A stretch of 64,000 bases of DNA, taken from positions 1,547,501-1,611,500 of the forward strand of contig NZ_CP019937.1 in assembly GCF_002117445.1 (NCBI RefSeq). The letters are read 5' to 3'. Position 1 is the stretch's first letter. Each line of letters starts with the position of its first letter. A model generated the notes under the pieces. That model saw nothing but the letters and a program-made list of their open reading frames with translations, ran no database searches and had not been told where the DNA came from. The position numbers and the translations under genes are program-made. This DNA is from Ketogulonicigenium robustum (lineage in GTDB: Bacteria > Pseudomonadota > Alphaproteobacteria > Rhodobacterales > Rhodobacteraceae). This document shows positions 1 through 64,000 of this stretch, piece by piece.

Positions 1-571
1 ACTGGTGAACCATCATCTCGAAGGCGGGCTGCACATCGATCGTATACGAATCCGTCCAATCCTGCCCGACGATCATATCCATCGCCGCAATCAGCGACGT
101 TGCCCCCTTCAGCGCCACGCTGGTGGAAAATGGTGCGATGCCGAAAAGGATCACTGCGTCCAGACGGTCCCACAATTCCAACGGCATTTTGCGATTGGTA
201 AAGCTGCCCAACACAAAAGCGTGTCCGTCGCTGACCACCGTATTTTCAAGCGCCGCAACAATGTGACTATAAAGCGGGTTGCTAAAAATACCGTTGGGAA
301 CGGTGTCGCGATTATAGAACCATCCGATCCGCAAATAGGTTTCGGCCCAAGGCAAGCGCACTAAAAACGAACCACGCCCAACCTGCCGATAAATAATGTC
401 GTCAGCCTCCATATCGCGCAGGGTGCGCAAAACGGTAACCAACGAAAATCCCATCGCCGCGATTTCGTTCTGCGATTCAATTCGGTCCCCGACCTTCATT
501 CCAGCACTACGCCAGCGCTTTAAAAGTAGATCTCGTAATTCCAGGTGACGTGGGACGCGTAATTTTGGCAA
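1..571 (-). CDS. GntR-family transcriptional regulator with LacI-like sensor domain (3' part beyond window)
   Basis: About 190 residues are visible and the frame stays open to the window edge. The N-terminal ~70 residues form a GntR winged helix-turn-helix: 'MKVGDRIESQNEIAAMGFS' followed by 'TVLRTLRDMEADDIIYRQ' and 'GRGSF', matching the family pattern of G-x-rlpS-x-eLa, S-x-tVxxaLxxL and G-x-Gtf. From about residue 80 the pattern changes to a hydrophobic strand ('RIGWFYN'), 'NPLYSHIVAALEN' and 'DAVILFGI', which resembles the periplasmic-binding-protein fold used as effector domain in LacI/AraR-type regulators. The start is taken as TTG at 571 because GAGGG lies 7 bases upstream; an in-frame ATG at residue 25 would cut into the HTH. 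The codon use is visibly less GC-rich than in the neighbouring proA. The ligand is unknown. Confidence 0.8.
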   Translation of the reverse strand, partial: MPKLRVPRHLELRDLLLKRWRSAGMKVGDRIESQNEIAAMGFSLVTVLRTLRDMEADDIIYRQVGRGSFLVRLPWAETYLRIGWFYNRDTVPNGIFSNPLYSHIVAALENTVVSDGHAFVLGSFTNRKMPLELWDRLDAVILFGIAPFSTSVALKGATSLIAAMDMIVGQDWTDSYTIDVQPAFEMMVHQ

Positions 572-585
572 ATTTTCCCTCGGGA

Positions 586-605
586 TAGCCTACCCCCGTA
601 GGTTA
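586..605. promoter_or_regulatory. Inverted repeat upstream of the GntR gene (candidate operator)
   Basis: TAGCCTAC-N4-GTAGGTTA is an 8-bp inverted repeat with one mismatch and a CCCC spacer. It ends 14 bases upstream of the TTG start, next to the Shine-Dalgarno sequence. The position suits autoregulation by the adjacent regulator; this is inference from position and symmetry. Confidence 0.4.
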
Positions 606-643
606 CACCGCGGGCGATTGGGGATGCAAGGCACCGCCGCATT

Positions 644-1912
<1,269 letters not shown>

Positions 1913-1921
1913 GTTCTGCCC

Positions 1922-4134
<2,213 letters not shown>

Positions 4135-4677
4135 TCAAAGCCCGGTTTTCAAAGTATAGGTCCAGGTAGGGACAGCGGAATTGCGCGCAACCGACCACGC
4201 CTCGGCATCGCCCAGATATTCGAACCCGCAATTCGTCAGAACACGCGCCGCGCCGGGGTTATCCTGAAACGCCTCGGCAAAGAAACGCGACGCGCCATGC
4301 GGGTTAGCCGCAATAATGGCACGCACGGCTTCGGATGCCATGCCGGTGTTCCAAAACGCGGGCGCGATCCAATAGCGGATCTCGCTTTGTCCGCGGTCCA
4401 TACGGTCTAGCGATATTAATCCCATGAATTCTTCGCACCCCTGTTCGCTGGAATCCAGCGCCCAGAAGTCTTCCTCGCGCAGCGCCCCGTTCGCACGCGA
4501 AACCAGTTGTGCAGCAGCCCCCGGGGGATAGGGATGCGGAATCGACCGCGTGCCAATGGCCACGCGCAGATCACCCGCATAAAGACTAATCAGCCCCGTG
4601 TCGGACATACGAAGCGGGCGCAGCGTAAACCGCGAGGTACGGATCACCGGCTGTACTTCGATCGTTGCGATGTTCAT
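4135..4677 (-). CDS. GNAT-family N-acetyltransferase (RimJ/RimL-like)
   Basis: An acetyl-CoA-dependent N-acetyltransferase of the RimJ/RimL branch. It shows the N-terminal 'TSRFTLRPLRMSDTGLISLY' strand-helix, a central 'EIRYWIAPAFWNTGMASEAV' acetyl-CoA-binding stretch and 'NPGAARVLTNCGFEYLG', typical of the family's last helix and strand. The start ATG at 4677 has AGGAGG 5 bases upstream; the ATG directly before it (4680) is too close to that site. This gives 180 residues. The location between rpmA and obgE is conserved in Rhodobacterales, but the substrate (ribosomal protein or small molecule) cannot be read from the sequence. Confidence 0.85.
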   Translation of the reverse strand: MNIATIEVQPVIRTSRFTLRPLRMSDTGLISLYAGDLRVAIGTRSIPHPYPPGAAAQLVSRANGALREEDFWALDSSEQGCEEFMGLISLDRMDRGQSEIRYWIAPAFWNTGMASEAVRAIIAANPHGASRFFAEAFQDNPGAARVLTNCGFEYLGDAEAWSVARNSAVPTWTYTLKTGL

Positions 4678-4756
4678 CATGGCCTCCTTTGTTGTCGGAT
4701 CATACGATCCGGGCCCGATGCGCCGGGCCATATAGCCCCAGCATGACGCAAATGCG

Positions 4757-4784
4757 AAAAGGGGGTCGGCTTGCGCCGACCCCC
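4757..4784 (-). terminator. Intrinsic terminator after rplU-rpmA
   Basis: A perfect 10-bp stem, GGGGGTCGGC (4761-4770) with GCCGACCCCC (4775-4784) and a TTGC loop, is followed on the minus strand by four Ts. It ends the rplU-rpmA transcript and separates it from the acetyltransferase gene. Confidence 0.85.
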
Positions 4785-4813
4785 TTCCTGGTGTGTGCCC
4801 TTCCAGGTTCGGC

Positions 4814-5083
4814 TTATTCAGCGGCCTCCGCCACCGGGAGAACCGAAATGAAAGTGCGGCCTTTGAGGCCGGTGTGGAACTTCACGGCGCCGTCGACGGT
4901 TGCAAAAATCGTATGATCTTTGCCCATGCCGACACCGGCGCCCGGCCACATCTTGGTGCCGCGCTGACGCATGATGATGTTGCCGGCGATGACAGCTTCA
5001 CCACCGAACTTCTTCACGCCCAGACGACGGCCAGCCGAGTCGCGGCCGTTGCGGGATGAACCGCCTGCTTTTTTCGTTGCCAT
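4814..5083 (-). CDS. rpmA: 50S ribosomal protein L27
   Basis: L27, 89 residues, near the peptidyl-transferase centre of the large subunit. The N-terminus '[20 protein letters not shown]' is the hallmark of the family; '[17 protein letters not shown]' and 'GKDHTIFAT' follow. It starts directly at the conserved 'ATKKAGG', so there is no Firmicutes-like cleaved extension. It lies 6 bases after rplU, in the near-universal rplU-rpmA pair. Confidence 0.98.
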
Positions 5084-5089
5084 TGGGGA

Positions 5090-5446
5090 TTACTCCTTGC
5101 TCGAGGCGCCGACAGCCGCCTTCACACCGGTTGCGTCCGCGCCAGTGGCGAGGATGTCTTTGATACGAACCAGCGTCAGTTGCTGACGGTGACCCTTGGT
5201 GCGCTTCGACGAGTGCTTACGGCGGCGACGCACGAAGTGGATCGTCTTTTCACCCTTGATCTGGTCGATCACTTCAGCTTGCACAGCTGCGCCGGCAACC
5301 ACGGGGGCACCGATTTGATCACCAACAACCAAGATGGTGTTGAATTGAATGGTTTCACCTGCAGCAGCGTCCAGCTTTTCAACGCGCAGAACGTCGCCGC
5401 TCTGAACTTTGTACTGCTTGCCGCCGGTTTTGATAACCGCAAACAT
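5090..5446 (-). CDS. rplU: 50S ribosomal protein L21
   Basis: L21, an early-assembly large-subunit protein binding 23S rRNA. The family start 'MFAVIKTGGKQYKV' fixes the ATG at 5446, which has AAGGA 7 bases upstream; the open frame continues upstream to 5518 without family similarity. 'RRRRKHSSKRTKGHRQ' is the basic rRNA-binding loop. The length is 118 residues with a short C-terminal extension common in alphaproteobacteria. The 205 bases upstream (5447-5651) carry no gene and presumably hold its promoter; no clear sigma-70 boxes could be assigned. Confidence 0.97.
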   Translation of the reverse strand: MFAVIKTGGKQYKVQSGDVLRVEKLDAAAGETIQFNTILVVGDQIGAPVVAGAAVQAEVIDQIKGEKTIHFVRRRRKHSSKRTKGHRQQLTLVRIKDILATGADATGVKAAVGASSKE

Positions 5447-5651
5447 GTTTTCGTCCTTCATCTTCCGCGTCCTTTGGTCCCTTGCCACGACGACAAGTGT
5501 TGCGGTGAACCCCACCACCTACGGACTGCGCGCCCTATTGGGCGATGTCTATTCATAAGGCAGCGCGATTTTGCGAATCCCGCATGCCAAACCGGCGGCA
5601 CATAGCCACCAGATGGCGGCTTATCCGGACTATCGGACCCAAAGTCAAGTA

Positions 5652-6470
5652 TCAGAGTTCTTCTGACACCAAAAGCCTTGCAGCCGCGCGGCCCAGATTG
5701 TGGGAAATCTGCTCGATCATTGGGTCAAACGCCACGCCGGACACACGGCTAAGGGTTTTGCCCGCCGGTGTCCCCGCAAACGTGATCATCCCTTCGATGT
5801 CCGCGTCGCTGGCAGGTGTATAAGCAAGCAGCAAGAACGCATACAGCCATTCTGCCGTCGAGGCGCGCATATCGTCGGCTCGCCCCAGCACTTCGGCTAA
5901 CACAGCATCGGTGGGCATGTCCCCCTCGCTTTCGGCCATGCCGTTGTAAAACGCTAAATTCGCATTCAAACCCGAGGCAACGTTGCCTTCCAGCAAATCG
6001 TTCGCCGCCATCAGCTGGGCGATTAGCGTGGCACGGGGTGTCTCGCGCGCCATCTCGACCGCCGCAAATTCGATAGCCGTTTCGCGCAGATCATCGTCCA
6101 ACATCGCCTCGCGGGCTGAGACCTCCATCTGCAGCAGGCTGTGCGCGGGCTCGCCGGTGGCGAAGGCCAGAATGGGGTCGATATCCACCCCTTCCAGCGC
6201 GACATACCATTCCGACCGGGCTTCGGCCTGCATCCATTCGGGGTCGTGAATCGCCTCGACCGCTTGGCGCCACGTGTCGCTTGCGGCCCCGCCGGTCATA
6301 TTCGGGGCCAGCGACAGGCCGAATTCAATACCCTCGCGCGACATCAGATCCGTGATCTGCGGCAACAACAGCGCGTTGAACAGCGCATCAGCCTTCTCGC
6401 GATCGACATCCGCGAGCGCGCCCGAGGCCGCGCAAGAGAGGGCCGCCGCACAAATCAGATTACGCCACAT
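5652..6470 (-). CDS. Secreted DUF2059-domain protein
   Basis: A 272-residue protein with an N-terminal signal peptide (hydrophobic '[12 protein letters not shown]', cleavage probably after 'GALA'), so likely periplasmic. The C-terminal ~60 residues ('[20 protein letters not shown]') match the DUF2059 pattern of a helical region with a conserved F-x-x-T-P-x-G-K motif. The function is unknown. The start overlaps the end of uvrA by 11 bases, so it is probably the second gene of the uvrA transcript. Confidence 0.8.
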
Positions 6471-9327
6471 GACCAGCCCTCAGCGCCGCGCCGCGTTCCA
6501 GCAGCGGCTTCAAATAATGGCCGGTATAGCTTTCGGCGACCTCTGCAATCGCCTCGGGGGTGCCCGTCGCAACAACTTTGCCGCCACCAATGCCGCCCTC
6601 GGGGCCAATGTCGATCACCCAATCGGCCGTTTTCACCACATCCAGATTATGTTCAATGACCACGACGGTATTCCCCTGATCCACCAGTTCGTGCAGCACA
6701 TCCAGCAGCTTGCGCACATCCTCGAAATGCAGGCCCGTAGTCGGTTCATCAAGGATATAGAGCGTGCGGCCCGTAGATCGGCGGGAAAGCTCCTTCGCCA
6801 GCTTCACACGCTGCGCCTCGCCGCCCGACAATGTCGTCGCCTGCTGCCCGACCTTGACATACCCCAGGCCCACATGGCGCAGCGCCTGCATCTTGTCGCG
6901 GATCGGCGGCACCGCGCTAAAGAAGTCAGCGGCTTCCTCGATCGTCATGTCCAGCACGTCAGCGATGGATTTGTCCTTGAACTTCACCTCCAGCGTCTCG
7001 CGGTTATAGCGGGCGCCGTTGCAGGTTTCGCAGGTGACATAGACATCGGCCAGAAAGTGCATTTCGATTTTCAGCACGCCGTCACCTTGGCACGCCTCGC
7101 AGCGGCCGCCCTTAACATTGAAGCTGAACCGCCCCGGGCCATAGCCGCGTGCCTTCGCCTCGGGCAGCCCCGCAAACCACTGGCGGATCTGATCGAACGC
7201 GCCGGTATAAGTCGCAGGGTTCGACCGTGGCGTGCGGCCAATCGGGCGCTGGTCAATGTCGATCACCTTATCAAGATGCTCGAATCCCTTGATCGTCTCG
7301 CACGGCGCGGGCACTTCGCGGGCGCCGTTCAGCTTCATCGCGGCGTTCTTATACAGCGTCTCGATCGTCAGGGTCGATTTGCCCCCGCCCGAAACACCCG
7401 TCACGCAGACAAACTTGCCCAGCGGAAAATCGACCGTCACATCATGCAGGTTGTTCCCGCTGGCCTTGACGACAGTCAACTTCTTGCCGTTTCCCTTACG
7501 ACGCTTTTCGGGCACATCAATCCGGCGCACACCCGACAGATACTGCCCGGTCAGCGAATTGGGGTCAGCCTCGACTTCCTCGGGCGTTCCTTGCGAGACG
7601 ATCTGCCCCCCGTGCACGCCAGCCCCCGGCCCCACGTCGAAGACATAGTCGGCGGTGCGGATGGCATCTTCATCATGCTCAACCACCAGCACGGTGTTGC
7701 CTTGGTCGCGCAGGTTGCGCAGGGCATCCAGCAGCCGGTCGTTGTCGCGCTGGTGCAACCCGATCGAGGGTTCGTCCAGCACATAAAGCACGCCCGTCAG
7801 GCCCGAACCGATCTGGCTGGCCAAACGAATCCGCTGGCTTTCGCCGCCCGACAACGTGCCTGACGCGCGGCTGAGGGTCAGATATTCCAGCCCCACATTA
7901 TTCAGGAACCCCAAACGCTCGCGGATCTCTTTCAAAATAGCCGCGGCGATCAGACCTTTCTGATGGCTCAGCGCCTCGGGGACGGTTTGCACCCAAGCAT
8001 AAGCGTCTTTCACCGATTGCTCGACCACCTGCCCGATGTGCTTGTCGCCCACGCGTACAGCGAGCGCCTCGGGGCGCAAGCGGTAGCCGTTACAGGTGTG
8101 ACACGGCCGGTTGTTCTGGTACTGCTCCATATCCTCGCGCGACCAGTTGCTGTCGGTCTCGCGGTAGCGGCGCTGCAGGTTCGGCACCACGCCTTCAAAG
8201 CTGCGAGTCACGTTGTAGCTGCGCCCGCCGTCGTCATAACGGAACTGGATTTCTTCCTCGCCCGAGCCGTGCAGCACGACCTGCTTCACCTTTTCAGGCA
8301 GATCCTTCCATGCGGTTTTGGCATCGAACCCGTAATGTTTGGCCAGCGCATCAATCGTTTGCAGCCAATAGGGTGACTTCGTCTTCCCCCATGGCGCAAC
8401 GGCCCCCTTGATCAAGCTGAGGGTCAGATCCGGAATGATCAAACGCTCGTCAAAGAACAGCTCGACCCCCAAACCGTCACAATCCGGACATGCGCCCAGC
8501 GGGGTGTTGAACGAAAACAGGCGGGGCTCAATCTCGGGGATGGTAAAACCCGACACCGGACAGGCAAATTTTTCCGAAAAGGTAATCCGCTCGGGCTCGC
8601 CCTCGCTCGGGGCGGTTTCCAGCACGGCAATCCCGTCGGCCAAGTTCAATGCGGTGCGAAAGCTTTCGGCCAGACGCGTTTCCATGCCGGCGCGCACGAC
8701 AATACGGTCGACGACCACATCAATGTCGTGACGGAATTTCTTGTCCAATGTCGGCGGCGTATCCAGTTCATAGAATTCGCCATCGACCTTGACCCGCTGA
8801 AACCCCTGCTTGCGCAGTTCCAGCATCTCTTTCTTATACTCGCCCTTGCGGTCGCGCACGATCGGGGCCAGCAGATAGCCGCGGGTGCCCTCCTCCATTG
8901 TCATGGTGCGGTCGACCATGTCCTGCACCTGCTGCGCCTCGATCGGCAGGCCGGTCGCGGGGCTGTAAGGGGTGCCTGCGCGGGCGAACAGCAAACGCAG
9001 GTAGTCGTAAATCTCGGTCACTGTGCCGACGGTCGATCGCGGGTTCTTCGACGTTGTCTTTTGCTCAATCGAAATCGCTGGCGAAAGGCCGGTGATATGA
9101 TCGACATCGGGCTTTTCCATCATATCCAAGAACTGGCGCGCATAGGCGGACAGACTCTCGACATAGCGGCGCTGCCCTTCGGCATAAACCGTATCGAAGG
9201 CGATGGACGACTTGCCCGACCCCGACAGCCCCGTCATCACCACCAGCTTATTGCGGGGAATATCCAGTGACACGTTCTTGAGGTTGTGTTCGCGCGCGCC
9301 GCGCACTTCGATGAACTTTTGTTCCAT
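6460..9327 (-). CDS. uvrA: UvrABC excinuclease subunit A
   Basis: The damage-sensing ATPase of nucleotide excision repair; it loads UvrB at lesions. The 955 residues contain two ABC ATPase modules: Walker A 'GLSGSGKSS' near residue 33 and 'GVSGGGKST' near 645, and signatures '[12 protein letters not shown]' and '[12 protein letters not shown]'. The second zinc module is complete ('CEACQGDG...' and '[10 protein letters not shown]'). The first begins 'ACPVSGF', so its second cysteine is a serine, whereas '[10 protein letters not shown]' keeps the other pair. An SOS box lies 68 bases upstream, indicating LexA control. Confidence 0.98.
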
Positions 9328-9394
9328 GCCGCTGTCCCTAGAAACTTCCCCATAGGAATAGGTATCCTGCCTTGCAAACTCAAGCGCGAAGTAA

Positions 9395-9409
9395 GAACAT
9401 TAATCGAAC
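9395..9409 (-). promoter_or_regulatory. LexA/SOS box upstream of uvrA
   Basis: On the minus strand the sequence reads GTTC-GATTAAT-GTTC, exactly the alphaproteobacterial LexA operator GTTC-N7-GTTC. It lies 68-82 bases before the uvrA start; uvrA is a classical SOS gene in this class. Confidence 0.85.
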
Positions 9410-9424
9410 ATTATGGAGTTCGTG

Positions 9425-9683
9425 ATGACCATCGCGCAATACACCGGCAGCTGCCAGTGCGGTGCCATCGCCTTACAGGCGCAACTGGATCTGGACCATA
9501 CCGTGACCTGTAACTGCGGGCGGTGCCAGCGATGGGGGCTGTCTGAGCCTATACGTCCGAAAGCGGATTTCGCCTGACGCAAGACGGCCCGTGACGGTTT
9601 ACACCTTCAACACCGGCAAAATCGCCCAAGCCTTCTGCCCCACCTGCGGGATCGAAGCCTATTCCTGCAACGACAGGGGTTAA
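9425..9683 (+). pseudogene. Frameshifted GFA/CENP-V-family (DUF636) gene remnant
   Basis: The frame from ATG 9425 encodes 'MTIAQYTGSCQCGAIAL' and 'VTCNCGRCQRWG', the zinc-binding N-terminal half of glutathione-dependent-formaldehyde-activating (GFA/CENP-V) domain proteins, then stops early. From about 9541 another frame continues with 'PVTVYTFNTGKIAQAFC' and 'PTCGIEAYS', the second half including the C-x-x-C pair, and stops at 9681. A single frameshift near 9536-9545 therefore breaks the gene, and the C-terminus is also shorter than the family norm of about 120-140 residues. GGAG lies upstream of the ATG. The original product would be a small zinc carbon-sulfur lyase-like enzyme of uncertain substrate. 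Confidence 0.75.
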
Positions 9684-9728
9684 TCCCCGCGCGCTTCACA
9701 CGCAGGCCTATGACGGCGCCGCACTATG

Positions 9729-9751
9729 AAAAAGGGGGCCAGTTGGCCCCC
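9729..9751 (-). terminator. Intrinsic terminator after lpdA
   Basis: GGGGGCCA (9734-9741) pairs perfectly with TGGCCCCC (9744-9751) across a 2-base gap, and on the minus strand the stem is followed by five Ts. It lies 8 bases after the lpdA stop codon. Confidence 0.85.
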
Positions 9752-9759
9752 TTTCCGTT

Positions 9760-11148
9760 CTAGAAGTGCAAGGCACGCCCATAAGCGTCCAGCACCGATT
9801 CGTGCATCATCTCGCTCAGGGTCGGGTGCGGGAAAACCGTTTCCATCAGCTCGGCCTCGGTCGTCTCTAGCGTGCGGCCGATGACATAGCCCTGAATCAG
9901 CTCGGTCACCTCGGCCCCCACCATATGCGCCCCCAGCAATTCGCCCGTCTTGGCGTCGAAAACCGTCTTCACCATCCCCTCGGGCTCGCCCAGCGCGATG
10001 GCCTTGCCGTTGCCGATAAAGGGGAAGCGGCCGACCTTGACCTCGTAACCTTTTTCCTTGGCCTTCGCTTCGGTCAGCCCCACCGATGCCACCTGGGGCG
10101 TGCAATAGGTGCAACCGGCAATGGATTCGGGGCGGACGGGGTGCGGGTGCTGGCCAGCGACCAATTCGGCCACCATCACACCCTCGTGGCTGGCCTTGTG
10201 TGCAAGCCACGGGGCACCGGCAACGTCGCCGATGGCATAGATCCCCTCGACACCCGTGCGGCAGAACTCATCCACCACCACGTGGGTTCGGTCGACCTTG
10301 ACGCCCAGCCCTTCGAGGCCAAGCCCTTCAACGTTACCGACGATCCCGACAGCCGAAATCACGGTGTCGAATTCCAGCTTCTCGACCTTGCCGTTCGCCT
10401 CGATATGCGCGGTGACTTTGCCCTTGCCGCGGTCAAGCTGCTTGACGGTGGCCTTTTCCATGATCGTCATGCCCTGCTTGACGAATTGCTTCTTCGCAAA
10501 GGCCGAAATCTCGGCATCTTCAACCGGCAGAATGCGATCCATGACCTCGACAACGGTCGTTTTTGCACCCAGCGTATTGAAGAAGCTGGCAAATTCGATG
10601 CCAATCGCGCCCGACCCGATCACAAGCAGGTTTTTCGGCATGCGGTTCGCAACCAGCGCCTCGCGATAGCTCCATACCAAATCACCGTCGGCTTCCAAAC
10701 CCGGCAAGGTGCGCGCACGCGCGCCTGTCGCCACAATGATCGCTGGGGCGGTAAGGTCCTCGTCGCCCTTATCGGTCTTTACGCGGACTTGGCCTTTGGC
10801 GGGGATCGTCGCCTCGCCCATAATGACGGTGACTTTGTTTTTCTTCAGCAGGTGCCCGACGCCGCCCGCCAACTGCTTGGCCACCCCGCGCGAGCGTTGC
10901 ACAACCGCATCCAGATCGAACCCGAGGCCTTCAGCCTGCAACCCGAATTCTTTGGCGCGGTGCATCAGATGATACACCTCGGCCGAGCGGAGCAGCGCCT
11001 TGGTGGGAATGCAGCCCCAGTTCAGGCAAATCCCGCCCACATGCGCCTTTTCGACGACCGCGACCTTCAGCCCCAACTGCGCGCCACGGATGGCGGCCAC
11101 ATAGCCGCCCGGGCCAGCGCCAATCACGATCATATCGAATTTCTGCAT
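9760..11148 (-). CDS. lpdA: Dihydrolipoyl dehydrogenase (E3)
   Basis: FAD flavoprotein that reoxidises dihydrolipoamide of the 2-oxoacid dehydrogenase complexes (or the glycine cleavage system) with NAD+. The 462-residue chain has the FAD-binding 'VIGAGPGGYVAAIRGAQLG', the redox disulfide 'GGICLNWGCIPTK', the NAD-binding 'LLVIGSGAIGIEFASFF', FAD 'GIYAIGDVAGAPWLAHKA' and the C-terminal catalytic 'FPHPTLSEMMHE' His-Glu pair. It is a single gene here with its own terminator, not linked to E1 or E2 genes in the window, so which complex it serves is open. Confidence 0.95.
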   Translation of the reverse strand: MQKFDMIVIGAGPGGYVAAIRGAQLGLKVAVVEKAHVGGICLNWGCIPTKALLRSAEVYHLMHRAKEFGLQAEGLGFDLDAVVQRSRGVAKQLAGGVGHLLKKNKVTVIMGEATIPAKGQVRVKTDKGDEDLTAPAIIVATGARARTLPGLEADGDLVWSYREALVANRMPKNLLVIGSGAIGIEFASFFNTLGAKTTVVEVMDRILPVEDAEISAFAKKQFVKQGMTIMEKATVKQLDRGKGKVTAHIEANGKVEKLEFDTVISAVGIVGNVEGLGLEGLGVKVDRTHVVVDEFCRTGVEGIYAIGDVAGAPWLAHKASHEGVMVAELVAGQHPHPVRPESIAGCTYCTPQVASVGLTEAKAKEKGYEVKVGRFPFIGNGKAIALGEPEGMVKTVFDAKTGELLGAHMVGAEVTELIQGYVIGRTLETTEAELMETVFPHPTLSEMMHESVLDAYGRALHF

Positions 11149-11205
11149 CGGTCTGCTCCTATCCTCGCTGACTGCGATCCGGCGGCGCGGGCGCGCGACC
11201 GAAAA

Positions 11206-12471
11206 TTAGTTTGATGCTAAACCATTTTCTTCGCCATCACCAGATGCCGCTTCGGCAACCACTTGCACGGCAACAGGCGACGACCCGGCCAGCACGTGTT
11301 GGTGGGTTGCGGGGGCGCCCACAATCTCTTTGTGGGGCACGCGGCGCAGGCGCCACGCGGCATAAACGCCCAGCGCCAGCATAACGACTGCGACAACCAG
11401 CCAGAACCCCTGCGGCCCGACGTTATCCATCATCCAGCCCAAGATCAGCGGCCCCGCAATCGACCCCAACCCGTTGATGAACAACAACTTACCCGAAGCG
11501 GCCGGCATTTCGTCAGCTTCCAGATAGTCATTCGCATGCGCAATGATGACCGGATAAACCGTGTTCGACGTGCCGCCCACAACCGCCGCCGCCGCCAAAA
11601 TCAACCACAGCTGCCCCGGGATCAAAAATGCCAGCAGCGCCGCGACACCGCCGATTGCGGCCATGATACCGATCAGAATCCGCCGATCCATCCGGTCGGC
11701 CAGCCAGCCGACGGGAAACTGCAAGATCAACGCGGCTACATAGGTCAGCCCGATCATCAGGGTGATCTGCTCGACCGGCATCCCGACGCGTACGCCGTAA
11801 ATGGCCGCCATCCCGAACTGGGCCGCAAAAACGCTGCCCAACAGGAACATCCCTGCACAGGCCAGTGGTGAAGCCTGCATAAGCCGCCCCAACGGCAGCG
11901 ATTTCGTCTGATCAAAGGTCGGCGTCACCTTGCTGGTCGTCAGCAACATCGGCGCGAAGCACAGCGAAATAATGACCGATGCGATCCCGAACAGCTCGAA
12001 CCCGGCCACATTGCCGCTGGCCGCGATGATCTGCGAGGTGATAATCCCCGCCATCTGCATCCACATATACAGCGACAGCGCCTGCGCGCGGTTTTCATTC
12101 GATGCGGTGCTGTTCAGCCAGCTTTCAACGACGATATACGCCCCGCAAAAGCAAAACCCGATCATCGCCCGTTCCAGCATCCACGCCACCGGCGTCGGCC
12201 AAATCGCGTAAAGCACAAAAATCGCCGAGATCATCGAGGCCAGCGCCGCGAACACCCGCACATGCCCCACCCGCCGGATCATCTTCGGCGCCAGCGATGA
12301 CGCCACCATAAACCCGACGAAATAGGCCGAGGTGACCATCGACATCGACAGTGTCGAGAACCCCTCCATCTCACCGCGCAGGCCCAGCAGTGTGCCTTGC
12401 ATGCCGTTGCCGATCATCAACATGAAAATACCGACGAAAATCGCCCACGATCCGACCAGAACCTTCAGCAC
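11206..12471 (-). CDS. MFS transporter (YcaD-like)
   Basis: A 421-residue inner-membrane protein with about 12 predicted hydrophobic segments in two sets of six, the MFS loop motif 'GWLADRMDRRILIG' between helices 8 and 9, and a hydrophilic C-terminal tail of about 40 residues. The 'VVESWLN' and 'RAQALSLYMWMQM' stretches resemble the YcaD/UMF family. Its substrate cannot be inferred. It starts 3 bases after queA stops, so it is probably the third gene of the AsmA-like/queA operon. Confidence 0.8.
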   Translation of the reverse strand: MLKVLVGSWAIFVGIFMLMIGNGMQGTLLGLRGEMEGFSTLSMSMVTSAYFVGFMVASSLAPKMIRRVGHVRVFAALASMISAIFVLYAIWPTPVAWMLERAMIGFCFCGAYIVVESWLNSTASNENRAQALSLYMWMQMAGIITSQIIAASGNVAGFELFGIASVIISLCFAPMLLTTSKVTPTFDQTKSLPLGRLMQASPLACAGMFLLGSVFAAQFGMAAIYGVRVGMPVEQITLMIGLTYVAALILQFPVGWLADRMDRRILIGIMAAIGGVAALLAFLIPGQLWLILAAAAVVGGTSNTVYPVIIAHANDYLEADEMPAASGKLLFINGLGSIAGPLILGWMMDNVGPQGFWLVVAVVMLALGVYAAWRLRRVPHKEIVGAPATHQHVLAGSSPVAVQVVAEAASGDGEENGLASN

Positions 12472-12474
12472 GGC

Positions 12475-13518
12475 TTACCCCTTTGGCAGCAACAGCGACG
12501 CATCGCCGTAAGAAAAGAACCGGTACTGCGCCGCAATCGCGTGGTCATAGATCGCACGGATCCGGTCGGCGCCCATCAGCCCCGACACCAACATCATCAG
12601 CGTCGATTTGGGCAGGTGGAAGTTCGTCACCAACCCGTCCGCCACGCGGAACTGAAAGCCGGGGGTAATGAAAATATCGGTCTCGCCCACCCACGGGCTG
12701 ATCGCGCCAGTGTCGCGCGCCGCGGTTTCCAGCAGCCGCAGCGCCGTGGTGCCAACGGGGATGACGCGGCCGCCGGCGGCTTTGGTCTGGGCGATCTCGG
12801 CGGCGGCGGCGGGGGTCACTTCCCCCCATTCGGCGTGCATTTTGTGCTGCGAAATATCGTCAACCTTCACGGGCAGAAACGTCCCTGCCCCCACATGCAA
12901 CGTCACGCGCGTCAGTGTCACACCGCGCGCCGCCAGTGCGGCCATCACATCCGCATCAAAGTGCAACGAGGCCGTTGGCGCCGCAACCGCACCGGGCCGA
13001 TCAGCCCAAAGCGTCTGGTAATCTTTGCGGTCTTGCGCGTCAGCCGCGCGGCGTGCGGCGATGTAAGGTGGCAGCGGCATCTGGCCCGCTTCGGCCAGCG
13101 CGGCATCGAAATCATCGCCCGTCAGATTGAACTGCAGCTTGGCCTGATCGCCCTGCCGCCCCACCAACGTCGCCGACAAGCGCGGCGAGAATACGATGTC
13201 TTCCCCCTCTTGCACCTTGCGCAAGGGTTTGATCAGCGCCATCCAGCACCCGTCCGCCGTGGGCTGCAACAGCGTCACCTCGATATGGGCCGATGCCTCG
13301 CCGCGATGGCGGTGGCCCGACAGGCGCGCGGGGATGACCTTCGTGTCGTTCAACACCAACCGATCACCGGGATTGAACTGGGCTGCCAGATCGGCAACCG
13401 TCATATCAGCAATCGTATCCCCGCGCGCGACAAGCAGCTTGGCCGCGGTGCGCGGAACTGCGGGGCGCAGGGCGATCAATTCCTCGGGCAGCGTGAAGTC
13501 AAAATCCGAAAGTTTCAT
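12475..13518 (-). CDS. queA: S-adenosylmethionine:tRNA ribosyltransferase-isomerase
   Basis: Transfers and isomerises the ribosyl moiety of SAM onto 7-aminomethyl-7-deazaguanine at tRNA position 34, forming epoxyqueuosine. The 347 residues begin '[17 protein letters not shown]' and contain '[16 protein letters not shown]', '[21 protein letters not shown]' in two parts (about residues 215-235) and '[18 protein letters not shown]', all diagnostic of QueA. The start overlaps the end of the upstream AsmA-like gene by 4 bases (ATGA), indicating coupled translation. Confidence 0.97.
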
Positions 13519-16500
13519 CCGCCATCCTCAGGCATAGGTGGAACAGGGCGGCGAAACGCCTCGCGCAGGAAACCGGGCGCAAGCAACGATAGCGGGTTCA
13601 CCCCCACACGCACCTGCCCCGGCGGCCCATCCAACGTAAAGGTCATGCCGAACACCCCTTCGCCGCGACGCGTTATTGCCTGACCGATCCCGTTCAGGAA
13701 ATACACAGGCGAGACGACGCCCTGAAAGCGCATCTCGGCCGCATCGGTCCTGTAAGCCCCGTCAAGCGATATGCCAAGCCCCGCCCCCATGGCCGAGGAC
13801 GACAAAAGCGTCACCTGTCCCGGATCAATCCGGAACGTCGCATCAACGCTGTCAAACGCAATGCCCATGCCCACCATCTGCTGGATCAGGCCGACAACCG
13901 AAGCCGCATCCAGAATTTGCGCCAGCACGGGCGCATCGTGAATTTGGATCGGCCCCGTGACGAACTGGCCGAGGTAGCTGGCGGCCCCATCGGGCACAAT
14001 CGTCAGCGTAAAATCACCGCCACGCGCGGCGACGGCCACACCCAGCGCCTGCACCAAGAGCCCCGCATCGGCACCGGTGATTTGCACACCTTGTCGGCCA
14101 TCTTGGGTAAAAACGCGCCCCGCAACCGGCAGCACGCCATTTACCCTGGCCGTGAAACGCCCCGTCAGCCCCCCGCTGCCGTCGAATTGCCCATCAACAT
14201 CGTTCAGATCAAGGCCGGGGAATACGTGGAACCGCGCCAAGGCCAGCGACAGCGGCCCACTGGCCCCACCGCCGCCGCCCTGCCCAAGGCTACCCAGCCC
14301 CGACAGATTCATCACACCGCGACCAACATTTACCTCCATCGGCTGCCCTGTCCCGCGCCCGATCAGCGTAAGGGGCGCATCGAGCCAGCCGTTCAGGTGC
14401 AACCTGTCGAAATCAGCCCGCGCCAAACCGCCATCCGGGCTTAGGCTGATGCGCCCCCGCCCCGCCAGCCCCGGCGCGTCTAGGGTCAACGCCGTGACCT
14501 CGGCAGGCGTCCCAAGCACCCCCTCGACCACCAACGGGGCCGACTGGCTTGCCCCTTTGGCCCAGCCGATCACGGGGACTGACACCCCAAGGCCCACCAG
14601 ATCGCTTTCAAAGCGAAACCGTGGCGGCGCGGGCGTAGCCAGATCGACTGTCAATTCGCCCTGCGCCTGCCCGCGCAAGGTCAGCGGCAGGTCAATGTCT
14701 AGTGCTGCAAACAGGTCGGAATCGACCGGAACCGCCGCTGCTACGTGCGAGCCAACCGCCCCGAAATCATGCCACCACCGCACTTCGGCCGCCGCGCCCT
14801 GAAAGAATGCTGGCCCTGTGACGGCCACCGTTTCGGGCGTGACGCTGACCTGCAGATGGTCAGCTTCGATCACTTTGCCCGGAACCATTTTGGTGCTGTA
14901 AACATCGCGCACATCGGCGTCGAAACCAAAACCGATACTGCTGGCGGGTACTGGCCCGCCGTGCAGCGGAAAGGTGACCCACCCCTTCATATCGGCCTGC
15001 CCCGCGGTCAGATCGACCGGCACGTTGGCTTTTGTCATAAAGCCAAAGGGGGGCTGATCCAGTACTGAAAGCATACCGGCCACTGGGCCGCTGGCTTGTA
15101 AATCCAACCGCGCTTGCACGGGCGATGCGCCCATATGCGCGATGGTAAAGGCCGAACCGCCCATATCCAGCCGCCCGCCTTCGGGCGGATCAGCGTGCCC
15201 CGCCGTTAGCCCCACGCCCAACCGGCCAGCTGTAATTTCGACGAATCCGGCACTGTCGGCGATCACTGGCAGTTGGCCGTATCCATCAATCATGACGCCC
15301 TGAAAGCCAGTCGACAGCGCCCAATCCAGCGGGCCGGTCGGCGATTTGCGCAGCGACAGATGGGGGTTAATCGCCTCGCCGCCCGACAGGCTGCTGGCCA
15401 TCCAATGGTGCGGCGCCGCGCGCATCGACTGCGGCCAAAGGGCGATCAGCCGCGCCGTCGGCAAGCGGTCCATCCCCGCATCGGCCCGCACCGACCAGCC
15501 TTCGGGCGTCGCCGCGATCTGCCCATCGGCCTGCAAAACGCCGCCGCTGGCATCTTGCAGCGTCAGCCCCGCCACATCGATGCGCAGCGGCTGCAATGTA
15601 ACGCGAAAATCGGCCGAGGCCCCCGAAAGATGGGCAGGCGCGCTATAAAACCCCGGGGGCGCGACGGCGATATCCTCCATCGCCAGCTGGGCGCTGATCT
15701 GCGCGGGCAAGCCTGCGTGAAAGTCCTGTAAATAGGCTGCCCCGCTGGCCGTGAACGAGGCCCACCGCGACGCAACCGCCATACGCTGCAGATCGACACG
15801 CTGGGACGCAGGGTCATAGGCCAGCGACAGCGACAAATTGTCGAAGGTGGCGGCGGGCGGATCCAGACTGCTCGGCGCGACCCCCGGCAACAGGCCACCG
15901 CCCGGCACATCGAGCTGGGCAGACATGGATTGCAGCGCGCCCTGCCCGTCGATCTGCATCTGCAAATCGCCCGATATGCGCGCATCCAGCAATGTTAGCG
16001 CCCCAAGGCCCGGGATCTCGTAACCTATGTCGGCAGCGGCCACGTTATCGACACGCAGCACAGCCGAAGCGGCGGGCGAGTGGCGCGGGCTTTGATAGGC
16101 AAGGCTGATCTGCGTCGCATAATCGCGCCCCGACAGCACCGAGGCCTGCGCGCTCAGCACCGTGCGCTGCGCATCCAGCGCCATGCGCAGACTGCCGCCG
16201 TCCAATGTCATGCTGCGTGCGCTGCGCAGGTCGGTATAGCGCACCACCAGCCCGTCAATTTCAACGCTGCGCAAAGCCTCGAACACGGGGGACTCGAAAA
16301 TCTCGTCGAATTGCTGAAAGACGGTGGAAAAGTCGGCCGCAGGCGCGGCAGTGCCTGCGCCAAAGCGAAGGGCCATCACACCGTTGGCATCGCGGGTCAG
16401 CTCGACCTCGGCCGCCGCGCTGGTTATGCGCTGCACCAGCAGGTCGCGCCGCAGCAAAAGCCCGCGCGGCGACAGATGCAGGCTAACCGCAGGCAGCACG

Positions 16501-16847
16501 GCAATTTCACGGTCGTCGCCATCATACAAGGCGGCGTTGCGAATGGTGACGATGGGATGCAAATCAGGCTGCAACCGCACCGTCAGCGCGCCAAAAGTGA
16601 TCCGCCCCTCGCCCAGTGCCTCGCTGGCGGCGGCGGCGACCTCGTCGCGCAGCCAACGTGGCGCGGCAATATCGCGGTCAATCGCATAGCCCAAAACCAG
16701 CAGCCCCAAGCCAACGACAATGGCAAGGCCCAGCAGAACCGCCCCGTGACATAGCCCCCACACACGCGCCACCACGCGCGGCTGGACAGGCGCCGGTTTC
16801 GCCGTGTGCCGCAGTCCAATACTGGGGGGGACGCTGCGGCGCGTCAT
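13515..16847 (-). CDS. Large AsmA-like / YhdP-type membrane-anchored protein
   Basis: A 1110-residue protein with a single N-terminal membrane segment ('[20 protein letters not shown]', about 34-53) and a long beta-rich periplasmic region full of alternating 'L-x-x-D/G' strands. The start of the mature part ('[20 protein letters not shown]') and the C-terminal '[19 protein letters not shown]' plus '[15 protein letters not shown]' resemble the DUF3971/AsmA_2 arrangement of YhdP. Relatives are thought to act in lipid transport between the membranes. It is the first gene before queA and the MFS gene and is divergent from the peroxiredoxin gene; the 96 bases between them hold both promoters. Confidence 0.75.
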
Positions 16848-16943
16848 ATCACCTCGTCTCGCGTTGCCCTTGGTGGGGCTTTTGTCTTTATACTCGCAGG
16901 GCTAGACGGAAATGGAAACCAAATCAGCCCCGAAAGGACGCCG

Positions 16944-17432
16944 ATGCCCAAAGACTCGCCGATGACCAGCCTAAAACCCGGCCAAATCGCGCCCGATTTC
17001 AGCCTGCCCGCCCATGACGGGCAAACCTACACACTGTCAGCGCTGCGCGGCAGCCGAGTCGTGCTGTTCTTCTACCCCGCCGATAACACGCCGACCTGCA
17101 CCAGCGAAAACAGCCAGTTCGCAGCCGCCTTTCCAGCCTTTCATGCTGCAGGTGTGAAATTGCTGGGCCTGTCGCGCGACAGCTTGCAAAAGCACGCGAA
17201 ATTCGCCGAAAAGCTGGCGCTGCCCTTCCCGCTTTTGACAGATGAAGACGGCACCGTCTGCAGCGCATACGATGTCTGGCACGAAAAGCATACCTTCGGC
17301 AAAACCTACATGGGCCTTGTGCGCACCACGTTCCTGATCGAATCCGATGGGACGATCGGCGCTGTCTGGCCCGTGACCCGCCTTGCCGGCCACGTTGACG
17401 ATGTTTTGACCAAGTGCCTGAACACCGCCTGA
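16944..17432 (+). CDS. bcp: Peroxiredoxin of the BCP/PrxQ type
   Basis: Thiol peroxidase reducing hydrogen peroxide and organic hydroperoxides. The start ATG at 16944 has AAAGGA 7 bases upstream and gives 162 residues; the frame is open further upstream but has no family similarity. The motif 'YPADNTPTCTSENSQF' contains the peroxidatic Cys52. The resolving cysteine usually found five residues later in PrxQ (CTxxxC) is a serine here; another cysteine is at 106 ('DGTVCSAYD'). It may therefore work as a 1-Cys enzyme or use Cys106 or an external thiol. Confidence 0.93.
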   Translation: MPKDSPMTSLKPGQIAPDFSLPAHDGQTYTLSALRGSRVVLFFYPADNTPTCTSENSQFAAAFPAFHAAGVKLLGLSRDSLQKHAKFAEKLALPFPLLTDEDGTVCSAYDVWHEKHTFGKTYMGLVRTTFLIESDGTIGAVWPVTRLAGHVDDVLTKCLNTA

Positions 17433-17456
17433 TCTAACGCCGCATTCTTGGCCTTT

Positions 17457-17487
17457 CCCGCCGATTCTTTCGGCGGGAACCCGCCGA
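17457..17487 (+). promoter_or_regulatory. Three-arm alternative hairpin in the leader of the M23 peptidase gene
   Basis: Two identical arms CCCGCCGA (17457-17464 and 17480-17487) flank one complementary arm TCGGCGGG (17470-17477). The middle arm can pair with either outer arm, giving two mutually exclusive hairpins. No T-run follows either, so this is not a normal intrinsic terminator. It lies 25 bases after bcp and 130 bases before the peptidase start. Confidence 0.4.
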
Positions 17488-17616
17488 CGACGGCGCGCTT
17501 TGGCCTATGCCCCCTTGAATGGTGATCGCAACGGTTGTCAGCCCTGCCCATCGTTGCCTAACACGTGGCAGACAAGCTGGGGCCACGCCCCGCCCAAAAA
17601 CACTGATGAGGGACGC

Positions 17617-18933
17617 GTGCGCTTACCGCTGCGACACAGAATTCACGCCGCACTGGAACGGCGCCTGCCCGAGCGGCGGCTGTTCATCCGGTCCGACACC
17701 CAGACCCGCTTCATCCGGCTGCGCCCCATCACGCAACTGATCGCCATTGCCGGCTGCAGCGTGTTGGTTGGCTGGTCGATTGTGGCGACGGCCATCGTGC
17801 TGATGGACGCGATCAGCGCGGGCAATTACCGCGCCCAAGCCGAACGCGACAAAATGCTGTACGAGGCGCGGCTGGAAACGCTGTCGGGTGAACGTGATTC
17901 CCGCGCCGTCGAAGCCATGGCCGCGCAAGAGCGGTTCTCGGCCGCTCTGGCGCAGGTTTCGCAAATGCAAACCCAGCTGCTGACACTGGAAGACCAACGT
18001 GTCGAGTTGGAATCCGGCCTTGACGCAGTCCACCAAACGCTGCGCCGTACGGTATCGGAACGCGACTCGGCCCGGGCGCAATCCAGCAACCTCACCGCAC
18101 AACTGAACGGCACCCAAGACGTGGTGCCGGGACATACCGGCGAGGAATTGGTCGGAACGCTGGATATGCTGTCGACAGCGCTGGCCGAAACGGCCGCCGA
18201 TCGCGACGGTGTTGCCGCCGACGCGCAATCCGCCATCACCGCCGCCGCCGATCTGGAACTGGAACTGCGCCTGATGCAGGAGCGCAACAGCGAGATCTTC
18301 CTGCAGCTGGAAGAGGCTATGCAGGTTTCGGTCGAGCCGCTGGAGCAAATGTTCCGCGCTGCGGGCGTTAACCCCGACACCATCATCGCCCAAGTGCGGC
18401 GCGGCTATTCCGGCCAAGGCGGCCCGCTGACACCGCTGCAATATTCGACCAGCGGCAGCGCCATCAACCCCGACATCGAACGCGCGAACCGCATCCTCGA
18501 AGGGTTGGACAATATCAACCTTTACCGTATCGCCGCCGATCTGCTGCCAGTATCGCAGCCCTATCGCAACGCGGCACGGCTGTCGTCGACCTTCGGCACC
18601 CGCTGGAATCGCGCCCACGAAGGCGTCGATTTCGCCATGCCGATCGGCAGCCCGATCTACGCCACCGGCGAAGGCGTCGTGACCTTTGCAGGCTGGAGCA
18701 GCGGCTACGGACGACTTATCAAAATCCGGCACGAGTTCGGATTCGAGACCCGCTATGCACATTTGAACGATATCAAGGTGCGGGTCGGCCAAAGGGTATC
18801 GCGCGGCGAGCGAATTGCTGATAGTGGTAACTCAGGCCGATCCACCGGACCTCACCTTCACTACGAAGTTCGGTCCAATGGCGCCCCCCAAAACCCTCTC
18901 ACCTATATAAGAGCTGGACGCGATGTTTTCTAA
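17617..18933 (+). CDS. Membrane-anchored M23 (LytM-type) murein endopeptidase with N-terminal DUF5930-like region
   Basis: A 438-residue protein. After a basic N-terminus a membrane segment ('ITQLIAIAGCSVLVGWSIVA', about 50-75) is followed by a long coiled-coil region (about 85-240) and a C-terminal M23 domain. The zinc site is complete: 'HEGVDFAMPIGSPIYATGEG' supplies His and Asp, 'YAHLND' and 'GPHLHYEV' the H-x-H. It probably cleaves peptide cross-links in murein. GTG at 17617 is chosen because GAGG lies just upstream and the Rhodobacterales family begins at this 'RLPLRHRIHAALE' point. The stop overlaps the bactofilin gene by 11 bases. Confidence 0.88.
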   Translation: MRLPLRHRIHAALERRLPERRLFIRSDTQTRFIRLRPITQLIAIAGCSVLVGWSIVATAIVLMDAISAGNYRAQAERDKMLYEARLETLSGERDSRAVEAMAAQERFSAALAQVSQMQTQLLTLEDQRVELESGLDAVHQTLRRTVSERDSARAQSSNLTAQLNGTQDVVPGHTGEELVGTLDMLSTALAETAADRDGVAADAQSAITAAADLELELRLMQERNSEIFLQLEEAMQVSVEPLEQMFRAAGVNPDTIIAQVRRGYSGQGGPLTPLQYSTSGSAINPDIERANRILEGLDNINLYRIAADLLPVSQPYRNAARLSSTFGTRWNRAHEGVDFAMPIGSPIYATGEGVVTFAGWSSGYGRLIKIRHEFGFETRYAHLNDIKVRVGQRVSRGERIADSGNSGRSTGPHLHYEVRSNGAPQNPLTYIRAGRDVF

Positions 18934-19423
18934 GAGCAAGATCAACGAACCCGGAAGCAAGACCCCTGATCAGGCCCCCGCGCCCAGCCAACCCGCTGCG
19001 GCTGCCAGCACTGCGCCTGCTTTCACCCCTGCAACCAGCGCCAAGCCCAAGCCCCCTGCTTCGGTTCTGTCGTCGGACCTGCACATCACCGGCAACATCC
19101 GCACATCGGGCGATGTGCAGATTGAAGGTCAGGTCGACGGCGACATCCGCGCCCACCTGCTGACGGTCGGCGAAGGCGCGACCGTGCGCGGCGAACTGGT
19201 TGCCGATGATGTGGTGATTAATGGCCGTATCGTCGGCCGCGTGCGCGGGCTGAAGGTGCGCCTCACCTCGACCGCGCGGGTCGAGGGTGACATCATCCAC
19301 AAGACCATCGCCATCGAATCCGGCGCCCATTTCGAGGGTTCGGTCCAACGCCATGAGGACCCGATCACCGGCGAAGCAAAGCCCAAGGCGCTGGCAAAGC
19401 CTGTCGACGACCAAGGCGTCTAA
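18923..19423 (+). CDS. Bactofilin-family cytoskeletal protein
   Basis: A 166-residue bactofilin. A disordered, Pro/Ala-rich N-terminus (about 1-50) precedes a beta-helical DUF583 core (about 52-145) with the repeating pattern 'ITGNIRTSGDVQIEGQVDGD', 'TVRGELVADDVVINGRIVGR' and 'ARVEGDIIHKTIAIESGAHF'. Bactofilins polymerise without nucleotide and recruit cell-wall enzymes. It overlaps the preceding M23 peptidase gene by 11 bases, an arrangement seen in many bacteria where the two proteins act together in local wall remodelling. Confidence 0.92.
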   Translation: MFSKSKINEPGSKTPDQAPAPSQPAAAASTAPAFTPATSAKPKPPASVLSSDLHITGNIRTSGDVQIEGQVDGDIRAHLLTVGEGATVRGELVADDVVINGRIVGRVRGLKVRLTSTARVEGDIIHKTIAIESGAHFEGSVQRHEDPITGEAKPKALAKPVDDQGV

Positions 19424-19442
19424 GACACAAGTCCCCAACACT

Positions 19443-19476
19443 AAAAGGGCCGTTCTTAGCAATAGGAACGGCCCTT
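19443..19476. terminator. Bidirectional intrinsic terminator between bactofilin and spike base genes
   Basis: AAGGGCCGTTC (19445-19455) pairs perfectly with GAACGGCCCTT (19466-19476). Four As lie to the left and a short T stretch (GCCTTT) to the right, so it can serve both converging genes, more strongly the minus-strand one. Confidence 0.75.
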
Positions 19477-19480
19477 GCCT

Positions 19481-19747
19481 TTACCAGACCCCAACCAATC
19501 CTGCCGCTGTTGTGCCTGTCGCCCAGACGCGCTGGACGCGCACCGGCAGCGGCACGCCAACCAACACCGGCAGCGTCACAGGCTCGCCCCCCGCCAGCAT
19601 GGTCACGCGCAGATTTCCCGCCGTGGTCGCGTAGATCGCGCGGGGCACGTTGGGCAAATCGACAGTGTTCGATGGCGTGATCGCTGCGGCCTGCACAGCG
19701 GGGCTTTGCAGGCCGGTTGCGGCATTTCTAAATGGATCGTTTGGCAT
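19481..19747 (-). CDS. Spike base protein, RCAP_rcc01079 (GTA head-spike) family
   Basis: An 88-residue protein starting 'MPNDPFRNAATGLQSPA' and containing 'ITPSNTVDLPNVPRAIYA', 'LPVLVGVPLPVRVQRVWATG' and 'TTAAGLVGVW' at the end. This matches the small family named for Rhodobacter capsulatus rcc01079 (GhsA), the base of the head spike of the gene transfer agent RcGTA, which is also encoded away from the main GTA cluster. The ATG at 19747 is chosen because the family starts there and an AGAGGG site precedes it. No fibre gene (rcc01080-like) or other phage gene is adjacent. Recognition is from memory of the family pattern. Confidence 0.7.
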   Translation of the reverse strand: MPNDPFRNAATGLQSPAVQAAAITPSNTVDLPNVPRAIYATTAGNLRVTMLAGGEPVTLPVLVGVPLPVRVQRVWATGTTAAGLVGVW

Positions 19748-19839
19748 GGCAGGGCCCTCTCTCGTTGTTGCACGGCTGGGGCGCAACGTCGCGGAAAAAG
19801 GTTTAGGCTGCCACACACCGGCGCGCGGTGGTGTTGCGC

Positions 19840-20730
19840 CTACTCGCCACTGCCGCGCGTCAGCAAATCCATCGGGATTTTCAGGTAGCGCCGACCGTTC
19901 GCCTCGGGCGCGGGCAGCTGCCCGCCGTTGATGTTCACCTGCAGCGCATGCAGAATCAGCTTGGGCATCGGCAGCGTAGCGTCACGCGCATCACGCGCGG
20001 CGATGTAGGCGGCCTTGTCGCGATGCACCGACAGATGGCTGTTCGTCGCGATCTGCATGGCAATGGTCGATTCGTACTGTAACGCCCGCCCACCCGGCAA
20101 ATAATCGTGCCCGGTAAAGAGGCGCGTTTCGGGCGGCAATTGCAAAATCGCCTGAATCGAATCCCACAGCGCGGCAGAGCTGCCCCCCGGAAAGTCGGCC
20201 CGCGCCGTACCGCTGTCAGGCTGGAACATCGTATCGTGGATAAACGCCGCATCACCAATCACATAGGTGATCGAGGCCAGCGTGTGCCCAGGCGAATGAA
20301 TGACATAGCCCCCGATTTCGCCAATGTTGAACGTGTCGCCGGCGGAAAACAGGTGATCCCACTGGCTGCCATCCTGCGGGAAATCGGGCCAGTTATAAAA
20401 ATCGGCCCACAGCTTTTGCACGCGGGTGACATACGATCCTGTCGCTGTCGGCGCACCCGTTTTCGCTTTCAGATAAGGCGCGGCGGAAAAGTGGTCGGCA
20501 TGGGGGTGCGTGTCCATAATCCACTGAACGCGGTAGCCACGCTCGGCAATGAAGGCCAAAATCTTGTCTGCGTTCTCGCTCCACGTCTGGCCGGACTTTT
20601 CGTCATAGTCGAAAACGGGGTCGATAATCGCGCAGTCTTTGGTGACCGGATCTGCCACGACATACTGAACCGATCCCGTGCGGCGATCATGAAAGGCGGT
20701 GACATCGGGCAAGCGTTCGGCGGCAGTCAT
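19840..20730 (-). CDS. MBL-fold metallohydrolase, persulfide dioxygenase-like (ETHE1/Blh group)
   Basis: A 296-residue metallo-beta-lactamase-fold enzyme. The metal motif is 'DTHPHADHFSAAPYLK' (H-x-H-x-D-H), followed by 'SPGHTLASITYVIGD' and 'GTARADFPGGSSAALWDSI', a pattern close to ETHE1-type persulfide dioxygenases ('R-x-D-F-x-x-G') and to Blh hydrolases, and by 'RLFTGHDYLPGGR'. It probably oxidises glutathione persulfide, or is a related hydrolase; the sequence does not fully decide. It is transcribed divergently from doxX across 234 bases with an AT-rich 'TATATATTTTTT' block on its strand. Confidence 0.8.
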   Translation of the reverse strand: MTAAERLPDVTAFHDRRTGSVQYVVADPVTKDCAIIDPVFDYDEKSGQTWSENADKILAFIAERGYRVQWIMDTHPHADHFSAAPYLKAKTGAPTATGSYVTRVQKLWADFYNWPDFPQDGSQWDHLFSAGDTFNIGEIGGYVIHSPGHTLASITYVIGDAAFIHDTMFQPDSGTARADFPGGSSAALWDSIQAILQLPPETRLFTGHDYLPGGRALQYESTIAMQIATNSHLSVHRDKAAYIAARDARDATLPMPKLILHALQVNINGGQLPAPEANGRRYLKIPMDLLTRGSGE

Positions 20731-20964
20731 AAGGCGATTCCCAAGTTATCAACTCTCGTCAGCGGCAACCTACACCCCGAAAAAATATATACAACGACAC
20801 ACCCCTGCGATGCGCTATCGCGCGGCGATGCACCACGGCGATTATTTCCGATTTGGAACCAATATCACACCGAAGCACTGTCTAATCCTCGGGGCGGCAA
20901 TGCGTCATATACGCAGCAACGACAGGCCATGTCGGCCTGACCCCAGCTTTTCGGAGTATTCGAA

Positions 20965-21366
20965 ATGATCGATCTGTCCACCGCCCCCTATGCCATCCTG
21001 ATCCTGCGCTTGGCTTTGGCTGTTTTGTTCTTTGCCCATGCGGGCTTGAAACTGTTTGTCTTCAAACCTGCGGGCACCGTGGGTTACTTCCAATCGCTCG
21101 GGCTGCCGGGCTGGTTTGCCTACTTGACCATCGCCGCTGAAATTTTGGGCGCCCTTGCCCTGACCTTCGGTATCGTCCCGCGTCTGGCGGCTTTGGCCCT
21201 GATCCCGCTGATGCTGGGCACGATCATCAAGGTGCACGGCCCCGCCGGTTTCTGGTTCACCAACCCCAACGGTGGCTGGGAATACCCCGCCTTCTGGACG
21301 ATCGCGCTGCTGGTTCTGGTGCTGCTGGGTGATGGTGCGGGCACGCTGGTCGCCAGTCCGTTCTAA
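20965..21366 (+). CDS. DoxX-family membrane protein
   Basis: A 133-residue protein with four predicted membrane helices and the DoxX pattern 'LILRLALAVLFFAHAGLKLF', 'GWFAYLTIAAEILGALAL' and 'VHGPAGFWFTNPNGGWEYP'. DoxX-like proteins are linked to thiol or quinone redox in some bacteria, but the role here is not known. GGAG lies 9 bases before the ATG. A strong terminator follows. It is divergent from the persulfide dioxygenase-like gene, which hints at shared sulfur or redox control. Confidence 0.85.
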   Translation: MIDLSTAPYAILILRLALAVLFFAHAGLKLFVFKPAGTVGYFQSLGLPGWFAYLTIAAEILGALALTFGIVPRLAALALIPLMLGTIIKVHGPAGFWFTNPNGGWEYPAFWTIALLVLVLLGDGAGTLVASPF

Positions 21367-21390
21367 TAGGCCGCCCCTTACAAACGCAAA

Positions 21391-21421
21391 CGGCGCTGCA
21401 TCACGCAGCGCCGTTTTTTTT
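21391..21421 (+). terminator. Intrinsic terminator after doxX
   Basis: CGGCGCTGC (21391-21399) and GCAGCGCCG (21405-21413) form a perfect 9-bp stem with a 5-base loop, followed by at least eight Ts. It ends 15 bases before the converging cyclophilin gene. Confidence 0.92.
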
Positions 21422-21436
21422 GTGTCTGGCCTAAAA

Positions 21437-21970
21437 TCAGTCGACGCGCGCAACCTCGGAAATCGCGATGGGCTGGCGCAGGTGGGTCTGGTCTTTTTCC
21501 GCCCGCGCATACAGGCGGTCCATCACATCCCAGCCGCTTTCGACTTGACCAAAGGCGGCGAAGCCCTGCCCGTCAGGCTGGCGCTTGCCGCCAAAGTCCA
21601 TCTCGGGATCTTCGTTCATCATGATGAAGAATTCCGACCCCGAATTGCCGGGCTCGTAGCGGCCCATCGCCAACGTGCCGCGCACGTGGCGCAGGCCGGT
21701 GTCGCGCGTCCGCTCTAGCGGGATCTGCGGGAACGGGCGCGGATCATTCGCGTCTTTCGCGCGCCAGCCCCAGTGCAGCGCCTGAATGTAATGGTCGCGC
21801 GCCTGTTCTTCGTTATCGGGTGTCACGATGCGGAACAGCGTTTGGTTGTTCAACGCGCCGCTGTCGACATAGCGCATGAAGTTTTCGCCCGAAATCGGCG
21901 CTTTATCGAGGTAAATGCGCAACGTGATGTCGCCCTCTTCCGTGCGCATCACTACCAGAGGATTTGTCAT
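21437..21970 (-). CDS. Cyclophilin-type peptidyl-prolyl isomerase
   Basis: A 177-residue protein without a signal peptide, so probably cytoplasmic. It has the cyclophilin core: 'GDITLRIYLDKAPISGENF', 'LFRIVTPDN', 'RGTLAMGRYEPGNSGSEFFI' and 'FAAFGQVESGWDVMDRLY'. The position equivalent to the catalytic Arg ('FHR') reads 'LFR', and the tryptophan for cyclosporin binding is not evident. It is a single gene between lrgB and doxX. Confidence 0.9.
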   Translation of the reverse strand: MTNPLVVMRTEEGDITLRIYLDKAPISGENFMRYVDSGALNNQTLFRIVTPDNEEQARDHYIQALHWGWRAKDANDPRPFPQIPLERTRDTGLRHVRGTLAMGRYEPGNSGSEFFIMMNEDPEMDFGGKRQPDGQGFAAFGQVESGWDVMDRLYARAEKDQTHLRQPIAISEVARVD

Positions 21971-22000
21971 GTCAGACTCCCATTCCTTATAACTGTCGCC

Positions 22001-22702
22001 CTACTGCCCGAACGCCGCAAACGCCAGTGGGATGACAATTGCCGTCACCACCCCGTTCAACGCCATCCCCAGTCCGGCAAACGCGCCCGACACCGCGCTG
22101 ACCTGCATCGCGCGCGCGGTCGCGATTCCATGCGCTGATACACCCATTGCAAACCCACGTGCGGCGGGGTCACGAATCCCCAGCAGATTCAGCAGCGGCC
22201 CCGCGATCACAGCCCCGACCACACCGGTCGAGATCGCAACCGCGACTGTCAGCGGGGCCAGCGCGCCAATGGCATCGGCCACGCCCACGGCAATACCCGC
22301 CGTGACCGATTTGGGCACCAGCGCCAAGGCCAGCGCCTGATCTGCGCCGAGGCCCCGCGCGATCAGCCAGCCTGCAGTCGCCCCCACCGGCGCGCCCACA
22401 ACCAGCGCCCCAATTACCGGCAGCGCGCGCTCGCGAATCAAATGGCGCGCGCGAAACAGCGACAGCGCAATCGCGACCGTCGCCGGCCCCAGCAGCAGGT
22501 AGATGAGCTGCGCGCCCGACATATAGGTTGCATAATCCGTCCCTGTCGCGACCAGCGTCACCACAACAACCGCGATCGAGATAAGAACCGGGTTCACCAC
22601 CGGATGGTTGCCCGACAAGCGCGCCAGCATCTGCGCCCCCGCAAACACGCCGACGGTCAGCGTCAGCCACAAAATGGGCGAATGAAGCAAATCGGCGATC
22701 AT
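22001..22702 (-). CDS. lrgB: LrgB/CidB-family membrane protein
   Basis: A 233-residue protein with about seven membrane segments; 'VGAPVGATAGWLIARGLG', 'LVPKSVTAGIAVGVAD' and 'GVSAHGIATARAMQ' are LrgB signatures (the family's conserved P-K-S-V-T and S-H-G-x-G-T-A-R-A). LrgAB proteins modulate murein hydrolase activity and in some bacteria carry pyruvate or glycolate. The ATG at 22702 overlaps the lrgA stop by 4 bases, so the two are translationally coupled. Confidence 0.9.
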   Translation of the reverse strand: MIADLLHSPILWLTLTVGVFAGAQMLARLSGNHPVVNPVLISIAVVVVTLVATGTDYATYMSGAQLIYLLLGPATVAIALSLFRARHLIRERALPVIGALVVGAPVGATAGWLIARGLGADQALALALVPKSVTAGIAVGVADAIGALAPLTVAVAISTGVVGAVIAGPLLNLLGIRDPAARGFAMGVSAHGIATARAMQVSAVSGAFAGLGMALNGVVTAIVIPLAFAAFGQ

Positions 22703-23064
22703 GCCCGCCCCCGTTTGGATAGCAGCGCGAAGACGGCCGCTGTGACGGCAATGGTGATCGCGGTCGAACAGACCAGCGCGATCAGCATCGGCCAAATATT
22801 CGCCGACAGCGCTTCGAAATACAGCATGATCCCGACACCGCCGGGCACGAAAAACAGACCCAGCACCGCCAGCAGACCGTCAGCAACCTTCACCGTCTGG
22901 CTTTTCTCTATCGCGGCATTGCCACCTTTGCGCGCCCAAACCAGCAACAACACCAGCAACAACACAATTCCGATCACCGGCGCCGATAGCGGCCAGCCAG
23001 TCACGCGGATCACGACCTCGCCCACCAACTGGCACGCAAGGATGACGAATAAACCCTTCAGCAT
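22699..23064 (-). CDS. lrgA: LrgA/CidA-family membrane protein
   Basis: A 121-residue protein with four membrane helices, containing 'QLVGEVVIRVTGWPLSAPVI' near the N-terminus and 'VLGLFFVPGGVGIMLYFEAL', the latter matching the family's 'L-F-F-v-P-x-g-V-g'. It is holin-like and pairs with LrgB. The ATG at 23064 is preceded by a GGGGGAA site and begins at the family start 'MLKGLFVILA'. The pair sits immediately downstream of mraY, at the point where the dcw cluster is broken in this genome. Confidence 0.88.
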   Translation of the reverse strand: MLKGLFVILACQLVGEVVIRVTGWPLSAPVIGIVLLLVLLLVWARKGGNAAIEKSQTVKVADGLLAVLGLFFVPGGVGIMLYFEALSANIWPMLIALVCSTAITIAVTAAVFALLSKRGRA

Positions 23065-23156
23065 AGGTTCCCCCTTTTCACCGAGGCTCCATGGCACCGC
23101 AGGCCGGGATTTGCAATTTCCACCGCCCCGCGCCGTCGCGACAGATCGGCGCGGGC

Positions 23157-23194
23157 AAACAAAAACGCCGCCTGCGATTATCACAGGCGGCGTT
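23157..23194 (-). terminator. Intrinsic terminator after mraY
   Basis: AACGCCGCCTG (23164-23174) and CAGGCGGCGTT (23184-23194) form a perfect 11-bp stem with a 9-base loop, followed on the minus strand by a run of Ts. It closes the mraZ-mraY transcript 17 bases after the mraY stop. Confidence 0.9.
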
Positions 23195-23211
23195 CAAATG
23201 GTGGCGGCGTC

Positions 23212-24294
23212 TTAGCGCAGTTTCAGCGTCGACAGCCCGATGATGGCCAGCACGAGCGCGATTATCCAGAACCGGATCACGATCTGCGATTCCGACCAGC
23301 CCTTCTTTTCAAAGTGGTGGTGAATCGGCGCCATCAGGAAGATCCGCTTGCCGGTGCGCTTGAAGTACAGCACCTGAATAATCACCGACAGCGCCTCGAC
23401 CACGAACAGGCCGCCCACGACCACCAGCACCAACTCGTGCTTGGTCACAATGGCGATAGCCCCCAGCGCGCCGCCCAGCGCCAAGCTGCCGGTGTCGCCC
23501 ATGAACACAGCCGCAGGCGGTGCATTATACCACAAAAAGCCCAAGCCCGCGCCGACCAGCGCCGCGCAGAACACCACAATCTCGGACGTACCAGGCACGT
23601 AATGCACGTCCAGATAGGTCGAAAAGTCGGCCCGCCCGACGAAATAGGCGATAATCCCGAACGTCGCCGCGGCGATCATTACGGGCATAATGGCCAGCCC
23701 GTCCAAGCCATCGGTCAGGTTCACCGCATTCGCCGCGCCCACAATGGTGATGATCGCGAAGGGGATGAAAAACACACCCAGATTGATCAGCAGCGATTTG
23801 AAGAACGGCACGGCCAGATGGTTAGCCATCAGTTCCGGCTGGTAATAGCTGGCCCAAAAGCCCGCAACACCCGCGATCACAAAGCCCAGCACCAACCGCA
23901 CACGGCCCGAAAGGCCCGCCGTCGTCTGCTTGGTCACTTTGGCATAGTCGTCGACAAACCCAATGCCCGCATAGCCGATCGTCACGAACAGCACGACCCA
24001 GATAAAGGCATTATCCCAGCGCGCCCATAGCAGCGTGGCGACCAGCAGCGCACCGATGATCAGCAACCCGCCCATGGTCGGCGTGCCCGCCTTGGCCAAA
24101 TGGCCCGCAGGGCCATCGGCGCGGATCGGTTGCCCCCGCCCTTGCACACGGCGCAAGTAATTGATCAGCGGTCGCCCAAAGACGAAGCCAATCAGCAGCG
24201 CGGTAAAGAACGCCCCGCCCGCCCGAAAAGTGATATAGCGGAACAGGTTGAACGGCCCGCCGCCATCTGAAAGAGCTGTCAGCCAATAAAGCAT
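23212..24294 (-). CDS. mraY: Phospho-N-acetylmuramoyl-pentapeptide transferase
   Basis: Makes lipid I by transferring phospho-MurNAc-pentapeptide to undecaprenyl phosphate. The 360-residue inner-membrane protein has about ten helices; '[15 protein letters not shown]', 'GFVDDYAKV', '[13 protein letters not shown]', '[15 protein letters not shown]' and '[13 protein letters not shown]' are the family's catalytic loops. It is the last gene of this half of the dcw cluster and is followed directly by a terminator instead of murD. Confidence 0.98.
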
Positions 24295-24302
24295 GTCTTA
24301 TC

Positions 24303-25736
24303 CTATTCCACAGTCTCGGCCTTGCAGCCCAACTTGCGCAGCGCGTCGACGATGATCGAAACGCGACTGCCCTTTGATCCTTTGATCAGCACCACATCCC
24401 CCGCATCCGCAATGCGGTTCAGGTGCGGCAGAACGTCCTCGGGGGCGGCGAACCAATAGGCGTCCTCGGGGGGCAGCGCCGCGTGCAGCGCCTTCATGCG
24501 CGGCCCAACGCAAATCACCACATCGGCCTTTTGCAGCGCGGCATTGTCGGCCAGCGCGGCATGCAGCGCCATCTCCTCCGGCCCCAGTTCCAACATATCG
24601 CCCAGCACGGCAACGCGCCGGCCGCGCATCATCCGCCCCACGCCATCGACAGGCTCCGACAGGGCCAGCACGTCCAGCGCTGCCGCCATCGATGTGGGGT
24701 TCGCGTTATACGCATCGTCGATGAGTTCAAAACTGCGCCCCTCGCGCAGCGCATCCAGCGCGATCACCTGCCGCATGCCGCGGCCTGCGGGGGGCGTCCA
24801 ATCGCCCAAGGCCACCAGCGCCCGCGCGCGGTCCACACCCACGGCGCTGACGGCGGCCAGAACCGCCAAAGCATTCACCGCAAAATGCCGCCCCGCGCTG
24901 TTGACCTTCAGATGGAAGGGCGTGCGCCACGCGCGCCCCGTGCCGACGGTCACGCCGCCACGCACGCGCACGTCCAGCAGGCGATGGTGATCCGCGCCCT
25001 GTTCGCCAAAGGTCACCACGCGCGCGCCCCGCGCCTTCGCGGCGGCAACCAAAATAGGTGTCACGGCCAGATCGCCGTTCACAACGGCAGTGCCCTTGGG
25101 CAGCAGGCCTTCAAAAATGGCCGCCTTTTCGTGGGCGATCCCCTCAAGGCTGCCGAATGCTTCAAAATGCGCAGCGGCAACCGTGGTGATGACGCCGACA
25201 TGCGGCTGCACCATGCGCGACAACGGGCCGATCTCGCCGGGGTGGCTCATCCCCAGCTCGAACACACCAAATTCGGTATCAGCCGGCATGCGGGCCAAAG
25301 TCAGCGGCACGCCCCAGTGGTTATTGTAGCTGGCTTCCGATGCATGCGTGCGCCCGAAATGCGCCAGGACGGTGCGCAGCATGTCCTTGGTCGATGTTTT
25401 CCCGACCGATCCCGTCACCGCGATCACCTTGGCCTTGGTGCGCGCACGCGCCGCGCGGCCCATCGCCTCGAGGGCGGCCAGCACGTCATCGACGATCAGC
25501 AGCGGCGCATCATTTGCAACACCGGCGGGAATACGTGCGACCAGCGCACCCGCAGCCCCCTTTTCCAACGCGGCTTGAACAAAATCATGCCCATCGCGGC
25601 TGGCGGCCAGTGCCACGAACAGATCACCCGGTTGCAGCGTGCGCGTGTCGATTGAAATCCCATCGACAGCAAAATCGCGCAGCAGCCGCCCGCCCGTTGC
25701 GGCGGCAGCCTCGTGCCCCGTCCAAAGTGCCGTCAT
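24303..25736 (-). CDS. murF: UDP-MurNAc-tripeptide--D-Ala-D-Ala ligase
   Basis: ATP-dependent addition of D-Ala-D-Ala to UDP-MurNAc-tripeptide in the cytoplasm. The 477 residues show the Mur ligase plan: N-terminal substrate domain ('GISIDTRTLQPGDLFVAL'), ATP loop 'VIAVTGSVGKTSTKDML', 'ASYNNHWGVPLTLA' (MurF-specific NNxxGVPL) and 'DDAYNANPTSM'. It overlaps the end of murE by 4 bases and lies 8 bases before mraY. Confidence 0.97.
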   Translation of the reverse strand: MTALWTGHEAAAATGGRLLRDFAVDGISIDTRTLQPGDLFVALAASRDGHDFVQAALEKGAAGALVARIPAGVANDAPLLIVDDVLAALEAMGRAARARTKAKVIAVTGSVGKTSTKDMLRTVLAHFGRTHASEASYNNHWGVPLTLARMPADTEFGVFELGMSHPGEIGPLSRMVQPHVGVITTVAAAHFEAFGSLEGIAHEKAAIFEGLLPKGTAVVNGDLAVTPILVAAAKARGARVVTFGEQGADHHRLLDVRVRGGVTVGTGRAWRTPFHLKVNSAGRHFAVNALAVLAAVSAVGVDRARALVALGDWTPPAGRGMRQVIALDALREGRSFELIDDAYNANPTSMAAALDVLALSEPVDGVGRMMRGRRVAVLGDMLELGPEEMALHAALADNAALQKADVVICVGPRMKALHAALPPEDAYWFAAPEDVLPHLNRIADAGDVVLIKGSKGSRVSIIVDALRKLGCKAETVE

Positions 25737-27247
25737 ATCAATCCCTCGAGGGCAGCGACCGCAATGCTGGCCTGTTCGACATCGTCGAACGGCAGCACGT
25801 CCTGCCCCACAATCTGGCCGCTTTCGTGGCCCTTGCCGCAGATAATCAAGGCATCGCCCGCCTGCAGCGCATCGACGCCGCGCAAGATCGCCTCGGCACG
25901 ATCGCCGATCTCGACGGTGTAGGCGCTGCCGCCTGCAGCGATCGCCCCCTCCATCACAGCGGCGCGGATGCTCGCCGGGTCTTCGGTGCGGGGGTTGTCG
26001 TCGGTGACAATCACCATATCGGCCAACTGCGCCGCAGCGGCCCCCATCAGGGGGCGCTTGGTGCGGTCGCGGTCGCCGCCCGCGCCGACGATGGCGATAA
26101 TGCGGCCCATCACATGCGGGCGAATGGCCTGCAGCACGGTCGAGACAGCGTCGGGCGTATGGGCGAAATCGACGAACACAGACGCGCCATTGGCCCGCCG
26201 CGCGGCCAGCTGCATCCGCCCGCGAACGGTGGTCAGGTAGGGCAGTGCCGCAAAAACATCTTCCTCGTCCTCGCCGGATGCGATCACAAGGCCAGCGGCC
26301 AGCAGCACGTTGTCGGCCTGAAAGCCACCAATCAGATCAAGGCGTTGCTGATAAATCGTGCCCTGCCAGCTAAAACGGATGTCCTGCCCCGTGGCATCGA
26401 ACCGCTGCCCCAGCAATTGCAGGCGTGCACCCATCGTGTGCCCCACGCCGATCACTTCCTGCCCGCGCTGCTCGGCGGTACCCGCCAGCTCTGCCCCTTT
26501 GGGGTCGTCAATGTTAATCACCGCGACGCCATCTTCCGGCAGCAACCGCGTGAAGAGCCCGGCCTTGGCCTCGAAATAGGCGTCGAACGTCTTGTGATAG
26601 TCTAGGTGGTCTTGGCTGAAGTTGGTGAACCCCGCCGCTGCCAGCATCACCCCTTCAAGGCGGCGTTGCTCGATCCCGTGGGACGATGCCTCCATCGCGA
26701 CATGGGTGACCCCATCGGCAGCCGCAGCGGCCAGCACATGCTGCAGTGTCAGCGCATCGGGAGTGGTGTGTTTCAAGGGGTAATGCCAGTCGCCATCGAC
26801 ACCTGTGGTGCCGATGTTGATTGCATGATGCCCCAGCCGCTGCCAGATCTGGCGGGCAAAGCTGGTGACCGATGTCTTGCCGTTCGTGCCGGTGACAGCC
26901 ACAACCATCGGCGGCTGCGGGCCAAACCACAGCGCGGCTGCGCCAGCCAGCGCGGCGCGGGCATCTTTGGTGACCACCAGCGTCACATTTTGCCCCGCCA
27001 GCGTGTCGCCGATCAGCGCTGCGCCTTCGGGGTCGGTCAGAATCGCCGTCGCGCCCAAGGTGACGGCGCGTTCGGCATAGCTTGCGCCGTGTGCTGCCGT
27101 CCCCGGCAAGGCAGCAAACAGCATGCCTTGGCGCAGTTGACGGCTGTCAATTGCAATGCCACTGACCCGCAGCGCCGCACCTTGCGGCCCCGCGGCCCCA
27201 TGCAATCCCAACTCGGCCAGCGATTTCGTGTTTTGCACTTCTGCCAT
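25733..27247 (-). CDS. murE: UDP-MurNAc-L-Ala-D-Glu--meso-diaminopimelate ligase
   Basis: Adds the third stem-peptide residue. The 504-residue protein has 'GIAIDSRQLRQGMLFAAL', the ATP loop 'VVAVTGTNGKTSVTSFA', 'TTGVDGDW' and the specificity motif 'DDNPRTEDP'; DNPR indicates meso-diaminopimelate rather than lysine. It is placed between ftsI (25-base gap) and murF (4-base overlap). Confidence 0.97.
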   Translation of the reverse strand: MAEVQNTKSLAELGLHGAAGPQGAALRVSGIAIDSRQLRQGMLFAALPGTAAHGASYAERAVTLGATAILTDPEGAALIGDTLAGQNVTLVVTKDARAALAGAAALWFGPQPPMVVAVTGTNGKTSVTSFARQIWQRLGHHAINIGTTGVDGDWHYPLKHTTPDALTLQHVLAAAAADGVTHVAMEASSHGIEQRRLEGVMLAAAGFTNFSQDHLDYHKTFDAYFEAKAGLFTRLLPEDGVAVINIDDPKGAELAGTAEQRGQEVIGVGHTMGARLQLLGQRFDATGQDIRFSWQGTIYQQRLDLIGGFQADNVLLAAGLVIASGEDEEDVFAALPYLTTVRGRMQLAARRANGASVFVDFAHTPDAVSTVLQAIRPHVMGRIIAIVGAGGDRDRTKRPLMGAAAAQLADMVIVTDDNPRTEDPASIRAAVMEGAIAAGGSAYTVEIGDRAEAILRGVDALQAGDALIICGKGHESGQIVGQDVLPFDDVEQASIAVAALEGLI

Positions 27248-27272
27248 TGGCCGTCACCCCGCGCCTTTTGCG

Positions 27273-29054
27273 TTAATGCACGCCTGATACATCAGAGGAG
27301 CCGGTAACCTCAACATTCGGCCGCACGCCCAGCAGCGGTGCGACGCGACGAATAATCTCGGCGGTGACGGGAACGGTCGTCCACCCCGCCGTGCGCCGCG
27401 TTTGGCCTGCGACGAATTCCGACGGCTCGTCCATGGTGATAACAAAAACATACTGCGGGTCTTCCATCGGGAAAGCGCCCGCAAAGGTGGCAATCACCTT
27501 GTCATCATAATAGCCGCCCGTTGGCTTTGGCTTGTCGGCCGAGCCCGTCTTGCCGCCAATCGCATAGCCCGGAATATTCGCGAACGACGCCGTGCCGTGC
27601 GTCACGACCGAACGCAGCATTTCTCGCGCGTCTTCCGAGACCGATTGGCTGACGATCTGTTCGCCCAGCGGGTGATCTTCGGTGTGCACCAGCGTTGGGC
27701 GCACCAAATGCCCGCCGTTCAGCAAGGTCGAATAGCCCGCCGCCAAGTGCACGGGCGACGACGAAAAGCCGTGCCCGTAAGACGCAGTAATCGATGTCAG
27801 CTCGCCCCACGTGCGGGGCAGCAGCGGGACGCCAGTGGCGGCCTCGCTCAGCTCCAGCCCCGTCGGGGTCAGAAAGCCCAGCTCGCCCAGAAAGTCACGC
27901 TGGCGCTGCGGGCCGATCAGCATCGCAAGGCGCGCCGAGCCCACGTTTGAGGACTTTTCAATAATCTGGTGGACCGAATTCTGCGCGCCGTAGTTGCCGA
28001 AGTCGCTGATGCGGAAGCGACCCACAACCAGCGGGCTGCGGGTATCCAGCACGGTGTCTTGGTTCACCAAGCCCAGATCAATCGCCTGCGCGGCGGCGAA
28101 AATCTTGAATACCGACCCAAGTTCGTAAACGCCCTGCACCGCACGGTTAAATAGCGGGCTGTCGGACTGGTCGCCCTCGGTCAGCACGCGGGGGCGGTCG
28201 TTCGGGTCGAAATCGGGCAAGGACGCCATGGCGATAATCTCGCCGGTGTGGATATCCATGATGATGCCCGCCGCGCCCTTGGCGTTCATCATGGTGATGC
28301 CGCCCTGCAGCACCTGTTCAACCGCCGCCTGCACGGTCAGATCGATGGAAAGCTGCAACGGCTCGGCCAGGTGGGCGGGGTCGCGCAGGCGTTCGTCAAA
28401 GAATCGCTCGACCCCCGCCACGCCGATCACCTCGGCCGAGGAGACATCCTCGTTCCCAAAGCCAGCGCCGCCCATCACATGCGCGGCAATTGGGCCGTTT
28501 GGGTAAAGGCGTGCCTCGCGGGCGCCGAACAGGATGCCGGGGTCGCCGATGTCATGCACCGCCTGCCGCTGCTCGGGCGAAATCTGCCGGCGGATCCACA
28601 AAAAGCGGCGGTCCGAGGTGAAGTCGTGAAGCATCCGCTCCTCGTTCAGCTCGGGGAATATCTGCGCAAGTTCGCGCGCGGCGCGTTCGGGGTCGACCAG
28701 TTGCTGCGGGTGCACATAGACCGACGCGGTCTCGATATTCGTCGCCAACAGGCGGCCATTACGGTCGACAATATCCGCGCGCTGGCTGGTAATGCTGGCG
28801 ACCAACCCCGCCGAGGTGCGCGGCTCGCTCGGCTCGGTCGAGGCCAGCAGCGCCATCCGCCCACCGACCATGAAAAACCCCAGCGCGAACGCCGCGCCCA
28901 GCAGCAGCAAGCGGCGCTCGGCGCGCTGGCGACCGTAATCGCGCTCTTCCTCTTGGCGCAGGCGCATGTTTTCGCGCTGGATCGCATCGGTGCTTTCGCC
29001 GCTTTCGCGGGCCTGCAAAATACGCGCCAAAGGGCGAAGCGGTTTGCGGATCAT
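27273..29054 (-). CDS. ftsI: Division-specific peptidoglycan transpeptidase PBP3
   Basis: Septal D,D-transpeptidase of the divisome. The 593 residues start with a basic cytoplasmic tail and one membrane helix ('LLLLGAAFALGFFMVGGRMA'), then a pedestal domain and a transpeptidase domain with the active-site serine in 'YELGSVFKIF' (SxxK), 'EKSSNVGSA' (SxN) and 'GGKTGSADK' (KTG). The start overlaps the ftsL stop by 4 bases, giving coupled synthesis of two interacting divisome proteins. Confidence 0.97.
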   Translation of the reverse strand: MIRKPLRPLARILQARESGESTDAIQRENMRLRQEEERDYGRQRAERRLLLLGAAFALGFFMVGGRMALLASTEPSEPRTSAGLVASITSQRADIVDRNGRLLATNIETASVYVHPQQLVDPERAARELAQIFPELNEERMLHDFTSDRRFLWIRRQISPEQRQAVHDIGDPGILFGAREARLYPNGPIAAHVMGGAGFGNEDVSSAEVIGVAGVERFFDERLRDPAHLAEPLQLSIDLTVQAAVEQVLQGGITMMNAKGAAGIIMDIHTGEIIAMASLPDFDPNDRPRVLTEGDQSDSPLFNRAVQGVYELGSVFKIFAAAQAIDLGLVNQDTVLDTRSPLVVGRFRISDFGNYGAQNSVHQIIEKSSNVGSARLAMLIGPQRQRDFLGELGFLTPTGLELSEAATGVPLLPRTWGELTSITASYGHGFSSSPVHLAAGYSTLLNGGHLVRPTLVHTEDHPLGEQIVSQSVSEDAREMLRSVVTHGTASFANIPGYAIGGKTGSADKPKPTGGYYDDKVIATFAGAFPMEDPQYVFVITMDEPSEFVAGQTRRTAGWTTVPVTAEIIRRVAPLLGVRPNVEVTGSSDVSGVH

Positions 29055-29419
29055 GGCAGAGCGGCCTCCTGCGGGGGGAAGTCTTGCGGCACGATGTCAA
29101 ACCCGCGGGGGTCGACGGGTTGGGCGGTTTCGGCCTGCGCAAAGGGAATCGCGTCAATACGGCTGTAGGTTTCGCCCATCATAGGCAGCAGGCCCAATTC
29201 GCTGAAGTTCAGCGCCACCAGTTCGCTGAGGCGGTCGGGGCGGTTCAGATAGGCCCATTCCGCGCGCAGCATGGCGTTACGGGCATGCGTGGTGGCGATC
29301 TGGTTCCGCAGGCTGTTCAACTGTCGCTGTGCGGCCTGCGTCTGGTAATTCTCGCGGTAGGCCCAAAAGGCCAAACCCATCACAAGCGCCGCAACAAGGA
29401 TGTGCAGCAGCGCTTTCAT
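29051..29419 (-). CDS. ftsL: Cell division protein FtsL
   Basis: A 122-residue bitopic membrane protein: an N-terminal helix ('[20 protein letters not shown]'), a heptad-like coiled coil ('[20 protein letters not shown]') and the '[20 protein letters not shown]' motif common to alphaproteobacterial FtsL. It acts in the FtsQLB complex that activates FtsWI. Recognition depends partly on its position between rsmH and ftsI. Confidence 0.9.
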
Positions 29420-30423
29420 CTGCGGCCCCCGCGCCCCTTGGCGGGCTGCAGGCTGGGCATGCCGATTTCTGCCGGATCAAGCGTGCCCGCTGGCGCATCC
29501 GTTCGCCGCGCCACCCGCAACAGGGCCGAGCGCGCGCGGGGATTGGCGGCAACTTCTTCATCGTCAGGCTGAATGGCTTTGCGCGTAACCAGCGTGAAGG
29601 CGGGGGCCTCGCCCTGCACTTCGGGTGCGTAACGGCTGCCGCCGCCTGTCGCGCCTGCGCGCAGTTGCATAAAACGCTTGACCATGCGGTCTTCGACCGA
29701 ATGGAAGGTGACCACGGCCAGATGGCCCCCCGGCTTCAGAATAGATTCTGCGGCGGCCAGACCGTCGTAAAGCTGGCGGTATTCATCATTCACCGCGATC
29801 CGCAATGCCTGAAAACTGCGCGTCGCCGGATGGCTTTGCCCGGGCTTTTGGCGCGGCAGGCAGCCGGCGATAATCGTCGCCAATTCCAGCGTCCGCTCGA
29901 TGGGGCGGGCCTGCACGATCGCGCGGGCGATCCGGCGCGAGGCGCGCTCCTCGCCGTAAAGATAGAGGATGTTGGCCAGCGCCTCTTCGTCGGCGGTGTT
30001 CACCAGATCGGCGGCGGTCGGGCCGGTATCGCCCATACGCATGTCCAGCGGGCCGTCTTTTTGGAAGGAAAACCCACGCTCGGCTTGGTCGATCTGCATC
30101 GAGGATACGCCCAGATCCAGCACCACGCCGTCGACCTGTTCGCCCACAATCTTATCCATCTGGGAGAAGGTGCCAAGGCGCAGATCAACGCGGTCACCCA
30201 TCGACGCGCGCCAGTCGGCAGACAGCGGAAACACGGTCGGATCGCGGTCGATGCCGATCACGCGCGTGGCACCTGCGGCCAGCAAATCGCGCGCATAGCC
30301 CCCTGCCCCGAACGTGCCATCAACCCAAACGCCCTGAACGGGCTGCACTGCGCGCACCAACGGCTTGATCAGAACAGAGACATGCGGGCTGGCGCTGGCG
30401 TTATTTTGCACCGGATCAGCCAT
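29416..30423 (-). CDS. rsmH: 16S rRNA (cytosine(1402)-N4)-methyltransferase
   Basis: SAM-dependent methylation of C1402 in 16S rRNA (formerly mraW). The 335 residues open with '[13 protein letters not shown]' and the SAM-binding '[16 protein letters not shown]', then '[20 protein letters not shown]', 'GPLDMRMG' and '[18 protein letters not shown]'. It starts 3 bases after mraZ and overlaps ftsL by 4 bases. Confidence 0.97.
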
Positions 30424-30426
30424 ACG

Positions 30427-30918
30427 TTACCCCTGCAACAGTGACAGCGGGTCGAAATCCTCGCCCTGCGCCGCCAAGAAGGCCTCGACCTCGGCCGCGA
30501 TGGTGTTGGCGAAGGTCTGGTTTTCCCAGATCTCGAAATGGTCGCCCGCGCCGGTAAAACGCACCTCGCCCTCGGCGATGCCCAGCTTTGCACGCTGGTC
30601 GGCCGGCATCACCACGCGGCCATCCTTGTCGACATCCAGGCGCACCGACTGCCCCAAGATCAGCCGCGACGCGATGCGGCGCTGCGGCGCGCCCTGTGGC
30701 ATGGCCTGAATGCCCTGCGCGATCTGACGAAACGCGGCAACGGTGTAGACATGCAGGCAGTTTTTCAGGTGTTCGCCGTAAAGCAGGTAAAGGCCGGGGT
30801 TTGCCCCCGGGGCCCAATCGGGATCATGCCCTTCCAGCACACGACGAAAATCGGCGGGAATGGACATGCGCCCCTTCCCGTCGATCTTCTGTACATATTC
30901 GCCGGTAAAGCTGACCAA
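30427..30918 (-). CDS. mraZ: Division/cell-wall cluster transcriptional regulator MraZ
   Basis: First gene of the dcw cluster; MraZ is a ring-forming AbrB-like DNA-binding protein that represses its own operon in E. coli. Two AbrB-like repeats are visible: 'VQKIDGKGRMSIPADFRRVL' and 'VRLDVDKDGRVVMPADQR'. No ATG or GTG lies near the family start. The TTG at 30918, with GGAAGG about 7 bases upstream, gives 163 residues beginning just before 'SFTGEYVQKIDGKGR'. The upstream-open frame has no family similarity. A TTG start would keep expression low. Confidence 0.9.
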   Translation of the reverse strand: MVSFTGEYVQKIDGKGRMSIPADFRRVLEGHDPDWAPGANPGLYLLYGEHLKNCLHVYTVAAFRQIAQGIQAMPQGAPQRRIASRLILGQSVRLDVDKDGRVVMPADQRAKLGIAEGEVRFTGAGDHFEIWENQTFANTIAAEVEAFLAAQGEDFDPLSLLQG

Positions 30919-30976
30919 GGCCGCGCCTTCCCTTTTCTGTCCCTCGCCGGGCCTTGTGGCCCTTTGGCAATTATTT

Positions 30977-31025
30977 GGGCCATGCGGCCCGCTATTTTTG
31001 TCAACCAGGCCAAGCTGCCTTGGCC
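30977..31025 (-). promoter_or_regulatory. Candidate mraZ promoter with two GGCC palindromes
   Basis: On the minus strand a perfect -35 hexamer TTGACA (31004-30999) is flanked by GGCCAAG-N4-CTTGGCC (31008-31025) upstream and GGGCC-N4-GGCCC (30977-30990) downstream. A good -10 at 17 bp is missing; an AATAAT lies slightly further. The block is about 80 bases before the mraZ start and just after the terminator at 31030-31065, so it would allow dcw transcription independent of the leader. Confidence 0.4.
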
Positions 31026-31029
31026 CAAT

Positions 31030-31065
31030 AAAAAACGGATCGCACCGCTGCCACAGCACGACCCG
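31030..31065 (-). terminator. Intrinsic terminator upstream of mraZ (possible end of a leader sRNA)
   Basis: On the minus strand CGGGTCG (31065-31059) pairs with CGATCCG (31042-31036) with one G-T pair, enclosing an inner GCTG/CAGC stem (31047-31057), and six Ts follow directly. No gene precedes it on this strand within 690 bases, so it should end a short non-coding transcript that begins in the mrp-mraZ gap. Confidence 0.65.
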
Positions 31066-31559
31066 CCGATCACGTTCCCTTTCGGGTGTCTGGCTGCACG
31101 CATCCTTCTGGGGATCACTGCTCGTTGCGTGCGCCGGATCTGTTTTTACGTCCGACTTTTCGTCGTTTTGCCGTCCGGGGCAGTTGACCCACCCTCATCT
31201 GACGGAAGTGATCGAAGCGCCTGGTGAAACCTGCCTCGTAGCGCCGGATATTTTTGCGTCTTCCGGTCGCTGCTAAATCTCACGGCCACTTGCGTGAACT
31301 GCTCGATCCTTCCTTGAGACTGGAGATAGCATTGGGAATTCATGGAACGCAATGGGTTTTGCTGGGCAATCGGCGGAGGAGTGTCGATTCACCCTTGCCC
31401 TTGCAACCGAGGCTGTGGAATCGCAGCGCCGAATCTGGCCGCATTAGGTGTCATCTGACAGAATCGCTACCACATATAGTTAGTGGTGCAAAAATGGCGC
31501 ATGATTAAAGTTCGTGATGTTTTTTGCATCTGCAATCGCAAGGCGATTCGCGCAAACGT

Positions 31560-31574
31560 GAACAGGGTGTGAAC
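31560..31574 (-). promoter_or_regulatory. SOS-like (LexA) box in the mraZ leader region
   Basis: On the minus strand GTTC-ACACCCT-GTTC, an exact match to the alphaproteobacterial LexA operator. No gene starts within 600 bases on either strand apart from mraZ at 30918, so a target is not obvious. Confidence 0.45.
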
Positions 31575-31754
31575 ACTGCGGACACCGGCCCGACCAGACC
31601 AGCCAAACCCATGTGTTCCCAGTAACGATTATTAATAGAATCGAGGGCGATTCGGTTCAGCGCCGAACTTTCCGCCATCGCTCCACACGCAAAGGGCGCG
31701 AGGGTCGACCAAAATGCAACGCGCAGGGATCGCGGCTTTTCTGCAACAGGCTGA

Positions 31755-32813
31755 TCAGGCGACACCGCCGCGAACCAAGCCCGCCGCCAGCTGCGCAAAC
31801 GCCTGCGCCATCTCGCCATCGCCCAACGCAACGGGGCGGCCACTATCGCCCGCCAGACGCGTCTCCAGATCGATGGGCAACTGCGCCAGCAACGGCAGCC
31901 CCAAGGTCGCGGCCTCGTGTGCGACACCGCCGTGACCAAAGATATGGCTGGTGCCACCGCAATGCGGGCAGGTGAAATGGGACATGTTCTCGATCAGGCC
32001 CAGCACGGGGGTATGAAGGGTGTTGAACATATCGACGGCCTTGCGCGCGTCGATTAGCGCGACGTCCTGCGGAGTCGAGACGACGATCGTGCCCGTGACC
32101 TTGGTGCGCTGGCACAGGGTCATCTGCACATCGCCAGTGCCGGGCGGCAGATCGACCAGCAGCACATCCAGTTCGCCCCACGCCACCTGTGTCAGCATCT
32201 GCTGCAGCGCGCCCATCAACATCGGGCCGCGCCACGAGACCGCCTTGCCGGGCGGAACCAGCAGCCCCAGCGACATCAGCGACACCCCGTGCGCGCGCAA
32301 AGGTATCATCGTTTTGCCATCGGGGGCGGTGGGGCGGCGATCTTCGCCCATCATCAACGGCTGCGAGGGGCCATAGATATCCGCGTCCAGCAGCCCCACG
32401 CGCCGGCCCGCGCGTGCCAACGCGACCGCCAGATTCGCCGTTACCGTGGACTTACCCACGCCGCCCTTGCCAGAGCCGATGGCAATAACATGACGCACGC
32501 CCGGCACGGGCTGCGGGCCTGCCGCCTGCGCGGTCGCGTGACGCCCCACCTTCAGCGCCGGGGCCGGACGCGTGCTGGTGAGGACAACATTCACGCGCTG
32601 CACGCCCGCCTGCGCCATCAACGCATCCTCGACAATGCGGGGCACGTTAACGAAGGCCTGTGCGGTTTCGGGATCTGGCACTTCGATTACGAAGCGCACC
32701 TCGCCGTCGACCACGGCCAGAGCGCGCACCAAGTCGCGCGAGATCAGGTCGCCACCGCCCGGCAGTGCGATGGCCCGCAGCGCGGCTGTCACGTCGTCTT
32801 TCGTCAGTGTCAT
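31755..32813 (-). CDS. mrp: Mrp/NBP35-family iron-sulfur cluster carrier ATPase (ApbC-like)
   Basis: A cytoplasmic P-loop ATPase that binds and hands over [4Fe-4S] clusters. The 352-residue form has an N-terminal MIP18-like domain (about 1-90), a deviant Walker A 'IGSGKGGVGKSTVTANLA', 'GLLDADIYGPSQPLMMG', 'DLPPGTGDVQMTLCQ' and the cluster-ligand pair 'HFTCPHCGGTSHIFG' (C-x-x-C). The ATG at 32813 gives the family N-terminus; the open frame extends upstream to 33113 without similarity. Confidence 0.95.
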   Translation of the reverse strand: MTLTKDDVTAALRAIALPGGGDLISRDLVRALAVVDGEVRFVIEVPDPETAQAFVNVPRIVEDALMAQAGVQRVNVVLTSTRPAPALKVGRHATAQAAGPQPVPGVRHVIAIGSGKGGVGKSTVTANLAVALARAGRRVGLLDADIYGPSQPLMMGEDRRPTAPDGKTMIPLRAHGVSLMSLGLLVPPGKAVSWRGPMLMGALQQMLTQVAWGELDVLLVDLPPGTGDVQMTLCQRTKVTGTIVVSTPQDVALIDARKAVDMFNTLHTPVLGLIENMSHFTCPHCGGTSHIFGHGGVAHEAATLGLPLLAQLPIDLETRLAGDSGRPVALGDGEMAQAFAQLAAGLVRGGVA

Positions 32814-33135
32814 CTTGTTCCCCACTCTTGCACCCTGCCGCAGATTCGGATCATGCCCCACATTTATCTGCCGCATATCGGCCTTGGCAGAATCAGCGTC
32901 GCACTGGGGCGGTACTGTCATCGCCTCGACATGTTCGGGCTTTAGCCTGTTTGGTCGTTGACGGGAAGAATACCGCATTATTCCATCATCGCACAGAAAA
33001 CAGGCAGATATTTCCCCCAAATGCGCAAGAGGGGAGCGCCTTATTCCCATCACCCCCTGCATACGCCAATAATCAAGAAAACAAAGGACTTTCGGCCTAT
33101 GCACTGGATGCATGGCGGCCTTGTAAAGGCGGCGA
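32814..33135. other. Upstream part of the mrp-BenE intergenic region
   Basis: Presumably carries the mrp promoter on the minus strand. No gene, RNA signature or long repeat was recognised; a short GAATA-N6-TATTC inverted repeat lies near 32970-32986. Confidence 0.4.
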
Positions 33136-33165
33136 TTGAACCGGCGCGCAATTCATTTACATATG
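33136..33165 (+). promoter_or_regulatory. Candidate promoter of the three-hairpin RNA
   Basis: TTGAAC (33136-33141), an 18-base spacer and CATATG (33160-33165) precede the hairpin array. The boxes fit a sigma-70 or RpoH-type promoter; RpoH control would agree with the stress induction known for CCUCCUCCC-motif RNAs in Rhodobacter. It predicts a start near 33172. Confidence 0.4.
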
Positions 33166-33171
33166 GTCTCA

Positions 33172-33346
33172 AGCAAGGGCGATGACGAAACAAGCACATC
33201 GGCAAAGCCTAGCAACATTATCCGGCGATCTCTCTCCTCCTCCCTCGAGAGATCCTTGGACCCGCAACCTGCACCTCCTCCTCCCATTGCAGGTTGCCAC
33301 AAGACGGCGGCGTCACCTCCTCCCGGCGCCGCCGTCTCGTATTTTT
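33172..33346 (+). ncRNA. Probable sRNA with three anti-Shine-Dalgarno (CCTCCTCC) hairpin loops
   Basis: Three perfect hairpins follow one another. Hairpin 1: arms 33227-33234 and 33247-33254, loop of 12 with CCTCCTCCC. Hairpin 2: arms 33264-33273 and 33288-33297 (10 bp), loop with CCTCCTCCTCCC. Hairpin 3: arms 33303-33312 and 33327-33336 (10 bp, very GC-rich), loop with CCTCCTCCC, then TCGTATTTTT (33337-33346), which makes it an intrinsic terminator. The loops are complementary to the Shine-Dalgarno consensus GGAGG. The design matches the alphaproteobacterial CcsR/'cuckoo' RNAs (CCUCCUCCC motif), which usually have two motif hairpins. No DUF1127 gene precedes it, and the next gene is a BenE transporter 81 bases on, so a leader role is also possible. 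Confidence 0.75.
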
Positions 33347-33426
33347 GGCAGGTTGCATTTTCCGGACATATCCTCTCCTCTGACGCTGATCCCAGCGCAG
33401 GTCTGGGCCCGTCTGCAGGACTGCCA

Positions 33427-34581
33427 ATGCGTGTTTCCCTTTTCGCCCCAGCCCTTGTCGCCGCCCTGATCGGGTATGGCTCGTCCATCGCGCTTGTGTT
33501 GGCAGCCGCGCAGGCGCTGGGGGCGACGCCTGAACAAACGCAAAGCTGGGTCTTCGCGCTCTGCCTTGGCAAAGCGGTGGGCAGCATCATTCTGTCGGTC
33601 TGGACACGTATCCCCACGGTTTTGGCGTGGTCGACACCGGGCGCAGCGCTGATTGCCGCGACCGATGGCATCACAATGGCCGAGGGCGTCGGCGCGTTCG
33701 TTCTGGTCGGCATACTGATTGCCCTCACCGGTGTAGTGCGCCCGCTGGGGCGGTTGATCGCCATGATCCCCGACGCGCTGGCAGGCGCCATGTTGGCCGG
33801 CGTACTGCTGCCATTTTGCCTACAGATCGCTGGCGCGCTACAAGGCGCGCCGATGATCGTGGGCATGATGGTTGTCGTCTATCTGCTGGCGCGCATGGTG
33901 AATGCCGCTGCCAGCGTGCTGGTTGCACTGGCGGCAGGGCTGGCCTTGGCCGCGATGCAGGGGCAAATCACGCTGCCGCACGATGGCTTTGTGCTGCCGC
34001 ACCTTGTCTTTATTGCCCCCACCTTCAATCTTGGCACCGTCTTCGGGCTGGCACTGCCGCTTTATATAGTGACGATGGCAGCACAGAACCTACCAGGGTT
34101 CGCCGTGCAGCGAGCGGCTGGCTATACCCCGAATGTGGGACGCAGCCTGCTGGTCACGGGCACGGGGTCGGCGCTGACGGGGCTGTTTGGCGCGCACACC
34201 CATAATATGGCGGCCATTACAGCCGCCATCTGCCTAGACCCTGCCGTCCACCCGAACCCAGCCGAGCGCTGGAAAGTGGCCCTGCCCTATGGCGCTGCGT
34301 GGCTGGTGCTGGCGCTGGTCGGGCCGTGGATGATCGGCCTGCTGCACGGCCTGCCCCCGCAACTGCTGACCGCCGTCGTGGCGCTGGGCCTGCTGGCCCC
34401 GCTTGCCGGGGCGCTGGGCAACGCCATGAGCCACCCCAGCCAACGCACTGCAGCGACTGTCACGATCCTTGTCGCGGCTAGCGGGGTCAGCTTCTTTGGT
34501 GTCGGCGCGGCATTTTGGGGCTTGGTTGTCGGCCTTGTCGTCCATATGACCGACACAGTCCTGAAAAGAGCCAAGCCATGA
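33427..34581 (+). CDS. BenE-family benzoate/aromatic-acid-type transporter
   Basis: A 384-residue inner-membrane protein with about 12 hydrophobic segments. 'FAPALVAALIGYGSSIALVL' at the start, 'RIPTVLAWSTPGAALIA', 'MIPDALAGAMLAGVLLPF' and 'TGLFGAHTHNMAAITAAICL' match the BenE/NCS2-related family (proposed benzoate:H+ symporters). The ATG at 33427 has AGGA 6 bases upstream and begins at the family start; the frame is open upstream but would run through the hairpin RNA. The true substrate is uncertain, as no aromatic degradation genes are near. It overlaps the LysE gene by 4 bases. Confidence 0.85.
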   Translation: MRVSLFAPALVAALIGYGSSIALVLAAAQALGATPEQTQSWVFALCLGKAVGSIILSVWTRIPTVLAWSTPGAALIAATDGITMAEGVGAFVLVGILIALTGVVRPLGRLIAMIPDALAGAMLAGVLLPFCLQIAGALQGAPMIVGMMVVVYLLARMVNAAASVLVALAAGLALAAMQGQITLPHDGFVLPHLVFIAPTFNLGTVFGLALPLYIVTMAAQNLPGFAVQRAAGYTPNVGRSLLVTGTGSALTGLFGAHTHNMAAITAAICLDPAVHPNPAERWKVALPYGAAWLVLALVGPWMIGLLHGLPPQLLTAVVALGLLAPLAGALGNAMSHPSQRTAATVTILVAASGVSFFGVGAAFWGLVVGLVVHMTDTVLKRAKP

Positions 34582-35171
34582 CCATTGCCACATTCCTTGC
34601 CGTCCTTGTTTTCGGGTTGATCAGTTCGATCACACCGGGGCCCAACAACCTGATGGTAATGACGTCGGGCGCGAATTTCGGCCTGCACCGCAGCTGGCCG
34701 CATATCTGGGGCATCGCCTTGGGGTTTGGGGTGATGATCTTCATTCTGGGCCTTGCACTTGCAGGGCTGTCGATGCTGCTGCCCACCATGCGGGTGCTGC
34801 TGAAGGTCGTGGCCGTGGTCTATTTGCTGTATCTGGCGTGGAAGATCGCCACCGCCGCGCCGATCGACGGGGCCACAAGCACGGCACAACCGCTCAGCTT
34901 CTTACAGGCGGCGGCGTTTCAATGGGTTAACCCCAAGGCCTGGGCCAGCGCGGTGACCGCAGTCGCCGCCTATTCGCCTAGCGGGTCGTTTTTGGGCGCG
35001 GTGCTGATCGCGGTGGCGTTTATCATCACGGGGCTGCCGTCTGTCACGCTTTGGTGCGTCATGGGGCAGGAACTGCGCCGCCTGCTGGATACGCCCGCGC
35101 GCCTGCGCGCGTTCAACATCACGATGGCCATCTTGCTGCTGCTGACGCTGATCCCGATTGTGATGGTGTAA
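34578..35171 (+). CDS. LysE/RhtB-family exporter
   Basis: A 197-residue protein with five to six membrane helices; 'SITPGPNNLMVMTSGANFG' near the N-terminus is the LysE/RhtB signature and 'AAAFQWVNPKAWASAVTAV' the second conserved segment. It probably exports an amino acid or related metabolite. The ATG at 34578 overlaps the BenE stop (ATGA), so the uptake-type and export-type genes are translated as a pair. Confidence 0.88.
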   Translation: MTIATFLAVLVFGLISSITPGPNNLMVMTSGANFGLHRSWPHIWGIALGFGVMIFILGLALAGLSMLLPTMRVLLKVVAVVYLLYLAWKIATAAPIDGATSTAQPLSFLQAAAFQWVNPKAWASAVTAVAAYSPSGSFLGAVLIAVAFIITGLPSVTLWCVMGQELRRLLDTPARLRAFNITMAILLLLTLIPIVMV

Positions 35172-35188
35172 GTGCCAACATCCCGTTC

Positions 35189-37525
35189 TTAGAACGGGAT
35201 GTCATCAGCCTGCGCTGCGGGCACAACGAAATGCGACATCAGGTGCTTTTCACCCGCCTTATCAAAGGCGACCAGCACCTTGTCGCCATCCAGCGCGGTG
35301 ATCAGACCGTAGCCGAACTTCTGGTGGAATACCCGATCCCCCACCGCCAGCACGGTGGTCGCCACGGCATCAATAATCGGGCCGCGGCCCGTCTTGAACC
35401 CCGACACACCGCGCTGCGCGCCGCGTGATTGCATGCGCTGCCACCCGGGCGAGTTGTAAACATCGGCGCTGGCGGCCCTTTCCTCGACCCGCGCGGGTTG
35501 GGGCGCGGCGGCGCCATAACTGCCCCCATAAAGACCGGGCGGCGTCAGCACCTCGACATCATCGGGCGGCAGCTCGTCGATAAAGCGCGACGGCAGCATC
35601 GACTGCCGCTGCCCGTGAAAGAACCGCGTCGCGGCAAAGCTGATGATCGCCAACCGCTCGGCCCGGGTGATACCCACATAGGCCAAGCGCCGTTCCTCCT
35701 CGAGCGCGGCAAGGCCGCTTTCATCCAACGCGCGCTGGGACGGGAAAATGCCGTCTTCCCAACCCGGCAGAAAGACAACGGGAAATTCCAACCCCTTCGC
35801 GGCGTGCAAGGTCATAATCGACACCTGCGGGCCGGCGGTGTCGGATTCGTTTTCCGCCACCAGCGCGACATGTTCCAAAAAGCCCTGCATGTTGTCGAAG
35901 TTATCCAGCGACTTCACCAGCTCCTTCAGGTTCTCCAAACGCCCTTCGGCATCGGGCGACTTTTCGGCCTGCCACATGCCGGTGTAGCCCGATTCGTCCA
36001 AGATCTGCTCGGCCAATTCGATATGCGATGCGCCCGCTAGAATGGCATCGTGCCACCGGTAGAATTGCTGTACCAAAGCGCCCAGCGTCGACACGGCTTT
36101 GCCGCCCAGCAACTTTTGCTGCACCACCGCCCCGGCCGCATCCAGCAACGACAAGCCTTGGTCGCGCGCGGTGCGTTGAATCGTCTGCACCGCTTTCTCA
36201 CCCAAGCCGCGTTTGGGGGTATTGACGATCCGCTCGAACGCCAGATCGTCGCTGCCTTGCACCGCCAAGCGGAAATAGGCCATCGCGTCGCGAATCTCCA
36301 TCCGCTCGTAAAAGCGGGGGCCACCGATGACTTTGTAGGGCAGGCCAATCGCCAGAAAACGGTCTTCAAATGCGCGCATCTGGTGCGACGCGCGCACCAG
36401 AATCGCCATCTGGTCCAACGCAAAGGGCGGCAAGCCGCGTGATCCGCCCTGCAGGGCCTCGATCTCTTCGCCGACCCAGCGGGCCTCGTCTTCGTTATCC
36501 CATTGGCCAATCAGGCGGACACGCTCGCCCTGCCCGGCCTCGGTCCAAAGGGTCTTGCCCAGCCGACCGCCATTCTTGGCGATCACACCGGACGCCGCCG
36601 ACAGGATATGCCCCGTGGATCGATAGTTCTGCTCTAGCCGGATCACGGTCGCGCCGGGAAAGTCGCGCTCGAACCGCAAGATGTTACCCACTTCGGCGCC
36701 GCGCCAGCCGTAAATCGACTGGTCGTCATCACCCACGCAGCAGATGTTGTGGTGTTTGGCCGCCAGCAGCCGCAGCCACAGGTACTGCGCGACGTTGGTG
36801 TCTTGGTATTCGTCGACCAGAATGTACTTGAACCGGTCCTGATAGCTTTCCAGCACATCGGGGTGCTTTTGGAAGATGCGCACCATGTGCAGCAGCAGGT
36901 CACCAAAATCGACCGCGTTCAGCGCCTTTAGCCGCGCCTGATATTCGCCATAAAGCCGGATCGCCCGCCCGTCATAGGCGCTGGCATCGGATGTGGGGAT
37001 GGAATCCGGCCCAATGGCCCGGTTTTTCCAGCCATCAATCACCCCCGCCAGCGCGCGCGCTGGCCAGCGTTTTTCGTCAATCCCCGCCGCTTTAATCAGT
37101 TGTTTCAGCAATCGCAGCTGGTCGTCGCTATCCAGAATGGTGAAGTCAGGTCGTAGCCCCACCAACTCGGCATGGCGGCGCAGCAGCCGCACGCAAACCG
37201 AGTGGAAAGTCCCCAGCCACGGCATCCCCTCGACCGCGTCACCCAGCACCTTGCCGATGCGGTGCTTCATCTCGCGCGCGGCTTTGTTGGTAAAGGTCAC
37301 CGCCAAAATCTGCCCCGGGTAGGCGCGCCCCGTGCTGACGATATGCACGATGCGGCTTGTCAGCGCCTTGGTCTTGCCCGTCCCCGCCCCTGCCAGCATC
37401 AAAACCGGCCCGTCCATCGTTTCGACGGCCGCTAACTGCGCAGCATTCAGCCCATCCAGATAGGGGGTCGGGCGCGCGGCCATGGCGCGCTGTGAAAGCG
37501 AGGGGGTCGGGGTATTATCCATCAT
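35189..37525 (-). CDS. pcrA: UvrD/PcrA-type ATP-dependent DNA helicase
   Basis: An SF1A 3'-5' helicase of repair and replication. Of 778 residues, the N-terminal half has 'LNAAQLAAV' (Q motif), 'LAGAGTGKTKAL' (Walker A), 'AVTFTNKAAREMK', 'LVDEYQDTN' and 'GDDDQSIYGWRGA'. The C-terminal half has 'QNYRSTGHILSAASGVI', 'STMTLHAAKGLEF'-like 'SIMTLHAAKGLEFPVVF' and 'EERRLAYVGITRA'. A C-terminal Tudor-like domain (about 735-778, 'VGDRVFHQKFGYGLI') is the RNA-polymerase-binding module of UvrD/PcrA. The start is chosen at 37525 or 37522, because an SOS box lies 44 bases further upstream. Confidence 0.95.
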   Translation of the reverse strand: MMDNTPTPSLSQRAMAARPTPYLDGLNAAQLAAVETMDGPVLMLAGAGTGKTKALTSRIVHIVSTGRAYPGQILAVTFTNKAAREMKHRIGKVLGDAVEGMPWLGTFHSVCVRLLRRHAELVGLRPDFTILDSDDQLRLLKQLIKAAGIDEKRWPARALAGVIDGWKNRAIGPDSIPTSDASAYDGRAIRLYGEYQARLKALNAVDFGDLLLHMVRIFQKHPDVLESYQDRFKYILVDEYQDTNVAQYLWLRLLAAKHHNICCVGDDDQSIYGWRGAEVGNILRFERDFPGATVIRLEQNYRSTGHILSAASGVIAKNGGRLGKTLWTEAGQGERVRLIGQWDNEDEARWVGEEIEALQGGSRGLPPFALDQMAILVRASHQMRAFEDRFLAIGLPYKVIGGPRFYERMEIRDAMAYFRLAVQGSDDLAFERIVNTPKRGLGEKAVQTIQRTARDQGLSLLDAAGAVVQQKLLGGKAVSTLGALVQQFYRWHDAILAGASHIELAEQILDESGYTGMWQAEKSPDAEGRLENLKELVKSLDNFDNMQGFLEHVALVAENESDTAGPQVSIMTLHAAKGLEFPVVFLPGWEDGIFPSQRALDESGLAALEEERRLAYVGITRAERLAIISFAATRFFHGQRQSMLPSRFIDELPPDDVEVLTPPGLYGGSYGAAAPQPARVEERAASADVYNSPGWQRMQSRGAQRGVSGFKTGRGPIIDAVATTVLAVGDRVFHQKFGYGLITALDGDKVLVAFDKAGEKHLMSHFVVPAAQADDIPF

Positions 37526-37568
37526 ACCGGCCAACATAGCCAAGGCACGGGCCGGTGGGAAGATCAAT

Positions 37569-37583
37569 GTTCCCGTTACGTTC
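37569..37583. promoter_or_regulatory. LexA/SOS box upstream of the pcrA/uvrD helicase
   Basis: GTTC-CCGTTAC-GTTC on the plus strand matches the alphaproteobacterial LexA operator exactly. It is 44 bases before the helicase start on the minus strand and 161 bases before pyc on the plus strand; a repair helicase is the likelier target. Confidence 0.7.
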
Positions 37584-37630
37584 AAAATCTGCCGCGACTT
37601 TTACCGCGCGCGCTTTCGCCACAAAACAGG

Positions 37631-37658
37631 CAATTGGTCTAACCACCTTACCAAATTG
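37631..37658. promoter_or_regulatory. FadR/PdhR-like TGGT-N3-ACCA operator upstream of pyc
   Basis: TGGT-CTA-ACCA (37635-37645) is the core of operators bound by FadR-subfamily GntR regulators such as PdhR and LldR. A second 'ACCAAATTG' half follows, so the outer CAATTGGT/ACCAAATTG also forms an imperfect inverted repeat. It lies about 100 bases before pyruvate carboxylase. Function is inferred from the motif alone. Confidence 0.4.
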
Positions 37659-37743
37659 CCGCGAAAACAGCAAACTTCCGTTGTGTCAGGCGCTGGAACG
37701 ACCTAAGCATTGACGAAACTGCACGAGGGGGAGGCAGAATTCC

Positions 37744-40700
37744 ATGGCCGAATTCCAGAAGATTCTGGTCGCGAACCGGGGCGAAATCGCCATCCGCGTC
37801 ATGCGCGCCGCAAACGAAATGGGCAAGAAAACCGTCGCCGTCTATGCCGAGGAAGACAAGCTGGGCCTGCACCGCTTCAAGGCGGACGAGGCCTACCGCA
37901 TCGGCGAAGGTCTAGGGCCTGTTCAGGCGTATCTGTCGATCCCCGAAATAATCCGCGTCGCCAAAATGGCCGGTGCCGATGCCATCCACCCCGGCTATGG
38001 CTTGCTGTCGGAAAACCCCGAATTTGTGGATGCCTGCGATGCGACGGGCATTACTTTTATTGGCCCCAAAGCCATCACCATGCGCCAGCTGGGCGACAAA
38101 GCATCGGCGCGTAAGGTCGCGATTGCGGCAGGCGTTCCTGTCATTCCGGCGACCGAAGTTCTGGGCGATGATATCGCCGCCATTCGCGACGAGGCCGCCC
38201 AGATCGGCTATCCGCTGATGCTGAAAGCCTCGTGGGGGGGCGGCGGGCGCGGGATGCGCCCCATCAACAACCCCGACGAGCTGGAGGACAAAGTCCGCGA
38301 AGGCCGCCGCGAGGCCGAGGCCGCCTTCGGCAATGGCGAAGGCTATCTGGAAAAGATGATCCTGCGCGCCCGCCACGTCGAGGTGCAGATTCTGGGCGAC
38401 AAGCTGGGCGGCATTTACCACCTGTGGGAACGCGACTGTTCGGTGCAGCGGCGCAACCAAAAGGTGGTCGAGCGCGCCCCCGCCCCCTATCTGACCCAAG
38501 CCCAGCGCGAGGAATTGTGCGAGCTGGGCAAGCGCATCTGCGCCCACGTCAGCTATGAATGCGCCGGCACTGTCGAATTCCTGATGGATATGGACTCGGG
38601 CAAGTTCTACTTCATCGAAGTGAACCCCCGCGTGCAGGTCGAACACACCGTGACCGAGGAAGTCACCGGCATCGACATCGTGCGCGCCCAGATCTTGATC
38701 GCCGAAGGCAAACCGCTGGCCGAAGCGACCGGCGCCGCGACGCAGGCCGATGTCGTGCTAAAGGGTCACGCCCTGCAATGCCGCGTCACCACCGAAGATC
38801 CGCTGAATAACTTCATCCCAGATTATGGCCGTATCCAGATGTACCGCAGCGCCACTGGCGCGGGTATCCGGCTGGATGGCGGCACCGCCTATTCGGGCGC
38901 GGTCATCACCCGTTATTACGATTCGCTGCTGACCAAGGTGACCGCGCGCGGCCAGACGCCCGAAATGGCCATCGCCCGCATGGATCGCGCCTTGCGCGAA
39001 TTCCGCATTCGCGGGGTGTCGACGAACATCGACTTCGTCATCAACCTGCTGAAACACCCGACGTTCCTGAACAACACCTACACCACCAAGTTCATCGACA
39101 CGACGCCCGACCTGTTCCAGTTTAAAAAGCGGCAGGACCGTGCGACGAAGCTGCTGCGCTACATCGCCGACATCACGGTCAACGGCCACCCCGAGACTGT
39201 CGGCCGCCCCCGCCCAGCCGACGTGAAGCTGCCCCGCGCACCCAAAGTGCCGCTGGCCGATGCGCCCGCAGGCACGCGCCAATTGCTGGAAAGCGGCGGC
39301 CCTAAGGCGGTTGCAGACTGGATGCTGGCCCAGCAGCGCCTGCTGATTACCGATACATCCATGCGCGACGGCCACCAATCGCTGCTGGCCACCCGCATGC
39401 GGTCGATCGACATGATCCGCGTGGCACCGGCCTATGCGCATAAAATGGCCGATCTGTTCTCGGTCGAATGTTGGGGCGGCGCGACGTTCGATGTGGCCTA
39501 CCGCTTCTTGCAGGAATGTCCGTGGCAGCGCCTGCGCGACATTCGCGCGCAGATGCCGAACGTTCTGACGCAAATGCTGCTGCGGGCCAGCAACGGCGTG
39601 GGATACACCAACTACCCCGACAACGTCGTGCAGTTTTTCGTCAAACAAGCCGCAGAAACCGGCGTCGATGTGTTCCGTGTGTTCGACAGCCTGAACTGGG
39701 TTGAAAACATGCGCGTCGCGATGGATGCGGTGATAGACAGCGGCAAGATCCTCGAAGCGTCGATCTGCTATACGGGCGACATTCTGGATGCGCGCCGCCC
39801 TAAATACGACCTGAAATACTACGTCGCCATGGCGAAAGAGCTGGAGGCCGCAGGCGCCCACATTCTTGGCATCAAGGATATGGCGGGCCTGCTGAAACCC
39901 GCAGCCGCCAGCCAATTGATCAAGGCGCTGAAGGACGAGGTCTCGATCCCGATCCATCTGCACACGCACGATACCTCGGGCGCATCGGCCGCCACGATCC
40001 TGTCGGCCGCGATGGCGGGCGTCGATGCGGTGGACGCGGCTATGGATGCGCTGTCGGGCAACACATCGCAACCCACGCTAGGGTCGATTGTCGAGGCCCT
40101 GCGCGGCACCGACCGCGATACGGGGTTGGATATCGACGCGATCCGCGAGATTTCGAACTATTGGGAGCAAGTGCGCTACCAATATGCCGCTTTCGAATCT
40201 GGCCTGCAGGCCCCCGCATCCGAGGTCTACCTGCACGAAATGCCCGGCGGCCAGTTCACCAACCTGAAGGCACAAGCCCGCAGCCTTGGCCTCGAGGAAC
40301 GCTGGCACGAGGTCGCCAAGACCTATGCCGAGGTGAACCAGATGTTTGGCGATATCGTCAAGGTTACCCCCTCGTCCAAGGTGGTGGGCGATATGGCGCT
40401 GATGATGATGGCCCAAGGCCTGACCCGCGCCGAAGTCGAAGACCCTGCGGTGGATGTCGCTTTCCCCGACTCGGTCGTCGATATGATGCGCGGCAATTTG
40501 GGCCAACCGCCCGGTGGCTGGCCCGCTGCCCTGCAAGCCAAAATCCTGAAGGGCGAGCACGCGATAACCGACCGCCCCGGCAAGTTCCTGCCCCCTGTCG
40601 ATATCGAGGCGACCCGTGCCCAGCTTTCGGCCGAACTTGAAGGGCGCAAGATCGACGACGAGGATCTGAACGGCTACCTGATGTATCCCAAGGTCTTCAT

Positions 40701-41184
40701 GGATTATATGGGCCGCCACCGCACCTATGGCCCCGTGCGCGCCCTGCCGACCGAAGCCTTCTTCTACGGCATGGCACCGGGCGACGAAATCTCGGTCGAG
40801 ATCGACCCCGGCAAAACGCTGGAAGTACGCCTGCAAGCCGTGGGCGAGACGACCGACGATGGCGAGGTCAAGGTCTTCTTCGAACTGAACGGCCTGCCCC
40901 GCACGGTGCGTATCGCCGACCGCAAAAAGACCGGCACCCGCGCCGCGCGGCCCAAGGCCGAGGCGGGCAACCCGAACCACATCGGCGCGCCGATGCCCGG
41001 TGTCGTCGCCACCATCGCGGCAGCAGCGGGCAAACCCGTGAAGGCGGGCGATCTGCTGCTGACCATCGAGGCGATGAAGATGGAAACCGGTATCCATGCC
41101 GAACGCGACGGCGTCATCAAAGCGGTGCACGTCACGCCCGCCAGCCAGATCGACGCCAAAGATCTGCTGATCGAGCTGGAATAA
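37744..41184 (+). CDS. pyc: Pyruvate carboxylase
   Basis: Anaplerotic, biotin- and ATP-dependent carboxylation of pyruvate to oxaloacetate. The single 1146-residue chain has the full domain order: biotin carboxylase (about 1-460: 'ILVANRGEIAIRVMRAANEM', 'KASWGGGGRGMR', 'EVNPRVQVEHTVTEEVTG'), carboxyltransferase (about 530-830: 'TSMRDGHQSLLATRMR', 'FDSLNWVENM', 'HTHDTSG') and a C-terminal biotin carrier domain with the biotinyl lysine in 'IEAMKMETGI'. GGGGGAGG lies upstream of the ATG. A terminator follows directly. Confidence 0.98.
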   Translation: MAEFQKILVANRGEIAIRVMRAANEMGKKTVAVYAEEDKLGLHRFKADEAYRIGEGLGPVQAYLSIPEIIRVAKMAGADAIHPGYGLLSENPEFVDACDATGITFIGPKAITMRQLGDKASARKVAIAAGVPVIPATEVLGDDIAAIRDEAAQIGYPLMLKASWGGGGRGMRPINNPDELEDKVREGRREAEAAFGNGEGYLEKMILRARHVEVQILGDKLGGIYHLWERDCSVQRRNQKVVERAPAPYLTQAQREELCELGKRICAHVSYECAGTVEFLMDMDSGKFYFIEVNPRVQVEHTVTEEVTGIDIVRAQILIAEGKPLAEATGAATQADVVLKGHALQCRVTTEDPLNNFIPDYGRIQMYRSATGAGIRLDGGTAYSGAVITRYYDSLLTKVTARGQTPEMAIARMDRALREFRIRGVSTNIDFVINLLKHPTFLNNTYTTKFIDTTPDLFQFKKRQDRATKLLRYIADITVNGHPETVGRPRPADVKLPRAPKVPLADAPAGTRQLLESGGPKAVADWMLAQQRLLITDTSMRDGHQSLLATRMRSIDMIRVAPAYAHKMADLFSVECWGGATFDVAYRFLQECPWQRLRDIRAQMPNVLTQMLLRASNGVGYTNYPDNVVQFFVKQAAETGVDVFRVFDSLNWVENMRVAMDAVIDSGKILEASICYTGDILDARRPKYDLKYYVAMAKELEAAGAHILGIKDMAGLLKPAAASQLIKALKDEVSIPIHLHTHDTSGASAATILSAAMAGVDAVDAAMDALSGNTSQPTLGSIVEALRGTDRDTGLDIDAIREISNYWEQVRYQYAAFESGLQAPASEVYLHEMPGGQFTNLKAQARSLGLEERWHEVAKTYAEVNQMFGDIVKVTPSSKVVGDMALMMMAQGLTRAEVEDPAVDVAFPDSVVDMMRGNLGQPPGGWPAALQAKILKGEHAITDRPGKFLPPVDIEATRAQLSAELEGRKIDDEDLNGYLMYPKVFMDYMGRHRTYGPVRALPTEAFFYGMAPGDEISVEIDPGKTLEVRLQAVGETTDDGEVKVFFELNGLPRTVRIADRKKTGTRAARPKAEAGNPNHIGAPMPGVVATIAAAAGKPVKAGDLLLTIEAMKMETGIHAERDGVIKAVHVTPASQIDAKDLLIELE

Positions 41185-41192
41185 CCCTACCG

Positions 41193-41219
41193 CCCGCGCC
41201 ACACACTGGCGCGGGTTTT
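41193..41219 (+). terminator. Intrinsic terminator after pyc
   Basis: CCCGCGCCA (41193-41201) and TGGCGCGGG (41207-41215) form a perfect 9-bp stem with a 5-base loop, followed by four Ts. Confidence 0.85.
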
Positions 41220-41392
41220 CCATTTCGGCCGCTTTCCCCGACAGAAATGCGGCGATGCGTCCCGCTGGGCCGCCTTGACACGCCCCCCAATGTCCACGAA
41301 CCTCGGGGGTGGAGGATCCCGCCACGCTGCGGGACGACGAACAATCGACCGACCATTGACCGAGGCAAGGCAATGGATTTTCCGGGGGAGCC

Positions 41393-43342
41393 ATGACAAC
41401 CAAAACATATCCGCCCAGTCCCGAACTGGCGGCACAGTCCCATGCCGACAAGGCAACTTATGATCGTATGTATGCGCAATCGGTGAACGACCCCGAGACA
41501 TTCTGGTCGCGCGAGGCCGCGCGGCTGGACTGGGTGCGCCCCTTCACCCGCGTGAAAAACACCAGTTTTGTCCCCGGCAAGGTGAATATCGAATGGTTCG
41601 GTGACGGCACGCTGAATGTCGCGGCCAACTGTATCGACCGCCATCTGGTCGACAAGGCCGACACGACCGCCATCATCTGGGTGCCCGACGACCCCGACGC
41701 CCCCGCGCAACACATCACCTACCGCGACCTGTTTGAAAACGTAGGGCGCATGGCGAATGTGCTGAAAGGGCTTAACGTCAAACGCGGCGACCGCGTCATA
41801 TTGTACATGCCGATGGTGCCCGAAGCTGCCTATGCCATGCTGGCCTGCGCCCGGATCGGCGCGATCCACTCGGTCGTGTTTGCGGGCTTTTCGCCGGATT
41901 CGCTGGGCGCGCGCGTGAACGGATCGGGCGCGAAGCTGGTGGTCACCACCGACTATGCCCCGCGAGGGGGCCGCAAAACGGCGCTGAAGTCGAACACCGA
42001 TGCCGCGCTGCTGCACTGCGACGACGATGTAGAAGTGCTGGTCGTCAAGCGTACGGGCGAGCAGATCAGCTGGGTCGAGGGCCGCGACCACGATTACAAC
42101 GCCCTTGCCGCCGCGGTCTCGCCCTACTGTACGCCGGCCGAAATGAACGCGGAAGATCCGCTGTTCATCCTTTATACGTCCGGCTCGACCGGACAGCCCA
42201 AGGGGGTCGTGCACACCACGGGCGGCTATCTGGTTTATGCGGCGATGACGCATGAATATTCGTTCGATTACCAACCGGGCGAGGTGTATTGGTGCACCGC
42301 CGATGTCGGCTGGGTCACCGGCCACAGCTATCTTGTCTACGGCCCACTGGCCAACGGCGCCACGACGCTGATGTTCGAAGGCATCCCGACCTACCCCGAT
42401 GCCAGCCGCACATGGCAAATCGTGCAAGACCACAACGTCGCCATTTACTACACCGCCCCCACCGCAATTCGCGCGCTGATGGCCCATGGCAACGCACCGG
42501 TCGAGGGGTATGACCTGTCGTCGCTGCGCATTTTGGGCACGGTGGGCGAACCTATCAACCCCGAGGCGTGGAACTGGTTCAACGAGGTGATCGGCAAAGG
42601 CACCTGCCCGATTGTCGACACATGGTGGCAGACCGAAACCGGCGGCCATCTGATCACCCCGCTGCCGGGCGCGACACCGACCAAACCCGGATCGGCAACG
42701 CTGCCCTTCTTTGGCGTGCAGCCCGTTATCCTCGACCCGACCAGCGGGGCCGAACAAACCGATGTCGTCGCCGAGGGTGTCCTGTGCATCAAAGACAGCT
42801 GGCCCGGCCAGATGCGCACGATTTGGGGCGATCACGCGCGGTTCGAAAAGACCTATTTCAGTGATTACAAGGGCTACTACTTTACCGGTGACGGCTGCCG
42901 CCGCGATGAAGATGGCTATTACTGGATCACTGGCCGCGTTGACGATGTGATCAACGTATCGGGCCACCGTATGGGCACGGCCGAGGTCGAAAGCGCCCTC
43001 GTGGCCCACCCGTCCGTCGCCGAAACCGCCGTTGTCGGCTACCCTCACGCGATCAAGGGTCAGGGTATCTACGCCTATGTGACGCTGATGAACGGCGAAA
43101 CCCCGTCCGAGGATCTGCGCAAGGACCTGATCCGGTGGGTGCGCGCCGAGATCGGCCCGATCGCCACGCCCGACTTGATTCAATGGGCGCCGGGCCTGCC
43201 CAAGACCCGCTCGGGCAAAATCATGCGCCGCATCTTGCGCAAGATCGCCGAAAACGACTACGGCGCCTTGGGCGATACGTCGACGCTAGCCGACCCTTCG
43301 GTGGTGGACGATCTGATCGAAAACCGCATGAACCGCGGATAA
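41393..43342 (+). CDS. acsA: Acetyl-CoA synthetase (AMP-forming)
   Basis: Activates acetate to acetyl-CoA via acetyl-AMP. The 649 residues show the Acs N-terminal region '[16 protein letters not shown]', the AMP-binding loop '[20 protein letters not shown]', '[17 protein letters not shown]', '[17 protein letters not shown]' and the C-terminal '[20 protein letters not shown]', whose lysine is the usual acetylation site. GGGGGAG lies 2 bases before the ATG. The 207 bases after pyc contain a terminator and presumably its own promoter. Confidence 0.97.
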
Positions 43343-43377
43343 AAAAGCGGGCGGCAGGACAACCTGTCGCCCCTTTT
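43343..43377. terminator. Bidirectional intrinsic terminator between acsA and recN
   Basis: GGGCGGCAGG (43349-43358) pairs with CCTGTCGCCC (43363-43372) with one G-T pair. Six As lie to the left and four Ts to the right, so it can end both converging transcripts. Confidence 0.8.
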
Positions 43378-43380
43378 GTT

Positions 43381-45033
43381 TCAGCGCGCGGCCATCAGTT
43401 CCCGCGCGGCAATCCGCATCGCCTCGCTGACAGGCTCGCGCGAGAGCATGCGTGCGATTTCGTCCACGCGCGCGTCGGTATCCAGCGGTACGACACGTGA
43501 TGTCGTAACGCCGTTTTCGACGTGCTTTTCTACGCGCCAGTGATAATCCCCCAGTGCCGCAACTTGCGGGCTGTGGGTCACAACCAGCACTTGCCCGCCA
43601 TCAGCCAACGCCAGCAAGCGCCGCCCGACGGCATCCGCTGTCCCACCGCCAACACCACGGTCGATTTCGTCGAAAATCATCGTCAGGCCCGACTGATCCT
43701 TCGTCAGGCAGACTTTCAGCGCCAGCAAAAACCGGCTGAGTTCGCCACCCGAGGCCACTTTCGACAGTGGCCCCGCAGGCGCGCCGGGGTTGGTGGCGGC
43801 GATGAATGTGACCTCATCAACGCCTTCCGCACCGCGCGGCGCGGGGGTAATGGCGACGGTAAACCGCGCCCGCTCCATCTTCAGGGGGGCGAGCTCCGCC
43901 TCGATCATTTGCGACAGCTGCAGGCCAGCGGCGCTGCGGCGGGCGGTCAAGGCAGCTGCGACGCTGTCATACTGCGCTTCGGCGGCGGCCAGTGCTTTGG
44001 CCAGCGCGGCATCCTCGGCCTCGGCCCCATCAAGGGCGGCGAGGCGCGCGGACAACGTCACCAGCAGCGGCACCAGATCGTCCGGCAACACGTTATGCTT
44101 GCGTGCTAGCCCGCGAATGGCGAACAGCCGCTCCTCAATCTGCTCAAGCCGTTGCGGATCAAACGACAGCGCCTCAAGGCAGCTTTCGATGCCTTGTTCA
44201 GCCTCGCCCAGCGCGTCCATGGCACGGCCCAGCGCATCCAGCGCCCCATCCAACCGGCCATCAGCCTGCCCTGCGGCCCCGTCAAGCCAACGAATGGCGT
44301 TGGCCACCATCCCCTCGGCCCCGTCGCCCGAGACTGCCTGTTTGGCGCGCGCGATATCGTCGCCGATCCGCGCGGCGGCCTGCATCAAACGGCGGGCCAC
44401 GTCCAGCTCTTCCTCTTCCCCCGCCTTGGGGTCGAGGGTTTGAAGCTCGGCCACAGCGTGGCGCAGAAAGTCCTCTTCAGCGGCCAACGCAGCCCGCGCC
44501 TCGGCCTGCGCAGCGGCACGGCGACCCAAGTCACGCAGCGCAGTCCAAGCGCTGCGCACGTCGGCGATCAGGGGCTCGGCGCTGGCAAACTGGTCCAGCA
44601 GATGGCGGTGCATCTTTGCGTCCAGCAAGCCGCGATCGTCCTGCTGGCCGTGCAATTCCACAAGATGGTCCGAGAGGTTGCGCAGCACCTCGGCCCCAGC
44701 GCGACGGTCGTTGACCCAAGCCTGCTTGCGCCCGTCGGGGCTGGCGGTGCGACGAAGGATCAGTTCATCCTCGGGCGCCCAACCGGCGTCTTGCAAAATC
44801 GCGCGGGCCGGATGGCCTGCGGGCAAATCAAAAACGGCGGTGACTTCGGCGCGCTCGGCGCCTTGGCGCACCACCTCGGCGCGGCCGCGCCAGCCCAGCA
44901 CGAACCCCAGCGCGTCCAGCAAAATCGACTTACCCGCCCCTGTCTCGCCGGTCAGCACATTCAGCCCCGGCTGGAACGCCAGATCCAGCCGGTCGATGAT
45001 GACCATGTCGCGAATTTCAAGGGCGCGCAGCAT
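43381..45033 (-). CDS. recN: DNA repair protein RecN
   Basis: SMC-like ATPase acting in double-strand-break repair. The 550 residues begin 'MLRALEIRDMVIIDRLDL' and the Walker A 'LTGETGAGKSILLDALGF', then a long coiled coil interrupted by a hinge-like region, and end with the ABC signature 'SKVASGGELSRFLLALK' and Walker B 'TMIFDEIDRGVGG'. It starts 9 bases after bamD; no SOS box was found directly upstream, so it seems to be transcribed with bamD. Confidence 0.96.
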   Translation of the reverse strand: MLRALEIRDMVIIDRLDLAFQPGLNVLTGETGAGKSILLDALGFVLGWRGRAEVVRQGAERAEVTAVFDLPAGHPARAILQDAGWAPEDELILRRTASPDGRKQAWVNDRRAGAEVLRNLSDHLVELHGQQDDRGLLDAKMHRHLLDQFASAEPLIADVRSAWTALRDLGRRAAAQAEARAALAAEEDFLRHAVAELQTLDPKAGEEEELDVARRLMQAAARIGDDIARAKQAVSGDGAEGMVANAIRWLDGAAGQADGRLDGALDALGRAMDALGEAEQGIESCLEALSFDPQRLEQIEERLFAIRGLARKHNVLPDDLVPLLVTLSARLAALDGAEAEDAALAKALAAAEAQYDSVAAALTARRSAAGLQLSQMIEAELAPLKMERARFTVAITPAPRGAEGVDEVTFIAATNPGAPAGPLSKVASGGELSRFLLALKVCLTKDQSGLTMIFDEIDRGVGGGTADAVGRRLLALADGGQVLVVTHSPQVAALGDYHWRVEKHVENGVTTSRVVPLDTDARVDEIARMLSREPVSEAMRIAARELMAAR

Positions 45034-45042
45034 CTGCGGCTG

Positions 45043-45909
45043 TTACAACCACTCGCCGCGGATCACTTGGCGATAGATCTGCGACAGCCAGTTTTCACCC
45101 ACAGGCTCGGCCGACAGCCCGTGGCCCTGCAACAGCGCATAAGCATCGGCGTACCACGGCGTCGACTGGAAGTTATAGCCCAAGATCGCACCGGCCGAGC
45201 GTGCCTCGTCGTTCAGACCCAGCGCAAGGTAGGATTCGACCAGACGCATCAGCGCTTCGGGGGTGTAGGTAGTGGTCTGGAACTGTTCGACGACGACACG
45301 GAACCGGTTGATAGCGGCGGTGTAATTTCCACGCTTCAGATAATACCGACCGACTTCCATTTCTTTGCCGGCCAGATGGCTGAACGCCAGATCAAACTTC
45401 AGCGAGGCGGATTCGGCATAGGGGCTGTCGGGGTAAACCTCGATCACGCGGCGCAGCTCTTGCAGGGCCTTGAAGGTCAGGCCCTGGTCGCGGCCGATAT
45501 CGTCGATCTGGTCGTAATACGACAGCGCCAGCAGATACTGCGCATAGGCGGCATCTTCCTCGGTCGGATAAAAATCGACATAGCGCTGCGCAGCCGAGCG
45601 GCTGTTGTCGTAATCACCCGCGCGGTGGTAGGCGAAAGCCTGCATGATCAGCCCGCGCTTGGCCCAGCTGGAATAAGGGTAGAGACGCTCGATCTCGCCA
45701 AAGAAATAAGCCGCATTATCCAGCTTGTTTCCGTCCATCTCGGTCTCGGCCAACTGATAGATCTGCTCGGCCGAGTAATCATCGAGTGCACCGGGCGCAC
45801 GCAGTGCGGACCGCTGTTCCCCACACGCGGCGAGCAAAGTGAGGCTGAGCGCCGCCACCAGAAACACCCCCCGACCGCCTGTTGCCTTAATCAGGCCTGT
45901 CATTGCCAT
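45043..45909 (-). CDS. bamD: Outer-membrane assembly lipoprotein BamD
   Basis: Essential lipoprotein of the BAM complex that inserts outer-membrane beta-barrels. The signal peptide ends in a lipobox 'LTLLAACGEQ' (Cys29 from this start, Cys27 from the in-frame ATG two codons later). The mature part has TPR-like repeats: 'AEQIYQLAETEMDGNKLDNA', 'YPYSSWAKRGLIMQAFAYHR' and 'YPDSPYAESASLKFDLA'. It lies between lpxC and recN, a common alphaproteobacterial order linking envelope lipid A and outer-membrane assembly to the dcw cluster. Confidence 0.94.
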   Translation of the reverse strand: MAMTGLIKATGGRGVFLVAALSLTLLAACGEQRSALRAPGALDDYSAEQIYQLAETEMDGNKLDNAAYFFGEIERLYPYSSWAKRGLIMQAFAYHRAGDYDNSRSAAQRYVDFYPTEEDAAYAQYLLALSYYDQIDDIGRDQGLTFKALQELRRVIEVYPDSPYAESASLKFDLAFSHLAGKEMEVGRYYLKRGNYTAAINRFRVVVEQFQTTTYTPEALMRLVESYLALGLNDEARSAGAILGYNFQSTPWYADAYALLQGHGLSAEPVGENWLSQIYRQVIRGEWL

Positions 45910-46018
45910 GCTCCGGCTCCGTTCAACGTCTTTGCTTTGCTCCGCTGTAGCATGAAATTCCGGATGGCAAAATGGCTTTTGCCATCACCGGCCCGACTTC
46001 GCCAATGCAACCGCGGCT

Positions 46019-46942
46019 TTAGGCGACGCGCGGCGCATCCTGCTGGGGCATATAGCCCATGCCGGGCAGGCGGGCGGCCATCGCGCGGGTGCAGCTGACA
46101 CGGCGCCAAGCGGTTGGGTCAGCAAACAGCGCACGCAGCAGACGGTTGGTCATCGCGTGGCCTGCACGTTGGCCGGTGTAGCGCCCGATAATCGGCGCAC
46201 CAGCGGTGTAGAGGTCACCCAAAGCGTCCAGCATTTTGTGCCGCACGGGCTCATCTGCGTACCGCAGACCGCCGGGCGTCACCACACGCGGACCATCGAC
46301 GACCACGGCGTTTTCCATGGTGCCGCCCAAGGCAAGGCCATGCTCACGCATGTCCTCGACATCCGAAAGGCGGCAGAACGTCCGTGCTTCCTGAAGCTCG
46401 CGCTGGAAAGCGTCGTGCGACATGTTGAGCAGCTTAGCCTGATGGCCGATGGCCTCGTCGGGAAAATCGATTTCAAAATCGATCTGCATCGAGGTTGCAG
46501 GCGACAGGCGGGCAGTGGCGCCGTTATGCGTCACGCTGACTTCGTGCAGAATCTCGATTGCACGAATCGGGGCGCGCAACTCGGTCAAACCGACGCGTAT
46601 AAAGCCCGCGACGAACTCACGGCTCGACCCATCAAGGATCGGCACCTCGGCACCGTCAATTTCGATCAGTGCGTTATGAATGCCGCAACCGGCCAGCGCG
46701 GCCATCAGGTGTTCGATGGTCGAGATGGTATGTCCGGCAGCGTCTTCCAGCTGCGTACAAAGGGGGGTTTGGACTGCGTGGTTCCACAAAGCAGGTATCA
46801 GCGCGCCACCCCCGGCAGCATCGGTACGACGGAACACGATTCCATGATCCGCCGCAGCGGGAAGAACCGTGACCGAGACCTTTGCCCCAGAATGTAGGCC
46901 CACGCCCGAAAACGTGACCGGCTGTCTAACTGTGGTCTGCAA
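46019..46942 (-). CDS. lpxC: UDP-3-O-acyl-N-acetylglucosamine deacetylase
   Basis: Zinc enzyme of the committed step of lipid A synthesis. The 307 residues start 'MQTTVRQPVTFSGVGLHSG' and carry the zinc ligands: His78 in 'TISTIEHLMAALAG' plus His and Asp of 'VRHKMLDALGDLY', with the catalytic His in 'GQRAGHAMTN'. It follows ftsZ after 206 bases that include a terminator, so it likely has its own promoter. Confidence 0.97.
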   Translation of the reverse strand: MQTTVRQPVTFSGVGLHSGAKVSVTVLPAAADHGIVFRRTDAAGGGALIPALWNHAVQTPLCTQLEDAAGHTISTIEHLMAALAGCGIHNALIEIDGAEVPILDGSSREFVAGFIRVGLTELRAPIRAIEILHEVSVTHNGATARLSPATSMQIDFEIDFPDEAIGHQAKLLNMSHDAFQRELQEARTFCRLSDVEDMREHGLALGGTMENAVVVDGPRVVTPGGLRYADEPVRHKMLDALGDLYTAGAPIIGRYTGQRAGHAMTNRLLRALFADPTAWRRVSCTRAMAARLPGMGYMPQQDAPRVA

Positions 46943-47084
46943 TGCAAAATGCCTTCTGCTAACTTCCTTTTCAGCAAGTAGTGATGAAGGGGTGAACCCT
47001 CAATTCACAGATTGCAACGAAGTGAAACAATGCAGGGGCGGCAAAGGCAGACCCGATACCGCACCCAATAAAAACAATACCTTA

Positions 47085-47114
47085 AACGAAAAAACCGCCC
47101 CAATGGGGCGGTTT
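47085..47114 (-). terminator. Intrinsic terminator after ftsZ
   Basis: AAACCGCCCC (47092-47101) and GGGGCGGTTT (47105-47114) form a perfect 10-bp stem with a 3-base loop; on the minus strand a run of Ts continues from the stem. It lies 34 bases after the ftsZ stop. Confidence 0.88.
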
Positions 47115-47148
47115 CAAAGTGATCTGCAGACCTTGGGTCAGCGGGCGA

Positions 47149-48738
47149 TTAATTCGCCTGACGCCGCAAGAATGCCGGAATTTCGACACGGTCACGTTCC
47201 GCATCTGTACCCGCATCATCACGCTGCGCCGTCGGCTGCGGGCGCGCCTGCGGTGCAGGGGCGTGGCCATCTTGATGGCCCGCCATACGTCCGATAATAT
47301 TTCCGATCCCAAAGCGCCCTTGCGGCTCGGGGGCGCGGGCCGGGCGCTGGTCGGCAACAGGGCTGTGATCGACCGCACTGCTCAGGCGCTGCAACGCCTC
47401 GGCAGCCGACGACGCGGGGCGCTGCGGGGCAACATAACGCGGGTCGGGTTGCTGCGCGGGCGCGACAGGCTGGGTCATTTGCGGCTGCGACGCACGCGGG
47501 GTGTACATCGGCGGAACGTCTTCATACGTCTCGGCGGTGGGGCGCGGTTGAGGCGCATAGTTTTGGCGCGGGCGCTCCATCATCGGCTCTTGCTGCACTG
47601 AGGGGGCCGGTTGCGGGGCGTATTCCTGACGATGCTGCTGCACGGGCTCGCGCGGCGGCTCGGGGCGGAAGGCGGGCTCGGGCGCGGGCTGCACAGGTTG
47701 CTGCATGACGCGGCGCGGCACAGGCACTTCGACCGGCTTCTCGCCCGCATCAATACCAGTCGCCACAACCGACACACGGATCTTGCCGGCCATATCGGGG
47801 TCGAGGGTCGAGCCGACGATGATATTCGCCTCGGAATCCACAACTTCGCGGATGTGGTTGGCAGCTTCGTCCAACTCGAACAGGGTCATATCGTGACCAC
47901 CGGTGATGTTGATCAGCACACCGCGCGCGCCGTTCAGGCTGATCTCGTCCAGCAGCGGGTTCGAGATGGCCTTCTTGGCCGCGTCGATAGCGCGGGTCGG
48001 GCCATCAGCCTCGCCGGTGCCCATCATCGCCTTGCCCATCTCGTCCATGACAGAACGCACGTCGGCGAAGTCGAGGTTGATAAGGCCCGGGCGAACCATC
48101 AGGTCGGTCACGCCCTTCACGCCTTGATACAACACATCGTCGGCCATCATGAAGGCTTCGGTAAAGGTCGTCTTTTCCGATGCGATGCGGAACAGGTTCT
48201 GGTTCGGGATGATGATCAGCGTATCGACGACCTTCTGAAGGGCAGCGACGCCCTCCTCGGCCTGACGCATCCGCTTCGACCCTTCGAACATGAAGGGCTT
48301 GGTCACCACACCAACCGTCAGCACACCCATTTCGCGCGCGGCTTGCGCAATGATCGGGGCCGCGCCCGTACCGGTGCCGCCACCCATGCCAGCGGTAATG
48401 AAGCACATATGCGAACCGGCCAGATGATCGATGATCTGTTCCAGCGATTCCTCGGCGGCGGCGGCCCCCACTGCGGGACGTGCACCAGCACCCAGACCTT
48501 CGGTCACTTTCAGACCGATCTGGATCTTCAGCGGCGCTTTCGAGGCAACCAGCGCCTGCGCATCGGTGTTCGCAACGACGAACTCGACGCCTTCCAGCTG
48601 CTGGTCGATCATGTTGTTGACAGCGTTACCGCCTGCCCCGCCAACGCCAAAAACGGTGATCCGCGGCTTGAGCTCGTCATGCCCCGGCATCGAGAGGCTG
48701 GTGATATTCATGCGCTGTCCGCCCGTCATGTCTGGCAT
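47149..48738 (-). CDS. ftsZ: Cell division GTPase FtsZ
   Basis: Tubulin-like GTPase forming the division ring. The GTPase core has '[16 protein letters not shown]', the signature '[16 protein letters not shown]' and '[11 protein letters not shown]'. After about residue 335 comes a long Pro/Gln-rich linker typical of alphaproteobacteria, then the conserved C-terminal peptide '[12 protein letters not shown]' that binds FtsA and other partners. The 529-residue start at 48738 has GGAG 7 bases upstream; an ATG ten codons later (48708) is the alternative. A promoter-like pair lies in the 197-base gap after ftsA. Confidence 0.97.
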
Positions 48739-48809
48739 CTGTGCTCTCCGCCTATGGTTTGGCCCGTCGCGGCGGGCTCTTGCTGTTCAAAGGGTGGTGC
48801 TTTCCACCG

Positions 48810-48838
48810 ATTCTAGCGCGATTTCTTTCGGACGTCAC
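48810..48838 (-). promoter_or_regulatory. Candidate ftsZ promoter
   Basis: On the minus strand GTGACG (48838-48833), a 17-base spacer and TAGAAT (48815-48810) give a sigma-70-like pair about 70 bases before the ftsZ start, allowing ftsZ expression separate from the upstream dcw genes. Confidence 0.4.
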
Positions 48839-48935
48839 CGTAAATCAACACCCGTCTTTGCCGTTTTGGGCGTTATCTAGGGGCAAATCGCGCGAATCAG
48901 ACCAGTTCTTGTGGCTTTTGCGCGAAAACCCGCCA

Positions 48936-50270
48936 TTACCAATTATCCTGAAACCACTTCATCGCGCGGCGCAGCGACCGCGCAGGGTAGCGCTCGGCCG
49001 GAATTTCGAAATCCCAGCACTCGTCTTGCGGGTGGGCGGCAAACAGCGCCAAGCCGACGGCTGCGGAAAAGTCGGGCCCAGTCGCAGCCTGCGGCAAGCC
49101 CTGCACGCGCAGCGGCCGCCCGAGACGCACCTGTTGGCCCAAAATACGCGACGCCAGCCCGTCGATCCCCGGCACTTGGCTGCCGCCCCCCGTCAGCACG
49201 ATCGACTGCGAGGGCAGCGAGTCGAACCACGCCGCATCCAACCGCGCGCGTACCTCTTCCAGAATTTCCTCGATCCGTGGCCGCATGATGCCGATCAGAT
49301 CCGACCGGCTGATCCGGCGGCTGTCACGGTCCCAATCGCCCGTCTCGCCGCCCAGATCGATCATCTCGCGATCATCGCGACCCGTTGCGACAACGCCGCC
49401 ATGCACGGTTTTGATCCGTTCGGCTTGCGTCATCGATACCTGCAGACCCATCGCGATGTCGCCGGTGACATGATCGCCACCCATGCGCACCGCATCGGCA
49501 TAGATCATGTGCTTGCGCATAAAAATCGAAATGCCGGTCGAGCCGCCACCCATGTCGATGCACGCGCCGCCCAGCTCCTGCTCGTCCTCGACCAAGCTCG
49601 ACAGCCCCGCCACATAGGCCGAGGACGCGATGCCCGCACATTCCAGATGGCAGCGGGAAATGGCCCGCAGCACGCTCTCGACCACCGCACCATCGGCGGT
49701 CACCACGTGCATATCGGTCGCCAGACGCGCCCCCGCTTGCCCGCGCGGATCCGAAAGCCCCGAGCGATGGTCGAGCGAGAAATTCACCGGCTGGGCGTGC
49801 AGAACACTGCGCCCGTCGCCAAAATCCGGCACTTCGCATGCGGCCAGAACGCGGCCTACATCGCCCTCGCCCACGGTGTCACCGATGATGTCGACTGCGC
49901 CTTCAAGGCCGTAAGATCGCGGCTGCGCACCCGAAAAACACGCGATCACATGATCGACCCGCGTCTGGGCCTGATTTTGCGCGCCGGTAATCACTGTCCG
50001 GATCGCTTTTTCCGTCTCGGCCAGCGCGGAAATCTCGCCAAAGCGCACCCCGCGCGAGCGTGTAGTCGCCGCCCCGATCACGCGGATGGCGTTTTGCCCG
50101 CCCATCGCGCCCACCCCGTCGGCCAAACCTGCGCGGCGCGGCGCGCCGATTTTCAGGATCAGGCAGGCGATCTTCGACGTGCCAATATCCAGCACCGCGA
50201 CATAGCCACGTTGCAAAGCAACGGTGCGCATGTGCCGCATGGCGCGCTGGCTTTGGTATAGGTCGGTCAT
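48936..50270 (-). CDS. ftsA: Cell division protein FtsA
   Basis: Actin-like ATPase that tethers FtsZ to the membrane. The 444 residues have 'YVAVLDIGTSKIACLILKIG' (phosphate 1), the SHS2 region 'VDHVIACFSGAQPRSYG', 'ACIDMGGGSTGISIF' (phosphate 2), 'SIVLTGGGSQVPGIDGLA' (adenosine) and a C-terminal amphipathic helix 'SLRRAMKWFQDNW' that serves as the membrane anchor. It follows ftsQ by 21 bases. Confidence 0.97.
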   Translation of the reverse strand: MTDLYQSQRAMRHMRTVALQRGYVAVLDIGTSKIACLILKIGAPRRAGLADGVGAMGGQNAIRVIGAATTRSRGVRFGEISALAETEKAIRTVITGAQNQAQTRVDHVIACFSGAQPRSYGLEGAVDIIGDTVGEGDVGRVLAACEVPDFGDGRSVLHAQPVNFSLDHRSGLSDPRGQAGARLATDMHVVTADGAVVESVLRAISRCHLECAGIASSAYVAGLSSLVEDEQELGGACIDMGGGSTGISIFMRKHMIYADAVRMGGDHVTGDIAMGLQVSMTQAERIKTVHGGVVATGRDDREMIDLGGETGDWDRDSRRISRSDLIGIMRPRIEEILEEVRARLDAAWFDSLPSQSIVLTGGGSQVPGIDGLASRILGQQVRLGRPLRVQGLPQAATGPDFSAAVGLALFAAHPQDECWDFEIPAERYPARSLRRAMKWFQDNW

Positions 50271-50291
50271 AGCTCTGCCCCGTTGTTATTA

Positions 50292-51176
50292 TTAGCCGCG
50301 ATTAGGTAGTCCACGCAGCGCTTCGCGGGCGCCTTGTGTCAGACGAATGGTTTGACGCGCCGCGTTGCGCAAATCGACGACAGATACATCGCGCGACAGC
50401 AACTGCTGCGCTTCCTCTTGGGCGATCACCCGCTGCAAAGCCTCGACCGCGCCTTCCTCGGGCAGCTGGATGCGCTGGTCGCGGTCCAGCATCAGGTCCC
50501 AGCGCCGCTCGCCCATGCGGACCAGCGCCAGCACGCGCGACCCCAGCGGGGCGGCAATGCGGAACAGTTCCATCGCTTCGGGGATCGCATCTTGCGCCCC
50601 GTCGCCCGCAATCAGCGGCAGGTCGTGGCGGTCGGCGCGGTTCATAATCATGCCGGTCGCGATGCCTTCGCCGTCCATCAGACGCAGCCCGTCGGTGTGG
50701 CGCCAAACGGCCACCGGCTGACGTTCCTCGATGGCGATCTGCAGCGTGCCGCCAGCGGCTTGGATGCTCACCTGCTTTACGGGGCTGAGGGCCGAGATCC
50801 GCGCCCGCAGATCCCGCAGGTCCAGATTAAAGGTCGAGATGGGGAACGGAATGTCGACTAGCCCCTCGACCGCGTAGGCCAGATCGGGGCTAGCGCCGGT
50901 AATGGCGTAGTCGTTCACCATGAACTCGGGGCGCTGCGTGACCGCTGCGATGGCGGCATTGTAGTGCCCCTGCACCCATGCGCGCGTATCTTGGCGGCCG
51001 AACGTCACCGCCAGCACCAGCAGCAGAACCACGACAGGAATGCCGATGCGCAACAGCAGACGGAACATCGGCGTCAGCATCAGGCGTTGATAGCGATAAG
51101 ACCACCGCGACGGCGCGGGGTCGCGCCGCAGATAGCGCGTCTCGCGCGCGATCTTGCGATGAATCACCGGTCGCAC
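50292..51176 (-). CDS. ftsQ: Cell division protein FtsQ
   Basis: Bitopic divisome protein linking early and late assembly. GTG at 51176 is chosen because GGAGG lies 7 bases upstream; it gives 294 residues, and the start lies within the last codons of ddl (13-base overlap). A cytoplasmic basic tail precedes one membrane helix ('[20 protein letters not shown]'), then a POTRA domain ('[20 protein letters not shown]') and the FtsQ domain ('[20 protein letters not shown]', 'PVAVW'). Confidence 0.93.
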
Positions 51177-52084
51177 GAGGCATCCTCCACCAACCAGCGG
51201 CAAAGCGCGGGAAAATCCATCCCGGCCCAAGCGGCTTGTTCGGGGGCCAAAGACGTCGGTGTCATGCCGGGCTGAGTGTTGGTTTCCAGCAGGATCAGAC
51301 CGTCGACCCCGCGGCTTTCGTCCCAACGAAAATCGGTGCGCGACAGGCCGCGACAGCCCAACGCCTTGTGGGCGCGCAAAGCATAATCCAAGCAGGCATC
51401 ATAAATATCGCGCGGGATGTTGGCCGGAATCTCGTGCCGCGAGCCGCCGACGCTGTACTTCGCATTGTAGTCGTACCACCCATCAGTGACAATGTCGGTC
51501 ACCGTCAAGGCGCGCTCGCCCAGCACAGCGGTGGTCAATTCGCGCCCCGGAACATATGCTTCGACCATCACGACATCGGGCATCTCGGCCGAGAGCTGGG
51601 GCGGTGAATTAGCGCCCTGCTGCACGATGTAAACACCGACGGAAGACCCCTCGTTCGAGGGCTTCACAACATAAGGCGCGTCCATCAGGTGGCGGTCACA
51701 TACGTCGGCCTTGGGGGCCAGCAGGCTGGCGACGACGGGCAGACCAGCGGCACGGTAGGCTTCCTTACTACGCTGCTTGTCCATCGCAAGGGCCGAGGCC
51801 AGTACGCCGGAATGCGTGTAGGGAATGCGCAACCATTCCAGAATACCCTGCACGCAGCCATCTTCGCCCCAGCGACCATGCAGCGAATTGAAGACGACAT
51901 CGGGTTTGACCGCGGCAAGCTGGCCGGCAAGGTCACGCCCAGCGTCCACCTCGACCACATCGTAACCAGCTTCAACCAGGGCAAGCGCGCATTCACGCCC
52001 CGACGACAGCGAAACCTCGCGCTCGGCCGAGAATCCGCCCATCAGTACAGCTACCCTGGGAACAGTCCTGCCCGACATTCCCAT
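51164..52084 (-). CDS. ddl: D-alanine--D-alanine ligase
   Basis: ATP-grasp enzyme making the D-Ala-D-Ala dipeptide used by MurF. The 306 residues contain '[19 protein letters not shown]', '[19 protein letters not shown]', '[20 protein letters not shown]', '[18 protein letters not shown]' and '[20 protein letters not shown]'. It is a DdlB-type gene within the dcw cluster. An in-frame ATG two codons later is an equally possible start. Confidence 0.96.
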
Positions 52085-52123
52085 CGCCTCGTGTCCGGGC
52101 CATTCTATGGCCCTGTTATGATT

Positions 52124-53059
52124 TTAATTATCTGAAGGGGCCGGTTCGCCGACCCTCTTGATTTCCCACTCTAGCGTGATGCCAGCGCGCTCGTAAACAG
52201 CTTTTCGAACGCGCTCGCCCAAACCCTCCAGATCGGCTGCGGTTGCGCCGCCCGCATTGGTCAGGAAATTGGCGTGTTTGGGGTTCATCACCGCCCCGCC
52301 GAGTGTGGCGCCGCGCAGACCCGCATCGTCGATCAGCTTCCACGCCTTCAATTCGTGCGTATCATCCGCCTTCCCTGTCGAAGAAAAACCGGCGGGATTG
52401 CGAAAGGTCGAACCGGCCGTGCGATCCTTGCTGGGTTGGGTTTCATCGCGCTTTTGCAGCTGGGCGTCCATGGTGGCGTTCAGCACATCGGGTGCGGCAG
52501 CGGGGGCATCGAACAGCGCCTCCAGCACGATTGCGCCTGCGGGCAGCTGGCTTTGGCGATAGGCCAAATGCAGGTCAGCGGCGGGCAAAACCTGTACATC
52601 GCCGTTGCGGGTCATAATCGTGACTTCAATCAGTCGATCGGCCACATATTGCCCATAGCATCCCGCGTTCATTGTCACGGCCCCGCCGATGGTGCCGGGA
52701 ATGGTCCGCAGAAAGGTTAAATCGCGCCCTGCGTCCGCCGCGCGGCGCGCAACGAACGAATCAAGCGCGGCAGCACCGGCGCGCACACGGCCATTCGCAT
52801 CCACCTCGATCCCGTTGAAGCCGCGCCCCAGACGGATCACCACACCGCGAATGCCACCATCACGTACGATCAGGTTCGACCCGACGCCCATGGTGAACAC
52901 CGGCACATCATCAGGCAGCGCGCGCAAGAAATCAGCCAGATCGTCACGGTCGGCGGGTTGGAACAACCAATCGGCGGGGCCGCCGACGCGCATCCACGTC
53001 AGGTCGGCCAGCGGGCGGTTCGGGGTCAGCGTGCCGCGAACGGGGGGCAGCGGGCTCAT
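52124..53059 (-). CDS. murB: UDP-N-acetylenolpyruvoylglucosamine reductase
   Basis: FAD- and NADPH-dependent formation of UDP-MurNAc. The ATG at 53059 has GGAGGG upstream, overlaps the murC stop by 4 bases and gives 311 residues. Motifs are '[13 protein letters not shown]', '[18 protein letters not shown]', '[17 protein letters not shown]', 'STFRNPAG' and '[17 protein letters not shown]', typical of the type II/short MurB. Confidence 0.96.
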
Positions 53060-54459
53060 GCCCAGCCCTCCAGATGTTTTGGCAACGCATGCGCCCACGC
53101 CGAAATTGTTCCCGCGCCAAGGCACACCAGCATATCACCGGGCTGCATGTATTTGCGCACCACATCGGCTAACTCGGCCTCGGAATGCACAGCGAACGCG
53201 TGGCGGTGGCCGTGGCGGATCAAACCTTCGACCAGGTCATCGCGGCTTGCGCCGGGGATCGGATCTTCGCCTGCGGCGTAGACCTCGGTGATGCCGACAT
53301 AATCAGCCTCGTTAAAACAGGTGCAGAAGTCTTCGAACAGGTTCGCAAGGCGCGAATAGCGGTGCGGCTGATGCACGGCGACGACCTTGCCATCACAGGC
53401 CTGCCGCGCCGCGCGCAGCACGGCGGCGATCTCGACCGGATGGTGGCCGTAATCGTCGATAATCGTCACGCCGTTCACTTCGGCGACCTTGGTAAAGCGG
53501 CGATTCACGCCGCCAAACTTCGCCAGCGCTGCGCGGATTTCGTCTGCGCCCATCCCCAGATGCCGCGCCACGGCAACAGCCCCCAGCGCGTTCGAGACGT
53601 TGTGATCCCCCGGCATCGGCAGCGTGCAGCCCTCGATCACCAGCCCCTCGGCCTGCAACTGGATGTCGAAATGCGCGATGCCTTTGATGAACCGCAGATT
53701 CACCGCGCGCACATCGGCCTGCGCGTTGAACCCGAAGGTCACAACGCGGCGGTCGGTCACACGCCCCACAAGGGCCTGAACCTCGGGGTGGTCGGTGCAG
53801 CACACGGCCAAACCATAGAAGGGGATGTTGCCGACGAAATCGTCAAAACCCTTGCGCAGCCCCTCAATCGTCCCCCAGTGCTCCATATGCTCGGGGTCGA
53901 TATTGGTCACGATGGCGATGGTCGCGGGAAGGCGGGTGAAGGTGCCGTCGGATTCGTCAGCCTCGACCACCATCCATTCACCCTGCCCCATCCGCGCGTT
54001 CGAGCCGTAAGCGTGGATGATACCGCCGTTTACCACGGTCGGGTCCAACCCGCCTGCATCCAGCAGCGTGGCGACCATGGTGGTGGTTGTCGTCTTGCCG
54101 TGGGTTCCAGCGATTGCCACGTTCGACTTCAGCCGCATCAGTTCGGCCAGCATGTCGGCGCGGCGCACCACGGGCAAACCGCGCAGGCGCGCCTCGTCCA
54201 ATTCGGGGTTGCCGGTTTTGATGGCAGACGAGATCACAATCACCGCCGCGCCATCGATATTTTCGGCGCGCTGCCCGATGAACACCTGCGCCCCCAGATC
54301 GGCCAGCCGCTGCGTGATCGCGCTGGCCTTCAGATCCGACCCCTGCACGCGGTAGCCTAGGTTCAACAGAACCTCGGCGATGCCCGACATGCCAATCCCC
54401 CCCATGCCAACAAAATGGATCGGACCGATATCGAGGGGCAGTTTCGTCGCGGGCGACAT
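53056..54459 (-). CDS. murC: UDP-N-acetylmuramate--L-alanine ligase
   Basis: Adds L-Ala to UDP-MurNAc. The 467-residue Mur ligase has '[18 protein letters not shown]', the ATP loop '[20 protein letters not shown]', '[20 protein letters not shown]', '[11 protein letters not shown]' and '[18 protein letters not shown]' with the MurC-specific YGHHP. It is 2 bases downstream of murG. Confidence 0.97.
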
Positions 54460-54461
54460 CT

Positions 54462-55589
54462 TTATTCCTTTGTAGTGGCTACCGGCGCGGCAGCGGCGGG
54501 CTGGGCCAGCCCTTCGACCAATTCGACAAGACGTTCGGTGGCATCAGGGCGGCCCGCAGCCAACGCGGCATGCGCCATACGCACGGCCGCCGCCGGATCA
54601 TCCAGCACCCCTTCCAACAAAGCGGACAGGCGATCAACCTCGAAGTCTTTTTCCTGCAAGATCGCGGCGGCACCTTGCTGCACCAGCCCTGCGGCATTGG
54701 CATTCTGGTGGTCGCCCGTGGCGGCCGCGAAGGGCACCAAAATTGAAGGGCGCCCGATAACCGTCAGATCCGCTAGCGTCGATGCGCCCGCGCGTGTGAT
54801 GATGATTTGCGCCTCGCTCATGCGGGCAGGAATGTCGTTAAAGAACGGCACGACCTCGGCCGGAATCGCTTCGGCGGCATAGAGTTCGGTCACCCGCGCT
54901 ACATCCTCGGGGCGGGCTTGCTGTGCGACGCGGATATTATTGCGCAGGCGCATCGGCAGCGCGGCGATGGCGGGCGGCACCACATCCGCCAGAATGCGCG
55001 CCCCCTGACTGCCGCCGATAATCAGCACCGACATCGGGTAATCGCCCGGCGGAATATAAGGCGCGCCCGCACGTTCCAGCACGGCGCCGCGCACGGGGTT
55101 GCCGGTATGAATGCCCTGCACGCCAGCAGGCAGATCGGTGGGCCACGTCCCGCAAGCCACGGCATTTACGCGGGTGGCGAATACTTTGTTCACGCGGCCC
55201 AAGATACCGTTTTGTTCGTGGATCATGCGCGGCAGACGCAGCACCCAAGCCGCCGCCATCGCGGGGATCGAAGGGTAGCCGCCAAATCCCACCACAACCG
55301 CCGGCCGATCGCGCAGCATCTGCATGGCCGCCCCAATACACCCCGCCGCAATCGCAAAGGGCGCCAGCAGCTTACCCGCCACACCCTTGCGCGCAAACGT
55401 GCCCGAGCGCAGCTGCACAATCTCAACCGCGTCAGGGAAGCCGCCGACATACCGCGCACCGCGTGCATCGGTTGTCAGGCGCACACGCCAACCACGCGCC
55501 AGCATCGCCTCGGCCAAGGCCTGCGCGGGGAACATGTGCCCGCCCGTGCCGCCCGCCGCGATGATCAGCAACGGTGATTTATCGGTCAT
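54462..55589 (-). CDS. murG: UDP-GlcNAc--MurNAc-pentapeptide-diphosphoundecaprenol GlcNAc transferase
   Basis: Glycosyltransferase of family 28 making lipid II at the inner face of the membrane. The 375 residues start '[20 protein letters not shown]' and contain '[19 protein letters not shown]', '[15 protein letters not shown]', '[18 protein letters not shown]' and '[19 protein letters not shown]'. It overlaps the end of ftsW by 4 bases (ATGA). Confidence 0.97.
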
Positions 55590-56758
55590 TGGCGGCGCCC
55601 CTGTCGCAAAAGAATATCGCCGATCCGCCCCTGCGGACGCGATCGTGTAAGGGCCAGCAACATGCCGACCGAAAGCCCCGCCGCCATCAGTGACGATCCG
55701 CCATAGCTGACGAAGGGCAGTGTCATCCCCTTGGCGGGCAGCAACCGCACAGCCACCCCCATATTGATCATCGCCTGCACGCCGAACACCGTGGCAAGGC
55801 CGGTGCCCGCCAGACGGATGAACGGGTCACGTTCGCGCATCAGCCGAAAGAGCGAGCGGACGACAATAATCAGGAACAGCGAAATGATGGCACCCACCAT
55901 CAGCAAGCCGTATTCTTCGGCCGCGACGGCGATGATAAAGTCGGTATGCGCATCGGGCAGCGACCATTTCACCTGCCCCTGTCCCACGCCGACACCGAAA
56001 AAGCCGCCTTCGCGAATGGCATTCGTGGCAAAACCGATCTGGCTGCGGGGGTCGAATTCCTCGGCCAGAAAGCCGTTGATCCGGCGGGCAAAGTGGTCGG
56101 ACGTGCTATAAGCGAACAGGCCGCCAGCCCCCACCACACCGGCCAAGCCGAACAGCAGCACCATCGGCGCGCCGGCAACAAAATACATGACGGTCCATGT
56201 GAAGATCACCAGCGCAGCTTGGCCAAAGTCAGGTTGCATGGCAAGCATCAACACGATGACAGCCGTAACCGCCAGCGAAATCCGCTTACCCGGCGGGCCA
56301 CCCTCCTGCCCCCCCGCAACCATCAGCCACGCGGTGACGACGATGAAAAACGGCTTCAACACCTCGGACGGTTGAAAGCTGGCGACCCCCAGTGAAAACC
56401 ACCGCACCGCCCCCTTGCCGAAGTCGGTGCCCACGAAAGGCAGTGCAGCAAGCGCCGCGAAAGCAACGAAAAACCCGATCACACCCAAACGGCGGATGTT
56501 ACGCGGCGACATCATCGAGACCAGCAGCATCAGCGTGATGGCGGCAACCCCGAAGACCCCTTGGCGGGTAACGAAATAAAACGGCTCTAGCCCGAGGCGC
56601 GTCGCCAGCGGGGCAGATGCGGCCAAACCCAGCAGCAAGCCAAGCGCTAACAGCACCAGAATACAACTGAATGTCAGCTTGTCGATTGTGCGCCACCAGC
56701 GCGGCAACACAGGGTCGCTGACCTGCACTGCCGCAGCGCGATAGACCATGTCTGTCAT
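55586..56758 (-). CDS. ftsW: Septal peptidoglycan polymerase FtsW (SEDS family)
   Basis: Lipid II polymerase working with FtsI. The 390-residue protein has ten membrane helices and SEDS motifs: '[20 protein letters not shown]', '[20 protein letters not shown]' with the catalytic Asp, '[15 protein letters not shown]' and '[20 protein letters not shown]'. The ATG at 56758 gives the family start '[10 protein letters not shown]'. It is the first gene of this dcw half; murD, normally just before it, is absent and the next gene upstream is divergent. Confidence 0.95.
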
Positions 56759-56936
56759 GGCTACACCGCTCTCCGCCTGAATTTGCCTCAAATACCGCCC
56801 GTTTTCGGGTCTGTCCTAGCAGTTTAACGTGAAAACGCCCTTCAATCCAGCGCAAAAGCCGCCTTGCGCAATGATGCCGGGCAAGGCATCAGGCAGCCAA
56901 GCCCCTGCCCTAGAACCCTGCAACCCCGAGGCCGCC

Positions 56937-58127
56937 ATGCACGTGCAGACCCTGATCATCGGTGCCGGTGCCGCCGGCCTTTATTGTGCCGCCCATGCAG
57001 GCCCGGGCGTTCTGGTGGTCGACCATGCGCGCGCGGCAGGCAAGAAGATCCGCATTTCGGGCGGCGGGCGCTGCAATTTCACCAACATCCACGCCCGCCC
57101 CGAAGCCTATCTGTGCCGCAACCCGCATTTCGTGAAGTCAGCGTTGAAGCGCCACACAGCCACCGACTTTCTGGCGCTGGTCGACGCGCACGGCATTGCA
57201 TGGCACGAAAAGACTCTCGGGCAGCTGTTTTGCGACAAGACCGCGAAAGACATCGTCGCCATGCTGCTGGGGCTGCTGCAGAAAAATGACGCCGCACTGT
57301 GGCTGCAAACCGAGGTTGGCGACATCACCCACGACGGCACACATTTCCACGTCATCCTGCACCGCGACGGCAAGCCGACGCGGGTGAGCGCGCAAAATCT
57401 GGTGCTGGCCAGCGGGGGCAAATCCATCCCCAAAATGGGCGCTACAGGTTTGGCCTATCGTATCGCTGAACAGTTCGACCTGCCGCAGATCGAAACGCGC
57501 GCCGGTCTGGTTCCCCTCACCTTCCCGGACGGCGCGATGTCGCCGCTGGCGGGCACCGCGCTGCCGGTGAGGGCGCAAGCCGCGCGCGGCCCCAGCTTTG
57601 ACGAAGCACTGCTGTTCACCCACCGCGGCCTGTCCGGCCCCGCCATTTTACAGATCAGCAGTTATTGGCGCGAGGGCGAGGACATCACCGTGAACCTGCT
57701 GCCGTCCAGCCGCGACCCAGCCGCCGACCTGCGCGCCTTGCGCAAATCGGCGGGGGCCAAATCGCTGGCAACCGTGCTGGGGGGAATTCTGCCGCGCAAA
57801 CTGGTCGACGCGCTGCTGGGGCAATGGAATTTGGGGGGCAATATCGCGGACATGTCAGACAAAGCATTGGCTGATCTGGCCGCGCGCCTGACCGGCTGGC
57901 AATTGCGCCCGACAGGATCCGAAGGTTACCGCACCGCCGAGGTCACCCTCGGCGGGATCGACACTGACGCCCTGTCGTCCCGCACGATGGAGGCCAAGAC
58001 CATGCCCGGCCTGTTCTGCATCGGCGAATGTGTGGATGTGACCGGCTGGCTGGGGGGCTACAACTTCCAGTGGGCATGGTCGTCGGCCCACGCCGCAGGC
58101 ACCGAAATCGCCAGCCGGGCGGTTTAA
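56937..58127 (+). CDS. HI0933/YhiN-family NAD(P)/FAD-dependent flavoprotein
   Basis: A 396-residue flavoprotein: FAD-binding 'TLIIGAGAAGLYCAAHAGPG', the family signature 'GKKIRISGGGRCNFTNIH', 'VLASGGKSIPKMGATGLAYR' and the C-terminal 'PGLFCIGECVDVTGWLGGYN'. The substrate is unknown for the family. The ATG at 56937 is preceded by GAGG at 5 bases. It is divergent from ftsW and converges with gapR with a 4-base overlap. Confidence 0.88.
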   Translation: MHVQTLIIGAGAAGLYCAAHAGPGVLVVDHARAAGKKIRISGGGRCNFTNIHARPEAYLCRNPHFVKSALKRHTATDFLALVDAHGIAWHEKTLGQLFCDKTAKDIVAMLLGLLQKNDAALWLQTEVGDITHDGTHFHVILHRDGKPTRVSAQNLVLASGGKSIPKMGATGLAYRIAEQFDLPQIETRAGLVPLTFPDGAMSPLAGTALPVRAQAARGPSFDEALLFTHRGLSGPAILQISSYWREGEDITVNLLPSSRDPAADLRALRKSAGAKSLATVLGGILPRKLVDALLGQWNLGGNIADMSDKALADLAARLTGWQLRPTGSEGYRTAEVTLGGIDTDALSSRTMEAKTMPGLFCIGECVDVTGWLGGYNFQWAWSSAHAAGTEIASRAV

Positions 58128-58372
58128 TTCATCCCCAAGGCTTGCTTATACAGCTCCAAGATAGCCTCTTCCTCGGCCAGATCGTTCTGGTCGCGCTTGC
58201 GCAGCGCGATGATTTTGCGCAGCACCTTGGTGTCATAACCACGGCCCTTCGCCTCGGCCATCACTTCTTTCAGCTGCTCGGCCACGTATTTCTTTTCGGC
58301 CTCCAGCGTCTCGTAACGCTCGACGATCGAGCGAATCTCGTCGGCGGCGGCGGTAAGGGTCACGTCGTTCAT
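58124..58372 (-). CDS. gapR: GapR-type nucleoid-associated protein (DUF2312)
   Basis: An 82-residue protein beginning 'MNDVTLTAAADEIRSIVERY' with the coiled-coil 'ETLEAEKKYVAEQLKEVMAE' and 'GYDTKVLRKIIALRKRDQND', the diagnostic pattern of alphaproteobacterial DUF2312/GapR. In Caulobacter GapR binds over-twisted AT-rich DNA ahead of replication and transcription forks. The ATG at 58372 starts the family; the frame is open further upstream without similarity. It is divergent from the small membrane protein gene (126-base gap). Confidence 0.93.
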   Translation of the reverse strand: MNDVTLTAAADEIRSIVERYETLEAEKKYVAEQLKEVMAEAKGRGYDTKVLRKIIALRKRDQNDLAEEEAILELYKQALGMN

Positions 58373-58498
58373 GGCAAATTCCGGTCTTATATGCTGCAAA
58401 TCCGGCTCCAGTCCTACAACCTGCTTTGCCCGCCCGCAACGACTTGAACTGCGCCCTGCCACCCGATAGGCGTGGATCACCCTAAAGTTGGAGTGGAC

Positions 58499-58714
58499 AT
58501 GCAAACCCTGATCGTCGCCGGTGCCATCGTAACAGTGCTGGGCCTTGCCGGAATCGTCTGGACGCTTGTCACCATTTTGGGCGCAAAACGGCGCGGCCTG
58601 TCGCCCGAAGCGCTGCAAAATGCGATTCAGAAGGTTGCCCCGATCAACCTCGGCGCGCTTTTCGTCTCATTCCTCGGGCTGATCATGCTGGTCGCGGGGC
58701 TGATCCTGCGCTGA
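58499..58714 (+). CDS. Small two-helix membrane protein
   Basis: A 71-residue protein with two hydrophobic segments ('LIVAGAIVTVLGLAGIVWTL' and 'LGALFVSFLGLIMLVAGLIL') joined by a basic loop 'GAKRRGLSPEALQNAIQKV'. The ATG has GGAG 5 bases upstream, and coding structure is good. I do not recognise the family. Its last 48 bases overlap the converging ArsR gene. Confidence 0.7.
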   Translation: MQTLIVAGAIVTVLGLAGIVWTLVTILGAKRRGLSPEALQNAIQKVAPINLGALFVSFLGLIMLVAGLILR

Positions 58715-59053
58715 CACCGCCTGCACGGCTGCGGCAAGTCCGGCCAGAACCACGGTCACTCGTATATCGGCGATGGAATACAGCATCTGGCGGCCATTGC
58801 GCGCGCTGGTGACCAAGCCTTCCGCCCGCATGCGCGCCAACTGACCGGATACATAGGCTTGGCTCATCCCCAACTGTTCTTCCAGTTCAGACACGCAGCA
58901 GGCCCCCGCGCTGAGAGCGCACAGCATGCGCAGGCGCTGCGGATTTGAAAGGGCACGACACACCTCGGATGTCCCCTCGGCCACAGCGGCCAGATGCGCC
59001 ATGTCGGGGAAATCGCTGGCACTTTCTGCCTTTGATGTCAGTCGCTGTTCCAT
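58667..59053 (-). CDS. ArsR/SmtB-family winged-helix regulator
   Basis: A 128-residue regulator: 'EVCRALSNPQRLRMLCALSA', 'CCVSELEEQLGMSQAYVSGQ' (recognition helix) and 'LARMRAEGLVTSARNGRQML' match the ArsR fold. Cysteines occur in 'RMLCAL' and 'GACCVSEL'. The first matches one thiol of the SqrR/BigR persulfide sensors, but the second C-terminal cysteine is missing; the CC pair lies where ArsR/CadC proteins have ELCVCDL. The inducer is therefore uncertain. The C-terminal tail is Asp/Gln/Pro-rich and is encoded over the end of the convergent small membrane protein gene. Confidence 0.85.
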   Translation of the reverse strand: MEQRLTSKAESASDFPDMAHLAAVAEGTSEVCRALSNPQRLRMLCALSAGACCVSELEEQLGMSQAYVSGQLARMRAEGLVTSARNGRQMLYSIADIRVTVVLAGLAAAVQAVSAQDQPRDQHDQPEE

Positions 59054-59113
59054 AAGGCGAACCTAGGAACGCCCGCGCCCCATTTCAACTTGTGCTGGGC
59101 GACGGATGCCGGT

Positions 59114-60178
59114 TTATCCCGCCATCCCGATGGTAACACCCCAGCCTTGCGTTAAATTCAACGCGTCGATTTCATCAGGTGTCACAGCCGCGCCCGTCAG
59201 ACGCAGCGCGCGCATACCGCCAGCCTTTCCCAAGTGACCAAAGCCGACCTGCGCATCACCCGCCCCGATCAGACGGACAGCGCCCAAACTGGCCCCCGGC
59301 AACGACAGGACGTCGCCGACCGCAAGCCCCTCGATCTGAGACAGCGGAATCCGCATACGGTGCAGCACTGCGTGAAGTTCTGCATTCGCCGCCATCACAT
59401 TGCGATTGATGGCAAGCGACCAGCCAGCGTGACGGCTCCGGCTCGCCTCGACCGCGCGCGAGGGGGCGTCTTCCGCCATCTTGCGGCGCTGCGAAACCGC
59501 CGCCCGCGCCCCTTCGGTAGGCAGCAACAAGGTTATCCCGCCCGCCCGATCATTGCTGATCGCCACACCGATTCGCATCTGTCGATAGGCCCCGTGACTT
59601 AGCGCAAAGGCCGCATCGCGCGCCCCGTTGAAGGGCCGACCGCAGGCCAAACCATCTACCCACCCCTGCACCGACCACCCCTGCGTTGGGCTGGCGATAG
59701 CTTCGGCGATCAAATCGCCGATGCACCGTTCGGCCACCGGCTGGCACAGCACCTCGTCCACCGAAGTGCGCGGACGCTCGGCAACTTGGGCGTGGTAAGG
59801 CTCGCCCAAAGTCTGCGCCTCGACCACGGCCATACGCAACTGGGCATCAAAGGCCAGAAGCCCGACGATTTCGCCGTCGCACAGCAGCGAAAACAGGATC
59901 ATCCCGTCGGAGAGTCCCATCAGAATATCGTCCAGAACGCCCTCGTCAACGTCGGGCAAGGTCAGTGTCGCGCGCAACCCAGCGGCTTCGGTCAGCGCGC
60001 GGGCGAACGACTGGCGTAGAACCCGTTGCGGCGCGGCCCCGCCCGACGGGATGTGCGGCCGCCCCCGCCCGAGCATGGTTTTTATGCCGGCCTTTGCGCC
60101 GCCGCGCCCCGCCACGCCCTGATCATGCGCTTGCGACAATGCCAGCCCCCTTTGCAGCCCGTGCCTTGATTCATCCAC
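59114..60178 (-). CDS. FliM/FliN (SpoA-domain) family protein, orphan
   Basis: A 354-residue protein whose C-terminal ~75 residues ('ELHAVLHRMRIPLSQIEGLA', 'VGDVLSLPGASLGAVRLIG', 'VGFGHLGKAGGMRALRL') have the SpoA/FliN pattern of the flagellar motor switch, preceded by a FliM-middle-like region ('MILFSLLCDGEIVGLLAFDA'). Such proteins are found in Rhodobacterales. No other flagellar gene is in the window. The start is uncertain: GTG at 60178 has a poor ribosome site and an ATG at 60076 is also possible. Confidence 0.65.
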   Translation of the reverse strand: MDESRHGLQRGLALSQAHDQGVAGRGGAKAGIKTMLGRGRPHIPSGGAAPQRVLRQSFARALTEAAGLRATLTLPDVDEGVLDDILMGLSDGMILFSLLCDGEIVGLLAFDAQLRMAVVEAQTLGEPYHAQVAERPRTSVDEVLCQPVAERCIGDLIAEAIASPTQGWSVQGWVDGLACGRPFNGARDAAFALSHGAYRQMRIGVAISNDRAGGITLLLPTEGARAAVSQRRKMAEDAPSRAVEASRSRHAGWSLAINRNVMAANAELHAVLHRMRIPLSQIEGLAVGDVLSLPGASLGAVRLIGAGDAQVGFGHLGKAGGMRALRLTGAAVTPDEIDALNLTQGWGVTIGMAG

Positions 60179-60216
60179 AGGCTACCGCGCAGGGGTAAAC
60201 GTTTGCCTAAAACAGG

Positions 60217-61425
60217 TTACAGAATGCGCAGCGATCGGGTGCGGTCGGTCATGTCCTCATCCACAAGGCGCGCATAGGTCTCGATGGCGAAGCGATCGGT
60301 CATGCCGGCGATGTAATCGGACACGATCCGCGCCAGCGCTTGCTGATCCGTCGCATTGTCGACATCGGCCCGCCATTGCTTGGGCAGCTCGTCTGGGTTT
60401 CGCATGAACAGCGGAAACAGCGTCTCGATGACTTTCGTCGCCTCTTGCCGCATCATCACCACGCCCGGGGCGCGATACATGCGGGTGAACAAAAATTCGC
60501 GGATGACTTTCAAGTCCTGCCACAGCGCAGCCGAAAACTGTACCATCGGCCGCCCCGCTTGGCGCACATCATCGGCGCTTTGGGGTTGAACCTCGGCCAG
60601 ATTGGCGCGAGTGACCCTGATCACATCCTCAACCAGCACCCCAAAGAACCGGCGCAGCGCCTCGTGGCGGCGGCGGTAGTAATTCAGACCGGGGTACTTG
60701 GCATCCACCGCCGCGAAACAATCGCGCAAGATGGGCAACTCGGCCAATTCGTCGGTCGAGAATAGCTCGGCCCGCAAACCGTCGTGCAGGTCGTGGTGGT
60801 TATAAGCGATATCGTCAGCCAACGCGGCTGCCTGCGCCTCGGCGCTGGCATAGGTGTGCAGGTCCAGCGGGTGCCGGGCGTCGTATTCGGCCAGCGCGAA
60901 AGGCAGCGGCGGCAGCACGGGGCCGTTATGCTTGGCGATACCTTCCAACGTTTCCCATGTCAGGTTCAGGCCGTCGAAATCGGCGTAATGGCGTTCTAGC
61001 GACGTCACGATCTTGATCGCCTGCGCGTTATGGTCGAACCCGCCGTACGGTTTCATCAGCGCATCCAGCGCATCCTCGCCGGTATGACCAAAAGGTGTAT
61101 GGCCCAAATCATGGGCCAGCGCGACGGCTTCGGCCAGTTCCTGATTGAGGCCGAAAGCGCCCGCCAGCGTGCGGGCCACCTGCGCCACCTCGATCGAATG
61201 GGTCAGACGGGTGCGGAAATAATCACCCTCATGTTCCAGAAAAACCTGCGTTTTATGCTTGAGCCGCCGAAACGCCGAGGAATGAATGATCCGGTCGCGG
61301 TCGCGCTGGAAAGGTGAGCGGTGCTCGCTCTCGTCCTCGGGGTAAAGACGCCCGCGCGATTGGGCCGGATCGGCGGCGTAAGGGGCAAGAATGCCGTTTG
61401 ATCCTTCGGGCCAGCTTGTCGTCAT
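60217..61425 (-). CDS. dgt: Deoxyguanosinetriphosphate triphosphohydrolase-like protein
   Basis: HD-domain dNTP triphosphohydrolase (type 2 dGTPase-like), hydrolysing dNTPs to nucleoside and triphosphate. The 402 residues include 'FQRDRDRIIHSSAFRRLKHK', 'FRTRLTHSIEVAQVARTLAG' with the first His, 'ALAHDLGHTPFGHTGEDALD' with the HD pair and 'DDIAYNHHDLHDGLRA' with the fourth metal ligand. It is divergent from erpA. Confidence 0.95.
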   Translation of the reverse strand: MTTSWPEGSNGILAPYAADPAQSRGRLYPEDESEHRSPFQRDRDRIIHSSAFRRLKHKTQVFLEHEGDYFRTRLTHSIEVAQVARTLAGAFGLNQELAEAVALAHDLGHTPFGHTGEDALDALMKPYGGFDHNAQAIKIVTSLERHYADFDGLNLTWETLEGIAKHNGPVLPPLPFALAEYDARHPLDLHTYASAEAQAAALADDIAYNHHDLHDGLRAELFSTDELAELPILRDCFAAVDAKYPGLNYYRRRHEALRRFFGVLVEDVIRVTRANLAEVQPQSADDVRQAGRPMVQFSAALWQDLKVIREFLFTRMYRAPGVVMMRQEATKVIETLFPLFMRNPDELPKQWRADVDNATDQQALARIVSDYIAGMTDRFAIETYARLVDEDMTDRTRSLRIL

Positions 61426-61504
61426 CGCGTCACCACCTTATATTGCATCCACCAGCCTAACCAATGGCTGGATATCCGCAAGTTCGAAGCTGCTAGGCAT
61501 CGCC

Positions 61505-61831
61505 ATGTTCACCCTACCCCCGACCGTCACCCCCCGCGCATTCGAACGTCTGGCCGAAATCGGCGCGGCGAAACAGGGCAAAGCCCTGCGCATTGCGGTC
61601 GAAGGCGGCGGCTGTTCCGGGTTCCAGTACCAGATCACGTTGGATGCGCCGCAGGGCGACGACCTTGTGCTGGAAGGCGCGGGCGAGAAAGTGGTGGTCG
61701 ACCAAGTGTCGCTGCCGTTCCTGACCTCGGCCAAGATCGACTTTAGCGATGCGCTGATCGGCGCGCGCTTCGTGATCGACAACCCCAACGTCAGCGCGGC
61801 ATGCGGGTGCGGCACGTCATTCGCGATCTAG
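61505..61831 (+). CDS. erpA: A-type iron-sulfur cluster carrier (ErpA/IscA)
   Basis: A 108-residue HesB-like protein that delivers iron-sulfur clusters to apoproteins. The three ligand cysteines are present: 'VEGGGCSGFQYQITL' and 'SAACGCGTSF' (C-x-C). The ATG at 61505 begins the family start 'TLPPTVTPRAFERLAEI'. It is divergent from dgt, an order widely kept in alphaproteobacteria, and precedes xthA by 57 bases. Confidence 0.93.
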   Translation: MFTLPPTVTPRAFERLAEIGAAKQGKALRIAVEGGGCSGFQYQITLDAPQGDDLVLEGAGEKVVVDQVSLPFLTSAKIDFSDALIGARFVIDNPNVSAACGCGTSFAI

Positions 61832-61888
61832 TCTTGTGATCGCGCGCCTCGGCGGGCCATAACGGGCCAATAGTTCGGGGGATATGTG

Positions 61889-62668
61889 ATGCGGATTGCC
61901 ACCTACAACATCAACGGCGTCAAGGCCCGTCTGGAGACGCTGGAAGCATGGTTGCGCCGCGAGACCCCCGATGTCGCCATCTTGCAAGAGATCAAGTCGG
62001 TCGACGAGGCCTTCCCCCGCAGCGTGATCGAGGATCTGGGCTACAATCTGGAAACACACGGCCAGAAGGGCTTCAACGGCGTCGCGATCCTGTCCAAACA
62101 CCCGTTGGAGGACGTTACCCGCGGCCTGCCCGGCGATGACAGCGACGAGCAGGCCCGCTGGATCGAAGCGACGGTCGTCGGCAAAACCGCGCTGCGCATC
62201 TGCGGGTTGTATCTGCCAAACGGCAACCCTGCCCCCGGCCCGAAATACGACTACAAACTGGCATGGATGCAGCGCCTGCAGGCCCGCGCCGCCGCGCTAT
62301 TGGCGGCCGAGGAACCCGCCCTCATGGCCGGCGATTACAACGTAATTCCGCAGGCCGAGGATGCCCGCCACCCCGAAGACTGGGTCGAAGACGCCCTTTA
62401 TCTGCCGCAAACGCGCGAGGCTTTCCGCAGCATCGTGAACCTCGGCTTCACCGATGCGTTCCGCGCGGGCACGCAGGGTGCAGGGCATTACTCCTTCTGG
62501 GACTATCAGGCAAGGTCGTGGGAACGCGACAACGGCATCCGCATCGACCACTTCCTGCTGACACCGCAATGCGCCGACCTGCTGCAGGGCGCGTGGATTG
62601 AAAAAGAGGCACGCGCCTTGGATAAACCGTCCGATCACGTACCCGTTTGGGTCGAACTCGACATCTGA
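61889..62668 (+). CDS. xthA: Exodeoxyribonuclease III
   Basis: AP endonuclease/3'-5' exonuclease of base-excision repair. The 259-residue protein has 'RIATYNINGVKARLETLEAW', 'VAILQEIKSVDEAFP' (catalytic Glu), 'GDYNVIPQAEDARHPEDW' (Asp and Asn), 'ERDNGIRIDHFLLTP' and 'ALDKPSDHVPVWVEL' (catalytic His). GTG at 61886 directly before the ATG at 61889 is the alternative start. The 3' end overlaps the converging monooxygenase gene by 34 bases. Confidence 0.95.
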   Translation: MRIATYNINGVKARLETLEAWLRRETPDVAILQEIKSVDEAFPRSVIEDLGYNLETHGQKGFNGVAILSKHPLEDVTRGLPGDDSDEQARWIEATVVGKTALRICGLYLPNGNPAPGPKYDYKLAWMQRLQARAAALLAAEEPALMAGDYNVIPQAEDARHPEDWVEDALYLPQTREAFRSIVNLGFTDAFRAGTQGAGHYSFWDYQARSWERDNGIRIDHFLLTPQCADLLQGAWIEKEARALDKPSDHVPVWVELDI

Positions 62669-63777
62669 GACGGGTCGAACCCGTAAAGCCAATCCGTCGC
62701 GCCCAAGAAAGCGCGCGGTGCTATCCGCCCGATAGCCCCCAGACCAAAATGCGCAACCCGCTGCGCGGGGCCAGACAGGTGGTAGTTGCGCGCATTGGCG
62801 CTGGCGGCGCGAATGGCACGGCTGACCCGCGCGATACGCGCCCCCTGCCACGCGGCAAGATCATCAGCCAACGCCAGCGACACCGCATCCTCGATTGCCA
62901 AATTCGCGCCTTGCGCCAAAAACGGCAGCGTCGGGTGTGCCGCGTCGCCAATCATCACGCAGCGCCCGTGCACCCATTGGCGCGCCACGGGGTGCAAAAA
63001 CAGTCCCCACAGCATTGGCTGCCGTACATGCGAAATCAAGTTGGCCAGTTCGGGCGCTGCATCGGTAAAAGCGGTTTTAAGATTTTCGGGCGTATCGAGG
63101 TGCCTCCATCCCTCCGGTGCCCAGCCGCTACGCTCCTCGACCGCGACAATATTGACCATCGGATCAGGCGCCGCAGGCAAGGGATAGGTCACGACGTGGT
63201 GGCGCGGCCCCATCCAGATATGCGCCTCGGGGGGGTGATCGGCGGGCACCACCGCGCGCCACGCCACCTGCCCCGTAAAGCGCGGCGCGGCGGGGAACAG
63301 CGCCTGCCGCGTGGCGGAATGCAGCCCGTCGGCCACTACGATCAGGTCGGCTTGCTGCGTGCCACCATGCCATGAGACCGTGCCGCTCTGGTCGGCAGAC
63401 GCCTTGGTATTCAGGTGAAACCGCACGCCCGCCGCTGTGCACGCTGCCGCCAGCAAGCCAATCAGATCGCCACGGTGAAAGAACCGATATGGCGGCCCCG
63501 AAAGACCCGTAAGGTCAAAGCGGGCAACCTGCCTGCCTGAGTGCAGATCGCGCGGCACAACGGCCTGCCCCACAAGACCGGACGCCAAATCCAGCCCCAA
63601 GCTTTGCAGCCCGCGCGCACCATTCGGGGTGATCTGCAACCCAGCGCCGAACTCGCGAATGGCGGCCGCACGCTCGTACACATCAACAAAAGCGCCGCGC
63701 CGGGCAAAAGCCAGCGCGGCGGTCGTGCCGGCAATGCCCCCGCCAATGACGGCGACATGTTTGCCTTCATACATCAT
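62635..63777 (-). CDS. FAD-dependent monooxygenase (salicylate hydroxylase/UbiH-like)
   Basis: A 380-residue class A flavin monooxygenase: 'VAVIGGGIAGTTAALAFARR' (FAD, GxGxxG), 'DLIVVADGLHSATRQALFP' (the DG motif) and 'GRCVMIGDAAHPTLPFLAQG' (the GD motif). The position upstream of dksA's end and the pattern suggest a 3-hydroxybenzoate/salicylate hydroxylase-like enzyme, but the substrate is not readable. No related catabolic genes are near. Confidence 0.85.
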   Translation of the reverse strand: MMYEGKHVAVIGGGIAGTTAALAFARRGAFVDVYERAAAIREFGAGLQITPNGARGLQSLGLDLASGLVGQAVVPRDLHSGRQVARFDLTGLSGPPYRFFHRGDLIGLLAAACTAAGVRFHLNTKASADQSGTVSWHGGTQQADLIVVADGLHSATRQALFPAAPRFTGQVAWRAVVPADHPPEAHIWMGPRHHVVTYPLPAAPDPMVNIVAVEERSGWAPEGWRHLDTPENLKTAFTDAAPELANLISHVRQPMLWGLFLHPVARQWVHGRCVMIGDAAHPTLPFLAQGANLAIEDAVSLALADDLAAWQGARIARVSRAIRAASANARNYHLSGPAQRVAHFGLGAIGRIAPRAFLGATDWLYGFDPSQMSSSTQTGT

Positions 63778-63792
63778 GGCACACCCGGACGA

Positions 63793-64000
63793 TCAGTCGT
63801 CGCGGTGCACCTTCTCGCGGCGCTCGTGGCGTTCTTGCGCCTCGAGGGTCATGGTCGCAATCGGGCGGGCATCCAGACGCTTGAGGGAGATCGGCTCGCC
63901 GGTAATTTCGCAGTAGCCGTATTCACCCTCGTCGATGCGGCGTAGGGCAGCATCGATCTTGCTGACCAGCTTGCGCTGACGGTCACGGGTCCGCAGCTCT
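63793..64000 (-). CDS. dksA: RNA polymerase-binding transcription factor DksA (3' part)
   Basis: The last 68 residues of DksA are visible; the 5' part lies beyond the window. DksA acts with ppGpp on RNA polymerase. The coiled-coil end 'KLVSKIDAALRRIDEGEYG' and 'CEITGEPISLKRLDARP' are typical. The four zinc-ligand positions (C-x2-C-x17-C-x2-C) read Cys-Thr-Thr-Ala, so the site cannot bind zinc normally; the same CTTA pattern is known from the zinc-independent DksA2 of Pseudomonas aeruginosa. The stop codon is at 63793-63795. Confidence 0.93.
   Translation of the reverse strand, partial: ELRTRDRQRKLVSKIDAALRRIDEGEYGYCEITGEPISLKRLDARPIATMTLEAQERHERREKVHRDD

Follow-up and report, generated by a model that had tools for sequence, protein, structure and literature searches.

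Three hairpins that each carry an anti-Shine-Dalgarno motif in the loop stand in tandem in the genome of Ketogulonicigenium robustum, and they raise the question of which kind of RNA they form, what may control it and on which mRNAs it may act. The window, i.e. the whole stretch of 64,000 nt analyzed here, contains 41 CCTCC words on its two strands. Hairpins of at least 8 bp were found around five of these words, and three of the five are the hairpins in question. The 175-nt strand that carries them has a predicted folding energy of -69.6 kcal/mol, compared with -45.8 +/- 4.0 kcal/mol for 200 dinucleotide shuffles (z = -5.95; 0/200 as low). In the predicted fold, the motif CCTCCTCC lies unpaired in the loop of each of the three hairpins, and the transcript would be built as follows:

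33171-33226, plus strand: weakly structured leader, its start (33171 or 33172) deduced from promoter spacing; position of the DUF1127 gene in relatives
33227-33254, plus strand: hairpin 1, predicted core of 8 bp, loop TCCTCCTCCCTC
33264-33297, plus strand: hairpin 2, predicted stem of 10 bp, loop CCTCCTCCTCCCAT
33302-33337, plus strand: hairpin 3, predicted stem of 13 bp and loop ACCTCCTCCC; a likely terminator together with the TCGTATTTTT behind it (up to 33346)

Hairpin 1 amounts to 13 bp if the outer helix 33221-33260 across a 1x1 mismatch is counted. The original prediction had thus placed three CCTCC-loop hairpins correctly, but had given the third stem 10 bp instead of 13. It had also taken hairpin 3 for an intrinsic terminator, which is plausible: the GC-rich stem of 13 bp followed by TCGTATTTTT is terminator-like, although a terminator scan accepting loops of 3 to 8 nt made no call at this hairpin, whose loop has 10.

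The family to which the RNA belongs was revealed by a covariance-model search against Rfam:

33216-33340, plus strand: ar14 sRNA (RF02344), 73.3 bits against a cut-off of 58.8

The match is full-length (model positions 1-123 of 123), and the search of the whole 64-kb window at gathering cut-offs returned no family besides ar14, so no match to AbcR (ar15). One ar14 copy is present in the genome of the window and one in K. vulgare; within the taxonomic family, 245 of 295 genomes give a match with an E-value of at most 0.001, 37 of them above the curated cut-off. In the sections of the literature drawn on here, the defining features of ar14 RNAs are three hairpins whose stems vary greatly and whose loops all carry the anti-Shine-Dalgarno motif CCUCCUCCC; the founding member is NfeR1 of Sinorhizobium meliloti (Smr14C2) (PMC7143759; PMC10746234). 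A member would be expected to give a transcript of approximately 115-123 nt and to silence mRNAs through its loops. NfeR1 silences defined mRNAs in this way, silencing is abolished if all three motifs are mutated, and the three motifs are reported to be redundant (PMC10746234). RF02344 is itself a three-hairpin model. As three hairpins are what defines the family, the earlier claim that their number is unusual fails, and the multivalent binding through three loops proposed along with it is not needed in view of the reported redundancy. Judged by its sequence, the RNA is an ordinary new member of the already known ar14/NfeR1 family. The proposal of an anti-Shine-Dalgarno sRNA related to the cuckoo/CcsR RNAs was correct. 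The locus has its counterpart in DUF1127-RNA loci (see below). The CcsR RNAs of Rhodobacter sphaeroides share the motif, and we take them to be the same kind of RNA as the ar14 RNA described here.

Selection on the hairpins was evaluated in a sample of 91 Rhodobacteraceae loci, comprising the best-scoring ar14 match per genome among the matches listed plus that of genome G001. This sample is non-random and favours three-hairpin forms (three loops in 72 loci, four in 8, two in 11). Among the 72 loci with exactly three loops, the two arms of a locus pair over at least 5 bp in 64, 65 and 68 cases for hairpins 1, 2 and 3, respectively, while arms exchanged between loci do so in mean fractions of only 0.23, 0.28 and 0.34. 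Consistent results were obtained with 31 family members aligned by sequence alone: two-sided change was found in 35 of 38 pairs, the covariation score was 0.314 compared with 0.109-0.210 for slid structures (0/500 shuffles as high), and each of five covariation measures exceeded all 500 shuffles and all slid versions, whereby the structure was taken from the row of the window, which favours that structure somewhat. The terminator helix was paired best in this alignment (88%); we attribute the lower pairing of the other two stems (51-57%) partly to stems of unequal length that fail to align, a problem from which the arm-swap test is free. The K. vulgare copy keeps all three loops and has one compensatory pair each in stem 2 (A-T to G-C) and stem 3 (C-G to T-A); its hairpin 1 has only 6 bp, and the stem changes there are non-compensatory. 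The comparison indicates that ar14 stems are free in sequence and held in pairing, with fixed loops. Both the predicted selection on stems with constant loops and the predicted conservation in a close relative are in agreement with these results, the latter with the shortened stem 1 of K. vulgare.

An open frame runs in the window from 33136 through the hairpins into BenE, so that the segment might be part of a coding region or a leader of benE. We consider this extremely improbable, given that the K. vulgare sequence has a stop codon between hairpins and benE, 20 codons ahead of the start of benE, and that a 10-nt length difference before the hairpins has left them intact. A coding origin was rejected on the grounds that the frame is closed before benE in K. 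vulgare, and a benE leader on the grounds that hairpin 3 is terminator-like; the compensatory nature of the stem changes likewise argues against both.

The ar14 RNA, read as an independent transcription unit, is flanked by the following genes:

31755-32813, minus strand: mrp/apbC (Pfam PF10609), divergent neighbour and part of the conserved locus
33427-34581, plus strand: benE (PF03594), downstream gene
34578-35171, plus strand: lysE-type exporter gene (PF01810), after benE
35189-37585, minus strand: uvrD-type helicase gene (PF00580/PF13361), recurring neighbour on the other side

Within flanks of approximately 1.5 kb, which make all neighbour counts lower bounds, mrp was found divergently upstream of ar14 in 67 of the 91 loci and uvrD downstream in 38, compared with a benE match in 9 and a downstream lysE match in 15. 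The placement directly before a BenE-LysE operon, as originally described, is correct in its coordinates but does not represent a conserved context; the BenE-LysE neighbourhood is probably incidental and benE probably without functional tie to the sRNA.

A DUF1127 gene precedes the ar14 RNA on the same strand, within 624 nt, in 82 of the 91 loci. The nine loci lacking it are those of the genome of the window (G000) and of G001, G141, G049, G293, G098, G089, G093 and G240. No DUF1127 match was obtained in the 3.1-kb locus around the RNA (1.5 kb on each side); two DUF1127 genes are found elsewhere in this genome, approximately 0.18 and 0.27 Mb from the RNA; one of the two adjoins ruvC and the other lysR/BI1. 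Both neighbourhoods recur in relatives that have their own ar14-linked DUF1127 gene (ruvC type in G007, G118, G243 and G276; lysR type in G118, G243 and G276), which makes loss of the mrp-linked gene likelier than relocation. Relocation was rejected, as the two remaining genes have counterparts elsewhere in relatives, and the gene was probably lost here, not moved, as far as gene order can tell. In the literature consulted, the arrangement of a DUF1127 gene with cuckoo RNAs is called CIN1. By position, the present locus is the counterpart of this DUF1127-cuckoo RNA locus, apparently with promoter, position and RNA kept and the DUF1127 gene gone. The absence of the gene, noted at the outset, is real, but it has the appearance of a gene loss in a locus that is conserved among relatives. 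The lysR - DUF1127 - BI1-like membrane protein neighbourhood (L033 1081-3251) was also seen in three other genera.

The DUF1127-less form is not unique to Ketogulonicigenium. Named genomes were scanned for the promoter box followed by CTCCTCC within approximately 160 nt, and 77 stretches were returned. Twenty-three of them are from Rhodobacterales, with at least two motif hairpins and no DUF1127 match nearby (exactly two hairpins in 13; some of the 23 are the same strain or near copies), from which it follows that other Rhodobacterales have such versions, as judged from the scanned stretches. Six are from Rhizobiales, e.g. Rhizobium and Ahrensia, and many of the remaining ones, which belong to unrelated phyla and lack such hairpins, seem to have matched by chance. 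Repeated loss of DUF1127 is only suggested: on a quick Mrp tree the DUF1127 label needs 10 changes, at least three of them forced by well-supported branches, with a label that mixes in loci whose DUF1127 gene stands further downstream. In Sulfitobacter (L128, L167, L176, L180 and L183), the box promoter is followed by one or two motif hairpins, by a DUF1127 match approximately 460 nt further on and by more hairpins, so that the protein gene is flanked by RNA on either side.

The promoter region of the ar14 RNA contains the following elements:

33098-33114, plus strand: LsrB-type LTTR box TATGCA-CTGGAT-GCATG, recognized by sequence, at about -71 to -58 from the deduced start
33136-33141, plus strand: -35 element TTGAAC (ATTGAAC from 33135), aligning with ATTGTGCA of other Rhodobacteraceae promoters
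33159-33164, plus strand: -10 element ACATAT, 17 nt after the -35 element; the surrounding TTTACATATGGTCTCAAGCAAGGGCG is identical in K. vulgare

The core of the box, TGCA-CTGGAT-GCAT, lies at 33100-33113. K. vulgare has kept the box, the spacing and a block of 26 nt around the -10 element, with a different N6. The TTG of the -35 element begins 36 or 37 nt past the start of the box in all 60 anchored promoters, including that of the window (3 of 63 rows lacked a recognizable anchor and were left out). TGCA-N6-GCAT occurs in the 500 nt before DUF1127 in 71 of 82 loci and, where DUF1127 is lacking, in the 450 nt before ar14 in 7 of 9 loci, against a background of one in 107,475 downstream bases. 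The upstream type of box, as in the window, is present in 59 of the 82 DUF1127-RNA loci and 4 of the 9 DUF1127-less ones; a second type, which overlaps the -35 element, is present in 51 and 3, respectively, and absent from the Ketogulonicigenium promoters. The distance from box to RNA is 91 nt in G141 and 98 nt in G293. The second element conserved among these promoters (TGCAnntGCAGCAT) is degenerate in Ketogulonicigenium. With the stricter pattern TATGCA-N6-GCATR, five places were found in each Ketogulonicigenium genome (reversed-pattern control: 0 in the genome of the window, 3 in K. vulgare). In both species the five include the promoter of ar14 and that of one DUF1127 gene, which suggests that the two may have a regulator in common.

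Some further sequence elements were noted. The ruvC-linked DUF1127 gene is preceded by the same box in K. robustum as well as in K. vulgare (L032 1687 and L034 1706). Two more LsrB-type boxes are located in the genome of the window at G000 C1:300844, where the pattern is present on both strands, and at C1:1811610. Between box and -35 element, positions 33118-33130 form a short perfect inverted repeat, GCCTTGTAAAGGC, which is identical in K. vulgare and a possible operator.

The promoter of nfeR1 in S. meliloti is described as CTTAGAC-N17-CTATAT with a box for the LysR-type regulator LsrB, TGCA-N6-GCAT, at -72 to -60 (PMC10746234). Box position (about -71 here) and N17 spacing correspond to this arrangement; the -35 and -10 hexamers are only similar and differ from the CTTAGAC/CTATAT signature, and the start site is deduced from spacing. 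Unlike in rhizobial nfeR1 promoters, an NtrC motif (TGC-N11-GCA) was not seen by eye at the corresponding place of the window promoter (-116 to -101); the cited section of PMC10746234 states that this motif is not seen either once the alignments are widened to Agrobacterium and Brucella. The TTG and TAT elements are also compatible with RpoHI/RpoHII, as described for a DUF1127 gene of R. sphaeroides (PMC10673084), without deciding between sigma factors; an RpoHI/RpoHII promoter and RNase E processing would be expected of a CcsR-type locus. Together with the position in a DUF1127-cuckoo operon locus, and with the retention of two other DUF1127 genes in the genome, one of them with the same box upstream in both species, this would fit a CcsR-type cuckoo RNA that is controlled by heat and oxidative stress through RpoHI/RpoHII and works together with a DUF1127 protein encoded elsewhere in the genome. 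We regard this alternative as rather unlikely, since the co-transcribed DUF1127 gene is absent here and the LTTR box with N17 spacing matches the NfeR1 promoter just as well.

A search for a regulator related to LsrB, with an LsrB consensus as query, gave one clear homologue in the genome of the window (G000 C1:1719090), which is 56% identical to the query, compared with 34% for the next best gene. K. vulgare, G141, G293 and G007 have one such homologue each. The query is validated by the result in Rhizobium sp. CFBP 8762, where the top-scoring gene sits directly behind trxB, the known place of LsrB in the descriptions consulted. The LsrB-like gene here stands between murI-like and purL-like genes (named from their translations) and not beside trxB; the trxB neighbourhood, tried as a route to LsrB, gave an Lrp-type gene instead. 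A section of PMC11975290 bears the heading 'LsrB is a LTTR unique to Rhizobiales', which counts against LsrB control in Ketogulonicigenium. We nevertheless infer from homologue and box that an LsrB-like regulator may act on the ar14 promoter. Among the papers listed in the literature searches, none connects LsrB to CcsR loci, and none contains both NfeR1 and Rhodobacterales.

Candidate targets were sought among frames of at least 80 aa with a loop-type Shine-Dalgarno site, i.e. GGGAGGAG 4-11 nt or GGAGGAGG 3-10 nt before ATG. In the two Ketogulonicigenium genomes, 9 of the 16 distinct genes with such a site encode solute-binding proteins according to Pfam (families SBP_bac_1, SBP_bac_3, SBP_bac_6, TctC, NMT1 and DctP), compared with 0 of the 24 genes with the ordinary Shine-Dalgarno sequence AAAGGAGG (Fisher p = 4e-5; 8/14 against 0/21 with orthologues merged, p = 1e-4). 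Loop-type rows were dropped for a frame below 80 aa (L220, L224, L225, L227, L229, L230 and L233) or as repeats of the same gene (L215 and L232), control rows not at all; 20 of the 24 ordinary-site genes were scanned, and the other four, L258 and three that are nearly identical to scanned genes (L237, L250 and L253), were classified by eye. Most of the signal comes from K. vulgare (6/9 against 0/18, p = 3e-4); for K. robustum alone the difference is not significant (3/7 against 0/6, p = 0.19). The loop-type site is present in both species at the genes for a sugar-binding protein and the protocatechuate dioxygenase beta subunit. In control genomes, of which 30 of 62 sites were read by eye without Pfam scan, two Rhodobacteraceae without an ar14 match had one binding-protein gene each (L278 and L269) among the GGGAGGAG starts inspected, which were 7 of 16 sites in one genome and 7 of 20 in the other, and two with ar14 had such genes at 4 of 8 and 1 of 8 of the starts read. 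These control genomes weaken the target test. The NfeR1 targets that were tested in S. meliloti include two periplasmic binding proteins, and a third target is ntrB, according to the published part consulted. From this correlative link we infer that the ar14 targets include many periplasmic solute-binding proteins of transporters, and the three looped-out motifs against ribosome-binding sites probably switch off genes of nutrient uptake.

The repeated motif, which resembles the 16S tail, could alternatively make the RNA a decoy for ribosomes or for a CU-binding protein, with no particular mRNAs as targets. Constant loops on variable stems would suit such a function, as would the arrays of approximately 15 loops in one relative. 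The silencing of defined mRNAs by NfeR1, lost upon mutation of all three motifs (PMC10746234), speaks against it, and we consider a decoy improbable. The array in question belongs to G007, where approximately 15 successive anti-Shine-Dalgarno loops are contained in about 600 nt behind one DUF1127 gene (L003/L038; G007 C38:282136-282742). To our knowledge, this is more than in the CcsR1-4 row of R. sphaeroides.

Considering all lines of evidence, we think it highly likely that the locus encodes an sRNA of the ar14 (NfeR1) family that stands on its own and acts in trans, under LsrB-like control, with loops that pair with ribosome-binding sites, with binding-protein mRNAs as targets, and with the DUF1127 gene lost. 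The LsrB-like LysR-type regulator encoded at G000 C1:1719090 would raise transcription upon stress, nutrient limitation or a redox signal. An RNA of approximately 170 nt would begin near 33171 and terminate after hairpin 3. Each loop would be able to base-pair with ribosome-binding sites resembling GGGAGGAGG and thereby prevent translation, and the three would be largely redundant if they behave as reported for NfeR1 (PMC10746234). As the DUF1127 (CcaF1-like) gene appears to have been lost from the locus, the RNA would follow directly behind its promoter, as in rhizobial NfeR1.

Among known systems, the RNA resembles NfeR1 in its three hairpins, in the CCUCCUCCC motif of each loop and in its hypervariable stems, and differs from it in its host family (Rhodobacteraceae), its single copy and its mrp/uvrD locus. 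It resembles the CIN1 arrangement in its mrp (and uvrD) neighbour and box promoter, a trait found here and not part of a definition in the literature consulted; unlike CIN1 and the CcsR1-4/ccaF1 locus of R. sphaeroides it lacks the upstream DUF1127 gene and consists of one RNA, not a row. AbcR1 and AbcR2 (ar15) likewise belong to the alphaproteobacterial anti-Shine-Dalgarno type and, in the accounts drawn on, silence transporter mRNAs, with AbcR1 under LsrB/VtlR control; unlike the present RNA, they have two anti-Shine-Dalgarno motifs and bind Hfq, and an ar15 match was not found in the window. On balance, the odds appear even that the NfeR1 and the DUF1127-cuckoo (CcsR/CIN1) loci derive from one ancestral module of LsrB box and anti-Shine-Dalgarno hairpin array, with or without an RNA-binding DUF1127 protein gene in between. 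Ketogulonicigenium would then have dropped the protein and kept a single three-loop RNA, with an LsrB homologue outside Rhizobiales and solute-binding proteins as targets.

As a sequence feature the RNA is ordinary, and its value is comparative. The box shared between the promoters links two literatures, that on NfeR1 under LsrB in rhizobia and that on CcsR under RpoH in Rhodobacter. An ar14 RNA that stands in the same locus without its usual DUF1127 partner would moreover represent a natural knock-out, which may help to answer whether DUF1127 is needed for cuckoo-RNA function.
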